Positions 1-64,000 of a stretch of DNA of 64,000 nt are shown piece after piece. The notes under the pieces are model-generated. The model made no database searches and was not told the DNA's origin. It was given only the letters and a program-made list of their open reading frames with translations. Location of the stretch: assembly GCF_900090195.1 (NCBI RefSeq), contig NZ_LT607803.1, forward strand, positions 558,001 to 622,000, written 5' to 3'. Numbering within the stretch: position 1 is the stretch's first letter; each line of letters opens with the position of its first letter. Origin of the DNA: Variovorax sp. HW608. Lineage in GTDB: Bacteria; Pseudomonadota; Gammaproteobacteria; Burkholderiales; Burkholderiaceae_C. A program made the translations under genes and the position numbers.

Positions 1-1404
1 GGCGAATACCTGCGTCGCTTCTGGCACCCGGTGTGCATGACGATCGAACTGACAGACACGCCCCGCTTCCTGAAGATCCTGGGCGAAGAACTGGTGTGCT
101 TTCGTGATGGCAGCGGCCGGATCGGCCTGCTGCATGCGCATTGTGTGCACCGCGGCGCATCGCTCGAATACGGCAAGATCGAGGAGCACGGGATCTCCTG
201 CTGCTACCACGGCATGGTTTTCGACGTGGACGGCACCTGCCTGCGCGTCCCGTTTCCGGAAGGAGAGGAAGAGGAGGGCGAGCGTTATCGCTGCTCCATC
301 CGCCAGGGCGCCTACAAGGCCTTTGAACGCCACGGCTTGGTGTTTGCCTACATGGGCCCGCCCGAAGAAGAGCCGCCTTTCCCCGAGTGGGAGGGCAACT
401 TCACCGTGGCCGAAGGCGACGAGCTCGTGCCCTACAGCAATTTCCAGCACGCCAACTGGCTGCAGGTGCAGGACAACTCGGCTGACAACTACCACACCAT
501 GGCCCTGCACGCGAAGCGGCAGGTGACCGGCGAGAACTACCAGGGCACCACTTTCGATGAGGTTGGAGCAGCCTCGATGGAAGTGCCGCCGGACATGCAG
601 TTCGTTCCGATTCATGGTGGCCGTGGGCTTGCCTGCGCGGGTGCTCGCCGTTCCGACGTCGACCACATGTACATCCGCATCCAGCACCAGGTGCTGCCCA
701 ACTTCAGCTTGCATGCGTACACATCGGAGGACGGCCATCAGAAGAAGCTGTTCGGCCGCTTCCACATGATTCGATGGACCGTGCCGGTGGATGACGTCAA
801 CAGCAAGATGATCGGCTGGCGAGTGATGGGGCCTGGCATCGACACGAGAGGAATCGGGGACAAGAGCCTGGTCGGCTACGAGACCATCGATTTCCTGGAA
901 GGCCAGGTGGCCATGCGCCGCCCCGAGCGGTTCGGCCAGTACAAGCTCGAGGACATGCCCCCCATCCCGGAAGACCACCGTGCCCGGCACAACTACAAGG
1001 AATGCCAGTATGCGCCCGGCGACTACGAGGCCATCATCAGCCAGCGCCCGATTGCAGTGCACTCGCTGGAGAACCCCACGAAGTTCGACGCTGGGCTGTA
1101 CATGTTCCGCAAGCTGCTTCGCGATGCGGTGCGCGGGAACAACCCCAACGCCGGGCCCGAGAAGTTTGCCGAGTGGCTGCGCGAAAGTGATGGCGCACCC
1201 AACAGCTACTGCTCGGGCAATGTGTTCGACCTGCCAGTCGGCCGCACCACGGAGGAAGAGGTCACGTTGCGTCGCCACCTGGCGCGTTCCGTCGTCCAAA
1301 TCCTGAATCAGGCCGATGGCATGAAGGGCAGCGAGCGCACCGCCTTCGTCAAGCAGAAGCTCGAAGAACTCCAGCAGGACGTACTGGCCCGGAGGCAGTC
1401 ATGA
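1..1404 (+). CDS. Rieske [2Fe-2S] aromatic ring-hydroxylating oxygenase, large subunit (5' end outside window)
   Basis: Terminal oxygenase subunit that uses electrons from its reductase to hydroxylate or demethylate an aromatic ring in the cytoplasm. The reading frame is open from base 1, so the start lies upstream and 467 residues are visible. Counting from the first visible residue, the Rieske cluster is CVH (48-50) with CCYH (67-70), and the mononuclear iron site contains DNYHTMALH, with His165 and His170. This is the phthalate 4,5-dioxygenase/vanillate demethylase-like layout. The stop overlaps the start of the reductase gene (ATGA), so the two form a translationally coupled pair. The substrate cannot be read from the sequence. 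Confidence 0.93.
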   Translation, partial: GEYLRRFWHPVCMTIELTDTPRFLKILGEELVCFRDGSGRIGLLHAHCVHRGASLEYGKIEEHGISCCYHGMVFDVDGTCLRVPFPEGEEEEGERYRCSIRQGAYKAFERHGLVFAYMGPPEEEPPFPEWEGNFTVAEGDELVPYSNFQHANWLQVQDNSADNYHTMALHAKRQVTGENYQGTTFDEVGAASMEVPPDMQFVPIHGGRGLACAGARRSDVDHMYIRIQHQVLPNFSLHAYTSEDGHQKKLFGRFHMIRWTVPVDDVNSKMIGWRVMGPGIDTRGIGDKSLVGYETIDFLEGQVAMRRPERFGQYKLEDMPPIPEDHRARHNYKECQYAPGDYEAIISQRPIAVHSLENPTKFDAGLYMFRKLLRDAVRGNNPNAGPEKFAEWLRESDGAPNSYCSGNVFDLPVGRTTEEEVTLRRHLARSVVQILNQADGMKGSERTAFVKQKLEELQQDVLARRQS

Positions 1405-2402
1405 ACGCGCCGATTCCTCTGAGCGTGCTGACGGAGCCGGTTGTTCCCGCGCAACTTCAATTGCAGGTGTGCGGCATACGGCTCCAGGCCGAGGGCATTC
1501 ACGCATTCGACCTCGCGCATCCTGACGGCGACGAGCTTCCGCAGGTGCAGGCAGGCTCGCACGTGGATGTGCACCTGCCAGGCGGGCTGGTCCGCTCATA
1601 CTCGCTGGCAGGCGATCCAAGTGACTGCTCTCGGTGGACCTTGGGCGTCCTTCGCGAAGCGAAAGGGCGAGGTGGCTCCAAAGCACTTCACGACCAAGTG
1701 CGAGTAGGAGAGCTCATCACCGTGGGCGCGCCGCGAAATGCCTTCGCACTGCTGGACGAAACGGAACATGCGATCTTGATTGCGGGGGGCATCGGCATCA
1801 CTCCGTTGAAGTCGATGGCCCACGTCCTCGCCAAGGAAGGACGCTCGTTCGAGTTGCACTATTGCGCGCGCACCTCGAAGCATGCGGCATTTGTCGAGGA
1901 ACTGTGCGACTTGATCCCGGATGAGCGCCTGAGCTTCCACTTCGACAATGGAGACCCCGCCGAGGGTCTGGACATCAAGGCACTGCTCGCCAAGCATGAG
2001 CCAGGCCATCACGTCTACTTCTGCGGTCCCGGCGGTTTCATGAAGGCATGCACCGAAGCCGCAAGTCACTGGCCCAAGGGCACTGTCCACAGTGAGCATT
2101 TCAAGGCTCCGGAGCCTGCAAAGACCAACAACACACCAAGCGGCGGCTTTGAAGTGAAGCTTGCCCGAAGTGGCATCAGCGTTCAGGTCGGGCCGGATCA
2201 GACCATCGTGCGCGCGATCGAACTTGCGGGCCAGAGAGTTCCGACGTCCTGCCTTTCGGGCCTCTGCGGAGCATGCAAGGTCGACTATCTGGAAGGTGAT
2301 GTCGACCATCAGGACTTCATTCTCAGCGACGAAGAGAAGCAACGCTGCCTGACGGTGTGCGTGTCTCGCGCGAAAAGCTCATGCCTGGTACTGGATCTGT
2401 AG
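1401..2402 (+). CDS. PDR/VanB-type oxidoreductase with C-terminal [2Fe-2S] ferredoxin domain
   Basis: Class IA reductase that passes electrons from NAD(P)H through FMN and a plant-type [2Fe-2S] cluster to the adjacent Rieske oxygenase. The 333-residue protein shows the flavin-binding RSYSL motif (65-69), the nucleotide-binding GGIGITP loop (129-135), CGPGGFM near 208-214, and a ferredoxin domain with Cys284, Cys289, Cys292 and Cys320. Length and domain order (FMN, NAD, ferredoxin) match phthalate dioxygenase reductase and VanB. The start codon overlaps the oxygenase stop. About 700 bases of non-coding DNA follow, so this gene probably ends the transcription unit. Confidence 0.93.
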   Translation: MNAPIPLSVLTEPVVPAQLQLQVCGIRLQAEGIHAFDLAHPDGDELPQVQAGSHVDVHLPGGLVRSYSLAGDPSDCSRWTLGVLREAKGRGGSKALHDQVRVGELITVGAPRNAFALLDETEHAILIAGGIGITPLKSMAHVLAKEGRSFELHYCARTSKHAAFVEELCDLIPDERLSFHFDNGDPAEGLDIKALLAKHEPGHHVYFCGPGGFMKACTEAASHWPKGTVHSEHFKAPEPAKTNNTPSGGFEVKLARSGISVQVGPDQTIVRAIELAGQRVPTSCLSGLCGACKVDYLEGDVDHQDFILSDEEKQRCLTVCVSRAKSSCLVLDL

Positions 2403-2599
2403 GGCCTGACTCACGACCCGAGGCCAGGGTGAACTTTCATTTCAGGCGTTAGAGATCCGCCTGCCGTCGCAGTGCCGAGACTCGGTGCAAGAGCCTGCCC
2501 GACCACTTCGACAAGCTCGTACACGCCAGACGTTGGCTGTTGAGACTGTCTCCGAAGTCGTGCGCTAGACAGCACACATTCACGTCCCAAGGCCCAGAA

Positions 2600-2620
2600 T
2601 TAATTCGACCATCGAATTTA
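2600..2620. promoter_or_regulatory. Putative ROK-family operator, copy A
   Basis: Inverted repeat TTAATTCG-ACCAT-CGAATTTA with 7 of 8 arm positions matching across a 5-base spacer. The same pattern recurs at 2845-2865 and 8838-8858, next to a ROK regulator. This copy lacks the upstream TATTCCCTAGTGA block seen with the other two, so it may be an auxiliary site. Confidence 0.55.
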
Positions 2621-2808
2621 GGTGCGAGGAGACCAAGAGACGTATGCCATGCCAGTGGCATGTGAATGCCTTGCGGCGGCTGTTGGTCGGACCAACGGGG
2701 GTCCAGATCTTGACCTGTCTTGACGGGCCAAGCCACGGCCCCGCATCTCGTCTTGGGAGACACGTCGGGAGATCTAACGCACCAGAGGCGATTCCGCCCC
2801 ACTTGGGG

Positions 2809-2865
2809 TATTCCCTAGTGACCGCGGCGCCTACCGATGGCACATTAATTCGGCCATCAAACTAA
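2809..2865 (+). promoter_or_regulatory. Conserved promoter/operator block upstream of GH5 gene (operator copy B)
   Basis: TATTCCCTAGTGA (2809-2821) is followed exactly 36 bases start-to-start by the inverted repeat TTAATTCG-GCCAT-CAAACTAA (2845-2865), with TGGCACATT just before it. The block before the ABC transporter (8802-8858) has the same two elements with identical spacing. This points to a shared promoter and operator bound by the neighbouring ROK repressor. Binding is inferred. Confidence 0.65.
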
Positions 2866-3100
2866 TTACGGCGATGAGGCTCGGATCGTTGCCTTGCCCT
2901 TGCATGACAGGGGGTCGCCCGCCGGCGAATTGGGAGTTGGTTGAGGCCGGTGGACCAGGCGGAGAGCGCTGAAGGTCTGGATTTGAAAGGCGTCGGTTCT
3001 TCTGCCCGTCAACTCACACGAATGGGAACGCAGTGGAAGCACGCAAAGATGTCCGATGCTTCGATCAGCAAAAGTCTTACTGAAACTAAGGAGATACAAG

Positions 3101-4564
3101 ATGGAATTTCTAAGCGTTAAGGGAAATCAGATCGTCAATCCCCAGGGAAAGAGCATTCGACTCAGAGGTACCTGTGTCGGTGGCTGGATGAACATGGAGG
3201 ACTTCATCAACGGCTACTCTGGTGCGGAGCACACGCTCAGAGTCGAGATGGCTGAGGTTCTGGGACCCTCGAAAGCCGAGTTCTTCTTCGAGCGTTTTCA
3301 CGACCACTTCTTCAATGAGTCCGACATCGAGTACATGCGGCGCCTGGGCATGACGGTCGTCAGGTTGCCGCTGAACTATCGGCACTTTGAGGACGATATG
3401 CATCCCTTCGTCTACAAAGAGAGTGGTTTCCAAAGGTTGACCCAAGTATTGCGCTGGTGCGAGAAGCATGGCCTCTACGCGATACTCGACCTCCACGCGG
3501 TCCAGGGTTCCCAGAACGTGCACTGGCATTCGGATAACGCCAACAGACACGGCCTCTTCTGGAGCAACGCTAACTTCCAAGACAGGTTCGTCGCCCTCTG
3601 GAAGGAAATTGCGACCCGCTACCAGAACGACGCGGTTGTTGCGGGATTCAATGTGATGAACGAGCCTTGCGTCAACAATCGTTCCGGCGACCTGCCTTGG
3701 AACATCTACAAAAACTATCGTCCCGCCTGGGATCTCATGAATGCGGTGCACAGGCGGGTCGTTGGCGCAATCAGGGAAGTCGATGCGAAGCACATCATCT
3801 TTCTGGAGGGCGACCGATATTCGATCCAGTTCGCGGGCCTTGAAGCGCCGTTTGCGGAAAACCTTGTCTACAGCAGCCACAACTACACAGTTGCAGGTTT
3901 TGGTCCAGGTCAGTACCCCGGAACGATCAACGCCGGTCCCCCACGAAGCTCCGGCCCAGAACATTGGGACTTTGAAAGGCAAGAGAGCACATTTCTGAAT
4001 CAAGAGGGTACGGTGTACACAAAGAAGCACAACGTACCGCTTTGGGTCGGAGAGTTCGGATCGGTCTATAACGGACTTGCGTCGGAAGTGCCGGATCGAC
4101 TTCGAGCGATGGATGACCAGATTGCGATCTTCGAGCGTCATGATGCCCATTGGACTACCTGGACCTACAAAGACGTTGGAGTGATGGGTCTGGTGGTTCT
4201 CGACCCCGAGTCTGAATACCGCGCGCGGGTTGGCGACTTCATCAAGAAGAAGGAACAACTTGGAGCAGATGATTGGATGGCATGGATGCCCCCGACGCCG
4301 GTGAAGCAGGCAACCGCGCGTCTGGCTCAGCAGATCTACGATGTCATCGGAGACGACGAGATAGAGCGAGACTTCAGCCAGACATGCTTTAGTGCGGCCG
4401 TGCTTTGCTTCTATACCAGTGCTTTGATGCAGCGAACCTACGCGCGGCTGTTCAAGAATTCATCCGAGGCGGAGATCGATCGAATCCTGAGTTCTTTCTC
4501 GCTAAAGAACTGCCGCGTAGATGAGCGCCTCACGGCTATCGTGAAGAAGCACTGCGCTGCCTGA
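3101..4564 (+). CDS. Glycoside hydrolase family 5 (cellulase-fold) protein
   Basis: Retaining (alpha/beta)8-barrel glycosidase of 487 residues. The acid/base glutamate is visible in NVMNEP (Glu188) and the nucleophile in LWVGEFGS (Glu318). Other family landmarks are VRLPLNY near 87-93 and [12 protein letters not shown] near 128-139. The start was placed at 3101 because AAGGAGAT lies 5 bases before it; an earlier in-frame ATG at 3056 lacks such a site. There is no signal peptide, so it probably cleaves an imported beta-glycoside in the cytoplasm. It shares its upstream regulatory block with the sugar ABC transporter, which links the two functionally. The exact substrate is not predictable. Confidence 0.9.
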
Positions 4565-4585
4565 CAAAGGGAGAACTGATCCGTT

Positions 4586-4617
4586 GACGGCGGTCGCCCC
4601 TCGGGGGCCTGACCGTC
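4586..4617 (+). terminator. Possible hairpin between GH5 and aldehyde dehydrogenase genes
   Basis: GGTC-GCCCC can pair with GGGGC-CT-GACC around a TCG loop, with a 2-base bulge and outer GAC/GTC pairs. There is no clear T-run after it, so it may be an attenuator or RNA-processing hairpin rather than a full terminator. Confidence 0.3.
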
Positions 4618-4643
4618 TTCGGATCAACCTTGGAGATCACCAT

Positions 4644-6125
4644 ATGACAACAGCGACCGCCACCCCCTGCGGCCACGTCACCGCCACCGCCAGCTACCCC
4701 GATACGCGTCTTCTGATCAACAACGAATGGTGCGACGCGGACGGCGGCAAGACGCTGGACGTATACAACCCCGCAACTGGCAAGGCGATTGGCAAGGTGG
4801 CCCGTGCCGGCATTGCCGACCTGAACCGCGCGCTGGAGGCCGCCCAGAAGGGCTTCGAGATCTGGCGCAGGACCCCGGCGACCGAGCGTGCCGCCATCAT
4901 GCGCAAGGCCGCTGCCTTGCTGCGTGAGCGCGCCGCGGACATTGGTCGCATCCTCACCCAGGAGCAGGGCAAGCCCTTTGTCGAGGCTCGCGCAGAATGC
5001 ATCGCCGGTGCTGACATCATTGAATGGTTTGCCGACGAAGGCCGTCGCGTGTATGGCCGCATCGTGCCGTCGCGCAACCTGGCGGCCCAGCAGCTGGTGA
5101 TCAAGGAGCCGGTGGGCCCCGTGGCCGCCTTCACGCCCTGGAACTTCCCCATCAATCAGATCGTGCGCAAGCTCGGCGCGGCGCTGGCCAGCGGCTGCTC
5201 CTTCCTATGTAAGGCCCCGGAAGAAACCCCGGCCTCGCCCGCTGCGCTCCTTCAGTGCTTCGTGGACGCCGGCATCCCGGCCGGCGTGATTGGCCTGGTC
5301 TATGGCGACCCGGCTGAAATCTCCAGCTACCTGATTCCGCAGCCCGTCATCCGCAAGGTGACCTTCACCGGCTCCACGCCGGTGGGCAAGCAACTGGCCG
5401 CCATTGCCGGCCAGCACATGAAGCGCGCCACCATGGAATTGGGCGGCCACGCCCCCGTGATCGTGGCGGCCGATGCCGACATCGCCCTTGCGGTGAAGGC
5501 TGCCGGCGCGGCCAAGTTCCGCAATGCGGGCCAAGTCTGCATTTCGCCCACCCGCTTCCTGGTGCACAACAGCATCCGTGCCGAGTTCGCCAAGGCGCTG
5601 ACGGCGCAGACCGAACAGCTCAAGATCGGCGACGGCCTGGCCGAAGGCACCACGCTCGGCCCCCTGGCCAACGCGCGCCGCATCACCGCCATGGACAAGA
5701 TCCTGCAGGACGCCCGCGCCACCGGCGCCAAGGTGCTGACCGGCGGCGGGCGCGTGGGCAGCGAAGGCAACTTTTTCGCGCCCACGGTACTGGACGAGGT
5801 GTCGCTGCAGGCCGATGTGTTCAACAACGAGCCCTTTGGCCCCATCGCCGCCATCCGCGGCTTCGACACGCTGGAAGAAGCGATTGCTGAAGCCAATCGC
5901 CTGCCTTTCGGCCTGGCCGGCTACGCCTTCACGCAGTCCATCAAGAACGCGCACCTGCTGTCGCAATCGGTGGAAGTTGGCATGCTGTGGATCAACCAAC
6001 CGGCCGCGCCCTCGCCCGAGATGCCGTTCGGCGGCGTGAAGGATTCGGGCTACGGCTCCGAAGGCGGCCCGGAAGCCATGGAGGCTTATCTGGTGACCAA
6101 GGCCGTGTCGATCATGGCCGTCTGA
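4644..6125 (+). CDS. NAD(P)-dependent aldehyde dehydrogenase, probable 2-oxoglutarate semialdehyde (2,5-dioxopentanoate) dehydrogenase
   Basis: ALDH-superfamily enzyme of 493 residues with Glu265 (TMELGGHAP) and catalytic Cys299 (NAGQVCIS). It resembles the succinate-semialdehyde/2-oxoglutarate-semialdehyde dehydrogenase branch. ATG 4644 was chosen because GGAG at 4632-4635 precedes it; the frame stays open upstream without a good ribosome binding site. With the FAH dehydratase, SDR, SMP-30 and IlvD genes nearby, it supplies the last step of a Weimberg-type pathway: 2-oxoglutarate semialdehyde to 2-oxoglutarate. Substrate choice is inferred from context; a GabD-type role remains possible. Confidence 0.88.
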
Positions 6126-6177
6126 ATCCCTCGCAGGGGAAGACGGCGTGGAGGGGCCCGCCGCGCTACGGCCTATC

Positions 6178-7233
6178 TCATTGCACGTTGCAGGCGCGCC
6201 TTTCCTTTGCACTTTGCGCGATGGCATCCAGGGTAGCCGCGTTGTCCAGACTGGCCTTTGCTGCACGTTCGATGGCGTCGAAGTCGCGCTCCGCAATGAC
6301 CTTTGCGAACGCCTCTGCGGCGAAACGAAAGCCGCTCCCGGCGCCACAACGAATGTCCTCAAACGGAATCGCCAGAGGCGTGCCGCGGCGAACGCGCAGT
6401 TGGCTGGGGAGGTACCCGAAGGGGTGGCCGCCGGCATTCACACTCGTATGGTTCAAGAATTCTGTTGTGATTGAGCCTTGCGTGCCCACGATATGGGCCA
6501 GTCGATGATTCGCTGTGTCCATCGCGCATGAGAGCTGGGCGCGAGCGCCGTCAGCATAGTAGAGGGTGGCCGCCAGGCTCATGTCAACACCGGACTCGTC
6601 CCACGAGGCATCAGCTTGCACGCGCTGCGGTGCACAGCCCATGACCAGTCGGATCAGGCTCAGCGGATAGCTGCCGGCGTCCAACAGTGCGCCGCCGCCC
6701 AGTTCGGGATTCATCCTGATGTTGCCTTGCGGGCTGGATAGGGTGAAACCAAAGCTCGCCTGGATTGAGCGGACCCTTCCAATCGCGCCCTGGCGCAACA
6801 GGTCAAGCATTGCGCCGGTTTGCGGCTGAAAGTAGTAGGGAAAGGCCTCGAGCAGCATGACGCCGTGCCGCTTTGCGGCATCGAACATGGCCCCTGCTTC
6901 ATCGCGACGCAAGGCCAGTGGCTTCTCACACAGCACGTGCTTGCCGGCCTCGGCGGCCTTGATCGCCCATTCGGCATGCAAGCTATTGGGAAGTGGCACG
7001 TAGACCGCGTCGATCTCGTCGTCGGAGAGCAATGCCTCGTAGCTGCCGTAATGGCGGCCGATGCCTTGGGCCACAGCGAAGGCAGCTGCTGTGTCTGGAC
7101 TGCGGCTTGCGACGGCAACGACGCGCGCTTGCTGGCTCGGCGCCACGTCGCGCGAGAACTGCTTGGCGATATTGGCGCAACCCAGGATGCCGATGCGAAG
7201 AGGTGAGGTAGCTCTAGTAGGGGTAGGGGTCAT
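6178..7233 (-). CDS. Gfo/Idh/MocA-family NAD(P)-dependent oxidoreductase
   Basis: A 351-residue sugar or polyol dehydrogenase-like protein. The N-terminus carries a Rossmann motif (GILGCANIAKQF near residue 14), then CEKPLAL near 100-106 with the family's conserved Lys, followed by the C-terminal alpha/beta domain. Members oxidise or reduce sugars, inositols and their phosphates. It is transcribed away from the aldehyde dehydrogenase and in the same direction as the ROK regulator. It may provide an alternative sugar 1-dehydrogenase for the locus, but that is inference. Confidence 0.88.
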   Translation of the reverse strand: MTPTPTRATSPLRIGILGCANIAKQFSRDVAPSQQARVVAVASRSPDTAAAFAVAQGIGRHYGSYEALLSDDEIDAVYVPLPNSLHAEWAIKAAEAGKHVLCEKPLALRRDEAGAMFDAAKRHGVMLLEAFPYYFQPQTGAMLDLLRQGAIGRVRSIQASFGFTLSSPQGNIRMNPELGGGALLDAGSYPLSLIRLVMGCAPQRVQADASWDESGVDMSLAATLYYADGARAQLSCAMDTANHRLAHIVGTQGSITTEFLNHTSVNAGGHPFGYLPSQLRVRRGTPLAIPFEDIRCGAGSGFRFAAEAFAKVIAERDFDAIERAAKASLDNAATLDAIAQSAKERRACNVQ

Positions 7234-7402
7234 GATGTAGTTCGGCGATTTAGGTCAAGTGGCGAACGAGTGGTGAAAGCTCTAGACGACCACCACCGGT
7301 TGGTCAGGCGAAAAAGAGGATGATTTGACGTCGCTGGCAAGTGGACGGATCCGTGAAAAGGCCGGTCTCCTGGGGGCATCCGCCGCATGCACTGAGCGCG
7401 TT

Positions 7403-8662
7403 TCAAACAGAATCCGGGGCCGGCACGTATTGCGAGTGAAGGGCAGGCTGGTGGGGGTTGAACATCGCGTGTAAAACGAATGCGGCACCGCCAACGGCGG
7501 TAGCCAGATCCGAGTGCCGGGCCGTTTTCACCACCGGGGCTATCAGACCGGCCCTTTCTGCGTACCGGGAGAGTACTTCGGACGCTGCATCGAGAAGCGT
7601 GTCTCCGCCGAAGGTCACCGTCTCGCCGCCCAACACGATCACCTGCGGGTTGAAGGTGGTCCAGACGTTCTGGAGCAGCACGCCGAGATAGGCACCCGCT
7701 CTCGCGAAAGCGGCCCGGGTCGCCGGATTGCGGCTGCTCATGCGCGCGCGCAGCGCACGCCGGTCGATGACGTCGTCCTGAAAGCAACCCGCCGCGGCCG
7801 CGATGGCCTTGAGCCCGATGTACGCCTCCGCACATCCGAGCCGACCGCACGAGCAGGGCTGCCCTTCGATCACGAGCGTGGTGTGGCCGATCTCGCCCGC
7901 TGAACCGCTGGCACCCGTGAACAGCGCGTGGTTGAGGATGATGCCCGCGCCGACGCCAACGCCGCAGCTCACGTAGACCAGCGGATCGTCGACCGGTCTC
8001 TCGCAAAACTCGGTCTCGCCGACGGCCGCCAGGTCGGCTTCGTTGTGATAGTAGACAGGGACGTCCGCCAGGCCCGCCTGTGCCAGTTCGGCGCCCAGCC
8101 GGCGGCCGATCTCGACATGGCGCCAGCCGATGTTCGGCGCGAATTCCAGCATGCCCGAACGCTTGTCGACCGGGCCATGCAGCCCGACACCGATGCCCAG
8201 CAGGCGCGAACCGCCGCGTGCCATCTTGGCGGAAAGCGCGGTGGCCATCTCGACGAGTTGGTGACAGGCCTCGTCCGGGTCCTTCGACCGGAGCGCAGCC
8301 TGGCTCGCCTCGAGGATTTCCCCGTGGATCGAAGTCGCCACGACCCGGATTGCATCCGGTCCAAGGTCGACGCCGAGCAGGACCATGTCCTTTCCTGCGA
8401 GCTTCAAAGGCGTGGGCCGGCGTCCGGCTGTGCCGGTGACGAACGCATCGGCTTCGACCAGCCATCCTTCATCGATGAGTTCCTTGATGAGCAGACTGAC
8501 GGTGGATCGCGTCAAGCCGCTGCGCTCAGACAGGTCAGCGCGGGAGATGCCAGCGTGCTCGCGAAGCAGGCGAAGCAGGGCAATGCGATTGATGCTTTTG
8601 ACATAGGCCTGGTCTCCCGTGACCGGAGATGGCGTGGAAATCTTCTTCCTTTGCTCTCGCAC
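7403..8662 (-). CDS. ROK-family transcriptional regulator
   Basis: Sugar-responsive repressor with an N-terminal winged helix-turn-helix (ISRADLSERSGLTRSTVSLL) and a C-terminal ROK domain. The zinc motif CSCGRLGCAE and a DLGPDAIR phosphate-loop motif are visible. An upstream ATG at 8722 is in frame, but that would place the palindrome TTAGTCGAACTAA (8677-8689) inside the gene. The GTG at 8662, with AGG about 8 bases upstream, gives a 419-residue protein and leaves the palindrome as an autoregulatory site. It is divergent from the sugar ABC operon and is the natural candidate to bind the repeats at 2600, 2845 and 8838. The inducer is probably a sugar of this pathway. Confidence 0.85.
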   Translation of the reverse strand: MREQRKKISTPSPVTGDQAYVKSINRIALLRLLREHAGISRADLSERSGLTRSTVSLLIKELIDEGWLVEADAFVTGTAGRRPTPLKLAGKDMVLLGVDLGPDAIRVVATSIHGEILEASQAALRSKDPDEACHQLVEMATALSAKMARGGSRLLGIGVGLHGPVDKRSGMLEFAPNIGWRHVEIGRRLGAELAQAGLADVPVYYHNEADLAAVGETEFCERPVDDPLVYVSCGVGVGAGIILNHALFTGASGSAGEIGHTTLVIEGQPCSCGRLGCAEAYIGLKAIAAAAGCFQDDVIDRRALRARMSSRNPATRAAFARAGAYLGVLLQNVWTTFNPQVIVLGGETVTFGGDTLLDAASEVLSRYAERAGLIAPVVKTARHSDLATAVGGAAFVLHAMFNPHQPALHSQYVPAPDSV

Positions 8663-8676
8663 GTGCTTTATGCCTG

Positions 8677-8689
8677 TTAGTCGAACTAA
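8677..8689. promoter_or_regulatory. Palindrome before the ROK gene (possible autoregulatory site)
   Basis: TTAGT-CGA-ACTAA, 5-base arms around a 3-base centre. The TTAGT arm resembles the half-sites of the longer operators nearby. It lies immediately upstream of the preferred ROK start. Confidence 0.4.
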
Positions 8690-8801
8690 TGGTCTCGCGC
8701 TTCGATCTGATGGGTGGGTCATAAGCGATTCTATTGGTTCGCTGCCGAGATTGGAGCCTGTAAAAGGCTAGCTTCAATCGCGAAATTTTGCACTATCAGT
8801 G

Positions 8802-8858
8802 TATTCCCTAGTGATCATGCCGCTCCCTCATGGCACATTTGTTCGCCCATCAAACAAA
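8802..8858 (+). promoter_or_regulatory. Conserved promoter/operator block upstream of sugar ABC operon (operator copy C)
   Basis: TATTCCCTAGTGA (8802-8814) is followed, 36 bases start-to-start, by the inverted repeat TTTGTTCG-CCCAT-CAAACAAA (8838-8858), with 7 of 8 arm matches. Element order and spacing equal those at 2809-2865. The operator ends 11 bases before the binding-protein ATG, so a bound repressor would block transcription or initiation. Confidence 0.7.
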
Positions 8859-8869
8859 TTGGAGACACG

Positions 8870-10147
8870 ATGAGAAGCATCAAGTTGGTTTCTTCTGCGT
8901 TGTTCGCCGCGGGGATGTGGCTGTCCTCTGCCGGTGCCCTGGCCGACACGACGGTTCGTCTGATGCATGTGGACCAGAACCCCGAGACCGGCGCCTTCTA
9001 CAACGACGTTGCGCGCCGTTTCGAATCGACGCACCCCGGCGTGAAGGTCGAGATCCAGTACCTCGAGAACGAGTCGTACAAGAAGAAGCTGACCACGCTG
9101 CTGCAGTCGCCCGACCGGCCCAACATCCTGTACAGCTGGGGCGGCGGGACGATGCGGGACCAGATCAAGGCCGGCGTCGTCGAGGACATCTCGGCGCCCA
9201 TGGACGCGAAGTGGCGCGAGAGCTTCATGCCGGCTGCGCTGCAGGCCTTTACCGTCAACGGCAAGGTCTACGGCGTACCGCTGCAGCTGGGCCAGGTCGG
9301 GTTCTTCTACAACAAGGACCTGTTCGCGAAGGCCGGGGTGGACGCCGGTTCGATCAAGACCTGGGACGACCTGCTCGGCGCCGTGAAGAAGATCAAGGAC
9401 TCGGGGACCACGCCGATCATCGTCGGCGGCGGTGACAAGTGGCCGCTGCACTTCTACTGGTCGCACCTGGCCCTGCGGATCGGCGGCAAGGCCGCCTTCG
9501 ACTCCGCCATGCAAGGCGAAGGCAAGGGCTTTGCGAGCGACACCTTCGTCCAGGCGGGCACCTTGTTCCAGCAACTCACCGACCTGAAGCCGTTCCAGCC
9601 GGGCTACCTCGGCGCCACGTTTCCCCAGTCTTCGGGCCAGTTCGGCGACGGCAAGGGGGCCATGGTGCTGCAGCTGAACTCGATGCTCGGCTCGATGAAG
9701 GCGAACTCCGCGAACAAGCTCGGCATTCCCGAGGACAAGCTGGGATGGTTCCCCTTCCCGGCCGTGGCGGGCGGCAAGGGCGACCCGAGCGACACCCTGG
9801 GCGGCATGAACGGCTGGCTGGTCACCAAGGGCTCGCCGAAGGAGGCCGTCGAATTCCTGCGCTTCTTCTCGGAGGCGAAGAACCAGCGCATCCCGGCTGA
9901 GCGCGGCTCCTACATCCCGGTGGTGAACGGAACGCAGGATGCCATCGCGAACCCGATCCTTCGCCAGTTGGCAGAGAACGTCTCGAAGTCGCACTACCAC
10001 CAGATCTACTACGACCAGATGCTTGGCCCGTCGGTCGGTGCGGTCGTCAACGACGTGTCGGTCGATCTCGCCACCGGGAAGATGAAGCCGGCGGACGCCG
10101 CGGCTGCCGTGCAGGCCGCCTGGCAGCGCGCCAACGGCACCAACTGA
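8870..10147 (+). CDS. Sugar ABC transporter, extracellular substrate-binding protein (family 1)
   Basis: Periplasmic binding protein of 425 residues. The N-terminus has a Sec signal peptide with a hydrophobic core and an AxA site (SAGALA, cleavage about residue 25). The mature part matches MalE/UgpB-like binding proteins, for example GVPLQLGQVGFFYNKDLF and the TWDDLLGAVKKIK region. ATG 8870 follows GGAG at 8861-8864. It leads an operon with two permeases and an ATPase, the CUT1 arrangement for oligosaccharides, glycosides or polyols. The cytoplasmic GH5 enzyme under the same operator suggests a beta-glycoside ligand. Confidence 0.93.
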   Translation: MRSIKLVSSALFAAGMWLSSAGALADTTVRLMHVDQNPETGAFYNDVARRFESTHPGVKVEIQYLENESYKKKLTTLLQSPDRPNILYSWGGGTMRDQIKAGVVEDISAPMDAKWRESFMPAALQAFTVNGKVYGVPLQLGQVGFFYNKDLFAKAGVDAGSIKTWDDLLGAVKKIKDSGTTPIIVGGGDKWPLHFYWSHLALRIGGKAAFDSAMQGEGKGFASDTFVQAGTLFQQLTDLKPFQPGYLGATFPQSSGQFGDGKGAMVLQLNSMLGSMKANSANKLGIPEDKLGWFPFPAVAGGKGDPSDTLGGMNGWLVTKGSPKEAVEFLRFFSEAKNQRIPAERGSYIPVVNGTQDAIANPILRQLAENVSKSHYHQIYYDQMLGPSVGAVVNDVSVDLATGKMKPADAAAAVQAAWQRANGTN

Positions 10148-10170
10148 GCGATCCGCGGGAAGGATCCAAC

Positions 10171-11121
10171 GTGACGATGATCGATCACAGTGCGGGCGCT
10201 GCCATGCCCGCCGCCCCGACAGGCTGGTCGCGGGCCTGGCGCCGCAAGCCATCCAAACGAGTCGGCGGCACGACGACGGTGGTGCTGTTCTTTCTGCCGC
10301 CGGCGATCCTGCTGTTCACCTTGTTCGTTGCCTTCCCGATGGGGGCGGCCGGCTGGTACAGCTTCTTCAGCTGGAACGGCTACGGTGTCCCCACCAATTT
10401 CATCGGCCTGCGGAACTTCGTGGACCTGTTCCGCAACCCCGCGTTCCACACGGCCCTCGGCAACAACCTGCTGATCATCGTGGGGTCCCTGGCGGTGCAG
10501 TTGCCATTGGCCCTGGCGATGGCGGTGCTGCTGGCCGACAAGGTGCGCGGCACCACCACCTTCAGGCTGATCTTCTTCCTGCCCTACATCCTGGCGGAGA
10601 TCGCGGCCGGCCTCATCTGGCGCTTCGTCTACGACGGCGACTACGGCCTCCTGGCCAAGGTCTGGGAAGCGTTCGGAGCGAGCGCGCCCTATGTGCTGTC
10701 CGAACCGGACCTCGCCATGTACGCCATCCTGGTCGTCGTGATCTGGAAGTACTTCGGCTTCCACATGATCCTGTACATCGCCGGACTGCAGCAGATCGAT
10801 CGAAGCCTCTATGAAGCTGCTCGCATCGACGGCGCGTCGCGCTGGCAGATCTTCACCCGCATCACGGTGCCCTTGCTGGGCTCGACGATCAGGCTGTCGG
10901 TGTTCTTCGCGATCCTCGGATCGATCCAGCTCTTCGATCTCATCATGCCGCTGACCAAGGGCGGTCCGTCCGACAGCACGCAGACCATGGTGACCTTCCT
11001 CTACAGCTACGGGGTGACTCGCATGGAGATCGGATTCGGCAGCGCCGTCGGTGTCGTCCTGTTCCTGATCTGCGTGGTCTTCGCCTTTGGCTACAAACGG
11101 ATCCTGATGCGCCATGACTAG
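10171..11121 (+). CDS. Sugar ABC transporter permease (MalF-like)
   Basis: Inner-membrane permease of 316 residues with about six transmembrane segments, the first near residues 30-52. The coupling (EAA) motif that docks the ATPase is visible as YEAARIDGASRWQIF near 212-226. The GTG at 10171 or the ATG at 10177 could start translation; GGAAGGA lies a few bases upstream. The stop overlaps the next permease gene by 8 bases, indicating coupled synthesis of the heterodimer. Confidence 0.92.
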   Translation: MTMIDHSAGAAMPAAPTGWSRAWRRKPSKRVGGTTTVVLFFLPPAILLFTLFVAFPMGAAGWYSFFSWNGYGVPTNFIGLRNFVDLFRNPAFHTALGNNLLIIVGSLAVQLPLALAMAVLLADKVRGTTTFRLIFFLPYILAEIAAGLIWRFVYDGDYGLLAKVWEAFGASAPYVLSEPDLAMYAILVVVIWKYFGFHMILYIAGLQQIDRSLYEAARIDGASRWQIFTRITVPLLGSTIRLSVFFAILGSIQLFDLIMPLTKGGPSDSTQTMVTFLYSYGVTRMEIGFGSAVGVVLFLICVVFAFGYKRILMRHD

Positions 11122-11965
11122 TCACGATACAACCCCTTCGAAGTCGGCGTCGATGTCGCCGGTCGTTCGCTACGCAGCGCTGTTCCTCGTTGCCGGCCTG
11201 GTGCTGATCCCGTTGGTCGCCACCGTGCTGGGCGGATTCAAGACGCTCGGCGACCTGCGGGTCAACCCGTTCGGATTTCCGGCCCAATGGGAATGGCGCA
11301 ACTACTGGGACATCCTGGGCGGGAGCCGCTACTGGCAGCTGATGGGCAATTCCGCGGTGATCGCGGTGCTGACGGTCATCCTGACGGTGATGGTCTCGGC
11401 GATGGCGGCCTTCGTGTTCGTGCACATCAAGTTCTTCGGCTCGACCTTCCTCATCAACTACCTGCTTCTCGGCTTGATGTTCCCGGCGGCGACCGCCATC
11501 TTGCCGCTCTTCATCCAGATCCGGGACCTGGGCCTGCTCGACAACTACTGGGGCGTCGTGCTGCCACAGGTGGCCTTCGGCCTGGCGTCGAGCATCCTGC
11601 TGTTTCGCAACTACTTCAAGCAACTGCCGGCGGAATTGTTCGAGGCGGCCTTGATCGACGGCTGCGGCTACTTCAGGTTCTTCTGGCACATCGTGCTGCC
11701 GCTGTCGCGCCCCATCTTGGCCACCGTGGCGGTGATCGTCTTCGTGCACAGCTGGAACTCCTACCTGCTGCCGCTGGTGGTCTTCAACCGCGAGACGCTC
11801 TACACCTGGCCGCTCGGGATCATGGCCTACCAGGGCGAGTTCTCGACCGACTGGAACCTGGTGCTGGCATTCATCACGCTCACGATCCTTCCGGCCGTGA
11901 TCATGTTCTTTGCCGCCCAGAAGCACATCGTCGCCGGCCTGACCTCCGGCTCTGTAAAGGGTTGA
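11114..11965 (+). CDS. Sugar ABC transporter permease (MalG-like)
   Basis: Second inner-membrane permease, 283 residues, with the EAA loop FEAALIDGCGYFRFFWH (about 176-192) and a hydrophobic profile of six segments. It overlaps the MalF-like gene by 8 bases and completes the translocation pore. The final residues (HIVAGLTSGSVKG) are a typical MalG-type tail. Confidence 0.92.
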   Translation: MTSHDTTPSKSASMSPVVRYAALFLVAGLVLIPLVATVLGGFKTLGDLRVNPFGFPAQWEWRNYWDILGGSRYWQLMGNSAVIAVLTVILTVMVSAMAAFVFVHIKFFGSTFLINYLLLGLMFPAATAILPLFIQIRDLGLLDNYWGVVLPQVAFGLASSILLFRNYFKQLPAELFEAALIDGCGYFRFFWHIVLPLSRPILATVAVIVFVHSWNSYLLPLVVFNRETLYTWPLGIMAYQGEFSTDWNLVLAFITLTILPAVIMFFAAQKHIVAGLTSGSVKG

Positions 11966-12013
11966 CGCCCGTCGCTCGTACGCCCCACAACCAGGCAATC
12001 ACAAGGATCAAGC

Positions 12014-13075
<1,062 letters not shown>

Positions 13076-13093
13076 AAGAGCAGGAGCTGGTCA

Positions 13094-13213
13094 ATGGATT
13101 TTCTGAGAGTCATCGACTTCCGCGCCAGCATCGCGCAACCGGATGATCCCGTGATGAAGGACCTATCGGCGGGTGACCTTTCGCGTACCAGGTCCCCGGC
13201 ATCACCCCTGTAG
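13094..13213 (+). CDS. Short open reading frame (39 codons) between ATPase and FAH genes
   Basis: ATG 13094 has a good ribosome binding site (AGGAG, 7-base spacing) and encodes 39 residues starting MDFLRVIDFRASIAQ. By contrast, the downstream FAH gene at 13222 has a poor site. The peptide may couple translation to the next gene, or be the left-over start of a lost gene. I do not recognise the sequence. Confidence 0.35.
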   Translation: MDFLRVIDFRASIAQPDDPVMKDLSAGDLSRTRSPASPL

Positions 13214-13221
13214 ATCTTGCA

Positions 13222-14406
13222 ATGCAATCGAACCTCCATCCATCGTTTCTTCCTGCCGACGTTTCCGGCGCCTTGCTCGTCGGCCGGGTCTGGCGTTCAG
13301 GCCCCGTCAACGGACCTTGCGTGGTGCTGGTTCGAGACGGTCGAGTCGTGGACATCACCGCCTCGGCGCCCACGGTCTCCGACCTTCTCGAGCGCCAGGA
13401 CCTTCTTGAATTCATCCGCAACTGCCCGGGGGAGCCTCTGGGTGAAGTGGCCGGGTGGCTGAACAAGACCATGAAGGCCTCGGGAGAAGCTGGCGCCGAG
13501 AAGCTCCTGGCCCCTTGCGACCTGCAGGCCATCAAGGCATGCGGCGTCACCTTCGCCGTGAGCCTGCTGGAGCGCGTCATCGAGGAGCAGGCCGGCGGCG
13601 ATGCGACCAAGGCCGTGCAGATCCGCACTGAGCTGCAACGCACCATCGGGACGGACCTGTCGGCCATCCGACCCGGCTCGCCCGAAGCGGAAACGCTCAA
13701 GCGTGAACTCATCCGCCAGGGTACATGGTCGCAGTACATGGAAGTCGGCATCGGCCCCGATGCCGAAGTGTTCTCGAAGGCGCAGCCCATGTCGGCGGTC
13801 GGATTCGGCGCGGACGTCGGATTGCACCCCGGCTCGTCGTGGAACAACCCTGAGCCCGAGATCGTGCTGGCCGTCACCAGTCGCTCGCAGATCGTCGGCG
13901 CGACGCTGGGCAACGATGTCAACCTCCGCGACATCGAAGGCCGCAGCGCCCTCCTGCTGGGCAAAGCCAAGGACAACAACGGCTCCTGCGCCATCGGGCC
14001 GTTTCTGCGCCTGTTTGACGAGGACTTCACGCTGGACACCATCCGCGCGGCCACCGTGAGCCTGACCATCGAGGGGCAGGACGACGGCTTCCGGCTGGAA
14101 GGCGCAAGCCGCATGGCCGAGATCAGCCGCGACCCCGCCGACCTGGTGCGCCAGACCTGCGGTCCACATCACCAGTATCCGGACGGCTTCTTCCTCTTCC
14201 TCGGCACGATGTTCTCCCCGATCGAGGACCGCGGGGCCGAAGGCAAGGGCTTCACGCACCGCCTCGGTGACCGCGTGACGATCTCGACGCCGTCGCTGGG
14301 CGCCCTGGTCAATCACGTGCAGCGCTCCGATGCCATCGCCCCCTGGACCTTCGGCGTCCGGGCTCTTTACCGAAATCTGTCCTTGCGCGGCATTGCCGCT
14401 TCCTGA
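13222..14406 (+). CDS. Fumarylacetoacetate hydrolase-family protein, probable 2-keto-3-deoxypentonate dehydratase
   Basis: A 394-residue FAH-superfamily enzyme. The metal-binding acidic segment SSWNNPEPEIVLAV lies near 205-218, and NDVNLRDIEG near 230-239. Length and context match the XylX/AraD1-type dehydratases that convert 2-keto-3-deoxy-xylonate or -arabinonate to 2-oxoglutarate semialdehyde. Neighbouring SDR, SMP-30 and IlvD genes make the earlier intermediates, and the aldehyde dehydrogenase at 4644 uses the product. Sugar stereochemistry is not predictable. Confidence 0.82.
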   Translation: MQSNLHPSFLPADVSGALLVGRVWRSGPVNGPCVVLVRDGRVVDITASAPTVSDLLERQDLLEFIRNCPGEPLGEVAGWLNKTMKASGEAGAEKLLAPCDLQAIKACGVTFAVSLLERVIEEQAGGDATKAVQIRTELQRTIGTDLSAIRPGSPEAETLKRELIRQGTWSQYMEVGIGPDAEVFSKAQPMSAVGFGADVGLHPGSSWNNPEPEIVLAVTSRSQIVGATLGNDVNLRDIEGRSALLLGKAKDNNGSCAIGPFLRLFDEDFTLDTIRAATVSLTIEGQDDGFRLEGASRMAEISRDPADLVRQTCGPHHQYPDGFFLFLGTMFSPIEDRGAEGKGFTHRLGDRVTISTPSLGALVNHVQRSDAIAPWTFGVRALYRNLSLRGIAAS

Positions 14407-14436
14407 GGCGAACCGATCAACAGAAGGGACTCATCC

Positions 14437-15201
14437 ATGTCTGCCATCTATCCGAGCCTTGCGGGCAAGCGCGTCGTCATCACGGGAGGGGCCTCCGGCA
14501 TCGGCGCGGCCATGGTCGAAGCCTTCGCCCGGCAAGGCGCCAAGGTGTTCTTCCTGGACATCGCCGACTTGGAAGGCCGGGCGCTCCAATCGAAGCTCCG
14601 CGACAGCGCGCACCCGCCTGTCTTCCATCGCTGTGACCTGACCGACATCCAGGCTGTCCAGGCGACCTTCGCAGCGATCGAGGCATCGGGTGGACCGATC
14701 AACGTCCTCGTCAACAACGCAGCCAATGACGATCGACATGAAGTCGACGCCGTCACGACGGACTACTGGGACCAGCGGATCGCCGTCAACCTGCGGCACC
14801 AGTTCTTCTGCGCACAAGCTGTTTCGAGCGGAATGAAGGCGGCGGGCGGCGGCGTGATCCTGAACCTCGGCTCCATCTCCTGGCATCTTGCGCTGGCCAA
14901 CCTGTCGATCTACATGACCGCCAAGGCAGGCATCGAAGGACTGACCAAGGGATTGGCGCGCGACCTCGGCAGATACGACATCCGCGTCAACTGCATCGTT
15001 CCGGGTGCGGTGCGCACGCCGCGCCAGATGCAGCTGTGGCAAACACCCGAGAGCGAGGCGAAAGTGGTGGCCGCGCAGTGCCTGCAGCAACGCGTCGACC
15101 CGGCACATGTCGCGGCGATGGCGCTCTTTCTGGCGTCGGACGATGCGGCCCGATGCTCCGGGCGCGAGTACTTCGTGGACGCTGGCTGGTACGGCGGATG
15201 A
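14437..15201 (+). CDS. SDR-family dehydrogenase, probable pentose (xylose/arabinose) 1-dehydrogenase
   Basis: Classical short-chain dehydrogenase of 254 residues. The cofactor motif TGGASGIG is at 16-23, NNAAN at 93-97, and the catalytic tetrad includes a Ser near 146-148, Tyr159 and Lys163. Probable role: oxidation of a pentose to the aldonolactone with NAD(P)+, as XylB does in Caulobacter. Its stop overlaps the start of the SMP-30 lactonase gene (ATGA), which would hydrolyse the product. Confidence 0.88.
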   Translation: MSAIYPSLAGKRVVITGGASGIGAAMVEAFARQGAKVFFLDIADLEGRALQSKLRDSAHPPVFHRCDLTDIQAVQATFAAIEASGGPINVLVNNAANDDRHEVDAVTTDYWDQRIAVNLRHQFFCAQAVSSGMKAAGGGVILNLGSISWHLALANLSIYMTAKAGIEGLTKGLARDLGRYDIRVNCIVPGAVRTPRQMQLWQTPESEAKVVAAQCLQQRVDPAHVAAMALFLASDDAARCSGREYFVDAGWYGG

Positions 15202-16091
15202 ACGGCATCGATCCGCATTGCGTCTGGCCACTGGGTGCACAACTCGGCGAAGGCCCAATCTGGCAAGCCTCCGAACGTGCGGTGTATTTCGTCGACATCA
15301 AGGGCCGCCGAATACATCGATGGTCGGTGGACTCCGGTCGGCGTGACAGCTGGCCGACTCCGGGACAACCGGGGTTCCTGGTTCCGATCGACGACGAGCA
15401 GTTCATCTGCGGCCTGAACGATGGACTCTACTTCTTCGAGCCGTCCAGACCTGCAAGCCAGCGGTTTACGCCTTTGGTGGAAGTCGAGCCGGAGCTTCCC
15501 GGAAATCGCCTGAACGATGGTTACGTGGACATCCAGGGGCGAGTGTGGTTCGGATCGATGGATGACAGCGAGTTGGAGCAGTCTGGAGCGCTGTACAGCC
15601 TGGCCGCTGGTGGCGGACTCGTGTCCCACGACGCAGGCTATGTCATCACCAACGGCCCGACGATGAGCCCTGATGGCCGCACGCTCTATCACACCGATAC
15701 GCTCGCGCGTTGCATCTACACCTTCGACGTGGGTGACGATGGACATCTGGCCCACAAGCGGAAGTTCCTGCAAGTCGAGCCTGATGGATACCCCGACGGC
15801 ATGGCGGTGGATTCCACAGGTTGCCTGTGGGTCGCCATGTTCGGAGGCTGGCGCATCGACCGATTTTCGCCGCAGGGCGAATACCTGGAAAGCGTTCGCT
15901 TTCCTTGCGCCAACATAACCAAGCTGGCCTTCGGCGTCGATGACCTGCGCACCGTTTTCGTGACGACCGCCACCAAGGGACTGTCGCGGGACGATCTTCG
16001 GCGTCAGCCGCTGGCGGGCGGCTTGTTCTCTTTCCGCTCACCTATCAGCGGTCTGCCTCAGAACCGCTTGCACACAAGGATGGCTGCATGA
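15198..16091 (+). CDS. SMP-30/gluconolactonase-family sugar lactonase
   Basis: Six-bladed beta-propeller lactonase of 297 residues. Probable metal ligands are Glu18 (GEGP), Asn152 (ITNGP) and Asp200 (YPDG). It opens the aldonolactone made by the SDR enzyme to the free acid. The start overlaps the SDR stop and the stop overlaps the IlvD start, so the three genes are translationally coupled. XylC of the Caulobacter xylose pathway is the functional analogue. Confidence 0.9.
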   Translation: MNGIDPHCVWPLGAQLGEGPIWQASERAVYFVDIKGRRIHRWSVDSGRRDSWPTPGQPGFLVPIDDEQFICGLNDGLYFFEPSRPASQRFTPLVEVEPELPGNRLNDGYVDIQGRVWFGSMDDSELEQSGALYSLAAGGGLVSHDAGYVITNGPTMSPDGRTLYHTDTLARCIYTFDVGDDGHLAHKRKFLQVEPDGYPDGMAVDSTGCLWVAMFGGWRIDRFSPQGEYLESVRFPCANITKLAFGVDDLRTVFVTTATKGLSRDDLRRQPLAGGLFSFRSPISGLPQNRLHTRMAA

Positions 16092-17872
16092 CAGAAGGTA
16101 CCCGCACCACTCGCCGGTTTCGATCGCAGGACTGGTTCGCCAATCCCGACCACATCGACATGACGGCGCTCTATCTGGAGCGCTTCATGAACTACGGCAT
16201 CACGCCGGCGGAACTGCGCTCCGGCAAACCCATCATCGGGATCGCCCAATCCGGGAGCGACCTCAATCCGTGCAACCGGGTCCATCTGGAACTGGCGAAG
16301 CGCGTGCGCGACGGCATCCGCGACGCCGGAGGCATTCCGATGGAATTCCCCGTGCATCCGACCTTCGAGAATTGCAGGCGGCCCACCGCGGCCATCGACC
16401 GCAACCTGGCCTACATGGCGCTGGTCGAGATCCTGCACGGCTACCCGATCGACGCCGTGGTGCTGACCACGGGCTGCGACAAGTCGACGCCCTCGCAGGT
16501 CATGGCCGCGGCAACCGTGGACATCCCCACGATCGTGCTGTCGGGCGGCCCGATGCTGGACGGCTGGTTCGAAGGAGAACTCGTCGGCTCCGGGGCGGCG
16601 ATCTGGAAGAGCCGGCGGCTTCTGGCGGCGGGCCGGATCGACGAAGCCAAGTTCATGGACATCGCGACCGCATCGGCGCCTTCGGTGGGGCACTGCAACA
16701 CCATGGGAACGGCCTCGACCATGAACGCCCTCGCCGAGGCGCTGGGCCTGTCGTTGACGGGCTGCGCCGCGATCCCCGCGCCCTACCGGGAACGCGGGCA
16801 GATCGCCTACGAAACCGGGCGCCGCATCGTCGAGCTGGCCTGCGAGGACCGGCGGCCCTCGTCGATCCTCACGCGGGATGCCTTCCTCGATGCCATCGTC
16901 GTCAACGCCGCGATCGGCGGCTCCACCAACGCGCAGCCGCATCTGATGGCCATGGCGCGCCATGCGGGCGTGGATCTGCGTCCGAGCGACTGGACCGAGT
17001 TCGGCTTCGATGTGCCGTTGCTGCTGAACATGCAGCCGGCGGGCAAGTACCTGGGCGAGGCCTTTCATCGCGCGGGAGGTGTGCCGGCGGTCATGTGGGA
17101 ACTCCAGCAGGCGGGCCTGTTGCGCAGCGCACGGCCGACGGTCACCGGCAAGACGATGGAAGAGAACCTCCAAGGCCGGGAAAGCGTGAACCGCGAGGTG
17201 ATCCGCGAGTTCGCGCACCCTCTCAGGGATCGCGCGGGCTTCCTCGTCCTCCGCGGCAACTTGTTCGACTTCGCGATCCTGAAGACCAGCGTGATCTCCG
17301 CCGAGTTTCGTGAGCGCAACCTGAGCCGGCCGGGCGCCGAGGGACAGTTCGAGTGCCGGGCGATCGTCTTCGAGGATTCCGACGACTATCACGCACGCAT
17401 CAACGACCCGGCGCTCGCCATCGACGAGAACTGCATCCTCGTGATACGCGGTGCGGGTCCCGTCGGCTGGCCCGGGTCCGCGGAAGTCGTGAACATGCAG
17501 CCGCCGGATGCGCTGCTCAAGCGCGGGATCACCAGTCTCCCCACCCTGGGAGACGGGCGGCAGTCGGGGACCTCGGACAGTCCGTCGATCCTCAACGCCT
17601 CGCCCGAGAGCGCCATCGGCGGCGGGCTGGCCTGGCTGCGCACGGGCGATGTCATCCGCATCGACCTGAACGCCGGGCAATGCAACGCGCTGGTGTCCGA
17701 CGAGGAGATCGCGCGCCGCAAGAGTGAAGGGCCGCCGGCGATCCGGCCGAGCCAGACGCCGTGGCAGGAGGTCTATCGCGCGACCGTCGGACAACTCGAC
17801 TCGGGCGCGTGCATGGAACTGGCGATCAAGTACCGCGGCGTGGCCGGCGACCCGCCTCGTCACAATCATTGA
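16088..17872 (+). CDS. IlvD/Edd-family dehydratase, probable pentonate dehydratase
   Basis: Iron-sulfur dehydratase of 594 residues that removes water from an aldonate to give 2-keto-3-deoxy-aldonate. Candidate cluster ligands are Cys62 (DLNPC), Cys130 (TTGCDKST) and Cys203 (GHCNTMG). The C-terminus PRHNH is typical of sugar-acid IlvD enzymes, so the protein is complete. It is the last gene of the catabolic operon. Directly after its stop the sequence turns into the remnant of a convergent aldolase gene. Confidence 0.92.
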   Translation: MTEGTRTTRRFRSQDWFANPDHIDMTALYLERFMNYGITPAELRSGKPIIGIAQSGSDLNPCNRVHLELAKRVRDGIRDAGGIPMEFPVHPTFENCRRPTAAIDRNLAYMALVEILHGYPIDAVVLTTGCDKSTPSQVMAAATVDIPTIVLSGGPMLDGWFEGELVGSGAAIWKSRRLLAAGRIDEAKFMDIATASAPSVGHCNTMGTASTMNALAEALGLSLTGCAAIPAPYRERGQIAYETGRRIVELACEDRRPSSILTRDAFLDAIVVNAAIGGSTNAQPHLMAMARHAGVDLRPSDWTEFGFDVPLLLNMQPAGKYLGEAFHRAGGVPAVMWELQQAGLLRSARPTVTGKTMEENLQGRESVNREVIREFAHPLRDRAGFLVLRGNLFDFAILKTSVISAEFRERNLSRPGAEGQFECRAIVFEDSDDYHARINDPALAIDENCILVIRGAGPVGWPGSAEVVNMQPPDALLKRGITSLPTLGDGRQSGTSDSPSILNASPESAIGGGLAWLRTGDVIRIDLNAGQCNALVSDEEIARRKSEGPPAIRPSQTPWQEVYRATVGQLDSGACMELAIKYRGVAGDPPRHNH

Positions 17873-18032
17873 TGCCTCCATCACGACGCACCATCCGCCT
17901 TTCGCAGCCCATTCCAGGGCGAATGCACGGCAGGCCGCGACCAATCGCTGCTTGAGATGCTGGCGCTCTTCCTCATAGGTCGAGAAGGCGGCGAGCTCGG
18001 GGTAGATCAACCCCTTCTGCTGCGGCTGATAG
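17873..18032 (-). pseudogene. Class II aldolase/adducin-family gene, middle fragment left of the IS66 insertion
   Basis: On the minus strand this frame reads LIYPELAAFSTYEEERQHLK and RLVAACRAFALE, the N-terminal region of class II aldolase proteins. It joins, across the IS66 element and its 8-base duplication, to the start at 28413-28494. After FALE the similarity stops at about 17910 and the sequence runs into the ilvD-like gene end, so the catalytic part is gone. The gene was therefore truncated by a deletion as well as split by the insertion. Confidence 0.65.
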
Positions 18033-18133
18033 GTAATAGTCCGACGTAGGCCGTTCTTGTTTAACTTGGCGAGGCCAGACAGCATGTGACCTGAAGAAAT
18101 GGCGCACCAATAGGTGTCCATCAACAGGAGTGC

Positions 18134-18550
18134 ATGTACATCATGAAGAGTGAGGCGGAGCCGAGACGGCGGCATCACGATCGAGCGTTCAAGGCCAAGC
18201 TCGTCGAGCAGAGCATGCAACCCGGGGCGTCGGCATCGGCCGTTGCGCGGGAGCATGGCATCAATGCCAACATGTTGTTCACCTGGCGGCGCGAGCACGC
18301 GCGCGCGGGGATCGTGGCCAGGTCTTCGGAATCCGCGGTGTTGTTGCCTGTGCGGCTTGCTGGCCCCGCTGAGGAGATGCTCGCAGAGCAAGGCGTGCAG
18401 GAGTCGTCCGGGTCGGCGCCGGCGACGAATCGCTCGTCGCGTCCAGGCGTCATCGAACTGGAGCTCGCCGGAGCCCACCTTCGCCTGCGCGGTACCGTCG
18501 ACGAAGCCAGTCTGTGCAGCGTCTTGCGCGCGCTGCGCCAATCGGCATGA
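18134..18550 (+). CDS. tnpA: IS66 TnpA-type protein (element 1)
   Basis: First of the IS66 genes, 138 residues, with a helix-turn-helix region (FKAKLVEQSMQPGASASAVAREHGIN in part, about 20-45). This small DNA-binding protein is needed for transposition in IS66 elements. CAGGAG precedes the ATG at 18134; ATG 18143 has a more normal spacing and is an alternative start. Same length as the tnpA of element 2. Confidence 0.88.
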   Translation: MYIMKSEAEPRRRHHDRAFKAKLVEQSMQPGASASAVAREHGINANMLFTWRREHARAGIVARSSESAVLLPVRLAGPAEEMLAEQGVQESSGSAPATNRSSRPGVIELELAGAHLRLRGTVDEASLCSVLRALRQSA

Positions 18551-18894
18551 TCGGCCCACGCGCGGGCACCCGGATCTGGCTGGCTGCGGGGGTCACCGAC
18601 ATGCGCTGCGGCATGGACTCACTCGCCGTCAAAGTGCAGACGGTGCTCACTGAAGATCCTTACGGTGGTCATGTCTTCGTCTTCCGCGGCCGCCGCGGGG
18701 ATCTGGTCAAGCTGCTGTGGAGCGATGGAGACGGCATGTACCTGCTGGCCCGGCGGCTGGAGCGCGGCCGCTTCATCTGGCCGCAGGCCGAATCCGGTTC
18801 GATTGCGCTGAGCGCGGCACAGCTGTCGATGCTGCTGGAGGGCATCGATTGGCGCCGACCTGAACGGACCTGGCGGCCACGCGCCGCTGCATAG
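18547..18894 (+). CDS. tnpB: IS66 TnpB protein (element 1)
   Basis: IS66 Orf2-like accessory transposition protein, 115 residues. The family motifs TDMRCGMDSLA, VFVFRGRRGDLVKLL and RLERGRFIWP are visible. The start overlaps the tnpA stop (ATGA). Length equals tnpB of element 2. Confidence 0.92.
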   Translation: MIGPRAGTRIWLAAGVTDMRCGMDSLAVKVQTVLTEDPYGGHVFVFRGRRGDLVKLLWSDGDGMYLLARRLERGRFIWPQAESGSIALSAAQLSMLLEGIDWRRPERTWRPRAAA

Positions 18895-18962
18895 CCGACA
18901 CATCGATCGTTGACAGGGCAACTCCCGTTGGTGGTGCCGCGTGTGCCTGGAACAGTCATGCC

Positions 18963-19997
18963 GTGACTGCCGAAGAACTGCTCGCCAGCAACGCCGCCCT
19001 CAGCGGCGAGGTGCTGCGTTCGCAAGAGGCGTTGAAGATCGCGCTGCTGACGATCGACAAGCTGAAGGTTGAACTGGCCTATCTGCGTCGCATGAAGTAC
19101 GGCCGCTCCAGCGAGCAGCTCGAGCACGCTCAACTCGAACTGGTGGGTGGGCAGGCATCGCCGGCCGTGCCGTTGGAAACTGCTCCGGCGATCGACACCG
19201 AGAACGCCCAGGACGGTGCGCAAGGTACGTCCAACATCAACTCGCTGCAGGACGCTCGCGACAAGCGCAAGGCCCGCCAGCAAGCCGCCGCGCGTGGACT
19301 GCCCGATCATCTGCCGCGGCGCACCGTGATGCACATGCCCAACCAAGCCGACGGTTGCAAGTGCGAAACCTGCGGCGGTGGGCTGCGCGAGATTGGACAG
19401 GACGTCTCGGAGGTTCTCGACTACGAGCCCGGCACCTTCCATGTGGTGCGGCATGTTCGCCCCAAGTTGGCCTGTGGCGGCTGCCGCACGATCTCACAGG
19501 CGCCGGCCGCGAGCCGCCCCATTGCACGCGGCCTGGCCGGTAGCGGCCTGCTCGCCCACATGCTGACGAGCAAGTTCTCCGATCACACACCCCTGTATCG
19601 GCTGTGTCAGATCTATGCCCGGGACGGTGTGGAGTTGTCTCGCTCCACGCTGACGGATTGGGTTGGCCAGGCGGCACGTTTGATGACGCCTCTGGCCGAC
19701 GCGGTGGGCCGGTATGTTCTACGCGCCGGGAAGATCCACGGCGACGACACGCCCATCCGGGTGCTCGGCGGCAAAGGAAGCCAGGCGCGCACCGGGCGGC
19801 TGTGGGTCTACGTGCGCGATGATCGACCTAGTGGCGAGTCGGCCGCTCCAGCGGTTTGGTTCCAGTACTCGGCGAACCGCAAGGGCGAACATCCCGTGCG
19901 CCACCTGGAGAGCTTCCGAGGCATCCTGCAAGCGGACGCCTTCGCCGGCTATCACCCCCTCTACGAGAACGGCCAGGTCATCGAGGCTGCATGCTGG
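18963..19997 (+). pseudogene. tnpC: IS66 transposase TnpC, 5' part (interrupted by RIT element)
   Basis: GTG 18963 starts an IS66 DDE transposase: coiled coil with leucines, MKYGRSSEQL, zinc-binding CKCETCGGG and CGGCRTIS, then KIHGDDTPI with a catalytic Asp. Codon 345 (TGG of EAACW) is followed by foreign sequence. The frame resumes at 24126 as AHARRKVWD, the expected continuation (WAHARRK in intact homologues). Rejoined, the protein would be 543 residues. As it stands the product lacks the last catalytic Glu and is inactive. Confidence 0.92.
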
Positions 19998-20000
19998 AGT

Positions 20001-20029
20001 CATTATCTCGACTGCCGTTTTATCCGGGG
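20001..20029 (+). repeat. RIT element 1 left inverted repeat
   Basis: Starts CATTATCTCGACTGCCG and ends TTTTATCCGGGG. It is identical to the reverse complement of 24072-24100. The internal TTATC and TTATCC copies may be recombinase-binding motifs. Confidence 0.9.
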
Positions 20030-20133
20030 TAGAAGCCTTCAGCCCCTGTCTCTACCCTTGAGGAGACCGGGTCTTCGAACTCCAGATAATTTACGGTTAG
20101 CGTCGAGAAGCGTTGACGCGGTGAGGCACAGAT

Positions 20134-20913
20134 TTGCAGATTCCGCTGCATACACGGTCGAGTCCCGAGGCATACGTCGCCGGCCGAGAGTGGCGTGATG
20201 CTCTCGTTCCCGTTTGTCCACTTCATCCGAGCGGCGGGTGCGGTCTGGCTCGCCATGGCAGCTACGCAAGGGGGACACCGCAAGGGGTTCGCATCGCCCG
20301 TTGGTACTGCCCTCAGGGCCACCGAACATTCAGTCTGCTTCCCGATTTTCTTGCAGCGAGGATGCCGGGCCTTCTTGCGGATGTCGAAGCTGCCGTCAAC
20401 ATGGCGGCATCGAGCAAGAGCATGGAGGTCACCGCTTGCGCGTTGCGCGGCCTGGATGTGACGCTGCCGAGCGCACTGCGCTGGCTTCGCCGTCGAGTCA
20501 GGACGGTTCACATCGCACTCGACGCCGTTCTGCGCTTGACTTCGATCGCGCCTCTCACTGCCTTTTCGTCATGTGTCACGCCACCGACTCAGCCAATCTC
20601 AGGGAACGTACTCTTCTTGCTGCGTGGCGCGCTCGCTCCGCAGTTTTTGCAATGCATATTGGCGCCATTGGGCTTCCTTTCGGTTCAGGGTGGAGAGCGT
20701 TTGCATGCGAGCAACCAACACAAGATGGGGACTGACGAGGAATTCGATTTGCGCTACGTTGTCGCCACCGATGCCAAGCATCAACCATGCGATACGAATC
20801 CGTCAATTCGAAGTCAGCAATCAGCATTCCGACGACCGCGGACATGCGCCGAGTCTGGCGTGCCAACCATTGCGTGCAAGACAGCACTGCCGGCCTGTAC
20901 CTGGCGTGGGTGA
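20134..20913 (+). CDS. RIT passenger: zinc-ribbon/HTH-like protein of unknown function
   Basis: Best-supported coding is about residues 25-140. Residues CPLHPSGGC, HGSYARGTPQGVRIARWYC and CPQGHRTFSLLPDFLA suggest a zinc ribbon followed by a helical domain (LRWLRRRVR). This resembles the DNA-binding region of transposase-like proteins. The frame begins at a TTG and overlaps the first recombinase by about 130 bases, so the true start and end are uncertain and the tail may be non-native. No enzymatic function can be assigned. It lies between the left repeat and ritA and has no counterpart in RIT element 2. Confidence 0.5.
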   Translation: MQIPLHTRSSPEAYVAGREWRDALVPVCPLHPSGGCGLARHGSYARGTPQGVRIARWYCPQGHRTFSLLPDFLAARMPGLLADVEAAVNMAASSKSMEVTACALRGLDVTLPSALRWLRRRVRTVHIALDAVLRLTSIAPLTAFSSCVTPPTQPISGNVLFLLRGALAPQFLQCILAPLGFLSVQGGERLHASNQHKMGTDEEFDLRYVVATDAKHQPCDTNPSIRSQQSAFRRPRTCAESGVPTIACKTALPACTWRG

Positions 20914-22022
20914 CGCGATTCCGCGCCTATTGTGCTCAACGCGGGTTGGATGAGCGTGTCGAGCTAACGTTGCGCGGAACGCGCCGCTTTATCGCTTGGT
21001 ATGGTCGCCAGCGAGAGCTTGATGCCGATCGACTGAGCGGCGCACGCTCCGCGCTCTACGCGCTGACCCGCGTGTACATGGTGATGAAGATCCCACTCCC
21101 CAATTGGCAGCCAGCAGCGAACGTTCGACCGCCGTCCTCGGCAGTGCTACGGGATTACAGCGATCACCTCGCGCATCAGCGCGGCAATCCGGAAGTGACC
21201 GTGCGCAAGCGGTTAGATCAGGTCAGCAAAGTATTGGAGTTCCTTGCACGGCAAGGCAAGACCTGGAGAACGATGTCGCTGCGCGACATCGATGAGTTTC
21301 TAATCGAGTTCGCACAACGATACGCGCGGTCGACGACAGCCGATATTGCTGGCGGCATTCGGTCCTTCGCGCGCTTCCTGCTTGCCACGGGACGCATATC
21401 GGTCGATCTGGCCGAAGCCGTGATCTCGCCGGTTCAACCCAGGTATGACCGCCCGCGGCGCGCGTTGCCATGGGAAGACGTGCAACACCTTCTCAGAGCC
21501 ATCGATAGGTCGTCGGCTCGAGGGCTGCGCGATCACGCGCTATTGCTGATGATGAGCACATACGGGTTCGGCGCCGGCGAGGTCATCCGGTTGCAACTTG
21601 AGGACATCAACTGGGAGGCCAACACGCTTAAGGTCGTGCGGCCGAAGACAGGCGTCTCCTTTACGTTGCCACTGCTTCCCGCCGTTGCCAAGGTTCTGGC
21701 ACGCTACCTGCTGCACGGACGACCATCGTACGCATCGACCCGGCATTTGTTCGTGCAGATGAAGATGCCCTATGGCCCCCTGACGGCTTCCTCCGCTGTC
21801 CGCCACGTGCTCGTCAAGCATGCCCATGCAGCCGGAATCGACGCAGAATTTCTCGGCAGTCACGCCCTACGCTATTCAAATGCCGCGCGTCACCTTGACG
21901 TGGGTACACGCCCACGCGTGCTCTCCGACTTGCTCGGCCACCGCGATTCCGAATCGGTGTCTGCGTATGTACGCATCGCGACCGAGTCGCTGCGAGAAGT
22001 CTCGCTGCCCGTACCAACATGA
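20787..22022 (+). CDS. RIT tyrosine recombinase A (element 1)
   Basis: A 411-residue phage-integrase-fold protein with an N-terminal SAM-like DNA-binding region and a C-terminal catalytic domain. The HxxR box (HALRYSNAARHL), LLGHRDSES and the nucleophile Tyr in SAYVRIATE are present. The box that normally carries the first catalytic Arg (LRAGEV) reads FGAGEV, so that Arg is replaced by Gly. This subunit may therefore be non-catalytic or use a different residue. The stop overlaps ritB (ATGA). Confidence 0.88.
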   Translation: MRYESVNSKSAISIPTTADMRRVWRANHCVQDSTAGLYLAWVTRFRAYCAQRGLDERVELTLRGTRRFIAWYGRQRELDADRLSGARSALYALTRVYMVMKIPLPNWQPAANVRPPSSAVLRDYSDHLAHQRGNPEVTVRKRLDQVSKVLEFLARQGKTWRTMSLRDIDEFLIEFAQRYARSTTADIAGGIRSFARFLLATGRISVDLAEAVISPVQPRYDRPRRALPWEDVQHLLRAIDRSSARGLRDHALLLMMSTYGFGAGEVIRLQLEDINWEANTLKVVRPKTGVSFTLPLLPAVAKVLARYLLHGRPSYASTRHLFVQMKMPYGPLTASSAVRHVLVKHAHAAGIDAEFLGSHALRYSNAARHLDVGTRPRVLSDLLGHRDSESVSAYVRIATESLREVSLPVPT

Positions 22023-22990
22023 CAACGATCGTGACCGCCTCAGAACTCGCCCGCGACGCGCAGGATTTCCTGCGTTTCAAACGCGCGATGGGGCAGAGCT
22101 ACCTCCGTGGCGAGTTCGTCATCGGCGGCTTCATTCAATTCGTTGCCTCGCATTGGGGCCGCGACGGCGGAGTGAGACTCGATGTTGCTGTGGCACGCTG
22201 GACCGCACGTATCGCGGGACGCAAGGCGGTTACCGTGGGTCTTGAGTTCGGCGTCGTTCGCCAACTCTGCCTGTATCGTCGGCGTCACGATCCGTCGAGC
22301 TATGTTCCGGAGCATGCGCTGGCGCCGGTCAAGGAGTCGCACTTCCAGCCGTACATTTTCTCGCATGACGAGGTTCGTCAGTTGCTAGCCGCCGCGACCA
22401 ACCACAACGGGCGCTTCATCTGGAGTCCCATGTTCCGCGCCTTGGTTTTGGTGCTTTACTGCACGGGCATGCGGTTGGGCGAAGCCGTGCGATTGCGGAT
22501 GGTCGATGTCGATCTCAAGCGAGGAACGTTGCTCGTTCAGCACAGCAAGGGGCGCTCTCGCATCGTGGCAATTCGTGACGACCTGGTAAGGGAACTCCTG
22601 CACTACATCGAAGCGCGTCAGCAATTGTTGGGCAACACCCATCGACCCGATCCGGCGGTACTGTTTCTGCGCAAGGATTCTTCTCCATTGACGGTCAAGT
22701 CCGCCTCGGAGGCATTGCGGGTATTGCTACGCAAGTTTGGCATGAAGCCGCAGAGCGGACGAGTCGGTGCACGGCCGTATGAGTTGCGTCATGCCTTCGC
22801 TGTCCATCGACTCACGGCATGGTCAGTCGAAGGGGTTGATGTGCACGCCAGGCTACCGTGGTTGTCCGCGTACCTGGGGCACCTGAACGTGCTCGGCACC
22901 GAGGTCTATCTCAAGGCAACGCCGCAATTGCTGGATTTGGCCAGCAGTCGCTTCGAGGAGCACCTGCATCATGCGAGGCGGCCGAGATGA
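22019..22990 (+). CDS. RIT tyrosine recombinase B (element 1)
   Basis: A 323-residue tyrosine recombinase. Arg box GMRLGEAVRL, YELRHAFAV (Tyr in place of the usual His of HxxR), SAYLGHLNV and the nucleophile region TEVYLKATP are visible. The start overlaps ritA and the stop overlaps ritC by 4 bases, so all three recombinases are co-translated. RIT elements always keep the A-B-C order. Confidence 0.9.
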   Translation: MTTIVTASELARDAQDFLRFKRAMGQSYLRGEFVIGGFIQFVASHWGRDGGVRLDVAVARWTARIAGRKAVTVGLEFGVVRQLCLYRRRHDPSSYVPEHALAPVKESHFQPYIFSHDEVRQLLAAATNHNGRFIWSPMFRALVLVLYCTGMRLGEAVRLRMVDVDLKRGTLLVQHSKGRSRIVAIRDDLVRELLHYIEARQQLLGNTHRPDPAVLFLRKDSSPLTVKSASEALRVLLRKFGMKPQSGRVGARPYELRHAFAVHRLTAWSVEGVDVHARLPWLSAYLGHLNVLGTEVYLKATPQLLDLASSRFEEHLHHARRPR

Positions 22991-24003
22991 GCAAGGCAGC
23001 TTCTCGGACTCTGTTCGCCCTCGTCGAGTCGTTCTTCACCGAGTATCTTCCGTGTCAACGCGGCGCCAGCGTTCATACGGTGCGCGCCTACCGGGATGCC
23101 CTGAAGTTGTTGTTCGAGTTTGTTGCCCAACGCAAGCGACGCAATGTCGCCTCTGTCGAACTAAGCGATCTCGACGCCGACACGATCGGGCGCTTTCTTG
23201 ATCATATTGAGGCCGCGCGCTCGAACTCGGCTGCCACACGGAACTGTCGACGGTCCGCCATCCGTGGTTTCTTCAAGCACTTGATCCGCAACGACCTCAC
23301 GCACTCCCAGCAGTACACACGAGTGCTGGCCATTCCCTCCAAGAAGGCTCGCCAGCGCCCTGCCACTTACCTCGAGGCCGACGACGTACGTGCGATCATC
23401 GGTAAGCCCGATCGGCGCACCGCTGATGGCTGGCGCGACTACACGCTTTTGCTATTTCTCTACAACTGCGGCGCTCGAGTGAACGAGGCCATCGACGTTT
23501 GCTGGAGCGATCTCCACCTAACCGCGCCGCGACAGGTTCGCCTGCGTGGCAAAGGCCAGAAGGAGCGATTGTTGCCGCTATGGCGGGAGACCGCCGACGC
23601 ATTGCATCGACTGAGTGGGATGGCGGGAACTCATGACCAGCAGCATGTCTTCCTCAACCGCAGAGGCCAACCATTGACGCGCGACGGAATCGACTACATC
23701 CTGCACAAGTATGCTTCAGCCGTCGTAAGCGAGCGCCCGGCGCTATCACGCAAGAAGATCACCCCACACGTACTACGCCACAGCTGTGCCGTCGCGTTGC
23801 TGCAGTCGGGAACCGACGTGACAGTGATCCGCGACTACCTCGGCCATGCGAGCGTCGCTACCACCGGTCGATACATAACGACAAACCTGCAGATGAAGCG
23901 TGAGGCAATGCAGGCCTTCTGGCATCATGCCGGGCTCGAACGCTCGAGCGCCAAGCCGTGGAAACCGAAGCCTGACCTGCTCGCGTTCTTGCAATCGCTT
24001 TGA
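22987..24003 (+). CDS. RIT tyrosine recombinase C (element 1)
   Basis: A 338-residue tyrosine recombinase, started at the ATG overlapping the ritB stop. The catalytic set looks complete: GARVNEAIDV with Arg, HVLRHSCAVALL (HxxR), YLGHASVATTGRY with His and nucleophile Tyr. An upstream extension of the frame lies inside ritB and is not needed. It is the best candidate for the catalytically active member of the trio. Confidence 0.9.
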   Translation: MSKAASRTLFALVESFFTEYLPCQRGASVHTVRAYRDALKLLFEFVAQRKRRNVASVELSDLDADTIGRFLDHIEAARSNSAATRNCRRSAIRGFFKHLIRNDLTHSQQYTRVLAIPSKKARQRPATYLEADDVRAIIGKPDRRTADGWRDYTLLLFLYNCGARVNEAIDVCWSDLHLTAPRQVRLRGKGQKERLLPLWRETADALHRLSGMAGTHDQQHVFLNRRGQPLTRDGIDYILHKYASAVVSERPALSRKKITPHVLRHSCAVALLQSGTDVTVIRDYLGHASVATTGRYITTNLQMKREAMQAFWHHAGLERSSAKPWKPKPDLLAFLQSL

Positions 24004-24071
24004 CCACGCCGGATTTATGCGGGGCCAGGACCATACGCAGCCCGCGCCAGATCTGCCCATTGGCCCGGTTG

Positions 24072-24100
24072 CCCCGGATAAAACGGCAGTCGAGATAATG
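24072..24100 (-). repeat. RIT element 1 right inverted repeat
   Basis: Exact reverse complement of 20001-20029. It is followed after 3 bases by the terminal palindrome. Confidence 0.9.
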
Positions 24101-24103
24101 GCT

Positions 24104-24125
24104 CTTATCCCGATCTCTGGATAAG
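24104..24125. repeat. Palindrome at the right end of RIT element 1
   Basis: CTTATCC-CGATCTCT-GGATAAG: perfect 7-base arms around an 8-base centre, the geometry of a tyrosine-recombinase core site. It directly abuts the resumed tnpC frame. No copy is seen at the left end. Confidence 0.7.
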
Positions 24126-24722
24126 GCCCACGCGCGCCGTAAGGTGTGGGACATCCACGAACGCCAGCATAAGCTGGCCGGCACGTTGGCGCACCAGGCG
24201 CTGCTGCGCATCGGCAAGCTCTTCAAGGTGGAGGCCGAGATCAACGGCAAGCCCCCTGAGGAGCGCCTGCGGGTGCGGCAGGCGCGTACGCGCCCGATGC
24301 TCGACGATCTGAAGCTCTGGCTGAACGACGCCTTGGCGCAGCTCTCGGCGAAAGCGCCCATGGCGCTGGCGATCGGCTACACGCTTGGCAACTGGACGGC
24401 ACTCACGCGCTTCCTGGATGACGGGCGCATCGAGGCACATAACAATGCCGCCGAGCGTGCGTTGCGAGGCGTTGCGATCGGAAGAAAAAATTACTTGCAT
24501 CTGGGATCGGACACCGGCGGTCACAGCGCCGCGGTGATTTACACCTTGATCGGCTCGGCAAAGTTAAGCGGGATCGACCCACAGGCGTATCTGCGTCACG
24601 TGCTCGATCGAATCGCCGATCATCCAGTCAACCGCATCGACGAGTTGCTGCCCTGGATCGTGGCGCCGCAGCTCCAGCAGGCGCGCCCCGCCCGGCACGA
24701 GGACCTCGCTCAAGCCGCCTGA
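24126..24722 (+). pseudogene. tnpC: IS66 transposase TnpC, 3' part (element 1)
   Basis: Continues the tnpC frame from 19997 with [13 protein letters not shown]. It includes the last catalytic region [20 protein letters not shown], with the DDE Glu in AAER, and the C-terminal YLRHVLDRI helix. 198 residues plus stop. Confidence 0.92.
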
Positions 24723-24741
24723 GTCCGGCGCGCCGGGCAAA

Positions 24742-24825
24742 ATGACGCCCATGCTGAGCATCTCGCGGATCGAAGACTTGCCCATGGCCACCAGCGCCGA
24801 GCTGTACCACCTCAGCTGGGTGATC
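24742..24825 (+). pseudogene. IS66 accessory gene (orf4), 5' part (element 1)
   Basis: Codes MTPMLSISRIEDLPMATSAE and LYHLSWVI, then is cut by IS66 element 2. It continues in frame at 27906 with EQLLADPRRIV, using the duplicated GGGTGATC. ATG 24742 or 24751 could start it. Joined length of 178 residues is almost the same as the intact copy in element 2 (177). Confidence 0.85.
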
Positions 24826-24874
24826 GTGAGTGTCCGGTCTTACCCGTCGCTTGACGGAGACGGTGCCGGGACTG

Positions 24875-25408
24875 TCAGATGTCGAGCACGCGCCTGAGGC
24901 CGCCGTAGGGCACGCTCCAGGACGCCTCGCCGGTATCGACAGTGGCTGTTTTGGGGTTGCTGCGGGTGATGACGCCAACGTGCGTCTGCAGATGGCGATC
25001 GGTGAAGGAGACCTTGTCACCGCGTGCGAAGTCGGCGCGCGTGGGTTTCGGGGAGGTTGCAGGCGGTGGTGAAGCTGGCGGTGTTTGCGGCCGCGGCTGT
25101 GCGTCGGGCGGCGGGGGCTCGATGGCGGCGTAGGGCAACTTCCACTGCACTCGTTGCTGCGTGTCGTGTAGCGTCACCTGCGCATCGCGCATTTCGACGA
25201 TCCGGCCTTCGCGCATCGTGTCGCGGCGCTCATCGTAGAAGCGCACGACCTGCCCAAGGTGCAGGTCCTTGCGCACGGCCACGATGCGTCGCGGGTCGGT
25301 CATCAGTCGCTCCACGAGCGCGCTGAGTTGGTACAACTCGAGACTCGTCGCTTGATTCAGCGCCTCGATCAACGCCGCGTCCTGCATCGGTGGGGTGCGG
25401 GCATTCAT
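24875..25408 (-). CDS. IS66 accessory protein (orf4, element 2)
   Basis: A 177-residue protein of unknown function. A helical N-terminus (ELYQLSALVERLM) is followed by a beta-rich module LHLGQVVRFYDE to LPYAAIEPP, a proline-rich linker, and a second similar module FARGDKVSFTDRHLQTHVGVITR. The two modules look like SH3/KOW-type small barrels. It starts in the tnpC stop (ATGA). The homologous split gene in element 1 shows this is a regular fourth gene of these elements and not a random passenger. Confidence 0.75.
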   Translation of the reverse strand: MNARTPPMQDAALIEALNQATSLELYQLSALVERLMTDPRRIVAVRKDLHLGQVVRFYDERRDTMREGRIVEMRDAQVTLHDTQQRVQWKLPYAAIEPPPPDAQPRPQTPPASPPPATSPKPTRADFARGDKVSFTDRHLQTHVGVITRSNPKTATVDTGEASWSVPYGGLRRVLDI

Positions 25409-26979
25409 GCCGGCCTCCAGTTCATCGGCAGCAACTCTTCCAGCCGATCCTGGCGATGACCGTTGATGCGCTGGAGCACGTCGCGCAGGTACGCGTAGGG
25501 TTCAATGCCATTCAGCTTGCAGGTTTCAATGAGGCTGAAGGCCACGGCCGCGGCATGCCCACCGCGCTCGGAACCCGCGAAGAGCCAGTTCTTCCTCGAC
25601 AGAGCCACAGGTTTCATTGCGCGCTCGCTCACGTTGTTGTCTGCCTCCAGGATTCCATGCTCGACGAAGGTGTTCAGCGCCGCCCAGTTGCTCAACGCAT
25701 AGCCGAAGGCCTCGCCCAGGGGGGACTTGGGCAGCACTGTGGGTGCATGACCTGCAAGCCAGTCGTGCAGATCCTGCATCACGGGCTTGGTCTGCAGCTG
25801 CCTCACTTCAAACCGTCGGTCCGGGTCGACATCGCGGATGTCGCTCTCGATGCGGTAGATCTCGGCAAAGAACTTCAGCGCCTCATGCGCTAGCCCTGGC
25901 GGCGATCCCTTGGGCGCGTCCTTGACGATCTTCGCAAACCGGCGCCTTGCGTGAACCAGGCATGCCGCGTGGGTCACGCCGTCGCGCCAGGATTGTGCAT
26001 ACCCCGCGAAGTCATCGGCTTGCAGGAACCCCCGCCAGGCGCCCAGCATGCGCCGCGCATGCCCGCCCGAGCGGTCGATGGTGAAGTCGTACAGCGCCGC
26101 TGGTGCGACGCGGCGCCAGCGCTGCTCGGGGTCTGGCAGCCAGCCGCCAGCCAGGTACACCCACAGCCGCGCGGTGATGGTCCTGCCGCGACTGTGGCCA
26201 CGCTCGGCCTTCAGCGCCAGCGTCGTGTCGTCGGTGAAGATGACCGCGCTGCCCAGCACGTAGCGCCGCAGCACGGGCATCAGCGGCATCAGCAGTTCGG
26301 CCGCTCCCAGCGTCCAGTCGCACAGCGTCTGGCGCGCCACGCGGGCATCGTGCCGTGCGAGGATGCGTTCGATGCGCGCCAGGGGATTGTGGTCGGCGTA
26401 CTTCGACACCATCACGTGAGCGAGCAGGCCAGGGCCGGCGTTGCTGCGCGCGAGCGGCGAGGTCTGTGCGAAGGCAGTGCGGATCGTGCTGCGGCCGGTC
26501 TCGTCCTCGCAGCGATACTTCAGCCGCACGTGCTGCAGCACCTCCAGCTTCGCGGGCGTGTACTCCAGCGTCTCGCTGATCTCCTCGCCGATGCGAATCA
26601 CGCGCTTGAAGCCTGCCTTGTCCTCGTCGCTGAGGTCATGCTCGATGCGCTGTCGCGGCAGCTGTGCATCGATGGCCGGGCGTCCATTGCGCCGGCGCCG
26701 GTGGCCCTTGACCTCCTCGAAGGCCTCAGGGGGAACCGGGATCTGCACGACCTCGTGCCAGAGCTCGGGCTGCAGCATGCCCAGCGCCTCGCCGCGTGGA
26801 CCGAAGACCTTGCGCTTGAACTCGGCCAGCTGAGCCGCCAGCGAGACCATCTGTGCGTTGGCCTGCTGCCGCAGCGCCTGGAAGGCCGCGCCGGCCTGCA
26901 CCAGCAGCTCCTTGAGCGTCTCCACATCGTCGGGCAGGTTCGCGCGATCGATGGGAGCGTTCAGCAGTTGCATGGACAC
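25405..26979 (-). CDS. tnpC: IS66 transposase TnpC (element 2)
   Basis: DDE transposase of 522-524 residues (GTG 26979 or ATG 26973). It has an N-terminal leucine-rich coiled coil, KRKVFGPRGEAL, a basic region (HRRRRNGRP) and the IS66 core: FTDDTTLAL with Asp, LQADDFAGYAQ with Asp, and NNVSERAMKPVALSRKNWLF with Glu. It is divergent from TnpC of element 1. The stop overlaps the accessory gene. Confidence 0.93.
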   Translation of the reverse strand: MSMQLLNAPIDRANLPDDVETLKELLVQAGAAFQALRQQANAQMVSLAAQLAEFKRKVFGPRGEALGMLQPELWHEVVQIPVPPEAFEEVKGHRRRRNGRPAIDAQLPRQRIEHDLSDEDKAGFKRVIRIGEEISETLEYTPAKLEVLQHVRLKYRCEDETGRSTIRTAFAQTSPLARSNAGPGLLAHVMVSKYADHNPLARIERILARHDARVARQTLCDWTLGAAELLMPLMPVLRRYVLGSAVIFTDDTTLALKAERGHSRGRTITARLWVYLAGGWLPDPEQRWRRVAPAALYDFTIDRSGGHARRMLGAWRGFLQADDFAGYAQSWRDGVTHAACLVHARRRFAKIVKDAPKGSPPGLAHEALKFFAEIYRIESDIRDVDPDRRFEVRQLQTKPVMQDLHDWLAGHAPTVLPKSPLGEAFGYALSNWAALNTFVEHGILEADNNVSERAMKPVALSRKNWLFAGSERGGHAAAVAFSLIETCKLNGIEPYAYLRDVLQRINGHRQDRLEELLPMNWRPA

Positions 26980-27057
26980 GCATGTTCGCAGCCCACAAGC
27001 ACAACGGGCAACCGGTGAAGTGCCGATTGCCCGCTGCCAGTTTGATGGTCTGCAAAT

Positions 27058-27405
27058 TCAAACGACGGCGCTGACCTCCAACGTCTTCAGGCGCCGTGCG
27101 CGACTCAGGTCGATGCCCTCGAGCCAGGCGACCAGTTCGCTCATCGCGATGCTGCCACCGGCCAGCCGAGCGGGGTCGGTAAAGCGGCCCGCCTCGAGAC
27201 GTTTATAGAGGACCCAAAAGCCGTGGCGATCCCATACCAGGAGCTTCGCGCGATCCCGGCGCCGGCCGATGAACACGAACACCTGCCCCGACAGGGGGTT
27301 CATCCCCATCGCAGCCGCCACGATCTGCGACAGCCCGTCGATGGACTTGCGCATGTCCACCGCCTCGGTGAACACATAGGCACGGATCGCCGAGGACAGG
27401 ATCAT
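27058..27405 (-). CDS. tnpB: IS66 TnpB protein (element 2)
   Basis: 115 residues with TEAVDMRKSIDGLS, QVFVFIGRRRDRAKLLVWD and RLEAGRF. The start overlaps the tnpA stop by 4 bases. Typical IS66 Orf2. Confidence 0.92.
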   Translation of the reverse strand: MILSSAIRAYVFTEAVDMRKSIDGLSQIVAAAMGMNPLSGQVFVFIGRRRDRAKLLVWDRHGFWVLYKRLEAGRFTDPARLAGGSIAMSELVAWLEGIDLSRARRLKTLEVSAVV

Positions 27406-27818
27406 GCGAGGCGCCCGATCACCTGATCGAGCACGCGATCGGCTGCCTCGCCATGAAGACGCAGCGTCATGCCTTCCAGGGTGATCTCGACCGCTGCAGC
27501 CGACGATGCTGCCTGGCGCGGTGGCGTGACAGCGACGAATGCCGGTGTCTCAGCGCAATCGCGTGACGACGAGGGCCCCAGCGACGCCGCCCTCGCGCGC
27601 TTCTTGCCACTGACGCGATGCCGGTACGTCGACAGCGCCAGAGCGTTGGCCGCGCAGTATTGCGGCACACTCAAGCCCTGCTCTATGCGGCGCCGTTCAT
27701 GCCCGCACCAGAACGCATCGTCGTGCTGGATCATGGGCCGCCCAGTTCTCCAGTCGATCCGCACTGCAGCCTCGCCGCGCTCGGATTCGCCCACCGATTC
27801 CTCTACCACTTCCGTCAT
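27402..27818 (-). CDS. tnpA: IS66 TnpA-type protein (element 2)
   Basis: 138 residues starting at ATG 27818 behind AAGGAG, including a helix-turn-helix-like part (HERRRIEQGLSVPQYCAANA) and a C-terminal segment (ITLEGMTLRLHGEAADRVL) similar to that of element 1. An earlier in-frame start at 27893 lies in the terminal repeat and is unlikely. Confidence 0.88.
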   Translation of the reverse strand: MTEVVEESVGESERGEAAVRIDWRTGRPMIQHDDAFWCGHERRRIEQGLSVPQYCAANALALSTYRHRVSGKKRARAASLGPSSSRDCAETPAFVAVTPPRQAASSAAAVEITLEGMTLRLHGEAADRVLDQVIGRLA

Positions 27819-27905
27819 CGAGATCTCCTTCAACAAAGGAGTCGACGATCGTTGTTGCGATGACTTCCCGCAATCACGGGGGATCGCGGACATTCACGGG
27901 TGATC

Positions 27906-28358
27906 GAGCAACTGCTGGCCGACCCGCGGCGCATCGTCCAGGCGCGCAGCCAATTGCATCTCGGCCAGCAGGTCCACTACCTGGACTGGGGTGATGGCAA
28001 GTGGCGCAAGGTAAGGGTCGTGTCCATGAAGAACGATCGAGTGACGGTACTCGACGAGGCCAGCGCCAAACAGTTCAGCTTGCCGTACGCGGCCATCATG
28101 ACCACGGATCCGAGCGCGACGCCGAAGGGCGAGCAAGGCCCGGCCCCAACCCAACCAAAGCCCAGCCCGCCGCCAGAGGTCTCGCGGCGCGAAAACGTCC
28201 ATGTCGGCCAGCGCGTGAGCTTCGTTGACCAGAACCTGCAGCGACACGTTGGACAGGTCACGCGCATCAACCAGCGCACGGCCACCGTCCATGCCGACGG
28301 GCGCGCTTGGCGGATCGCCTTCGCGCTGCTCCAGCCCGTCATCAACGTCCCCGTCTGA
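27906..28358 (+). pseudogene. IS66 accessory gene (orf4), 3' part (element 1)
   Basis: 150 residues in frame with 24742-24825. First module LHLGQQVHYLDWGDGKW to LPYAAIM, a linker rich in Pro, then HVGQRVSFVDQNLQRHVGQV. Residue pattern matches the intact element 2 homologue throughout. It could be expressed only without its N-terminus. Confidence 0.85.
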
Positions 28359-28412
28359 CGCTCAGCAAACCCGGTCCGCCGGCAGCGACAACGGTACTGA
28401 CCGGACTATTAC

Positions 28413-28494
28413 GCTGATAGACCGAAACACGGCCGTCAGGCAGCAAGGGCAAGGCGGGCTTATTCTGAATGGGGCGTTCGAGAACGGTTGACAT
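28413..28494 (-). pseudogene. Class II aldolase/adducin-family gene, N-terminal fragment right of IS66
   Basis: ATG 28494 behind AAGGAATTC starts a frame reading STVLERPIQNKPALPLLPDG and RVSVYQ, which joins to PQQKGLIYPELAAF at 18024 once IS66 and one GCTGATAG copy are removed. The reading frame is kept exactly across the join, which confirms the insertion point. Confidence 0.7.
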
Positions 28495-29234
28495 GGCGAA
28501 TTCCTTGTGTGGGCTTAAGGACCAGACGCGCGGATGCTAGTTGCGCCGGTGTGGACGAATGTTCGACCGACCTGACGTGAATGACAAACGATGAGGGTTC
28601 ACATTTTGTGAGCGGTATTCACATCAAAGTCATTGCCTAGGCGGGAATTGCGCTCATCAGTCCGGCCTCAAGCTCAGGACCCGACAGATCGATCCCGCTC
28701 GACCGATGCTCGGGCGAAAGCGTCCTAGCAAGGCGCACTTTGGCACCTTGCCGTAAGCGCGACGGTCGCGGACGGCGATGGGGGGAGGTAGTTCGCCCAC
28801 GCTATCTGCGCCAATGCGAGAGCTCACGGACTGCTCGACCGTTGAACACGGGTTCTGGCTCGACTGGAGCCCACCGCGTCGGAGCGAGCGTTGCTTCAGC
28901 ACGGATGGTTCGATGGGGGAGGCAGTTCAATGTCAACGGTGAAGATATCGCGTTCTCTTATATGACGCTGCGAAATCTATCTTGTCGCAGGGGCATCGAC
29001 AACACATGATTTACGGGCGTGTGACACACGCTTAGTACAACCATCTTGAAATCCGTGAAGTCAATCCGAAGCGAAATCGGCGCGCCAAGGCCTCTTGGAG
29101 CGAGCGATGGCGTTGAGCATGTTCGCTCACAGGAGACACGAGTTGCATCGCGACCAGCCTACCGGATCGGGATGCAACTCTCTCCAACGCGCCTGCTGAA
29201 GTTTGAATGAATCAACAGAAATAAGGAGACATGC
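28495..29234. other. Intergenic region between aldolase remnant and tannase gene
   Basis: No gene recognised on either strand; the small open frames have no family features. It contains a 13-base palindrome at 28599-28611 and the tannase ribosome binding site AAGGAG at 29223-29228. Confidence 0.5.
28599..28611. promoter_or_regulatory. Palindromic operator-like site upstream of the disrupted aldolase
   Basis: TCACA-TTT-TGTGA, perfect 5-base arms, about 105 bases before the aldolase start on the minus strand. It is suggestive of a dimeric repressor site; the regulator is unknown. Confidence 0.3.
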
Positions 29235-30938
29235 ATGAATAGTCGTCGTTCCCGCCAGAGGTGGGATGTCAGGGTATTGTTCGGCCTGATCGTCAGCGCG
29301 GGCGTGGCGGGTTGCGGGGGCGGTGGCAGTGGAAGTGCTGCCGTAGTAGGGGGGCGCAGCTGCGCCGAGATGGCGGGCCTCACGGTCAGCGCATCCGATA
29401 TCGGCTTGGCGACTCAAGGCGCGAAGGTGACCGGAGCCACCTCCATCGCCGCATCTGGCACGGGGTCGACGGCGGTAGGCGCGTTCTGTAGGGTGACGGC
29501 TGAGATTGCGCCGGTGGACACGACGGCCTCCCCCATCAAGATGGAAGTCAACTTGCCGGAGACCTGGAACGGCAAAGCGCTAATGTTTGGTGGCGGTGGC
29601 CTCAATGGCAGCATCCTCAGCACCGCAGGAACCATCCGCCTCCAACCCGCCAACGTAGCGATTCCCCTGGGCCGCGGTTACGTCACCTTCGGGAGCGACT
29701 CCGGGCACAGCGGTACCACATCGGACGGCACCTTTGCGCGCAACGATGAGATGTTGCGCAACTATGCGTACGAGGCGCTGAAGAAGACCAAGGACGTAGC
29801 CACCAAGCTGGTGTCCGTGCGCTACGGCAAAGCGCCCGACAAGCTGTATTTCCATGGCAGCTCTAACGGCGGCAAAGAGGCCATGGCCATGATTCAGCGA
29901 TATCCCAACGACATCGATGCAGCCATGATCTTTTGGCCAGCCACGATGTTCGGTACGGCCCAGGTGCAATGGGCACGCATCTCAAAGGCGTTTGCACAGC
30001 CAGGCGCCTATCTATCCATGGCCAAGCGCAAGCTGGTGTTGGATGCGGCGATGTCCGTATGCGACGGCCTTGATGGCGTTACCGATGGCCTCATCAGCAA
30101 CCCAAAGGCCTGCCAGACTAGCTTCGACCCAAGCACAGCCAACTATGCCGGCAAGCCGGTGCGTTGCGCGTCGGGCACGGATGAAGGCGACAGCTGTCTG
30201 TCGGATGCCCAAATCATGGCACTCAAGACCATGGCTACGCCGATGACCTTCTCCTACCCGCTTGGCAGCGGCGAAACACAGTTCCCTGGCTACAGCGTCT
30301 GGGGCATGGACCTTGGTGCGAAGACATCGGATTCGGTGTCGTCCACCGTCACGCAGCAGGGGCTGGGCAGCATTGCGCCAACCTATCCGGCTGCCGCAAA
30401 TATGCCCTATCTGCACATCATCACGGAGCAGTACATCAAGTACTTCGTAGCGCGCGACAGCAATGCGAGCTGGGCCACCGTGGACCCCGCGAATCCTGTG
30501 CCCTACGTGGACCGTATCTCTCAGCTGACCGCCTTGCTGGACCAGCCCAAGACCGACCTGAGCGAGTTCTACATGCGCGGTGGCAAGATCATCCTGCTGC
30601 ACGGCAATTCGGACCAGCTCATCCCTTATGAAGCCAGCGAGGATTACTACAGGCGTGTAGTCGCCAAGATGGGCAGTGGGGTCGTGAACAGCTTCATGAA
30701 GTTCTACGAGCTGCCGGGTACCGCACATTCTGGCGTGGGCACGTCCTTTACGCCCACCTGGGATGTCCTGGGCGCGCTGGACACGTGGGTGTCCACAGGG
30801 CAGGCTCCAGTCGCTCCGGTCATTACTGACACCTACGCCGTACCAGGCCGCACTCGGCCGCTTTGCGAATACCCGCAGTACCCCAGGTATCAGTCAGGAA
30901 ACGTCAACAGCGCGACGAGCTTCACTTGCGTGAACTGA
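29235..30938 (+). CDS. Tannase/feruloyl esterase-family lipoprotein
   Basis: A 567-residue secreted esterase-like protein. The N-terminus is a lipoprotein signal (LIVSAGVAGC, lipid Cys27) followed by a GS-rich linker. The alpha/beta-hydrolase domain shows FHGSSNGGKEA (nucleophile Ser210), HGNSDQLIP (Asp460) and GTAHSG (His498). Family members usually have Cys next to both Ser and His (CS-D-HC) joined by a disulfide; here both positions are Ser (Ser209, Ser499). A calcium-loop region CDGLDGVTDGLI is present. Expected role: release of hydroxycinnamic or gallic esters at the cell surface. AAGGAG precedes the start. Confidence 0.88.
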   Translation: MNSRRSRQRWDVRVLFGLIVSAGVAGCGGGGSGSAAVVGGRSCAEMAGLTVSASDIGLATQGAKVTGATSIAASGTGSTAVGAFCRVTAEIAPVDTTASPIKMEVNLPETWNGKALMFGGGGLNGSILSTAGTIRLQPANVAIPLGRGYVTFGSDSGHSGTTSDGTFARNDEMLRNYAYEALKKTKDVATKLVSVRYGKAPDKLYFHGSSNGGKEAMAMIQRYPNDIDAAMIFWPATMFGTAQVQWARISKAFAQPGAYLSMAKRKLVLDAAMSVCDGLDGVTDGLISNPKACQTSFDPSTANYAGKPVRCASGTDEGDSCLSDAQIMALKTMATPMTFSYPLGSGETQFPGYSVWGMDLGAKTSDSVSSTVTQQGLGSIAPTYPAAANMPYLHIITEQYIKYFVARDSNASWATVDPANPVPYVDRISQLTALLDQPKTDLSEFYMRGGKIILLHGNSDQLIPYEASEDYYRRVVAKMGSGVVNSFMKFYELPGTAHSGVGTSFTPTWDVLGALDTWVSTGQAPVAPVITDTYAVPGRTRPLCEYPQYPRYQSGNVNSATSFTCVN

Positions 30939-31211
30939 AGCGCGTGTGTCAAGGCTTGGCTGTGGCCCCGTGTCACTGGCGGCGGCGGGGCAGCCGCTGC
31001 CAGTAGCCGGTTGCCCGTGTCCGCCGGTGCGCATCATCGACACTGGCCCCTGGGTTGGACAGTGCGGCGTGCAGTTGCAGCCCCTGGTCGATGCGCTCAA
31101 ACGCGAATGCTCTCACACCAGACGTTTTTTCCCGGCCAGGCGCCCGATCCGCGCCCGAGGTCAATCACGATCCGGCGCTCGCTCGAGTACCGCCATCGCG
31201 ATAAGTCTTCT

Positions 31212-32316
31212 ATGGGCTATCCATTTAACCGGAGCTAGGCGCATACTGCCGCGATGGAGCTTCCAAGCGCAGGCATTCACTATCCCGGCTCCCTCGGCGA
31301 GTTCCAGGCGTGGTTTCAGTCCGACGCCGACTGCTTGGACTATCTGGAGTGGCTGCGTTGGCCATCGGGGTTTGTCTGCCCGGCATGCGATCACGCCGGT
31401 GGATGGCGGCTGGGAGACGGAAGATTCATGTGCGCGGACTGTGGCGACCGCACGTCCGTGACGGCGGGGACCATCTTCGACCGAACCCGTACGCCGCTCA
31501 CGGTCTGGTTCGCGGCCTGTTGGCACTTCGCCTGCGGCAAAGACGGCATCTCGGCCTTGAGTCTGAAGCGCACCTTGGAGATCGGCTCGTACCAGACGGC
31601 CTGGGCCATGCTGCACCGGTTGCGATCGGTCCTGGTTCGTCCCGATCGGGAACTCCTGCGGGGCAAGGTAGAAGTGGACGAAACCTACATCGGTGGGCTC
31701 GATCCTGGGTTGCCTGGCGGGCGTGCGCAGGGGAAGAAGATTCTGACTTGCGTCGCAGTCGAGATCCTGGAGCCCAAGGGATTCGGCCGCTGTCGCATGG
31801 CGCCCGTCGCCGATGGTTCGGCGCAGTCGCTGCTGGGCTTCGTGTCGGCGAACGTTGAGCCGGGGGCAACGGTGATCACCGATGCCTGGCAGAGCTACCG
31901 AGGATTGGAGAAGAAGGGCTACGTCCATGACCGTCGCAGCCAGCGGGCCGCCAGCGCACGCGGTGAAGACCCTGGTGCGCTACTGCCAGCTGTGCATCGG
32001 ATCGCGTCCCTGGCAAAACGCTGGCTGCTCGGCACCCACCAAGGAGCGGTGGAAGCCGCGCACCTACCCAGCTACCTCAACGAGTTCGTCTTCCGCTTCA
32101 ACCGCCGCCGCTCGCGCAGCCGCGGGATGCTGTTCTACAGGGTCATGGAACTCGCCGTCGCACATGACCCTGTCCGATACAAGGACCTCGTGCGGACCAA
32201 GGGCCCCAAAGCCAAGAAGCCCAAGCCGCCGGGCAAACGCGGGCATCCGCCAAGCCTGGAGCGCCCTCGGCAGCACCGGCCGTGGCGGCACAACTCCGGT
32301 TAAATGGATAGCCCAG
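31212..32316 (+). mobile_element. IS1595-family insertion sequence
   Basis: 1105 bp with 23-bp terminal inverted repeats (31212-31234, 32294-32316; 22 of 23 match, starting (A/C)TGGGCTATCCATTTAACC). The 8-base duplication AGTCTTCT (31204-31211, 32317-32324) fits the family. The restored target is the palindrome GCGATAAG-TCTT-CTTATCGC. Confidence 0.92.
31254..32303 (+). CDS. IS1595-family transposase (ISXO2-like)
   Basis: 349-residue transposase with an N-terminal zinc ribbon (CPACDHAGGW, CADCGDR) and an ISXO2-like DDE domain: VEVDETYIGG with Asp, VITDAWQSY with Asp, and LNEFVFRFNRR with the Asn/Glu region. The stop codon lies within the right inverted repeat. It appears intact. Confidence 0.92.
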   Translation: MELPSAGIHYPGSLGEFQAWFQSDADCLDYLEWLRWPSGFVCPACDHAGGWRLGDGRFMCADCGDRTSVTAGTIFDRTRTPLTVWFAACWHFACGKDGISALSLKRTLEIGSYQTAWAMLHRLRSVLVRPDRELLRGKVEVDETYIGGLDPGLPGGRAQGKKILTCVAVEILEPKGFGRCRMAPVADGSAQSLLGFVSANVEPGATVITDAWQSYRGLEKKGYVHDRRSQRAASARGEDPGALLPAVHRIASLAKRWLLGTHQGAVEAAHLPSYLNEFVFRFNRRRSRSRGMLFYRVMELAVAHDPVRYKDLVRTKGPKAKKPKPPGKRGHPPSLERPRQHRPWRHNSG

Positions 32317-32361
32317 AGTCTTCTTATCGCAATAGCTATCTCGGTCGCCTAAACTGGATGC

Positions 32362-33909
32362 ATGAAAAGTAGTGCTCCGGACGCCAGGCCGGCTCCGAAA
32401 CGAAGGCCACAGGATGAATTTCCGAGCGCCGACGCGCTTGCGGCGCTACGTGCCTGGTATGCGGGCTTGGACGCTCGCGCAGCCGTCGCGCGATACCTTG
32501 GTCAGGACAAGGCAACAGGGCAGTCCTCCCGCGCGGTGCTTGGCGCCATCCGCCGTGGCTTGGCTGGCTACGCACGGGCCAGGCACAGGGACGACCTCGC
32601 GGCACTGATGGAGCATCCCGCGGCCGAGCGGGACGCGCGCGCCTCCGCGGTCAAGGCTGCGATCGAAACCCTGCGCAACCTGTCCGTGCCCGAGCCACTC
32701 GTGACGGACAAGGTTGGGCGTTGGCTGCCGGCGCGCGCCGCGCGGGCCATCACGGCCTGCGGCATCAAGACCCTGGCCGACCTGACCGTGCGCGTGCCGC
32801 ATCGGCGCCGCTGGTGGGCCACCGTTCCAGGACTCGGCGCCCGCAGCGCGAGCCAGATCGAGGCGTTCTTTGCAGCACACCCGAGGCTGACCGAGCAGGC
32901 GAGGGCGCTGGTTGTTGTTCCCCGCACCGAAACCCCACCATGGGAGCGCTTTGTCGCTCCGACGGAGGTCGACGGCTCCCGAGGCGCATTCAGAGCACCG
33001 CAGGCGACCTGCACGCTCTCCGCGCGGAACGACTACGAAGCCGTGCGAACCTGGCTGGAACTGCAGGAATCCGCCGCCACTCAGCGCGCCTACCGCAAGG
33101 AGGCGGAGCGCCTCATGCTTTGGGCGATTCTTGAGCGCGGCAAGGCGTTGTCGTCGCTGACCACGGAAGATGCGATTGCGTATCGCGCGTTCCTTCGCCG
33201 GCCCACACCTCGCGATCGGTGGGTCGGGCCGGCCCGGCCGCGGTCGTCGCCCGAGTGGCGCCCGTTTCAGGGGCCGCTTTCCGGCCGTTCGGTCGCGTAT
33301 GCGCTGTCCGTCCTCGGGGCGCTCTATCGATGGCTGATCGAGCAGCGATACCTCCTCGCCAATCCGTTTGCCGGCGTCAAGGTGAAGGGGGCTCAGCGAG
33401 GGGGCGCCTTCGATTCGTCGCGTGTTTTCACGGAGCACGAATGGACGTTGATCCGCTCGTGCGCTGATGGCATCGAGTGGATCGGCGGATGGAGCGAGGA
33501 GGGCGCCCAACGCCTGCGGTTCGTTCTGGACTTCTGGTACGCCACGGGCCTTCGTCCCAGCGAAATGGTCGGCGCGCGTCTGGGCGATATCGAAGAGGAC
33601 GCGCAGGACGATCTCTGGCTCAACGTCGTCGGCAAGGGCAGCAAGCACGGCAAGGTCGCGCTGCCGCTGCTTGCCCGCGGAGCGATTGATCTTTATCTCG
33701 CTCATCGACGGTTGCCCATCACGCGATCGCGCTGGGATCCGAAAACCGCGCTCGTCGCCGGGCTCGCCGAAGACGCTAGCGGGATCACCGCGGCGCGCCT
33801 CTGGGCCATCATGCGGCGGTTCTTCCTGCATGTGGCTCATACGCTTCGCGAAATCAGCCCTGTCACCGCCGAAAAGCTGCGGCGCGCAACGCCGCACTGG
33901 ATGCGACAC
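32362..33909 (+). pseudogene. Large tyrosine recombinase with DUF3701-like N-terminus, 5' part (split by RIT element 2)
   Basis: 516 codons encode an N-terminal extension (ADALAALRAWYAGLDARAAV, VPGLGARSASQIEAFF helix-hairpin-helix), a core-binding domain and most of the catalytic domain, with the Arg box TGLRPSEMVGARL. It ends at TPHWMRH, where homologues continue THATHALARG. That continuation is at 37352-37543. Joined length 579 residues. The split removes the catalytic His and Tyr, so the integrase is dead. Confidence 0.9.
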
Positions 33910-33935
33910 TATGTACCCTTCCCGACTATGTCTTG
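33909..33935 (+). repeat. RIT element 2 left inverted repeat
   Basis: CTATGTACCCTTCCCGACTA continuing TGTCTTG. One mismatch over 27 bases with the reverse complement of 37292-37318. It includes the GACTATGTC motif. Confidence 0.88.
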
Positions 33936-34021
33936 TGAAAGACGCGCACGGACCGGTATGACGCGGTTTCGTTGGTTGCGCCGCGCAACTGCCGCGCGCT
34001 TGCCCGACATAGTCCGGCGAC

Positions 34022-35020
34022 CTACAGGCTGTTGAGGAACTCCATGAGTTGATCGCTGGGCCGATACCGAATCGATCGCCCCTGAAGTGGTGTGGCCTTG
34101 GCCAGAGCCTGTTCCTTCATCGCGAGGGATGCGTCGAGATAGATCTGCGTGGTCTCCACGCTCTCATGCCCGAGCCAAAGGGCAATCACGGAGCGCCTCA
34201 CGCCGGACTGCAGAAGGTCCATGGCCATGGTGTGCCTCAAGCGGTGGACGGTAACGCGTTTCTGTCGCAGCGACGGACAGGTGCTCGATGCCGTAAATCG
34301 ATGTTTGTTCAGCAGGTACTGCACCCCATGAACACTCAGGCGCTCGCCCTTGGCACTGGGAAACAAGACTTGCCCGTCGCCGCGCTGTCGCTCGCGCAAC
34401 CAGGCGGTCAAGACGGCCTGCGTTGGCTTGGCCAACGGCGTACATCGCTCCTTGCGGCCCTTGCCGATCACGCGCAGATGCGCCCCTGTCCCGAGGATAA
34501 GATCGTCGCGCGTGAGCGCGGTCATCTCGGACAGCCGCAAGCCGGTCTGCACCGCCACCAGTATGAATGCGTGATCGCGCCGCCCCGACCATGTGTGTCG
34601 ATCCGGAGCAAGCAGCAAGGCGTCGACTTCCGCGCGGGTCAGGAACGGGACCAGGGTGCGCGTGTAGCGCTTGCTCGGAATGGCCAGGACGCGCTGGATC
34701 TGCGCGGAATGCGCCGGAGCTTCGAACGCCGCAAAGCGAAAGAAGGAATGGATCGCTGTGAGTCGCAGATTGCGGCTGCGAACGCTGATGCCACGGCGCT
34801 TCTCCAGGTCATCGAGGAACGCTGCGATCAAGGGCGCATCGATCTCCTCGAAGTTCAGGCGTGACGGCGGCTTGTGCAGCCGCTTCTCGGCGAAATTCAA
34901 AAACTGGCGGAAGGTGTCGCGATAGGAACTGATGGTGTGTGCACTGGCCTGGCGCTGCAGCATCAAGCGCTGTGTGAAGAAGCGCTCCAGCAGCGAGGCA
35001 AGGCTGGCGAGTTGGATCAT
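34022..35020 (-). CDS. RIT tyrosine recombinase C (element 2)
   Basis: 332 residues with a complete catalytic set: TGLRLSEMTAL, HRLRHTMAMDLL and LGHESVETTQIYLDAS with nucleophile Tyr. The ATG overlaps the ritB stop. It ends RPSDQLMEFLNSL, comparable to the PDLLAFLQSL end of the element 1 protein. Confidence 0.92.
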   Translation of the reverse strand: MIQLASLASLLERFFTQRLMLQRQASAHTISSYRDTFRQFLNFAEKRLHKPPSRLNFEEIDAPLIAAFLDDLEKRRGISVRSRNLRLTAIHSFFRFAAFEAPAHSAQIQRVLAIPSKRYTRTLVPFLTRAEVDALLLAPDRHTWSGRRDHAFILVAVQTGLRLSEMTALTRDDLILGTGAHLRVIGKGRKERCTPLAKPTQAVLTAWLRERQRGDGQVLFPSAKGERLSVHGVQYLLNKHRFTASSTCPSLRQKRVTVHRLRHTMAMDLLQSGVRRSVIALWLGHESVETTQIYLDASLAMKEQALAKATPLQGRSIRYRPSDQLMEFLNSL

Positions 35021-35958
35021 GGCCGCCCCTCCCAGCAGTGTTCGAGGCGACGCATGGCCTCACGCATCAGTTCGGGGGACCCGTTCAGATACCACTGCGT
35101 ATCGGCGACGTGGACATGTCCGAGATAGGCCGACAGCACCGGCAGAAGGCGCTCGGGGTCCTGGTCCCGTTGGTACCAGCGCACGAGCGTATTCGTCGCG
35201 AAGCGATGACGCATGTCATGCAGGCGTGGCCCGTGGCTGTCGGACGGGCCGCGCAGGCCGATCTGCCGCGACAGCGCATAGAAAGTCCGATGCACATCCC
35301 CGGTATCAAGTCGATGACCCCACTTCGAGGCGAACACGTAGGATGACACGGGACGGGCCCAAATGAGTTCACGCTCGGCAAGGTACTGTCTGAGCACGTG
35401 GCAGGTGGACGCGTGCAAGGGCACAAGGCGGTCCTTGCCGCACTTGGCACCGCGGATGGTCAGCACCGCGGCATCCAGGTCGACGTCTGAAAGCTTGAGG
35501 TTGAGCGCCTCGCCGAGTCGCAGGCCCGTGACGCTCAGGAGTCCGAACAGGCAGTGGAATAACCTCGGCCTGAGTGCGTCACGCCGATAACGGCAGCGCA
35601 TGGCGAGCGCTGCACGCAACAAGCGGCTGATCTCTTCGTCGGAATACAGATAGGGGCGTACCCGCCGGGGTTCAAATGGCAACAAGCCTGGCGGCGGAAT
35701 CTGCGTGCGCGGATCTGTCGCGCTGCGATAGCGGGCGAATCCGCGAACGAAGCTCAGTCGTTGCGCCCAATGGGTCGGCGTCGCATCACTGGGCTGCTGC
35801 GCCCATGCCAGAGCCAACTCCGAAGTGATGTAGGCCGCGTGGCGTCGGCGCATGAAGGCGGCGAACTCGAGCAGGCCGTCGCCGGCTTCCCTGAGCTTGA
35901 AGCCCAGGTCGCGCCGCATCGCCAGATAGTCTTGGACAGCTTGTTGTAGTGTGTTCAT
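35017..35958 (-). CDS. RIT tyrosine recombinase B (element 2)
   Basis: 313 residues started at the ATG overlapping the ritA stop. TGLRLGEALNLKLSD, HDMRHRFATN (regular HxxR, unlike element 1) and YLGHVHVADTQWYLNGSP are present. Coupled to both neighbours. Confidence 0.92.
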   Translation of the reverse strand: MNTLQQAVQDYLAMRRDLGFKLREAGDGLLEFAAFMRRRHAAYITSELALAWAQQPSDATPTHWAQRLSFVRGFARYRSATDPRTQIPPPGLLPFEPRRVRPYLYSDEEISRLLRAALAMRCRYRRDALRPRLFHCLFGLLSVTGLRLGEALNLKLSDVDLDAAVLTIRGAKCGKDRLVPLHASTCHVLRQYLAERELIWARPVSSYVFASKWGHRLDTGDVHRTFYALSRQIGLRGPSDSHGPRLHDMRHRFATNTLVRWYQRDQDPERLLPVLSAYLGHVHVADTQWYLNGSPELMREAMRRLEHCWEGRP

Positions 35959-37193
35959 CGCGCATCCCCCGGCCACGGCAGTGCCAGCTTGCGCAGAGCC
36001 TGGATGTCGACCTTCGTGTAGATCATCGTTGTCTGTGGATGGCGATGCCCCAGGAGCTCACCGATCTCGCCCAGCGACGCGCCGCCGCGCAACATCTCGG
36101 TGGCCAGTCCATGACGAAACTGATGCGCACCGAAGGTGGGGGCGTCGACATCGCTGCGCTGCAGGCGATGCCGCACGATGGACCCAACGGTGCAGCCCCC
36201 TTGGAAGCCGCAAACCGGCGCTCGCGCGCGCAGAAAGACGCTTCGACTGGTGCTCGGAGGTCGACCGCTCTTCAGATAGACGGCGATCGCTCTGCCGACG
36301 TCGGCTGGCAGGGGCAACTTGTTGCGATAGCCACTCTTGCCGTGCACGCTCAGCTGCCCCGCCTTCCAGTCGATGTCATCGAGCTGCAAGGACGCCACCT
36401 CACCAGCACGCAACCCCAATCTGGCAAGCAGCAGCACGATGGCATAGTCGCGGCGCCCGAGCGCAGTGCGCCGGTCGATGCTGGCCAGCAACTGACGCAC
36501 CTGAGCCGGCCCGATTGCGCGCGGGATCGATGCCATCGACCAGTTGGGGACGACGGGAACAGCGGCCGCCAAATCCACATCGACGTCACCGCAAAACCGG
36601 GCGTAGTTCAGGAACGAACGCAGCGCGGTGGTCATGAGCTTGGCGCGCTTCCTGTGCAGACGTGGCGCCTGATGCCGCACGAAGTTCACGACATCGGCGG
36701 CACTCAAGCACGACAGCTTGACCACCCCCGCCCCGAAGCGATGCTCGAGGAAGGCGTGTACGAACGGAACGTAGTTGACGATCGTGGCTGTGGTCAGGGC
36801 ACGCTGCTCGCGCAGATACGCCTCGTAGGCGAGGACACATTGATCAACAGAGGACGGCGTGGGCACCGCGGTCGTCTCTTCGGGAACCACTCCCTCGCGT
36901 CGCAGAAAGCCCAACAAGTGCGTGAGCGCCCCATGGTCATCGCGCCTGGGCCGCAAGCGTCGGGCTCGATGCTGCAAGTACCGCGTCAGATGATCGGAGG
37001 TCAGGTCTTGCAGGGCCACCGCCTTCCTGCCAAGCCATTGGCTGAAGCTGGCGCCGAGCAGGACTTGGCGGTGAATCCACCACGCCGTGTATCCCGTTGC
37101 GATCAGCGAGTCGGCAAATCCGCCCAGGTACGGCGCGATCGGCCCGTCCGGAACTCGCGACAGAACCACCTGATTGCTGATGACGAACTTCAT
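35955..37193 (-). CDS. RIT tyrosine recombinase A (element 2)
   Basis: 412 residues. Arg box GLRAGEVASLQL is intact, in contrast to FGAGEV in element 1. HQFRHGLATEML and LGHRHPQTTMIYTKVD complete the site. First gene of the trio, about 100 bases from the right inverted repeat. Confidence 0.92.
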   Translation of the reverse strand: MKFVISNQVVLSRVPDGPIAPYLGGFADSLIATGYTAWWIHRQVLLGASFSQWLGRKAVALQDLTSDHLTRYLQHRARRLRPRRDDHGALTHLLGFLRREGVVPEETTAVPTPSSVDQCVLAYEAYLREQRALTTATIVNYVPFVHAFLEHRFGAGVVKLSCLSAADVVNFVRHQAPRLHRKRAKLMTTALRSFLNYARFCGDVDVDLAAAVPVVPNWSMASIPRAIGPAQVRQLLASIDRRTALGRRDYAIVLLLARLGLRAGEVASLQLDDIDWKAGQLSVHGKSGYRNKLPLPADVGRAIAVYLKSGRPPSTSRSVFLRARAPVCGFQGGCTVGSIVRHRLQRSDVDAPTFGAHQFRHGLATEMLRGGASLGEIGELLGHRHPQTTMIYTKVDIQALRKLALPWPGDAR

Positions 37194-37291
37194 GGCGAAC
37201 CCCTTGCCCCACCGGGCTGTGTTGAGGGGTCCGAGACTATGTCGCGCTTCTCAAGCGCAACCCGGCGTGCCACGAGGCTGTCGGCAAGGTG

Positions 37292-37318
37292 CAAGACATA
37301 GTCGGGAAGGGTAGATAG
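37292..37318 (-). repeat. RIT element 2 right inverted repeat
   Basis: Reverse complement of 33909-33935 with one mismatch. Six bases later a palindrome begins. Confidence 0.88.
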
Positions 37319-37323
37319 TGCCT

Positions 37324-37345
37324 CCTATGTCGCTGAAGAGATAGG
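37324..37345. repeat. Palindrome at the right end of RIT element 2
   Basis: CCTATGTC-GCTGAA-GAGATAGG, 7 of 8 arm positions paired around 6 bases. It is placed just outside the inverted repeat, like the palindrome of RIT element 1, but here it is on the ritA side. Confidence 0.6.
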
Positions 37346-37351
37346 CGGCAC

Positions 37352-37543
37352 ACGCATGCAACCCATGCGCTCGCGCGAGGGGTCGAGCTGACCACGGTGC
37401 GAGACAACCTGCGACACGCTTCGGTCGCGACGACGTCGGTCTACCTGCACACCGACGAGGTGAAGAGGGCCAGGCAGATCGGGGATGCCTTTCCAGCGCC
37501 ACTCCAAGCGATCTTCCCAAATCGCGCAACCGACACCTTCTGA
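37352..37543 (+). pseudogene. Large tyrosine recombinase, 3' part
   Basis: Sixty-three residues beginning THATHALARGVELTTVRDNL, then HASVATTSVYLHTDE with catalytic His and Tyr, ending NRATDTF. It continues directly from MRH at 33909, which fixes the RIT insertion site. Confidence 0.9.
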
Positions 37544-37545
37544 CA

Positions 37546-37680
37546 AGCGATCTCACCTTCAGTGCTGCGGTACTGCGCAAGGTATCCAAGGTAAAGGTGG
37601 CGCATGAAGGCACGCGCTGGCTACGTTTCCCGTCGGCCGTGATGCGCGACATGAACTCTATGGTCAACGGGGCAAGTTAG
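37546..37680 (+). pseudogene. Unidentified C-terminal gene remnant
   Basis: A 44-codon frame without a start reads DLTFSAAVLRKVSKVKVAHE and GTRWLRFPSAVMRDMNSMVN. It has a protein-like composition and a regular stop but no N-terminus. It overlaps the end of the minus-strand HExxH gene by 4 bases. I cannot assign a family. Confidence 0.3.
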
Positions 37681-38690
37681 CCGGGCATCGTCTCAGCGGT
37701 GAATGGGATGTTGACCTGCAACCTGCCGTCGGGCGTCTGCGAAAAATGAAGGCCCCCGGCGGCAAGCACGTCTTCCAGAAGATCTCCGATGAGATCGAAC
37801 GACCTCATGTCATTCCACCTTCCATAGCCCTCCGCGATGGCCCGGCATCGGGTATGCAAGAGCTCGAAGTACGGGGCAAACCAATGTTCGCGCAGCGCGG
37901 CAGCAGTCTCCGGGCGGTCTCCTGGATCGACGCCATGCCCGTCGAGATTCCCCAAATGGTAGGCCGCGAACTTGAGCAAATTGCCGTACTCGGAATAGAC
38001 CTCCGCAAGCACCTGATCAAGTTTGTGGTGGATTCGATATGCCTTGATCCGATCATTGGCGACATTCCGAGCCTGGGCCAGATGCCCTAGGAAGGTCCTC
38101 TCGTATCCATCCGTGGGGTCCTCGCCAAACTCGGCGCTCAGACGTGTGGCGGCATACTCGTCCCAGCACGCGAGGATGCAGTCCCATCGATAGTGGGTGC
38201 GACTGTCGGCATGGCTCTGGCGTAAGAGGACACCTGGAAATGCGGCATCGAACTTGCGCGTGATTTCAGCGTGCGCACATTCATGAGCAATCAGGTGCAG
38301 CGCAAAGCGGTAGTTCTCGTGCTTCGCGTCTTCAATGCCAGCGACGAAGGCCGCATTGAACACGATGTGGCTCTTTAGGGCACCCGCTCGCAGAACCGAC
38401 GGCGTCATCGCGACCCCTACGGCCAGGCCGTCGCTCGACGTCAATTGATGTTTGGATTGATAGCCACGATCGAGATCAAGGAGAGCCTGAGGATAGTCGT
38501 AGGCCACCGTGACACCGTCAAGCCCACTGAGATCAAAGTTGCAGCTCAAAAGGCGCACAGACTCGCCGACTGCTCCAGCAAGACTGCGAGCTTGCTCCTC
38601 GCTTGCGAACGCACGCGCGCTCACCATAAACGAGGCGGGCGCCGTCGGGGTGCCGATATCCAGATCCGTGGTTGAGTTGGCTTCAGTCAT
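37677..38690 (-). CDS. HExxH-motif protein, last gene of the E2-E1-JAB operon
   Basis: 337 residues from ATG 38690; an in-frame earlier start at 38798 would overlap the previous gene. The motif AHECAHAE (HExxH) with downstream acidic residues suggests a zincin-type metalloprotease fold. No signal peptide, so probably cytoplasmic. The C-terminus ends AETMPG, a terminal Gly, which is notable beside an E1/E2 enzyme. It closes the operon begun at 44223. It could be an effector protease or the conjugation target; both are inference. Confidence 0.65.
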   Translation of the reverse strand: MTEANSTTDLDIGTPTAPASFMVSARAFASEEQARSLAGAVGESVRLLSCNFDLSGLDGVTVAYDYPQALLDLDRGYQSKHQLTSSDGLAVGVAMTPSVLRAGALKSHIVFNAAFVAGIEDAKHENYRFALHLIAHECAHAEITRKFDAAFPGVLLRQSHADSRTHYRWDCILACWDEYAATRLSAEFGEDPTDGYERTFLGHLAQARNVANDRIKAYRIHHKLDQVLAEVYSEYGNLLKFAAYHLGNLDGHGVDPGDRPETAAALREHWFAPYFELLHTRCRAIAEGYGRWNDMRSFDLIGDLLEDVLAAGGLHFSQTPDGRLQVNIPFTAETMPG

Positions 38691-38745
38691 AACGGAATCG
38701 ACGCGCGAATGGGGTCTATGAAAGTCAACTCGATATCGGTCGAGG

Positions 38746-39711
38746 CTACTTGAGTCCCTTGAATCCAGGCTTGTAGATGTTACGCAGAGTGTCGCCATTC
38801 ATCGACAACAACTTGCGCTTCTTCGCCTCATATTCATAGGCGGAAGAAATCTGCGTCGAATTCGACTTCAGATTCACCACTCTGTACTTTCCAGTGTGCG
38901 GCGGAACAGACTCGATGATCACGTCGCCGTGCTTGGTCGTGAAGATCCTAATACCCCGCTCGAAGAGCATGTCCTTGATCTCCTGCCGAGGGTGATCAAA
39001 ATGGTTGTCATAGTTGCTCGTGCAGATCGCGACACGGGGTTCGACTTCTTTCAGGAAGCGCCGAGTGGTGAACCCGTTGTCAGCCCCGTGGTGGGCAAGA
39101 ATGAGAACGTCGGTCTCTCGATTGAAGATGGTGCAGCGCCGAAGCATCGCTGCAATGGCCGGATCTTCAACATCCCCCAGGCTTGCAACATTAAAGCTGC
39201 CCTCGCGAAACAGCTTTACGGTGGAGTTGTCGTTCGAGGATTCGCGCAGTTCCTTGGGGTGGTAGACGATGTTGCGATAGCCCAGCTTTTTCCCGCTTTC
39301 CAAAGATTGAAGGTACGGCGGGTCCATGCACTGCGCGATCACCTTGACGCCGGTGTTGCGGCGAATTGCTTGGTAGGACCTGATCGCCTGCAGGCAGCTC
39401 CGCGCGGAATCGGTATGCGGCGGATATCCCGGATACTCGATGCGGCTCGGTCTCAGCGCCTCCAGGATCCACTTCAGACCGGAACTGCTGCAGTGATCAT
39501 TGTCCCAACTCGTGATGTGAAGCGTGTCAACGCTCTCCTTTCCGCAGATCTCCATCTCGCGACGCACTTGCGTGATATTGATGTCTGTTGCCATGCCCTC
39601 GACGAGGGTGAAGTGCTGGTTGGCAAAGTATGAATAAGACGCGCCGGCCTGACCGAGTTGGTAGGCGCGAAAGCGTGTGCGAACCGATTTCAGGGCGTCC
39701 ATCATTTCCAT
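38746..39711 (-). CDS. Metallo-beta-lactamase-fold protein (ComEC/Rec2-like), operon gene 4
   Basis: 321 residues. The usual HxHxDH box reads SWDNDH, so the first His is replaced by Ser. LAHHGADNG keeps the next metal-binding His, and the C-terminal region RIFTTKHGDVII fits the ComEC-like hydrolase branch. ATG 39711 or 39705 could start it; both overlap the patatin stop, so translation is coupled. It is a paralogue of the operon's first gene product. Substrate unknown, probably a phosphodiester. Confidence 0.75.
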   Translation of the reverse strand: MEMMDALKSVRTRFRAYQLGQAGASYSYFANQHFTLVEGMATDINITQVRREMEICGKESVDTLHITSWDNDHCSSSGLKWILEALRPSRIEYPGYPPHTDSARSCLQAIRSYQAIRRNTGVKVIAQCMDPPYLQSLESGKKLGYRNIVYHPKELRESSNDNSTVKLFREGSFNVASLGDVEDPAIAAMLRRCTIFNRETDVLILAHHGADNGFTTRRFLKEVEPRVAICTSNYDNHFDHPRQEIKDMLFERGIRIFTTKHGDVIIESVPPHTGKYRVVNLKSNSTQISSAYEYEAKKRKLLSMNGDTLRNIYKPGFKGLK

Positions 39712-40814
39712 CCCTTTCCCGAGTTGCTGACGCCGGCGTCGAAGAGCCCATACTCTCGCTCGACGCGAAGCGACACGTTGTAGCCGTGATTGAAGATTCG
39801 ATCGAACTCGGAGTGCTGAAGACGGCGCAATGTCGTGGGAAAGCGCGCGACGTACGGCGCCGAATCCTCGCCTCGGCTGTCCCGCACGGGCGTATCGATA
39901 TAGATGTAAGCGCCACCTGAGGGCGTTGTCCGAAGGTAGCCGGCAAATCCTCGCACTCGTAGCGCGCGCGCCTGATCTGACATGATGTCAGCGACCCGCT
40001 TGAGTCGGAAAACACTGAGCTGTGCGTGATCGAATCCCTTCGCGAGCGGCGCACCAGCGTCCGAAGCGATCAGATAGTGGCCTTCGAGCTTCGGCCGCTG
40101 GCGCCCAGCATCAAAGAAGGGCTCCAGGCCGAGGTTGTCGTACACGCCACCATCGTAGAGGTGGAGGCTCTCGTATTCGATCTTCACAGGCTGCTCGCTT
40201 CCCACGGGCGCGTCCCAAGGACGTTTGCGCCATTCGAAGCGCTTCGCGTCAAGGCGCAACGGGCCAAACCCACCGGGGAACGCAGCGGAGACGGCGAGCG
40301 CGCTTGCCAGGGGAAACCGGCTAGCGCCTGCGTAGCCCAAGTTGTAGTCACCGATGTCACTGCGCTTGAATCGGAACCGCTTGCCGTTCTCCGCAGTGGT
40401 CCCGTTGATCGACCACTCGGGCGACTCCGGAAGCGCCGAGAGGGCCCTATGGATTCCCCACTCGTTCTTCAAGCACAGGGCGAGCAGGTTCGATCGCGAG
40501 AGCACGTACCGGACGTTCAATGGGTTTCGTAGTTGTCGAAGGGCACCCCACTGAAGACTGGTCGCGCAGAGCTTTTCTCGCAGCGCTGGCAGCGTCCGCT
40601 GCAGGAACTGCTCGGATCCGGGCCAGGCCATCTCCGTTTCTTGCAGCATCAAACCGACGAGGAGGCTACCGCCCGAAACGGTTGAGACCTTCGTCACATG
40701 CTCGAGCAGCCCCCGCTCTGCCAAGCGTCGCAGGACACCGAGATGAAACACCATTGCTCGGACGCCCCCCCCGGATAGCGCCAGCGCGATGGGCATGGAC
40801 GATGCTTCGCTCAT
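39702..40814 (-). CDS. Patatin-like phospholipase, operon gene 3
   Basis: 370 residues with the patatin hallmarks: oxyanion loop LSGGGVRAMVFHLG (about 13-26), nucleophile Ser in TVSGGSLL (about 45-52), and the catalytic Asp in LYDGGVYDN (about 227-235). It hydrolyses acyl lipids; patatin proteins such as CapV act as membrane-degrading effectors in CBASS. The start overlaps the stop of the E2-E1-JAB gene, so it is tightly coupled to it. An effector role here is inferred from that linkage. Confidence 0.88.
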   Translation of the reverse strand: MSEASSMPIALALSGGGVRAMVFHLGVLRRLAERGLLEHVTKVSTVSGGSLLVGLMLQETEMAWPGSEQFLQRTLPALREKLCATSLQWGALRQLRNPLNVRYVLSRSNLLALCLKNEWGIHRALSALPESPEWSINGTTAENGKRFRFKRSDIGDYNLGYAGASRFPLASALAVSAAFPGGFGPLRLDAKRFEWRKRPWDAPVGSEQPVKIEYESLHLYDGGVYDNLGLEPFFDAGRQRPKLEGHYLIASDAGAPLAKGFDHAQLSVFRLKRVADIMSDQARALRVRGFAGYLRTTPSGGAYIYIDTPVRDSRGEDSAPYVARFPTTLRRLQHSEFDRIFNHGYNVSLRVEREYGLFDAGVSNSGKGWK

Positions 40815-43075
40815 CTGTGCACCTCACCTTGCAGGAGCTGGAGGTCATCACCGTCGCCAACAATGAGTTGTAGTACCGGCAGCCCGTCTTCATCCATCCG
40901 CAAGGCCAGTTCGGCCAGTTGGATCAGGTCGGCCCTGCTCGGCGATGCTGGGTGTCCGCGGGGGTGGCTATGCCACTCGCCGATGTAGCCCACGATGCCA
41001 GCGGTTCGACGGCTGGCTTCCTCGACTAATGCGGACAGTCCGGCAACTCCGCGCTCGAAGGACATTGTTGTGCCTTCACTGTCTGGCGGAGCAGCCAGGG
41101 CGTCCACAACGACGATCGCGTTGACGTTGAAGTCGATATAGCCCAGCAGTACGCCGCCAGTCTCGGCAGGGAGGGCCTCTTCGCGAGCGGCCTGCAGCAG
41201 CTTGATCAAGCCCTCGTCCAAGAATATCGGCATGTCGCCGAGCTCAAACTTTCGTTCTGCAATCGGCTCAACATCATGGACGGTGACGGCGCCTGACTCT
41301 GCGTCGCGCTGCCACACCCGAATCCCGGCGGCCGACTTGCGCGAGGAGACCATCGTCTGTTCGGCAAGCGTCGCAGCGTGCGCAGAAATGCGTGAATACG
41401 GCAGCGCCACGGAGATGTCGCGGCAGCTGGCACCGCTCCAGAATGTCGCCAGGTTGCCGTCGAGATGATGCTCGCCCCACGGCTGGCGGATTGCCGCTCG
41501 GTAATACTGCGCCTCGAGCGTGCGAAGCCGCACCGTCCTCTGCGCGTCTTCAGCCATTAGGACTGCGCCATTCCCGCTCGGGGTCAAGAAAACTGAGATG
41601 TGGCGGCCGACTCCCTCAAGGTTGCTCGAGAGGCGCGGGTAGTCGAGGGCCGATGAAGCATCGACGACCAGCTCTGCCGCTTCCAAGGCTTGGGTCACTG
41701 CTTCATCGGTCTTGTTCGTCGCGTCGGCGCCAATCGGTTTGACGGCCAGAGCTCCGTCGCTGAAGGCGCCGGTAAGCTCGGCCACAACATCCACTTTGAG
41801 CTGCCCGATATGCTGGGCGAAAGCGACATGCCGCACGAGGTTGTGTGGCTTGATGTGGTCCTTGTCGATCGCCGTCCAACGGCCCCAGCCAGAACGCCCC
41901 CATAGGTTCAACAGACTGCTTCCGAGTGAGCCGGCGCCGACCAAGACTGCGGTGGGCCCCTCATCGTCGACGCTCGACTGCCTTCGCGAAGCCGCGGCGT
42001 CATTGGTGCGCAGAACTTCCATCGGGAAGAGCGCTTTGGATCTCCACGAATCGCTTGGTTTCACCCCGAGCGCTGCCGAGGCTTCATCACGAAAGTAGCG
42101 CTTCTCGTGAACCATGAGCGCTCCAGTCGCAACGCCAAGCTCGCGAACGTCGCCGTCGATGACGAAGGCCTTTTGAGAAACTTGAGTGGGTTCCGAAGTC
42201 GCGTCGCGCGCTATCGGAACGTTCAACGCTACGACCAGAAGGGATTCAGCCTTCTCCACCGGAATCCCGCCGGCGCCAACCCCAGCCGCGAGCGCCTCTT
42301 TCAGGGGAGCGAGCAGATCGATGCCACGGCCGGTCAGAGCATCAGCGAGCTCACCGAAAGTGGTCGGATCGCGCTCGATGAAACCCTGGACGATCGCTGG
42401 CAATTCGATTTCGATGTGGGTCACCGTGCCTCGGGGAGAGTTGTCCTGCCTCGGGATGAAGTGGAGGAAGCAGGTCGCACCATCAGAGCGCTGTGGCCCT
42501 CGTTGGACGATGGGCCGCAGGTTGGGGTCGGCTCGAAGCTGACCGATGTTCCACGGCAGCACGAGTTCGTACTTCGAGACGAAAAAGAGCTGCTCGACCG
42601 GCTGATCGGCCGCATGCAACTCGCCCTTGGCGCTCTGTTCGAGCCACCATTGGATTCGGCGCAGGAATCGCTGCGGGGTCCATGTCCGCAGCACCGACTT
42701 CACGGGCTCGAAGTACAAGCAGAGGCTTGCCGGCCCTTCGCGCGACCCGTGATTCTGATGCATGAGCACTGGGAAGCCCTTGCGCATCGCCGCTATCTCG
42801 ACGAGCTTCTCGTCGTCCGCAGGAACGCACAACGCAATTCGCTCGCGAAACTCGATGCCAACGGCGTTCTTGGAAGGCACCCCATCACATTCGACATCAA
42901 CGATGAGGATTTCCATCCTCGGGTCAACGTCGGGCTTGGTCTTGAGGACCTGGACCAGCGAGTAGTCTCGATCAACCTTGATTGCAGCCAGCAGCGCGCG
43001 GGCCCGATGGATGAAGAGGCCATCGTCGCCAGTGACCTCAACGACGTTGCAGAGGTTGTGGAAATCGTTAGCCAC
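40811..43075 (-). CDS. E2-E1-JAB triple-domain ubiquitin-like conjugation/deconjugation protein, operon gene 2
   Basis: 754 residues from GTG 43075 (TAGTG coupling with the preceding stop, AGG upstream). Domains: E2/UBC-like region about 1-170 with candidate catalytic Cys119 in PASLCLYF; linker; ThiF/E1 adenylation domain about 370-600 with VGAGSLGSS (379-387), DKDHIKPHNLVRH and a candidate E1 Cys551 (GASCRD); JAB/MPN+ isopeptidase about 615-754 with ETGG (Glu637), WHSHP (His702, His704), Ser713 and Asp716. All key residues are present. CBASS Cap2 (E1-E2) and Cap3 (JAB) are separate proteins with the same activities. Predicted to attach and remove a protein's C-terminus on targets. Confidence 0.88.
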   Translation of the reverse strand: MANDFHNLCNVVEVTGDDGLFIHRARALLAAIKVDRDYSLVQVLKTKPDVDPRMEILIVDVECDGVPSKNAVGIEFRERIALCVPADDEKLVEIAAMRKGFPVLMHQNHGSREGPASLCLYFEPVKSVLRTWTPQRFLRRIQWWLEQSAKGELHAADQPVEQLFFVSKYELVLPWNIGQLRADPNLRPIVQRGPQRSDGATCFLHFIPRQDNSPRGTVTHIEIELPAIVQGFIERDPTTFGELADALTGRGIDLLAPLKEALAAGVGAGGIPVEKAESLLVVALNVPIARDATSEPTQVSQKAFVIDGDVRELGVATGALMVHEKRYFRDEASAALGVKPSDSWRSKALFPMEVLRTNDAAASRRQSSVDDEGPTAVLVGAGSLGSSLLNLWGRSGWGRWTAIDKDHIKPHNLVRHVAFAQHIGQLKVDVVAELTGAFSDGALAVKPIGADATNKTDEAVTQALEAAELVVDASSALDYPRLSSNLEGVGRHISVFLTPSGNGAVLMAEDAQRTVRLRTLEAQYYRAAIRQPWGEHHLDGNLATFWSGASCRDISVALPYSRISAHAATLAEQTMVSSRKSAAGIRVWQRDAESGAVTVHDVEPIAERKFELGDMPIFLDEGLIKLLQAAREEALPAETGGVLLGYIDFNVNAIVVVDALAAPPDSEGTTMSFERGVAGLSALVEEASRRTAGIVGYIGEWHSHPRGHPASPSRADLIQLAELALRMDEDGLPVLQLIVGDGDDLQLLQGEVHR

Positions 43076-44223
43076 TAGCCTGCACGAGAAGGTCGGCTTG
43101 TCACAATGGCCGCAGCACCGAAGCTCGTGGAGCGCTTCCACGAAAGCCCGCTCCCTCGGATCTCGAAGGCCAGGGGTTCGGGTTTCGACGCATTCGGTTC
43201 TTCCATCGTCACGAGGACCTTTCTAGCGCCGACCTCATCCTTGTAGCGCTCGTAGCACTTGCGGGCCTGGATGTGCGGCGGTTGAATCTGCTCGTACGAC
43301 TCCTTGACGTCGGTCACGGGGTTGCTGCAGCTCACGATGTATCCGTCTTTCTTGCCCATCAGCAAGAGGTCCTTCACCAACGGCTTCGGTGTCGTCTCCT
43401 TGTCTCCCTTCTCATCGCTCAGCGCGAGATAGCTGCAGTGGTGGGGGATGTTGAAGATGTCCCAAGCCAGCCGGTCGTCGTTCTTGTGCGCGCGGGTCGT
43501 GCGGACGATGTCCTCAAGATCCTCCCATGTCGCATCACCCACCTCGAGATAGTCGAAATCTGAACCGTCAGCGCGCAGGCGTACGTTGAAGACGAGGGCC
43601 GCCCGATTGCGGATCACATCTCCTTCATCACAGTGCTCGATAAACGGCGAGTGGCAGAAGAACTCCGCGCCATCAACCGCGAGCGTGAAACCCGGAACCA
43701 GTGTCCCTGCATCGATGAACAAGTGGTCTCGCGCATCCGCAGATTCGCCTCGTTCCTTGAGCTTTGGGATCAGCCAATCCATCAGCAACTGCGGCTGTGA
43801 AAACACCAGGATGTCATGGCCCTCAAGCAGTCGATGCCTTGCCTCCTGCCGCCAGAGCACGAACTCGTCGCTCTGCTGGTCATTGGATGCTTCTTCGAGC
43901 AGCATGGCCGCAGGAACCCAGAGCTCCCGAATCTTGATTCGGCCATCTCCTTGGTACTTGGCCGCGTGCTGTAACTCGAAAAATTCAGTGCTTCCCTGGA
44001 TGTGGTCCATGTCCGCGTGGGTGAATGCCACAACGTCAAAGTCATCCCTGTCGGCGTCCTTGAGCTCGGACTTGAGGCGCTTTTTGAGATCGATCTCGGG
44101 TGTGTCTTCCTTCTCGGACTTCTGCCGATGGCAAAAGTCGAAGAGGATTCGGCGGCCGTTATTCAGAACGACCTGCGACGTGTCGCCATTGCCGACGGGA
44201 TAGAAAAGAACTTTGTGAAGCAT
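43075..44223 (-). CDS. Metallo-beta-lactamase-fold hydrolase, operon gene 1
   Basis: 382 residues from ATG 44223. A TTG further upstream is in frame but less likely. Metal box THADMDH (HxDxDH type, as in ComEC-like hydrolases), NIPHHCSYLAL and VSCSNPVTD are visible. C-terminus ends PSRAG with a terminal Gly. It begins the leftward operon; its stop overlaps the next start by one base. The role is unknown. MBL-fold proteins are repeatedly linked to prokaryotic E1/JAB genes. Confidence 0.78.
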   Translation of the reverse strand: MLHKVLFYPVGNGDTSQVVLNNGRRILFDFCHRQKSEKEDTPEIDLKKRLKSELKDADRDDFDVVAFTHADMDHIQGSTEFFELQHAAKYQGDGRIKIRELWVPAAMLLEEASNDQQSDEFVLWRQEARHRLLEGHDILVFSQPQLLMDWLIPKLKERGESADARDHLFIDAGTLVPGFTLAVDGAEFFCHSPFIEHCDEGDVIRNRAALVFNVRLRADGSDFDYLEVGDATWEDLEDIVRTTRAHKNDDRLAWDIFNIPHHCSYLALSDEKGDKETTPKPLVKDLLLMGKKDGYIVSCSNPVTDVKESYEQIQPPHIQARKCYERYKDEVGARKVLVTMEEPNASKPEPLAFEIRGSGLSWKRSTSFGAAAIVTSRPSRAG

Positions 44224-44502
44224 GGGCACGCGAACCTTTCGACTCAAGCACTACCTTGTCCACCGAAGCCGTGAACGGGCTGCCGCCGATTGCGTCCCTT
44301 TTCAGCACTCATCAGTGGCGAGTGCCAGTATACCTGAGTGTTTATCCAGTTCTGTATCTATGAACAGGTAATTGCGACCTCGCATCGGCATGCGGCACCA
44401 TTCGGCACCTGCCGTCGCTCGCGGAACCCCGTCGGCTTCCCTCTCAATCCAGGCCTCGACAAAGCCTTCACCTGCGCACCCAGAGCTCGCCGATGCGGCA
44501 GC

Positions 44503-44966
44503 TCAGCCCTCTTGCTCGGCGACGAACTTGGCTTTCGCCAGCTCCTGCGCAATGTCGTTCCACCTCGCCTCGCCGGCGAACATGACCATCCGCTCCACGG
44601 TGCGGGCCGGCGCCGCTCGGCGCAACGACTCAGGAACGTCCGCCGGACGCATCCTCCACGGCCGAAGGGCGTGGCCGGCCTCGGCCGCACACCGGCTCAG
44701 GAAGGCTGCGATCCGGAACCCGCCTCGTCGACGTCGCCCCAGTGAAGCACCGGCGTTGCGGCCGTGAACTCGGAGAGCAGCCGGAGATACATAGCTCGCC
44801 AGGCAGGGGAGGGCATTCCAGCGGTGTAGAGGCACAGAACGTCAGCGTCGCAGTGCTCCCGCGCCCAGACATGAAACGTGGTCTGGTCCTCGATCGTCAG
44901 CACCTGACTGGGCATGGATCCGACGCCCAGTACCGTGGATGGAGGCAGGGCGCAGTTGCCCTTGCG
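44503..44966 (-). pseudogene. Decayed Wadjet JetD C-terminal (Toprim-like) fragment
   Basis: The minus strand reads VLTIEDQTTFHVWAREHCDA, LYTAGMPSPAW and VLHWGDVDE, then needs a one-base frameshift near 44726 to continue GGFRIAAFLSRCAAEAGH and VERMVMFAGEARWND. This matches the JetD C-terminal domain, whose WGDIDxGG acidic motif is part of its nuclease site. An upstream in-frame stop near 44975 and the missing N-terminal half show it is a remnant. No jetA, jetB or jetC is present. Confidence 0.65.
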
Positions 44967-45191
44967 CAGCCATCGTCGTGCAGGCTAATATGGAGTCGCC
45001 TCTTTCCTTAAGACATGTTGAACACCTCGATTGCAAACACCAAACACTTCGGCACCGACGTGCCGATGGTCGTGCGCGAGGTCATGCCCATTTGCGGCAT
45101 GTTGTCATCGCGGATCGAGTCCGCGAACGCGCAATCCCTCTCTTCCCCGTCTTAAGGAGCTGATCGATTCGGCTCCATCCAGGAGCCCAGA
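44967..45191. other. Non-coding stretch before the accessory cluster
   Basis: No supported gene. A 46-codon frame at 45015-45155 (MLNTSIANTKHFGTDV) has no recognised family and no clear ribosome binding site. Confidence 0.4.
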
Positions 45192-45812
45192 ATGGTCAGC
45201 AGAATCTCAAGAATAAACACCGGCGGCGGATATGGCGTCGACGCCAACGTGCTCCGTGACGTCGGCGCTCTAGTTCCACTCAGGCCGGGCATCACGCCGA
45301 GCGCCCTGCACGCGCGCTTCCCCTACATGTTCCCGTTAGAAGGGCAGGAGCATCGCCGCGCCTACGCGTTCTATCGGGGCTGGATGCCGGCCCTGGCAAA
45401 GGCCTGCGAAGATATCGACAAGCTCCTTGGCACGGACAAGCGCGGCTTTCACTGGACGCGGCTGCGCGAGAAGTTCGGCTCACCAAGCTTTGGCGATCAG
45501 ATGGAAGGCAAGGCGCGAGTCGCCATCAACATCCATCGGCCGACGGAGGTGGTTCGACACGCATGCGAGCCGGTGGAGGGCCATGCGCCAGTGGCGCTGG
45601 CGATCAATGAACGGGTCCTACAGCTCGAAGTCGAATTGAGATCTTGCTGCATCGTCTGTGGCGCGCCGTCCGTGATCAACAACGACCGAGGGCCCTGGGC
45701 ATCGCTCTGCCCCACGCATCGCGCTGAAGACGATGGTCCGGACGGCTCGATGGGTTCGGTTTGGGAGTCTGCCCGAGCGGACGATAGAGGCGCGAATGAT
45801 CCTGTTCCTTGA
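45192..45812 (+). CDS. Hypothetical protein with C-terminal zinc-finger-like motif
   Basis: 206 residues, ATG behind AGGAG with 6-base spacing. The N-terminal part contains RAYAFYRGWMPALAKACEDI and WTRLREKFG. The C-terminal part holds CCIVCGAP and SLCPTH, a possible Cys3-His zinc site. No family recognised. It overlaps the downstream HAD gene by 17 bases, so the two are probably co-expressed. Confidence 0.6.
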   Translation: MVSRISRINTGGGYGVDANVLRDVGALVPLRPGITPSALHARFPYMFPLEGQEHRRAYAFYRGWMPALAKACEDIDKLLGTDKRGFHWTRLREKFGSPSFGDQMEGKARVAINIHRPTEVVRHACEPVEGHAPVALAINERVLQLEVELRSCCIVCGAPSVINNDRGPWASLCPTHRAEDDGPDGSMGSVWESARADDRGANDPVP

Positions 45813-46251
45813 TTTTGACGGAGTGCTGCACCCGGAAGGGGAGGGCCACCTCCCTGTGGAGGCACCTTTCTGCTTCTTGCCTCGACTGGAAGCATTGCTG
45901 CGCGAGTACGCGGACGTGCAAGTGGTGATCAGCTCGGCTTGGCGCGAGCGTCTGTCCCTCGAGCAGCTACGCGAGATTTTCTCCGAGGGATTGCGGCATC
46001 GGATCATTGGCACGACCCCTTGGCCAGGTCGAGACCCCGCCGGCTACGTTCCGGCCCGTCGCGAGCGAGAGATCGTCGCCTGGCTGGAGGCAAATGGCGG
46101 CGTTGCGCAACCATGGGTGGCGCTCGACGACGCCGAGTGGCAGTTCGACGATCACATGGACAAACTTGTCGCGTGCGGTTCGTTCATCGGCGTCGACGAC
46201 AAGGCCGAGACCGCCTTGCGCGCCCACTTCGAAAGGGCCGTCTGGCCTTAG
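45796..46251 (+). CDS. HAD-superfamily phosphatase domain protein (SAK-like) 1
   Basis: 151 residues. HAD motif I LFLDFDGVLHP (Asp7/Asp9), motif II region VVISSAWRE and the acidic motif IV WVALDDAEW are clear. This compact form resembles the HAD domain named for Swiss Army Knife RNA-repair proteins. Probable phosphatase on a nucleic-acid or nucleotide substrate. Followed after 6 bases by a paralogous gene. Function beyond the fold is inferred. Confidence 0.78.
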   Translation: MILFLDFDGVLHPEGEGHLPVEAPFCFLPRLEALLREYADVQVVISSAWRERLSLEQLREIFSEGLRHRIIGTTPWPGRDPAGYVPARREREIVAWLEANGGVAQPWVALDDAEWQFDDHMDKLVACGSFIGVDDKAETALRAHFERAVWP

Positions 46252-46257
46252 CTCAAT

Positions 46258-46875
46258 ATGGTGTCCGAAAGCCTCGCCGCTCCTTATCTACCTGCCGGGC
46301 CTTTGCCCAGCGCTGACATTGTTCTCTACGTGGACTTCGACGGAGTGCTGCAGCACCAGGCTGTGATGTGGCACCGCAAGCGGGGCATCTACATGAGCCC
46401 CATAGAGGCGCCCGGACGATTACTATTTGAATGGGCGCACCATCTGGAAGCCGCTATCTCGGAGTTCCCCGCCGTTTCGCTGGTTCTCAGCAGCAGCTGG
46501 TGTGTCAAGCCGGGTTACGGCAAGGCGCTCCGGCATCTGCCCGAGCCTCTTCGTTCGAGATTCATCGGTGGCACATTCCATAGGCGACATCACGGTGCAG
46601 ACGAATGGATTCTTCAGTCGTTTCGCGCCGCGCCAAGGTGGAAGCAAATCTTGGCTGACGTTGAACGCCGCAAACCGCGTGTTTGGCTGGCGCTCGATGA
46701 TGACGTCGCTGACTGGCCCGACCATCTTCGGGCGAATTTGGTCGCTTGTGATGGAGCGACGGGCCTGTCGGATCCACTCGTCCTTGCTGATCTCAAAGAG
46801 AAGTTGGCCGTGACCTCGATACCTGGAGCTGCTCGAGCAGTCCCGTCGGGCCTTCGCGAGGACGATCCGAAGTAG
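46258..46875 (+). CDS. HAD-superfamily phosphatase domain protein (SAK-like) 2
   Basis: 205 residues. VLYVDFDGVLQH (motif I), LVLSSSWCV (motif II) and VWLALDDDVADWP (motif IV) parallel the preceding gene, but the protein has extra N- and C-terminal segments. A divergent tandem duplicate rather than a recent copy. Same strand and closely spaced with the metallophosphoesterase genes that follow. Confidence 0.75.
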   Translation: MVSESLAAPYLPAGPLPSADIVLYVDFDGVLQHQAVMWHRKRGIYMSPIEAPGRLLFEWAHHLEAAISEFPAVSLVLSSSWCVKPGYGKALRHLPEPLRSRFIGGTFHRRHHGADEWILQSFRAAPRWKQILADVERRKPRVWLALDDDVADWPDHLRANLVACDGATGLSDPLVLADLKEKLAVTSIPGAARAVPSGLREDDPK

Positions 46876-46894
46876 ACCTCGACAGAGTTCCAAA

Positions 46895-47761
46895 ATGAAA
46901 GTCCTAATCCTTTCCGACCCGCATCTGGAGTTCAGTCCGTTCGAACTGCCAGCAGGACTGGAGTTTGATGTCGTAGTCTTGGCAGGGGACATCCACTCGC
47001 CTGCAGCGAAGGCCGTCCGTTGGGCAGGTGAGGGCACGCGGTTCGGCGGCAAGCCCGTGGTCTACGTGCCCGGCAACCACGAGTTCTATGACACACGTAT
47101 GGACCATGCGATCGCCGAGATGCGGGCCGCGGCACGGGTCAACGGTGTCCACTTTCTCGATGGTGACCAAGTCCTGATCGATGGCGTGCGCTTCCTCGGC
47201 GCAACGCTTTGGACGGACTTCGAGCTCAACATCCAACCGCCGGCCCTCGGTGGTTCGGTGATGGATCTGGAGCGAGCCCTGCGCCTCGCATCGAACTCGT
47301 TGAACGACTACACCTTGATCCGAACACCCGACGAGGAAGCCGAGCCCGATACCTGGCGTAGCAAGCAAGGACGTCGACTTCAGGCCGCCGACACCCGACA
47401 GATCCATCTTTCGCAGCGCGAGTGGTTGAGCCGGATGCTTCAAGAGGAGTTCAGCTGGCCCACCGTTGTCGTGACGCACCACGCGCCGCACCGCGGTTCG
47501 CTTGCCGCTCGGCATGCTAGCGACTGGGTGTTCCGCGCACGCGTAAGCGAGCTAGCGGAAGATCTGTTCGAGGTACCGGCCCTATGGATTCACGGGCACA
47601 TCCACCAAAACCTCGATTACCGCGTCGGCTCCTGTCGGGTGGTCACGAACCCGCGCGGCTACGTGCGGTGGGGCGGTGCCATGGAGAACCCGGCCTTCAA
47701 TCCCAGCCTGATAGTCGACTTGAAGCGCCCAGCCCCTCAACCCAACGGAGAAAAGAGATGA
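46895..47761 (+). CDS. Calcineurin-like metallophosphoesterase 1
   Basis: 288 residues with the full two-metal motif set: LSDPHLEF (DxH), AGDIHS (GDx), PGNHEFY (GNHE), THHAPH (His) and IHGHIHQ (GHxH). Cleaves phosphomono- or diesters. The stop overlaps the next start (ATGA). Two paralogues follow within 3 kb. A nucleic-acid substrate is plausible with SAK-like HAD neighbours but is unproven. Confidence 0.9.
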   Translation: MKVLILSDPHLEFSPFELPAGLEFDVVVLAGDIHSPAAKAVRWAGEGTRFGGKPVVYVPGNHEFYDTRMDHAIAEMRAAARVNGVHFLDGDQVLIDGVRFLGATLWTDFELNIQPPALGGSVMDLERALRLASNSLNDYTLIRTPDEEAEPDTWRSKQGRRLQAADTRQIHLSQREWLSRMLQEEFSWPTVVVTHHAPHRGSLAARHASDWVFRARVSELAEDLFEVPALWIHGHIHQNLDYRVGSCRVVTNPRGYVRWGGAMENPAFNPSLIVDLKRPAPQPNGEKR

Positions 47762-48159
47762 GCGAAACGACACCCGACCCGCCATTCTTCCTTGAGGAGG
47801 AGCGTCAGCAGCTCCGTGAATGGGTGCGCTTGAACGGTCGGACAGTTGCGCCGGAGGACCGATATCGAGCATTGCTTGAAGCAGGCGAGCTGCTGGCTGC
47901 GATCGGCTTCCGACCCTACGACCACTATGAGCTCTTCGGCACGCGCCTGTCGGATCATTTCCAGCAACTCGCAAGGTCTGCGTTGGCGAATTTTCCCCAA
48001 CCCGGTGACCTTCTGAGCATGATCGAAAGCGGCGAAAGCTACGCCCCGTTGGACTCGTGGCTCCGTCTGCCGCCGGAGGTACTCCAGCGCTACCGCGAGT
48101 CCCTTCGCGAGGGCGATCCGAGGTACAGGGTGACCACGGACCTCGACGACGATTTCTGA
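47758..48159 (+). CDS. Hypothetical acidic/helical protein
   Basis: 133 residues, mostly helical by composition (FLEEERQQLREWVRLNGRT, DHFQQLARSALANF), ending in an acidic run DLDDDF. No domain recognised. It overlaps the first metallophosphoesterase gene by 4 bases and precedes the second by 14, so it belongs to the same transcript. Confidence 0.65.
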   Translation: MSETTPDPPFFLEEERQQLREWVRLNGRTVAPEDRYRALLEAGELLAAIGFRPYDHYELFGTRLSDHFQQLARSALANFPQPGDLLSMIESGESYAPLDSWLRLPPEVLQRYRESLREGDPRYRVTTDLDDDF

Positions 48160-48173
48160 GGTCTATGCGAGAT

Positions 48174-49004
48174 ATGCGCCTTCTGATTCTTTCGGATCTC
48201 CATGCCGAGTTCGAGCCTTTCGAGGCACCTGAGAGCTTGGACTATGACGTTGCCGTCCTCGCCGGCGACATCGTCGCGCCTGGCCGCGTGATCGCAAGCT
48301 GGCTCCGGAGCCCCGTTCGGTTTGGCGACAAGCCGGTTGTGCAGATTGCTGGCAACCATGAGTACTACGAGTCTGTGCTGAACCAGGAGGAAGCCGAGAT
48401 GCGCCTCCAAGCAAAAGAGCAGGGCGTGCATTTCCTTGACTGCGATGAAGTCGTCCTGGGCGGGGTGCGGTTCCTGGGCTGCACGCTCTGGACCGACTTC
48501 GGGTTGCGGATCGACGACCCCGGCTTTCCTGGGCAGCCCGTGCGGATGTTGTCTGATCGGTACCGCTCGATGACGGAAAGCTCGCGGTATCTCGCAGACT
48601 ACACCGCCATCCGTATCGAGGAGCCACGTACCTCGAACTCGCGCGGCACGCGGCGCCTCATTCCAATGGACACCCTGCTGATCCACCGGCGGCACCGCGC
48701 ATGGCTGCGGAGGAAGCTCGCCGAGCCTTTCGCTGGACCTACGGTGGTCGTGACGCACCACGCACCGCATCGAAAGTCACTGGCGCCCCGGTACGCGGAG
48801 GACTGGTCATCAGGCGGCTTCGTCAACGAGATGCCGCCCGAGTTCTTCAAGGTGCCGGTGCTGTGGATTCACGGCCATACGCATGACAGCTTCGACTACC
48901 GTGTCGACGGCTGCCGCGTCGTGAGCAACCCTCGCGGCTACATGAACTGGCATGGGGAGTTTGAGAACGCGCGGTTCAATCCCGGCTTGGTGATCGAGGT
49001 CTGA
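48174..49004 (+). CDS. Calcineurin-like metallophosphoesterase 2
   Basis: 276 residues. LSDLHAEF, AGDIVAP, AGNHEYY, THHAPH and IHGHTHD give a complete active site. ATG 48174 is chosen by alignment with the starts of its two paralogues (MKVLILSD, MKLLILSD); ATG 48165 is a possible alternative. Divergent from paralogue 1, so the duplication is old. Confidence 0.88.
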   Translation: MRLLILSDLHAEFEPFEAPESLDYDVAVLAGDIVAPGRVIASWLRSPVRFGDKPVVQIAGNHEYYESVLNQEEAEMRLQAKEQGVHFLDCDEVVLGGVRFLGCTLWTDFGLRIDDPGFPGQPVRMLSDRYRSMTESSRYLADYTAIRIEEPRTSNSRGTRRLIPMDTLLIHRRHRAWLRRKLAEPFAGPTVVVTHHAPHRKSLAPRYAEDWSSGGFVNEMPPEFFKVPVLWIHGHTHDSFDYRVDGCRVVSNPRGYMNWHGEFENARFNPGLVIEV

Positions 49005-49007
49005 GCG

Positions 49008-49760
49008 ATGAAGCTCCTGATTCTTTCCGACCTGCATCTGGAGTTCGGCGCGTTCAAGGTGCCCGACGTCGAATTCGACGTCGCGGTTTTGGCGGGCGAC
49101 ATCGCGGTGCCGGCAACGAAGGCGATTCAATGGGCGCGGCGAGATGCGAACTTTGGCGAGCACACGCCTGTGATCTTTGTTCCGGGGAACCACGAGTTCT
49201 ATGCCGACGTACTGTCGAGCGGCTTAGTGAACATGCGGAAGGCCTCGGCGGGGACGAACGTGCATGCGCTCGATTGCAACGAGGTGGCAATTGGCGGCGT
49301 GCGTTTCCTGGGCTGCACGTTGTGGACGGACTTCGCGCTGCGCATTGACACGCCTGACGGTCCCAAGAGCGACGTCGAGCGTGCGGCTGCCGAGGCCGGC
49401 ACCGTGATGTAGGATTACCGTGCGATCAGGATCTTGCAGCCTCGAACGGGGAGGGAAGGGGCGCCGACCAAGGAGAAGCCTTTCAAGCGTGCCTTGCGTC
49501 CGGAAGACACGGTTGCACTGCACCGGGCACATCGCGATTGGCTGTCCGAAAAGCTGAGGGTCCCGTTCGAGGGGCCCACAGTCGTCGTCACGCACCATGG
49601 TCCGCACCGTGGATCCTTGGCCTCGGCGTACGCGATCGACTGGTTATCGGGTGCCTTCGTGAGCGAGTTACCGGAGGAGTTCTTTGAGGTTCCGAGCCTC
49701 TGGATTCAAGTGCCGGAGAACGACTCTTTCGACCCAGCGCTCGTCGTCGAGATTCACTGA
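49008..49760 (+). pseudogene. Calcineurin-like metallophosphoesterase 3, inactivated
   Basis: Starts like an intact paralogue (MKLLILSDLHLEF, AGDIAVP, PGNHEFY) but has an in-frame TAG at 49410-49412, inside the segment VM-stop-DYRAIR. The same frame then continues to THHGPH and LWI, where about 30 codons carrying the GHxH metal motif are missing, jumping to QVPENDSFDPALVVEIH. Two independent lesions show it is dead. Of the three paralogues it retains the closest match to number 2. Confidence 0.85.
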
Positions 49761-49810
49761 ATATTCGGAGCCAAACTCTTTGCAAGGTCTGATCCAAGGA
49801 GCGCAGAATC

Positions 49811-50059
49811 ATGGCGGCCACGTCGAACTCAAACAGCAAGCAGCCTGAGTCGCACAATCGGCTTCAGCTCGCACGGCTTCTGGAACTCTATGCGAAGGGG
49901 TCGCTGACTTGGCGAGAACTCTCGCGCTTGACCGGCCTAGCATATGGCGAGATTCTCATCGAGCTGGGCAAACGTCGCTTGGCGCTGCCGCGGGTCGCCC
50001 CGAAGCGCCGGCCCGTGCAGGATGCTCTCTTCGAGCGCGCGTTGCGCGGTGACGAATGA
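49811..50059 (+). CDS. Small protein with UPF0175/HTH-like segment
   Basis: 82 residues. LARLLELYAKGSLTWRELSR and LTGLAYGEILIELGKRRLAL resemble a helix-turn-helix or UPF0175-type antitoxin. The stop overlaps the nucleotidyltransferase start by 4 bases, so it may regulate the downstream toxin-antitoxin pair. Upstream sequence AAGGAGCGCAGAATC resembles the leader of the 45192 gene. Confidence 0.55.
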   Translation: MAATSNSNSKQPESHNRLQLARLLELYAKGSLTWRELSRLTGLAYGEILIELGKRRLALPRVAPKRRPVQDALFERALRGDE

Positions 50060-50487
50060 AGCAGAGCAAGTACAACTACCCCCGGTGGAAGACGGGAATG
50101 CCAGAGGACACCAGCGCACGCGAGCTTCGCGAATCCCGCGCTTGGCCGTACGATCGAAGGAGCATGCTTGGCCTGTATCGATCTATGAAAGATATTCGCA
50201 GGGAAGGCAGCGAGGCGCTGCTTCGACCTCAGGTTGAGGCGGCGCTTCGCGCGTTGCGATCACGCGGCATGAAAGTCCAGGCGATCGGCTCCTTCGCAAA
50301 GCCTGACGCCTACTTCGATCCGAACTCGGACATCGATCTTCTAGTGGAAGATTCCGGCGGGCGCAGCGACCTGGAGATCTGGCGAATCGCAAGAGAATGG
50401 ATCCGGGACGCTGAAGTGGACCTCGTATTCGCCAACGCGTTGGACGCGGAGATGCTGGGATTCATGAGGCACGGAGTGCGCCAATGA
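50056..50487 (+). CDS. MNT-type nucleotidyltransferase (antitoxin candidate)
   Basis: 143 residues with the Pol-beta-like motif GSFAKPDAYFDPNSDIDLLV (GS...DxD) and a third acidic residue in EVDLVFAN. MNT proteins pair with HEPN toxins and can neutralise them by AMPylation. It overlaps the HEPN gene by 4 bases. The N-terminal 60 residues are an extra segment with no clear family. Confidence 0.8.
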   Translation: MKQSKYNYPRWKTGMPEDTSARELRESRAWPYDRRSMLGLYRSMKDIRREGSEALLRPQVEAALRALRSRGMKVQAIGSFAKPDAYFDPNSDIDLLVEDSGGRSDLEIWRIAREWIRDAEVDLVFANALDAEMLGFMRHGVRQ

Positions 50488-51011
50488 GCGAGCAGGCCAT
50501 CGCGGCGATCGTCAGAAGAGCCGTGGCCCGTCTAGACGCGGGACTCAAGGCCATGGATGAGGATGATCGTGGATTCGAGCGGACTCGCGTTGAAGCGGCG
50601 TCCTTCTATTCGGAGCGTAGCCATGCGCTCGCAATGGCCGCGCATATTCAGGGTCTGTACTCGCAAGCAGAGAACCTCCTGAAGCAAGTGATGGAGCAGC
50701 TCGGCGACGCACTTCGCAAGACGGAAGCCTGGCAGAAGCAACTGTTGGAGATTGCCGCCGCTGAGGTGCCGGGCGTTCGCAGCGCCATATTGAGCGAGGA
50801 GGCGTTCTCGGGCCTAGCGTCGATGCTCCGCATGCGCCATATGTTCAGATCGAACTACGCAGGCGATCTCAAGCCAGCCCGCATTCTGGAGTTCTTGCCC
50901 GAGACAAGACTTGCGATCGGACGCACCATCAGCGACTTGAGCGAATTTGCCAATGGTCTGGTTTGGGGTATCGACAATGCCTCGCGTCCGCCGGAGCCTG
51001 CGCCGAAATAG
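50484..51011 (+). CDS. HEPN/HepT-like protein (toxin candidate)
   Basis: 175 residues, all-helical. The helix with the HEPN active-site region reads RMRHMFRSNYAGDL (about 116-129). In typical HEPN RNases this is R-x4-6-H; here Arg118 is followed by Ser123 and Asn124 where a His is usual, though His119 is present. It may thus be a modified or non-nucleolytic HEPN. Coupled to the MNT gene. Confidence 0.72.
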   Translation: MSEQAIAAIVRRAVARLDAGLKAMDEDDRGFERTRVEAASFYSERSHALAMAAHIQGLYSQAENLLKQVMEQLGDALRKTEAWQKQLLEIAAAEVPGVRSAILSEEAFSGLASMLRMRHMFRSNYAGDLKPARILEFLPETRLAIGRTISDLSEFANGLVWGIDNASRPPEPAPK

Positions 51012-51199
51012 GGTCAAGCCGGCCACCAATCGCCCAGCGACCCGCCGCAACGCTGTCAATTTGACATAAGAAAGATTGCATCTCGTAAGTTGTTGATTTG
51101 TAACAACTTTTTTAGTCACTTCGTGCACCGCGGGATCTTACCTGTGCCGCGGCCATCGCAACGCCCAGGCGGGGTTCAAGTCCATATCGCCGGAACCCG

Positions 51200-52282
51200 C
51201 TACGGAGCTTTGAATTTCCCCGCGCGGCTAGGCCGCGAACGCTCCTCACTGTGCATCTTCAGCTGATGCAGAGCATGTGCCAAAGCGGCTTGAGTGTCAT
51301 TGAGCTGCCCAATCTGGCTTCCTTCAATTTCCCTCTGTCGTTGTAGTTGAGAGGTGAGATCGCTCACACGAGATTCCGCCGCAGCGGCACGCTCGCGCAT
51401 CGCCGCAAGCTCGATCCTGATTTCTTGGTAATCCCGAGCCGTTGCCTGAGCCACCTCCCAATGGGACGACCTCAGGTCCTCGAGGGCTTGCTTCAAACCG
51501 TCTTGAGTCCGCAGCGAGACTTCGCGTTCATCCACCCGCGCCTGACGTTCTTTTGCGAGCTCCTCTGCGGCATGTCGGACAGCCTCGCGCTCACGATCGA
51601 TCTCAGAAAGGAGTCGGCGCTCATGAGTAATGCGGCGCTGTTCTGCTTCCTCTACTTGACGTTGCCTATTCTCTAGGTCCGTCTGTGCCTTTTCTCGCAA
51701 GGCCTCCTTACTGGCCGCAGCTTCGTGGAGATCTGAGCGCAGTCGCTGCACCTGCAGTGCCGATTCGCTCAAAAGGCGCGCGGACTCCTGCTGCTGTGTA
51801 TGCATCTGAACCTGCATGGCTTCGACCGCTCGGCGCGACGCCGCGAGTGCTTCCTCCAGTGTAGATCGCGACTCTTCGAGCGAGGCCTCGCGCTGACGGA
51901 GTTCGGCCTCTCGTTGGAGTAGGGTTGCTCGTTCAAGCTCCAACTCGCGTCTGCTCGCTTCCGATCGTTGAATTTGGACTTGCTCGGCTTCCCGGCGAGC
52001 GGCCTCCCAGATTTGCTGTGCCGCATGAACAATTGCCAGCGGCAATTGCCTCGCCTCGCTGTCTGCCAAGGTTTCGTCAGGTTTTCCCAAACGCCTACCA
52101 AGCGTAGCGAACCAGCGCTCAAGCATGGGGGAGACGGTGTTCGGTGACCCGCCGCCTAGCCTGTGTCGTACGCGCTCGATAGTCGGACGCATTCCCTCCT
52201 GTAACAGAGCGTCGGCCGCTTCCCAGACTTGCGCCTCTTGGACGCCCCTGCCGATTCGGATCAGGTGAACGTTTTCCGTCAT
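51200..52282 (-). CDS. KfrA-like DNA-binding protein with long coiled coil
   Basis: 360 residues from ATG 52282 behind AGGAG. The N-terminal KfrA domain (PTIERVRHRLGGGSPNTVSP, about 33-52) is a helix-turn-helix module. Residues about 90-330 form a continuous Glu/Arg/Gln-rich coiled coil. KfrA proteins are plasmid-encoded regulators and maintenance factors that bind DNA and form filament-like structures. It is read divergently from the integrase/ParA side. Confidence 0.85.
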   Translation of the reverse strand: MTENVHLIRIGRGVQEAQVWEAADALLQEGMRPTIERVRHRLGGGSPNTVSPMLERWFATLGRRLGKPDETLADSEARQLPLAIVHAAQQIWEAARREAEQVQIQRSEASRRELELERATLLQREAELRQREASLEESRSTLEEALAASRRAVEAMQVQMHTQQQESARLLSESALQVQRLRSDLHEAAASKEALREKAQTDLENRQRQVEEAEQRRITHERRLLSEIDREREAVRHAAEELAKERQARVDEREVSLRTQDGLKQALEDLRSSHWEVAQATARDYQEIRIELAAMRERAAAAESRVSDLTSQLQRQREIEGSQIGQLNDTQAALAHALHQLKMHSEERSRPSRAGKFKAP

Positions 52283-52512
52283 CAGTTGCGAACTCCTATT
52301 ACGCAATTCTGGCAAATGTTGGTCGCATAAGCACTGTCGCGAATTGCCAATTCGTCACACAGAAATGTCTGTCTTTTCGCGAAACGGACAAGAACCGCTT
52401 TCTTTTCGGAGTGGCGGTTAAGCAGGGAATTTTGTCCTTCCGGCTCATTCAGTCCGGCACGTCGTGAAGGGCTGTTCTTTCTGTAGCTCGACAGCATTAG
52501 CTGTGTTTTCCT

Positions 52513-52860
52513 TCAAGGGCTCAGTTGCAGCCAATGCTGTCGCAATTTGGAGCCAAATTGGACAGGGAAAGTTGTCGCCGAACTCCGCGATTCGGGTGCG
52601 GCCACGCCGACGAGGCGCTGCGGCAGGCGCTCGAACCAGACGTCGAGCATGGGGCTCACGGTGTTGGGTGACCCGCCGCCCAGATGCTGGCGCACGCGCT
52701 CGATCGTGGGCTTCTGGCCCTTGGCCACGATCTCGTCGGCCGCGGTGAGCACGTCTTCCAGCTGAACGCCACGCGGGCCGGGCCGGCGCGCGAAGCGCTG
52801 CGTCGAACTTGCGGCCGCCGGTGAAGTAACGGAAACCTGGGTGTTGTCAGTCGTAGTCAT
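52513..52860 (-). pseudogene. Truncated KfrA-like protein (N-terminal domain only)
   Basis: 115 residues. The N-terminal domain includes PTIERVRQHLGGGSPNTVSP, nearly the same as in the 51200-52282 gene, but the coiled coil is absent and the last 30 residues (after GVAAPESR) look unrelated. Probably the start of a second KfrA gene cut by deletion. It could still be expressed as a DNA-binding competitor. Confidence 0.65.
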
Positions 52861-53151
52861 ATTGGGCTCACACCTTCAAAGCCCCGGGAGAACGTCCCGA
52901 GGCGCATCCAACACCGAATCCCGGACGTAAGTGGCCAACATTTCTGCTGGCCTGGCCGAAATCCCCGGATGTCGGACGTTCACGTCACGAATGTTGGAAA
53001 TTCATGTCGCCTGGGTATCGCGAGAGATTTCTGTGGCCATGGGCGCTGCTCCGATCTCTTGTTTAGTGCCGATAAGTCAGTTTATGGGGAGTTGATGTTA
53101 TAATTGCGTGAGACATCATACATAAGATGATCTGATTTCGAAGGAATTGAG
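52861..53151. promoter_or_regulatory. Divergent regulatory region between KfrA fragment and integrase
   Basis: Contains the inverted pair CCAACATT (52935-52942) and AATGTTGG (52990-52997) and a -10-like TATAAT (53099-53104) about 50 bases before the integrase start, with no strong -35 box. These suggest a regulated promoter; the binding protein is unknown. Confidence 0.4.
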
Positions 53152-54435
53152 ATGGCCGTCGAACCGCAGATCGATCCGGAATCGCCCGAAGAGCCGCCGG
53201 CCACGATGGCCGGGGCCCTGCCGGCCGTGCCGCTGGAATTCCCGGTGCTCGATCCGGCGCAGCTCTCGCGCGCGACGGAAGAATCGGCGCGCGCGCTCAT
53301 GCGCCAGGGCGAATCGGCCAACACGCGTGCGTCCTACCGGGCGGCGATGCGCTACTGGGCCGCCTGGTATGCGGCGCGTTACGGAAGCGCCTTCGCGCTG
53401 CCGGTGCCCGTGCCGGTGGTGGTCCAGTTCATCGTCGACCATGCGGCGCGGATCGAGGACGAAAACAATGACGCGGGCACCGGCGAGCACGAGGACACCG
53501 CTGACATCGCTGACGTCGACCGCACGGCCACGCAAAAGGACGCCGTGACGCCCAGTCCGATGGCCGCTGCGGGCAATGGATCGCGTACTGCAGGCGCCGG
53601 AACCCAAGAGATGAAACTCGTCTGGGACCTGCCGCCGGCGATCGACCAGCTTCTGAACGCCCAGGGCTACAAGGGAAAACTCGGGCCCATGGCGCTCGCG
53701 ACGCTCGAGCATCGCGTGGCCGTCATCTCCAAGGCGCACCAGAACCTCGACCTCGACAACCCCTGTGGCCACACGCAGGTGCGCGAACTCTTGAAACGCG
53801 TGCGCGCGGGCCATGCCAAGCGCAACGTGCGCCCCCACAAGCAGGCCGCGCTCACCAAGGAGCCGCTGCAGGCCCTCCTGGACACCTGCGACGAGTCGCC
53901 CCGCGGCAAGCGCGACCGCGCCCTCCTCCTGTTCGCCTGGTCCAGCGGTGGGCGCCGGCGCTCGGAGGTGGCGGGCGCCACGATGGAGAACCTGCGCAAG
54001 ATCCCAGGACGCGGGTACCTCTACACGCTCGGGCGGTCCAAGTCGAACCAGGAGGGGCGCCTCGATCACACGAGCGACAAGCCGATCAAGGGCGTGGCCG
54101 CGCAGGCGCTGGACGAGTGGCTCACCGTGAGCGGCATTCTGGAAGGGCCGATCTTCCGGCGCCTCTTGCGCGGCGGCGTCGTGACCGCCGAGGCGCTCGA
54201 GCCGCGCGCGGTGCGCCTGATCGTCAAGGAGCGGTGCCTGAAGGCGGGGCTCGATGCGGAGAAATTTTCGGCGCACTCGCTGAGGTCTGGGTTCGTGACC
54301 GAGGCCGGGCGCCGCAAGGTCTCCGCGCCCGAGGCCATGGCGCTCACGGGCCATCGCAGCTACGAGAGTTTCATGGGCTACTACCGCGCCGAGGATCCGC
54401 TGGATAGCGAGGCCGGGGGGATGCTGGATGACTAG
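53152..54435 (+). CDS. Tyrosine recombinase/integrase
   Basis: 427 residues. N-terminal SAM-like domain with TRASYRAAMRYWAAWY (about 58-73), a low-complexity acidic insert (about 102-150), and a catalytic domain with the Arg region GGRRRSEVAGATM, HSLRSGFVTEAG (HxxR) and LTGHRSYESFMGYYR with the nucleophile Tyr. AAGGAA precedes the start. It is beside KfrA and ParA genes, so it may serve plasmid resolution or island integration. The disordered insert is unusual. Confidence 0.88.
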   Translation: MAVEPQIDPESPEEPPATMAGALPAVPLEFPVLDPAQLSRATEESARALMRQGESANTRASYRAAMRYWAAWYAARYGSAFALPVPVPVVVQFIVDHAARIEDENNDAGTGEHEDTADIADVDRTATQKDAVTPSPMAAAGNGSRTAGAGTQEMKLVWDLPPAIDQLLNAQGYKGKLGPMALATLEHRVAVISKAHQNLDLDNPCGHTQVRELLKRVRAGHAKRNVRPHKQAALTKEPLQALLDTCDESPRGKRDRALLLFAWSSGGRRRSEVAGATMENLRKIPGRGYLYTLGRSKSNQEGRLDHTSDKPIKGVAAQALDEWLTVSGILEGPIFRRLLRGGVVTAEALEPRAVRLIVKERCLKAGLDAEKFSAHSLRSGFVTEAGRRKVSAPEAMALTGHRSYESFMGYYRAEDPLDSEAGGMLDD

Positions 54436-54449
54436 GAGATCGGCCGCCT

Positions 54450-54485
54450 CTTGCGCGATGACTTGCGCGATGACTTGCGCGATAA
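54450..54485 (+). repeat. Three 12-bp tandem repeats upstream of parA
   Basis: CTTGCGCGATGA repeated twice (54450-54461, 54462-54473), then CTTGCGCGATAA (54474-54485). They lie just after the integrase stop and about 160 bases before parA. Iteron- or partition-site-like; no function can be proven. Confidence 0.75.
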
Positions 54486-54643
54486 CGTCCCGTTGTCGAG
54501 ATATGCGCGCCTTTCACGGGTATGGGCTTGCCCTCCCCCATACGAAGTAGCCCTCCGGCGAACGGATCTGTCCCTGTCGCTTTCGCACGGCACGCACCCC
54601 CGGGTCCGATAGACTTGCGGGCTTCATTCCGAAGGACAAACTG

Positions 54644-55408
54644 ATGTTGCGCGTGGTGTTCAACCAAAAGGGTGGCGTGGGCAAATCCACGATCGTGTGC
54701 AATCTCGCCGGCGTGAGCGCCTCCCAAGGATTGCGCACGCTCGTGGTCGACCTCGACCCGCAGGGAAATTCAAGCCAGTATCTCTTGGGCGCGCAGGCCC
54801 AGGATGCAAAGCCCAATATTGCGACCTTCTTCGAGTCGGCCCTGAACTACAGCTTCAAGGAGCCGAAGTTCGAATCGTTCATCCATGCCACAGAGTTTGA
54901 GAACCTCGACATTGTCCCGTCGCATGCTGATCTTGACGCGTTGACGAGCAAGCTCGAGTCCCGCCACAAGATCTACAAGCTGCGCGATGCACTTAAGGAG
55001 CTCGGCGGGTACGACGCCGTGTATATCGATACACCGCCGGCCATGAACTTCTTCACGCGCTCGGCACTCATCGCGGCCGCACGCTGCTTGATCCCCTTCG
55101 ACTGCGACGATTTCTCGCGCCGCGCGCTGTATTCAGTGCTCGACAACGTGAAGGAGATCAAGCACGACCACAATCGGGGCCTCACGGTGGAAGGAATCGT
55201 CATCAACCAGTTCCAGTCCCGCGCTGCGCTCCCTCAGCAGCTCGTGAACGAACTGATCGAGGAGGGGCATCCGGTCCTGGATTCCTATCTCTCGCAATCC
55301 GTAAAGATTCGTGAGAGCCATCAACACGCCACGCCGATGATCTATCTGGAGCCACGCCACAAGCTGGCGCAGGAATTCGTCGCGCTGCACGACGAGCTCA
55401 ACGCCTAG
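54644..55408 (+). CDS. parA: ParA-family partition ATPase
   Basis: 254 residues with deviant Walker A KGGVGKST (9-16), VVDLDPQGN (Walker A') and VYIDTPPAMNFF (Walker B). It partitions low-copy replicons or positions other cargo on the nucleoid. No adjacent parB was found; a following 220-base gap has no gene. The start has no strong ribosome binding site (AAGGACAAACTG). It may act with KfrA or a distant ParB. Confidence 0.9.
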   Translation: MLRVVFNQKGGVGKSTIVCNLAGVSASQGLRTLVVDLDPQGNSSQYLLGAQAQDAKPNIATFFESALNYSFKEPKFESFIHATEFENLDIVPSHADLDALTSKLESRHKIYKLRDALKELGGYDAVYIDTPPAMNFFTRSALIAAARCLIPFDCDDFSRRALYSVLDNVKEIKHDHNRGLTVEGIVINQFQSRAALPQQLVNELIEEGHPVLDSYLSQSVKIRESHQHATPMIYLEPRHKLAQEFVALHDELNA

Positions 55409-55632
55409 CCCCGCCGAGGGCCTCGCCATAGACCGCCAGCCGGCACTTGGCCCCACGATTCCGCAATCACTTCTGCTGGGCGCCGACGATACATCGAATG
55501 AACCTGGACGAGCCACGCATTGCCGCACAGGGCAGAGGTCAGTCGATCGGCCGCACCATGAGTGTCATGCAGCCCGCTTCGGCTCGCTGCCGGAGGGACG
55601 TGGCGCGCGTAAAGCTCCAGACCAGAAGAGTC

Positions 55633-56775
55633 TCAGTGGATCACTTTGCCATCCTTGCTGACCGCCACGATCTCCACCAGTTTCGAGCCGCGCCGGTTGT
55701 TCGGGCCGAAGCTCACGGTGTAGCCACCTAGATCGAGTTTCTCGAGGGATTCCAAGGCGGCCATCAGCGCGGCACGCGTTGGAGCCTTGGCGCGCTTCAG
55801 GCCTTCCACGAGCGTCTTGGCGGCGAGGAACGCCTCGAAGCTGGTGTAAGACGGCTCGGCACCATTGCCATAGCGTGCCAGTAGGGCGCGGTATTCGCGC
55901 GCCGCCGGCAGAGCGTTGGACATGGGGTCGGGCACCACTTGGGCTATGGAGAATCCCCGGGTGTCCACATTGCCTGCGATGCTGGCGATCACCTTGGGGT
56001 TGACCACCGAGACGTTGAGGATCTGCGCACTCGGGGACAGCACGCGGTACTTGCTCAAAAACGCCGCCGATGACTTGTTCACCGAGATCAGGATCACCGC
56101 CTGCGGCTGCTTGGCCGCGATAGTCTGGACGGCAGTCTGGACATCGTCGGTATTCTTCGCGTAGGAAGCCGACACCGTGAGTTCGAACCCCAAGGGATTA
56201 AGCGCGTCAATGACGCCTTGCAGCCCAGCCATTCCAAAGGCATCGTCCTGGTACATCACGCCGATGCGATTGATGCCGACGGCGGTCAGCAGCTTCACCA
56301 TCACGGCCGCTTCATCGGCATAGCCGGCGCGGACGTGGAAGATGTACGGGTTATAGGGTGTGCGAAGCGACTCGCCACCGGTGTAGGGGCCGACCATGGC
56401 CACCCCCGCATGGGCGAGCACCTTGTCCGCCAGCAGCCGCTGGATATTGCCGGTGCCGGCGTAGCCGAACAAGGCGACCGCGCCATCCTTGTCCAGCAAC
56501 TCCTTCGTGTTGCTGACGGTGCGCTCGACGTCGTAACCATCGTCGATCACCTCATGCTGAATCTTGCGGCCGTTGACACCGCCCTGGCTGTTGATGTACT
56601 CGAAATAGATGCGTCCGCCCACGACCAGGTCCTTGCCGGTTTCCGCCAGCACGCCCGACAGCGGTGCTGACTGCCCGATCACAATGGTCTGGGCTTGGGC
56701 ACAGCCCAGCAATCCGAGGCTGAGCATGCACAGGCGAAGCAGCCCGCGCAGCCCTCGAGCGATGGAGTTTGTCAT
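55633..56775 (-). CDS. Branched-chain amino acid-type ABC substrate-binding protein (LivK-like), orphan
   Basis: 380 residues. Sec signal peptide (LLGCAQA, cleavage after about residue 28). Mature domain with IVIGQSAPLSGVLAETGKDL and FEYINSQGGVNGRKI, characteristic of type I periplasmic binding proteins for amino acids, amides or aromatic acids. No permease or ATPase is adjacent, as is common for orphan binding proteins in Burkholderiales. Confidence 0.9.
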   Translation of the reverse strand: MTNSIARGLRGLLRLCMLSLGLLGCAQAQTIVIGQSAPLSGVLAETGKDLVVGGRIYFEYINSQGGVNGRKIQHEVIDDGYDVERTVSNTKELLDKDGAVALFGYAGTGNIQRLLADKVLAHAGVAMVGPYTGGESLRTPYNPYIFHVRAGYADEAAVMVKLLTAVGINRIGVMYQDDAFGMAGLQGVIDALNPLGFELTVSASYAKNTDDVQTAVQTIAAKQPQAVILISVNKSSAAFLSKYRVLSPSAQILNVSVVNPKVIASIAGNVDTRGFSIAQVVPDPMSNALPAAREYRALLARYGNGAEPSYTSFEAFLAAKTLVEGLKRAKAPTRAALMAALESLEKLDLGGYTVSFGPNNRRGSKLVEIVAVSKDGKVIH

Positions 56776-56879
56776 GTCTATTTCCCTGTGCGCGGTGGTG
56801 AATCAGCCGATGCTGCCTTGGCCTCCCACCCAGCGGCATTTCCTGAATTCGGAGCGCTTCACTCCGTTGTATGTGCCCG

Positions 56880-57044
56880 TTAGACTTCCCGACCGCCACG
56901 AATCACGGCCGCCGAACGCTGGATCTGCGAAGCGATTAGTCGCTCCATTCGCGTTGGTGGCTGCCGGTGCACGAGAAGCTCGATGACCCAGCCGACCGTC
57001 ACCAGGACAGCCAGTACGCCAAGACTCATGATCGCTGATTCCAT
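56880..57044 (-). CDS. Small single-span membrane protein
   Basis: 54 residues from ATG 57044 behind AGGAG. One hydrophobic segment (IMSLGVLAVLVTVGWVIELL, about 5-24) followed by a basic, Arg-rich tail. Its start is well supported even though the protein is tiny. No family recognised; it could be a stress-induced or regulatory peptide of the inner membrane. Confidence 0.55.
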   Translation of the reverse strand: MESAIMSLGVLAVLVTVGWVIELLVHRQPPTRMERLIASQIQRSAAVIRGGREV

Positions 57045-57287
57045 TGCCCGCTCCTGAATCGTGAAGGCGGTACTTTGCGGGGCGCAGTCGGGCTTGTGAA
57101 TCCTCCAAACGAACGGCGCGATCTGTGACGCAGTTCCCTTTTTTGCCAATGATCGTGTGGTAAGGGGGCTCTTCCAGCCGGTTGCTCGTGTTTACGCGAT
57201 CTTTGCAATCACTCCGTGCACGAGGCTTCTGGCACGGGCGTTTGATCTGCACGGGGCGCAACTTGCCTCAAACAGGAGATTTCAAAC

Positions 57288-57704
57288 ATGCGCCAAGATC
57301 GCTCTTCGTTTGTCAAACTGGCTGCTGCCGGCCTCGTAGCCGTGTCGGCACTTACCGTCGCCGTCTGCGCGAACGCTGGAGCAAGTTGGTCAGTCGGCAT
57401 CGCAGCGCCGGGCGTGGCGATCGGAGTAGCCGAGCCTGCACCTCCCATCTATTACGCGCCAGCACCGGGTTATTCGCCGTCGGCCCACGTGTACTACCAA
57501 CCTGCGCCGGTCTACCGCCACCCTGCCCCGCCCGTGGCCTATGTACCGGGCCGCGCGTATTACGAGCCGTACCGCTCAGAGGGGCGAGGGTTCTATCGCG
57601 CCGAGTGGGATGGTGGCCATCGCTGGGATCGCCGTGATGGGTATCGTCGTGAATGGGAGCATGAGCGCTACGAGGGTCGCCGTGGTTGGGGCGATCGCGA
57701 CTGA
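57288..57704 (+). CDS. Secreted Pro/Tyr-rich small protein
   Basis: 138 residues. Signal peptide (LAAAGLVAVSALTVAVCANA, cleavage near residue 30), then a Pro/Tyr/Ala-rich region (PAPPIYYAPAPGYSPS), and a strongly charged Arg/Tyr/Trp/Asp tail. AGGAG is well placed before the ATG. Proteins of this composition are common and uncharacterised in Burkholderiales; probably periplasmic or envelope-associated. Confidence 0.75.
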   Translation: MRQDRSSFVKLAAAGLVAVSALTVAVCANAGASWSVGIAAPGVAIGVAEPAPPIYYAPAPGYSPSAHVYYQPAPVYRHPAPPVAYVPGRAYYEPYRSEGRGFYRAEWDGGHRWDRRDGYRREWEHERYEGRRGWGDRD

Positions 57705-57806
57705 CCTGGAGCGTGCGGCCCTGTGAGCGGCTGAAGGAAGCGACAGAGCGCGCCTGCTGCTGTCCAAAGCTTTGGTGCGATGCGTGAGCCACCGACTGCG
57801 GCCTAC

Positions 57807-57832
57807 CGGCGGCCTGACGCCTCAGGCCGCCG
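57807..57832. terminator. Strong GC hairpin downstream of the secreted protein gene
   Basis: CGGCGGCCTGA-CGCC-TCAGGCCGCCG: perfect 11-bp stem with a 4-base loop, about 100 bases after the stop, no T-run. Likely a (bidirectional) terminator. The remaining sequence to 58150 shows no gene. Confidence 0.5.
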
Positions 57833-58150
57833 CGCAGCGTAAGCGGTCCTCCAGCCCGTCAATCGCGGGGGACCGCAAGCTGCCACTCTGCGGACATCCA
57901 GCGCGCCCTACTCAGTTGCTTGAGCCCGATGTCGAGTAGGTGCCCTGAGCTCTCCATTAGCTCAAACTTCCCCAGCGCGTCAACTTCTCGTGAATGGATC
58001 TATCATCAAATTGACCCCTTCCCGATATATCTCCTGCTTGGTCTGCGGTTCCCTCGTGTCGAATCGATCGGCGCGCCGCTATTGCCTTGAACTCGTCAGA
58101 GAATGAACTGCAGCAAAGAGCGTAGGAGAGATAGTCGCTCCATAACGTGT

Positions 58151-58702
58151 CTAGAAAGTCCTGAGAATCTCGTTCGCGGTGTCACCGATGAGTCTTTTCT
58201 TGACCTCGATATTGGCTAGCTCCGCTCGGATAGCGGCTTTAGCGTCGGCGATGTCTTGCGTCTGGAGGATTGCATGTATTCGCGGCCAGAAGTTACCAAA
58301 CTCCTCCAAGATCATGCTCTCATCAAGTTGGAGTTCTGATAGTAGCGATTCAACTTGCTCTCTCTCTCCCAGTTGTACGGACTTTGGCATTGCGTCAAAC
58401 ATGCGCTTGAATCGATCTCGAATCTGGCGAACTCCCCGGCAGATTTTAAACTCGCTGTGATAGCGGTAGAGGGCTTTCTCTGCCTCGAGGAAATGCTTCC
58501 CGATCTCTTCTTTTGTGTCGAGATAGCTGGCGCCACGGATGTAGGTTGCGACAAGCCCGAGTCCTTCTTGCACTTCTGCAGTCATGTCACTCACGGCTTC
58601 TATGAGTTCGCTTCGCGAGGTTGCATTCGCCGCGATCAACTTCGGGATCAGTGAAATCAACGATTTAGCGAGATTCGGAACAATCTCAGTGACTTTGTAC
58701 AT
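58151..58702 (-). CDS. Hypothetical all-helical protein
   Basis: 183 residues from ATG 58702 behind GGAGG. Long amphipathic helices (ANATSRSELIEAVSDMTAEV, HFLEAEKALYRYHSEFKICR, NIEVKKRLIGDTANEILRTF). No catalytic motif or known domain seen. Lower GC and different codon use from the neighbouring genes suggest recent acquisition. Confidence 0.7.
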   Translation of the reverse strand: MYKVTEIVPNLAKSLISLIPKLIAANATSRSELIEAVSDMTAEVQEGLGLVATYIRGASYLDTKEEIGKHFLEAEKALYRYHSEFKICRGVRQIRDRFKRMFDAMPKSVQLGEREQVESLLSELQLDESMILEEFGNFWPRIHAILQTQDIADAKAAIRAELANIEVKKRLIGDTANEILRTF

Positions 58703-59065
58703 GGGGCCCTCCGCGGAGGTTACGTTCATGTCAGTCTAATCCGGTCACCGCCAAAGTGCATCTCCAGCATTGATGAGGAACAGTCGAGCAGCCGCGACGG
58801 GTCGAGAGGCAATCGAGCGGCCGCAATTTGGCTCACCTTCGACCGGCAGGATCTGGCCAGGATCTGGCCGAACTGCGCCGCGGGACTGCAGCGAAGATGC
58901 GGTCCCCCGGTGTCACGGATCCGGATGTCTGCACACCGCTTGAGCGAACGTTCGAGAGTCATCGACCTCAATCGCCTCTGGAACGGAAGCCGGGTGGAGC
59001 AGACGCCACAAAGTCTGCTGGGATGCGGCACTCAAGTTGGCCGGTAAGGAGCGCCGGGCGCTAAC
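58703..59065. other. Intergenic stretch without recognised features
   Basis: No gene, repeat or RNA identified on either strand. Confidence 0.4.
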
Positions 59066-59310
59066 TTATTGACTGGATCGCGAAGTCGCACGCTCGGTCG
59101 CGTATGGCGTGCAGGGCGGCCGTGCCCAGCGGCTCTCGAACCGGAGAGTTAAATAGACCGCGCGGGGGCGTTGCCTCTCGCCTGGTAGTGCTGCAGGGTG
59201 CGCAGGCTCACGCCCAGGTGCCGGGCGATCCTCTTGCGCGATTCGGTTTGATCGGCGAGCAGAGAGGTGAAGGGCGGCAGCCGCGCGAACGAGGGCGCGA
59301 GGAAGCGCAT
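59066..59310 (-). pseudogene. Frameshifted helix-turn-helix protein
   Basis: ATG 59310 has a fine AGGAG site and encodes LPPFTSLLADQTESRKRIAR followed by HLGVSLRTLQHYQARGNAP. At a run of five C (about 59163-59167) the frame breaks; the neighbouring frame gives the expected APRAVYLTLRFESRW continuation of small phage-type HTH proteins. Translation as written stops after 53 residues. A sequencing or true frameshift cannot be told apart. Confidence 0.55.
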
Positions 59311-59651
59311 GGGACAGCTCCTGCGAGGTGCAAGGTGTACGAGGACCGGCGGTGCCGAGCCTTCATGGCCATGTCAGTTTGTCGCAGGACCGTGGTGCCC
59401 TCCTCTTCCCTGGCGTACGGGCTTTCCGGCCGTAATGGGCCGTTTGACTTAACGCGCGCTTCGATGCGATAGATGTGTAGCGGCTGATTGGTAATGTCGC
59501 GTCTTTTTGCTAAGTAGAGGTGTCGCCCGCGACCGCAAGGGAAGAATCCGCCCGAGCCACAAGGGCGCGGCGCCGAACCAGGCATCAGAAGATCGAGAAA
59601 GTGGTCGCGGCGAAAGGACGCAGGCCGCCGAGGCAGCCGACACGGACCTCC
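59311..59651. other. Intergenic stretch without recognised features
   Basis: No supported gene or structural element seen. Confidence 0.4.
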
Positions 59652-60523
59652 TCAGATTCGACCGGGAAACCGACTCTGCACGGCAGTCACGAACTTCGCG
59701 GTGATCGCAGCAAAGCCGTCGGGAGTCGGATGCAATTCATTGGCCCATTTGCCCGAAGTAAGCGTTCCTTGTGTTCGCACATGGAAGAAGTCATTGAACT
59801 TACCCTCCAACTTATCGAGTAGTTCCGCGAACTTCTTCAGCAATTCGGCGACAACTGCGGACGCAGGTGCGAGGGACGTCCAACCTCGGTCGTCCAATCC
59901 CGGCTTAAGCCAAGGGCCGACGTCGCAAACACCACGACCGTCCGGAATCGCGAAGTCATAGCTGTGGGCAAAAATGGGAACATCCGGTGCAACCTTGTCG
60001 CGGGCTTCGACCAGGTCTTCGTATCCCGCCTGAACAACACCCAGAATGCCGTCGACGCGTTGCGCGTCCAAGCCCTGAACCGGGTCCATGTTTGCTGGCG
60101 CATCCTCAAGCCACAGTCGGAAGGTTCCCGGCGAGATCGTTGCCTCCACCGGAGAACTAGATCGCGTCAAACGGGCCAGATGCTGGGTCCTGCAGCTGTA
60201 TCACCAATTCGTGCAGCTTCGCCACGCCAAGCATGTCCTCCATAGCCTCGCCGTGATGGGCAAGACTAAGGACCAGAGGGACACGCGCAGGGATGTGCTG
60301 CAGGTGTGCGATGACGTCCGACGGGTCAAGAATTGGCAGCGGATAGTCGAACCAGCTATCCCCTTGGGCCAGCAGGTTCAGCGACTTGGCAGCCAGAGCC
60401 ATCGGGGTCGCTGCCGTCCGCCGAGATGCCGCAACCGCACGCTGGTGAGCGTGTATCCGTTGTTCTTTGTCGGCCTGGATTCTTCTTCTAACCGCCGCTC
60501 ACAGGCACTGCCAAATCAGCCAT
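59652..60523 (-). pseudogene. SGNH/GDSL-type hydrolase, inactivated
   Basis: The minus strand carries LNLLAQGDSWFDYPLPILDP (GDSW block with nucleophile Ser), LAHHGEAMEDMLGVAKLH, then FDAI-TAG-FSGGGND, where an in-frame stop interrupts the block III region. A frameshift soon after moves to TFRLWLEDAPANMDP and on to GKWANELHPTPDGF, the region with the catalytic Asp/His. The start near 60523 also seems frameshifted. At least two lesions make this a pseudogene. It lies next to an S53 peptidase gene. Confidence 0.75.
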
Positions 60524-60622
60524 TGTGTCCCCCTGTACATGGCTACGAACGGGCGTCATAGCACCGCTCGATCGGAGTCGACTCGACTGGGCCACCGCTC
60601 TTGCGGCGGCCCGTAGGCGACA

Positions 60623-62257
60623 CTATTTGCCCAGCGCCTGAAGCAGCACGGTACCGATCGGCGCGCCGAGGCCCGTGCATGCGTCCCAGCCCTTCCCGGC
60701 TGGATAGCCCTCGATCGTTTGGTTGATGCCGTTGGTACCCTGCGTGATGTCGGTGAAGGCCTGCGCATTCGCGTAGAGCAGCGGATTCACGAACCCGAGG
60801 TTCTTCTCGAAAGCCTGATTGAGTCGAGCGACCAGGCACGCCATCAGCGGCGTGACGGCGCTCGTTCCACCACTTGGTCCGTCCACGCCATGCACGCGAG
60901 TCCGGTAGTTGTCCGCGGTCATGGCGATGTCTGGGCAGCCTCGGCCGGGTTGCGATGTGCTCAGAGAAGATGGCATCGGCAACCCCTTCTGATAGTCCGG
61001 CACGCCGAAGACCGGGCTAATGCCACCGCCGCTGGCCCAACCGCCGCCGCCGAACACCTGAGGGTCAAACGGCGTGCCGTCGTTCCAAACCACATCGACG
61101 TTCTTGTCGATCTGCGTACCGCCGCAGCAAAGGACCAAGGGGTCCGACGACGGATGGTTGACGTGAATGCGCTTGTCCCAATGGAGCGCATCCAAGTCCG
61201 CAACCCCATGGTCACCTGAGGCAGCGCAAACGGTCACGCCCAGTGCTGCGGCCTCGGTGAAAATCTCGTGATAGGACTGTACGCTCTGCGCAGTTAAGAA
61301 GTCATCCGGCTCGCCCCAGCTGATCGACACGACGCTGGGCTTGCGCGCGCCGTCGTGTACGGCCGCTCGAATGGCGTCCTGGAAGCCGCTGTCACTATTG
61401 GGGGCGAAGTACACCGCGAGCTTGGCGCCGGGTGCAACAACACCCGCGACCTCAATATCCAGCATCACCTCGCCATCGGCGAGCCCCTGCGGCGTTGGAT
61501 GGTTCGCTCCATGGTCGATCGAAACCGCGACCACCTTTGGCATCGGGACACCGGCTTCTGAGAAGAAGATCTTCAGATCGTTGTTGCTGTAGCCGCCACC
61601 CAGCTCGATGAGTGCGATGCACTGCCCCGTGCCGTCCAACTTTGTCGAGCTCGAGGAGGTGGGGAACTGGTACCTCGTCGCGAACTCACTGGCAAATTCG
61701 CCGAGGTTCGTCGCAGTGCCACTACTAGTCCCCATCAGCCGTCTCGGCGCTCGGTGCTTTGGGTGCGTATCGAATCCGAAGATGCCAGTCACAACGTCCT
61801 TCAGCTCCGCGGGCACGAGAATCTCACCGCGACGGCCCCGATATGGACCGCTGGCGTGCTGATACATGTGGACGTCGGCGTGGAATGCCGAGAGCGCATC
61901 TTCCAACGTTCCCTTGAGGACCACGCGCCGCGTCGCTTCATCGCGATCAGCCACGCGTAGGTGATGCTTGTTCGCGTAGAGCTCCACCTTGTCCAAGTCG
62001 TCTGCGTCCGCACCGTATCTCTGAGCCAACTCCTCGCGGGAAATGTAGGTCCGCTCCTTCAGCGGCTTCGCACTCTCTTTCTTAACCGCGTCGTCAAGCT
62101 CTGCAAGCTTCCCCCGGGAGCGCACCTTCACCGTCAGAGCGACAGTCGCTTTGAGGTCCGCGGGACCGATAGGCACCGATTGGGGCAGCAACTGACGGTT
62201 GCTGCCCGGCAGCGGCACCCATTGAGAAGCCGGGCTGGTGGATTTTCCATTTGCCAT
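60623..62257 (-). CDS. S53-family (sedolisin/kumamolisin) serine-carboxyl peptidase
   Basis: 544 residues: pro-kumamolisin activation domain (about 25-165) and catalytic domain with Glu263 and Asp267 (DGEVMLDIE), oxyanion Asp349 (ASGDHG) and Ser466 (SGGTSAVTP), and a C-terminal calcium site (FTDITQGTNG to GWDACTGLG). Acid-acting endopeptidase that self-cleaves its propeptide. No classical signal peptide is seen, which is common for bacterial members and leaves the export route open. Confidence 0.92.
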   Translation of the reverse strand: MANGKSTSPASQWVPLPGSNRQLLPQSVPIGPADLKATVALTVKVRSRGKLAELDDAVKKESAKPLKERTYISREELAQRYGADADDLDKVELYANKHHLRVADRDEATRRVVLKGTLEDALSAFHADVHMYQHASGPYRGRRGEILVPAELKDVVTGIFGFDTHPKHRAPRRLMGTSSGTATNLGEFASEFATRYQFPTSSSSTKLDGTGQCIALIELGGGYSNNDLKIFFSEAGVPMPKVVAVSIDHGANHPTPQGLADGEVMLDIEVAGVVAPGAKLAVYFAPNSDSGFQDAIRAAVHDGARKPSVVSISWGEPDDFLTAQSVQSYHEIFTEAAALGVTVCAASGDHGVADLDALHWDKRIHVNHPSSDPLVLCCGGTQIDKNVDVVWNDGTPFDPQVFGGGGWASGGGISPVFGVPDYQKGLPMPSSLSTSQPGRGCPDIAMTADNYRTRVHGVDGPSGGTSAVTPLMACLVARLNQAFEKNLGFVNPLLYANAQAFTDITQGTNGINQTIEGYPAGKGWDACTGLGAPIGTVLLQALGK

Positions 62258-62474
62258 GATGAGCCTTCAATGATTTCTCCGTGCCCTGGAGAACTACGAA
62301 TTGCGTGTCAGTGAAGGAACCTGGAATCAGGGCACGGAAGACCCAGGTCGACAAACGTTCATTGCCTAGTGAGTGAAGCGCCGCGACGCCAAGCGATGCT
62401 GGCACACTGCCGTCTCACACTCCTCTGCCACGCGGCATGGGACGAGAATTTTGGCGGCGAACATCTGCCGTGAT

Positions 62475-62702
62475 CAAGACTCGGCAAGCAGCAGAGATCC
62501 CCAAAACAGTGGAGACGTCGGGCCAACACGCGACCCTGCGCGACCCGCCGCGATAACTTCGCGATTGAAGAGCACCGGGGCCAGCATGGCGTAGCGCTCC
62601 CGCATGACCAGAATACCGTCCAGCAGGTGCTCGGCATGAGCTTCGACGCGCAAATATCGCGGCTCCCTACGCCCGACTTGATCGGCTCGTCTACGGCCGG
62701 GC
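62475..62702 (-). pseudogene. Possible fragment of a conserved hypothetical gene
   Basis: An open minus-strand frame reads EPRYLRVEAHAEHLLDGILV, MRERYAMLAPVLFNREVIAA and GSRVGPTSPLFWGSLLLAES, protein-like and immediately downstream of the patatin-like gene, but without an obvious start (a TTG is possible). It may be the truncated second gene of that operon. The remaining 62258-62474 shows no feature. Confidence 0.35.
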
Positions 62703-62703
62703 T

Positions 62704-63861
62704 TCAGCTCTCGACTGTGTCTTGACTCAGCTGCTTGTCGGATGCCAGGAGCCTCCTGGCCGCGTCGGCACCCTCGGAGAATCCACGTTTCAGATTCGCA
62801 TGATTCCAGTCGAACGTGACTTCAGTGTCTGGATTCATGGGTATTTCGACAACGCGCGGCCGCATCCGTGACTGGTTGAGCAAGTGCTGGCGAAACATCT
62901 TGATATCGGCCTTGCCGAGCTCTGCGGCGAACTGCTGCGGCAAGTTGGCCAGGGATTCGGCGAGATCCTTCGGCCGCCGGACCTCGCTCTCGTCGACGAT
63001 GCGATTGACCCAGACTTCATCGAGATCGGGATGATCTCGCAAGAGGTTCTTGAAATTGACTGTGTCGACCAATGCCCCTTCCGTATAGGTATAGCCCCTC
63101 ATCGAGACACTTTCCTCGATAAAAGGAAGGGCCGAGCATGAGCACAGTGACTTGTGGGAAATTCTCAGGTAGTCCTCCGTCCCATCGCGGGACTTCAGTT
63201 TTCGATTTTTGAAGAGCTGTATCTTCCCAGGTTGATTCCCCTTGGGCATCCGCCAGGCGTTGTGATAGATCTCCGGCCTGTCCTCCTCGTAAAGGCGCTC
63301 GCCTTGAAAGACCTCTTCCAACACCTTGCTGTGGTTGTAGTAGATCTTCGACAGTCCATTGAAGTGGGACTTGTAGATCATCGATGTCAAGTATCGGGTC
63401 ATCGGATTGACCGCCAGCACATCGTTCAGGACCCAGTTGTTGAATTCCTGGTGCGTCCAGCGGCTTGAGTCCCCAAGGATTTTCAACCAGTTGAAAAGAC
63501 TTGCGCGGATTTGCGCTGGCAGCACCAGGTCCGACCATTTGTTTGTCTTCAATGCAGGAAATTCGGCCCAAGCTCTCCAGAGTGCCGGGCAGTTGGTGCC
63601 AAACCCTTTGTTGATGGGAAACCATTCGTAGGATCGGTCGTCTCGAAAGCAGTACGTCTCGAAGAACTCGTACGTCTGCTTGGCCCGGTCCGGACCTGAG
63701 CGGGTGTTGTACACAATCCCGACCCAGGCACCAATGCATGAGAGGGCATAGACGTCGAACTCGATACCCTCCCTTTCCAATACGGAGAGGACACCGATGT
63801 GGATGCCCGCGGCGGGCCCTCCCCCGGCCAGCGTGATGGCGCGCTTTTTCTTCTTCGTCAT
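62704..63861 (-). CDS. Patatin-like protein with altered catalytic dyad
   Basis: 385 residues from ATG 63861 behind AAGGAGG. Oxyanion loop LAGGGPAAGIHIGV (11-24). The nucleophile motif GxSxG reads LSCIGAW with Cys42 at the Ser position. The Asp motif DG(G/A) reads YTEGALVD with Glu261. The patatin-typical SALPF segment is at 243-247. Both catalytic residues are thus replaced conservatively, suggesting either a Cys-Glu enzyme or a non-catalytic binding protein. The rest of the fold seems complete. Confidence 0.8.
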   Translation of the reverse strand: MTKKKKRAITLAGGGPAAGIHIGVLSVLEREGIEFDVYALSCIGAWVGIVYNTRSGPDRAKQTYEFFETYCFRDDRSYEWFPINKGFGTNCPALWRAWAEFPALKTNKWSDLVLPAQIRASLFNWLKILGDSSRWTHQEFNNWVLNDVLAVNPMTRYLTSMIYKSHFNGLSKIYYNHSKVLEEVFQGERLYEEDRPEIYHNAWRMPKGNQPGKIQLFKNRKLKSRDGTEDYLRISHKSLCSCSALPFIEESVSMRGYTYTEGALVDTVNFKNLLRDHPDLDEVWVNRIVDESEVRRPKDLAESLANLPQQFAAELGKADIKMFRQHLLNQSRMRPRVVEIPMNPDTEVTFDWNHANLKRGFSEGADAARRLLASDKQLSQDTVES

Positions 63862-64000
63862 GGATTCCTCCTTCTCAATGGGGATCCGTCCGCGCACGAG
63901 CCGCTGGCGGCCATGTCACTTTCAATTTATTGTGCGGCAGTTGCCGGAGAAAATCGTGATCCGAATCGACGAATGGACTCCCCTCTTCCCCAATATTGGG
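63862..64000. other. Upstream region of the patatin-like gene at the window edge
   Basis: Probably the leader and promoter of the leftward patatin-like gene; no defined element recognised. Confidence 0.3.

Follow-up and report, generated by a model that had tools for sequence, protein, structure and literature searches.

An operon of the 6A-MBL type in Variovorax sp. HW608: a constant Arg-Ala-Gly end of its MBL-fold protein as a probable conjugation tail, and an exchangeable effector gene

Introduction

What do the E1, E2 and JAB enzymes of an operon conjugate when neither a ubiquitin-like protein nor a CD-NTase is recognised among its products? The question is raised by a window of Variovorax sp. 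HW608 (the whole stretch of 64,000 nucleotides that was analysed, positions 558,001 to 622,000 of contig NZ_LT607803.1), in which an E2-E1-JAB fusion is encoded together with two MBL-fold proteins (MBL1 and MBL2), a patatin and an HExxH protein. An earlier note on this DNA had read the five genes as a new anti-phage or stress conjugation system in which an operon member is conjugated and the patatin is the effector, set among mobile elements and defence remnants. We will see that the conjugation system, an operon member as the probable conjugated protein, the patatin as the probable effector and the setting are supported, and that the novelty of the system and the five-gene unit are to be given up.

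The operon and its setting

The gene set lies at 37677..44223 of the window. The re-derived open reading frames reproduce to the base the gene order, strand, overlaps and gap described before: five genes are present, all on the minus strand; in transcription order the first four overlap by 1, 4 and 10 bases in turn, and the HExxH gene follows after 54 bases (Table 1). The numbering of Cys119, Cys551 and His702 was also right, because the fusion begins at GTG 43075. The fold assignments of the operon proteins rest on Pfam, PADLOC and NCBIfam profiles (NCBIfam in its June 2026 version).

Table 1. Features of the operon, with positions in the window
Feature	Position	Strand	Evidence
MBL1 (382 aa)	43075..44223	-	ATG 44223; NF058524, 383.5 bits (cut-off 220)
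Arg-Ala-Gly tail of MBL1 (R380-A381-G382), proposed conjugation tail	43078..43086	-	homologue tails, codon diversity, background
E2-E1-JAB fusion, Cap2-Cap3-like (754 aa)	40811..43075	-	GTG 43075; NF058523, 663.5 bits (cut-off 320)
Prok-E2_A domain with Cys119 (codon 42719-42721)	42539..42985	-	PF14457, 2.9e-35
ThiF/E1 domain as matched	41654..41947	-	PF00899, 6.5e-12
Cys551 codon, downstream of the ThiF match	41423-41425	-	conserved in alignment
JAB/JAMM isopeptidase domain	40856..41203	-	PF14464, 1.4e-12
Patatin-like phospholipase, Ser47 and Asp221	39702..40814	-	PF01734, 2.6e-18
MBL2, ComEC-like MBL protein	38746..39711	-	TIGR00361, 1.1e-11 (below cut-off); PDC-M48B, 4.3e-6
HExxH protein	37677..38691	-	ATG 38691; no convincing Pfam, PADLOC, NCBIfam or PDB match

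By these profiles an E2, a ThiF/E1 and a JAMM isopeptidase domain are predicted to share the 754-residue protein, as had been claimed, and their key residues are invariant: Cys119 of the E2, Cys551 of the E1 and Glu638, His702, His704, Ser713 and Asp716 of the JAMM domain are the same in 50 of 50 aligned fusions (the window and 49 of 68 near-full-length rows). Likewise, Ser47 and Asp221 of the patatin are invariant in 29 of 29 aligned patatins, and from their families we take all these residues to be catalytic. The best solved matches of the ThiF/E1 part are Cap2; the PADLOC E1-E2 and JAB models match the fusion, and the JAB part reaches 29.9 bits against the NCBIfam Cap3 model, below its cut-off of 200.

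In agreement with the earlier reading, Pfam, PADLOC and NCBIfam recognised neither a CD-NTase nor a ubiquitin-like protein in the five operon proteins, and a PADLOC scan recognised no CD-NTase in ten further proteins of the window. One may nevertheless wonder whether the locus derives by decay or reshuffling from a type II CBASS, of which the patatin would be CapV, the cyclase would be lost or encoded elsewhere and the signal would be a cyclic nucleotide. The Cap2-like E1 part and the sub-threshold Cap3 match would suit such an origin, and the search for a CD-NTase was confined to the operon and those ten proteins; yet the operon has no recognised CD-NTase, its patatin matches no PADLOC model, and MBL1 and the fusion form a widespread pair of their own with conserved active sites, so that we regard this origin as very unlikely.

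The HExxH gene shares the strand of the other four and follows them after 54 bases, which speaks for the five-gene system first proposed. However, none of the genes called across the 82 loci of the survey described below is a homologue of it. Its relatives were found on 32 plasmid records (17 of Rhizobium or Agrobacterium), and the six of them that were inspected all lie apart from any MBL1-fusion pair. Among these six, one is a fragment that follows a CBASS operon, and another is 2.3 kb from a different MBL-fold gene. For a relative from the window's genus, the 14.5 kb read contain no 6A core. From these comparisons the HExxH gene is probably an unrelated passenger and not part of the system, and we give hardly any credence to a unit of five genes, in which, moreover, MBL2 would be an occasional accessory.

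The claim of a setting among mobile elements and defence remnants is borne out by recombinases, a JetD fragment and PADLOC candidate matches nearby. The HExxH gene is closely followed, on its downstream side, by what looks to us like a recombinase-in-trio (RIT) element (33907-37320), in which three tyrosine recombinase genes that overlap one another (34022-37193) are enclosed by 29-base inverted repeats, 97% complementary. Next to MBL1 on its upstream side, a minus-strand fragment (44503-44835) corresponds to positions 313-387 of the 394 of JetD, at 84 bits; JetD is a Wadjet component, and the fragment is, judging by this match, a defence remnant. On the plus strand, the products of 46895-47761 and 48057-49004 match PDC-S10 of PADLOC at 39 and 36 bits, in both cases with their first part, and Pfam identifies the latter as a calcineurin-like phosphoesterase; 50056-50487 gives a weak match to the PADLOC candidate PDC-S09.

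A widespread pair

In the survey, a single genome of each species was scanned with an alignment of five sequences; this yielded 76 loci from the best 80 of 111 matching stretches, so its prevalences describe such a sample and not a census. The total rises to 82 loci when five from plasmids and one from a genome in the window's genus are included. The fusion gene is recognisable in 81 of them (the exception is L131), and MBL1 lies upstream of it in 76 of these 81; it was not found upstream in L070, L075, L132, L133 and L015. Of 261 records 60 were listed, and ten more distant plasmid relatives of MBL1 were taken from these; in each of the ten, the next gene downstream on the same strand matches the fusion model, in L140 across a short opposite-strand open reading frame. 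No orphan MBL1 was met among the loci looked at. As far as sequence comparison goes, MBL1 and the fusion are a widespread pair of their own, with conserved active sites.

Several loci depart from the common layout. The annotated fusion gene of L140 has no E2 part. On an Aeromonas salmonicida plasmid (L147, 4486-7892), MBL1, E1 and JAB are three separate genes, there is no match to an E2 part, and MBL1 ends in Ala; the arrangement resembles that of Cap2 and Cap3 in type II CBASS, the MBL protein taking the place of the cyclase. In a genome of the window's genus (L162), the fusion gene is split over two frames and accompanied by a gene of the membrane family TM13, and MBL1 was not found beside it: this is a decayed copy. 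A divergent WYL-domain gene adjoins MBL1 in L012, L013, L140, L144, L149 and L175, and such loci often carry a further small gene behind, which in L175 matches the membrane family STM2. The operon version on a plasmid of E. coli SE11 consists of an STM2-family membrane gene, a WYL gene, MBL1 and the fusion; when 5426 E. coli genomes were compared with it by megablast, 31 gave a match.

The C-terminal tail of MBL1

MBL1 closes with a stretch rich in Ala, Ser and Pro and a final (Pro)-Arg-Ala-Gly. The NF058524 match stops at residue 359 of 382, and the tail therefore lies outside the model. Among the 76 MBL1 proteins of the survey (again, from the best 80 of 111 stretches), 71 have Arg-Ala-Gly (RAG) within their last 20 residues: it is the exact end in 52 and is followed by 1-7 residues in 19, and some tails repeat it (...PPRAGYRAG). 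The five others are L129 (...PPQAG), L134 (...PRFG plus three residues), L135 and L137 (both ...KQG) and L115, a partial frame of 228 residues that has no RAG-type tail. When the 72 homologues above 300 bits are aligned with the window MBL1 (four of the 76 fall below and were left out), the C-terminal Gly382 is identical in 73 of 73 rows, as are His69, Asp71, Asp73, His74, Asp230, His261 and His262, which we take to be metal-site residues; the Arg and Ala of the tail are conserved in 70 of the 73.

Outside this set the ending is more varied. RAG is found in three of the ten plasmid MBL1 proteins (L140, L142 and L149) and Ala in L147, and the other six end in RVG, HG or GFG plus 0-4 further residues. 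In L173 the end is PRAG plus three residues; on viral contigs, PRAG stands at or near the end in L164, L165 and L168, and RAG is absent from L169 and L171. The His-Gly tails of L143, L144, L145 and L148 belong to one clade of the fusion tree (support 100), and the type of tail, as judged from the sequences, follows the clade of the fusion.

Such a constant tail points to selection on the protein, because all synonymous codons are used, the background is low and the tail persists after clustering. Every codon for Arg (six), Ala (four) and Gly (four) occurs in the 71 RAG tails, which comprise 45 distinct 9-mers. RAG occurs in the last 20 residues of 5 of 881 other genes of at least 150 residues from the same loci, never terminally, and of one of the 29 second-MBL proteins of the effector modules, which are the whole of the MBL-fold control. 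After clustering 72 of the MBL1 proteins at 70% identity with the tail excluded, RAG is present in 33 of 36 clusters. An origin of the tail as a by-product of the gene overlap or of a ribosome-binding site was rejected, given the use of all synonymous codons and the 23 of 71 tails that, with the start codon of the next gene estimated, have no overlap onto it.

We therefore regard MBL1 as the probable conjugated protein of the system, and the claim that an operon member is conjugated can now be made more specific: MBL1 would be conjugated by its constant, ubiquitin-like RAG tail, in the part that the CD-NTase plays in type II CBASS. Since the E1, E2 and JAB residues are invariant, no ubiquitin-like protein is recognised and the C-terminal Gly is constant, the JAB part would be the protease that trims and releases MBL1, and the 19 tails with 1-7 additional residues look like precursors.

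It could also be that the fusion conjugates some other protein, either a ThiS/MoaD-like protein of the host or a distant ubiquitin-like protein, MBL1 being an effector nuclease only and its tail a docking peptide for the fusion or its JAB part. The passages of Iyer et al. 2006 on these operons (PMC1779556) indeed propose an endogenous ThiS/MoaD or an operon-encoded ubiquitin-like protein as the modifier; MBL1 also matches the PADLOC models for the MBL proteins that belong to DRT, Lamassu and Avs systems, and one such MBL nuclease, HamM, is described in PMC12799240 as a DNase that proteolysis activates. In a docking peptide, however, the Gly need not be the most constant residue, yet it is the same in all 73 rows, and the short extensions fit precursor processing, which makes this alternative rather improbable in our eyes.

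The effector gene and its exchange

The fusion is followed by a patatin gene on its own strand in 31 of the 87 other loci; these 31 include a few near-copies. In 21 of them the patatin start overlaps the fusion stop by 4 bases, and in some of the 31 the MBL1 gene is cut or was not found. When the effector cluster is recorded for each row (88 with the window, whose label was set by hand), patatin accounts for 32, TM12 for 24, TM13 for 13, STM2 for 7, STM for 4 and STM3 for 2, and 6 have none. The TM and STM families are membrane-protein-like by the hydropathy of their representatives. An effector from one of six clusters is thus near the core in 82 of 88 rows, a count that is partly circular, as the models were built from the same loci, and that includes weak upstream hits (54-68 bits) and opposite-strand hits; the models also match seven of the ten plasmid loci, which were not used in building them. 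With effectors found near the core and the patatin behind the fusion in so many loci, the earlier view of the patatin as effector gains weight, and by its sequence it is a probable membrane effector of the system, with predicted phospholipase activity.

The position of the effector is downstream on the same strand in 67 of the 81 other rows that have one, upstream in 4 and on the opposite strand in 10. On the fusion tree its type changes 23 times when "none" is counted as a state and 19 times when it is not; a subset tree of 55 rows (33 of 88 dropped) gives 11 changes, the minimum possible being 4. Read from these trees, the effector gene is exchanged while its place mostly stays.

A second MBL gene is near 24 of the 87 other rows. 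Of the two models of PDC-M48, a candidate defence module in PADLOC, PDC-M48A matches the STM family and PDC-M48B the second-MBL types MBL2, MBL2b and MBL2c. An MBL2 of the window type lies beside the patatin in L092, L110, L094 (a remnant) and L173 (Gluconobacter, convergent), and in Arsenophonus (L174) beside an STM gene with no 6A core. As regards conservation, the five-gene set was found nowhere else, whereas the MBL1-fusion-patatin set recurs in 31 of 87 other loci and patatin plus MBL2 in four. Besides the window gene itself, a search for MBL2 relatives gave, among the matches listed, only partial ones, nearly all in frames of more than 500 residues that are probably ComEC. MBL2c has a match in 6 of 398 genomes, directly behind the core in one and with no 6A core within the 14-15 kb read in five, four of which have a TM12 or TM13 partner. 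In a Castellaniella MAG (L109), two pairs of MBL2c and a membrane protein stand in tandem behind a single 6A core. We read MBL2, from its distribution, as an optional, occasional accessory of the effector, and PDC-M48 as an effector cassette that would also exist alone. Of the MBL2b proteins, 13 of 15 (L009, L066, L068, L072 and others) end in Gly and have no RAG; this may be chance by kinship, or else a second tail.

These observations bear on whether two independent neighbours are seen here, namely a two-gene 6A-MBL system and a co-localised toxin-type module of patatin and MBL2 or of PDC-M48. MBL2c without a core in five of the six genomes with a match, the effector modules that are upstream or on the other strand, and the description of type 6a as "usually with two genes" in Iyer et al. 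2006 (PMC1779556, part on these operons) would fit this. The 4-base patatin/fusion overlap in 21 of 31 loci, a patatin that follows the fusion on its strand in 31 of 87 and an effector whose type changes while its position is mostly constant argue against it, however, and we consider two separate systems unlikely.

A proposed mechanism

Together, the gene order, domains, conserved catalytic residues, constant tail and effector exchange that are read from the sequences lead us to a reading that we consider likely: an operon of the anti-phage 6A-MBL type, in which the fusion would conjugate MBL1 by its tail and primed MBL1 would unleash the patatin effector. From them we infer the conjugation and priming of MBL1, its link to the effector, defence and cell killing. 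The fusion would adenylate the C-terminal glycine of MBL1 (...Arg-Ala-Gly), bind it as a thioester first on Cys551 and next on Cys119, and finally attach MBL1 to lysines of itself or of other proteins. The fused JAB would trim MBL1 precursors that extend a few residues past the glycine, and would release conjugated MBL1. MBL1 is a metal hydrolase whose active site is conserved, and conjugation would prime it in much the way that the CD-NTase is primed by Cap2 in type II CBASS; active MBL1 would then unleash the membrane effector, here the patatin phospholipase, whose action MBL2 would modulate, and the infected cell would stop before phage release. Against this model speak the MBL1 proteins that lack RAG (five of 76, with L169 and L171 on viral contigs), the fact that MBL1 is a hydrolase and not a cyclase, which leaves its step to the patatin unexplained, and the Gly ends of the 13 MBL2b proteins, for which the model does not account.

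More generally, and more tentatively, a folded metal hydrolase might act as a ubiquitin-like modifier, and conjugation by its tail might control interchangeable membrane-killing modules (patatin, the membrane families and PDC-M48) with no cyclic nucleotide made by a CD-NTase. If true, this would answer what the E1-E2-JAB enzymes of 6a operons modify, namely an MBL protein, by its Arg-Ala-Gly tail, and would provide the second case, after the CD-NTases, of a folded enzyme used as a tag. It would suggest tail conjugation as a general switch for immune enzymes, and PDC-M48 would gain a place as an exchangeable effector cassette.

Relation to known systems

The idea of a new system had to be dropped: MBL1 and the fusion, adjoining with a 1-base overlap, both far exceed the curated cut-offs of the NCBIfam 6A-MBL models for the MBL-fold protein and for cap2_3 (Table 1), and their gene pair is operon type 6a in the part of Iyer et al. 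2006 that lists it (PMC1779556). The core is for these two reasons already known, and the operon is, by profile, a variant of the known anti-phage 6A-MBL system, defence being NCBIfam's label. The parts of Iyer et al. 2006 on type 6a (PMC1779556) do not describe the tail or exchangeable effectors, and no description of the MBL1 tail or of the effector exchange, nor the source of the name "6A-MBL", was found in the literature searched, a scope that had bioRxiv and most subscription journals outside it; the tail may already be known elsewhere. Compared with 6A-MBL and type 6a, the window has the identical gene pair of MBL1 and an E2-E1-JAB fusion, but adds a patatin, MBL2 and, probably by chance, the HExxH gene.

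With type II CBASS the operon shares E1-E2 and JAB enzymes, a partner enzyme with a C-terminal Gly or Ala (here Gly382 of MBL1) and the phospholipase effector present in some of those systems (PMC10097602, in part). According to that paper, a thioester links Cap2 to the C-terminal Gly of the CD-NTase; where an operon encodes both Cap2 and Cap3, the last residue of the CD-NTase is conserved as Gly or Ala, which is not the case in other operons (PMC10097602). The window differs in that its partner is an MBL hydrolase rather than a nucleotidyltransferase, its JAB is fused to the E2-E1 and its patatin matches no PADLOC model. Membership of type II CBASS was rejected, as no CD-NTase is recognised in the operon.

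Bil systems have E1, E2 and JAB enzymes as well, and the part of PMC11354881 concerned describes a tail exposed by the JAB protease; in contrast, no beta-grasp ubiquitin-like protein was recognised in the window operon by Pfam, PADLOC or NCBIfam. As to PDC-M48, MBL2 (weakly, at 4.3e-6), MBL2b and MBL2c match its model B and STM its model A, whereas PADLOC finds no PDC-M48A membrane protein in the window operon, where the patatin stands in that protein's place. What the operon would add to the known systems, as far as its sequence and those of its relatives indicate, is the ubiquitin-like tail of MBL1, a varying effector gene and a five-gene set that is unique to the window within the survey.
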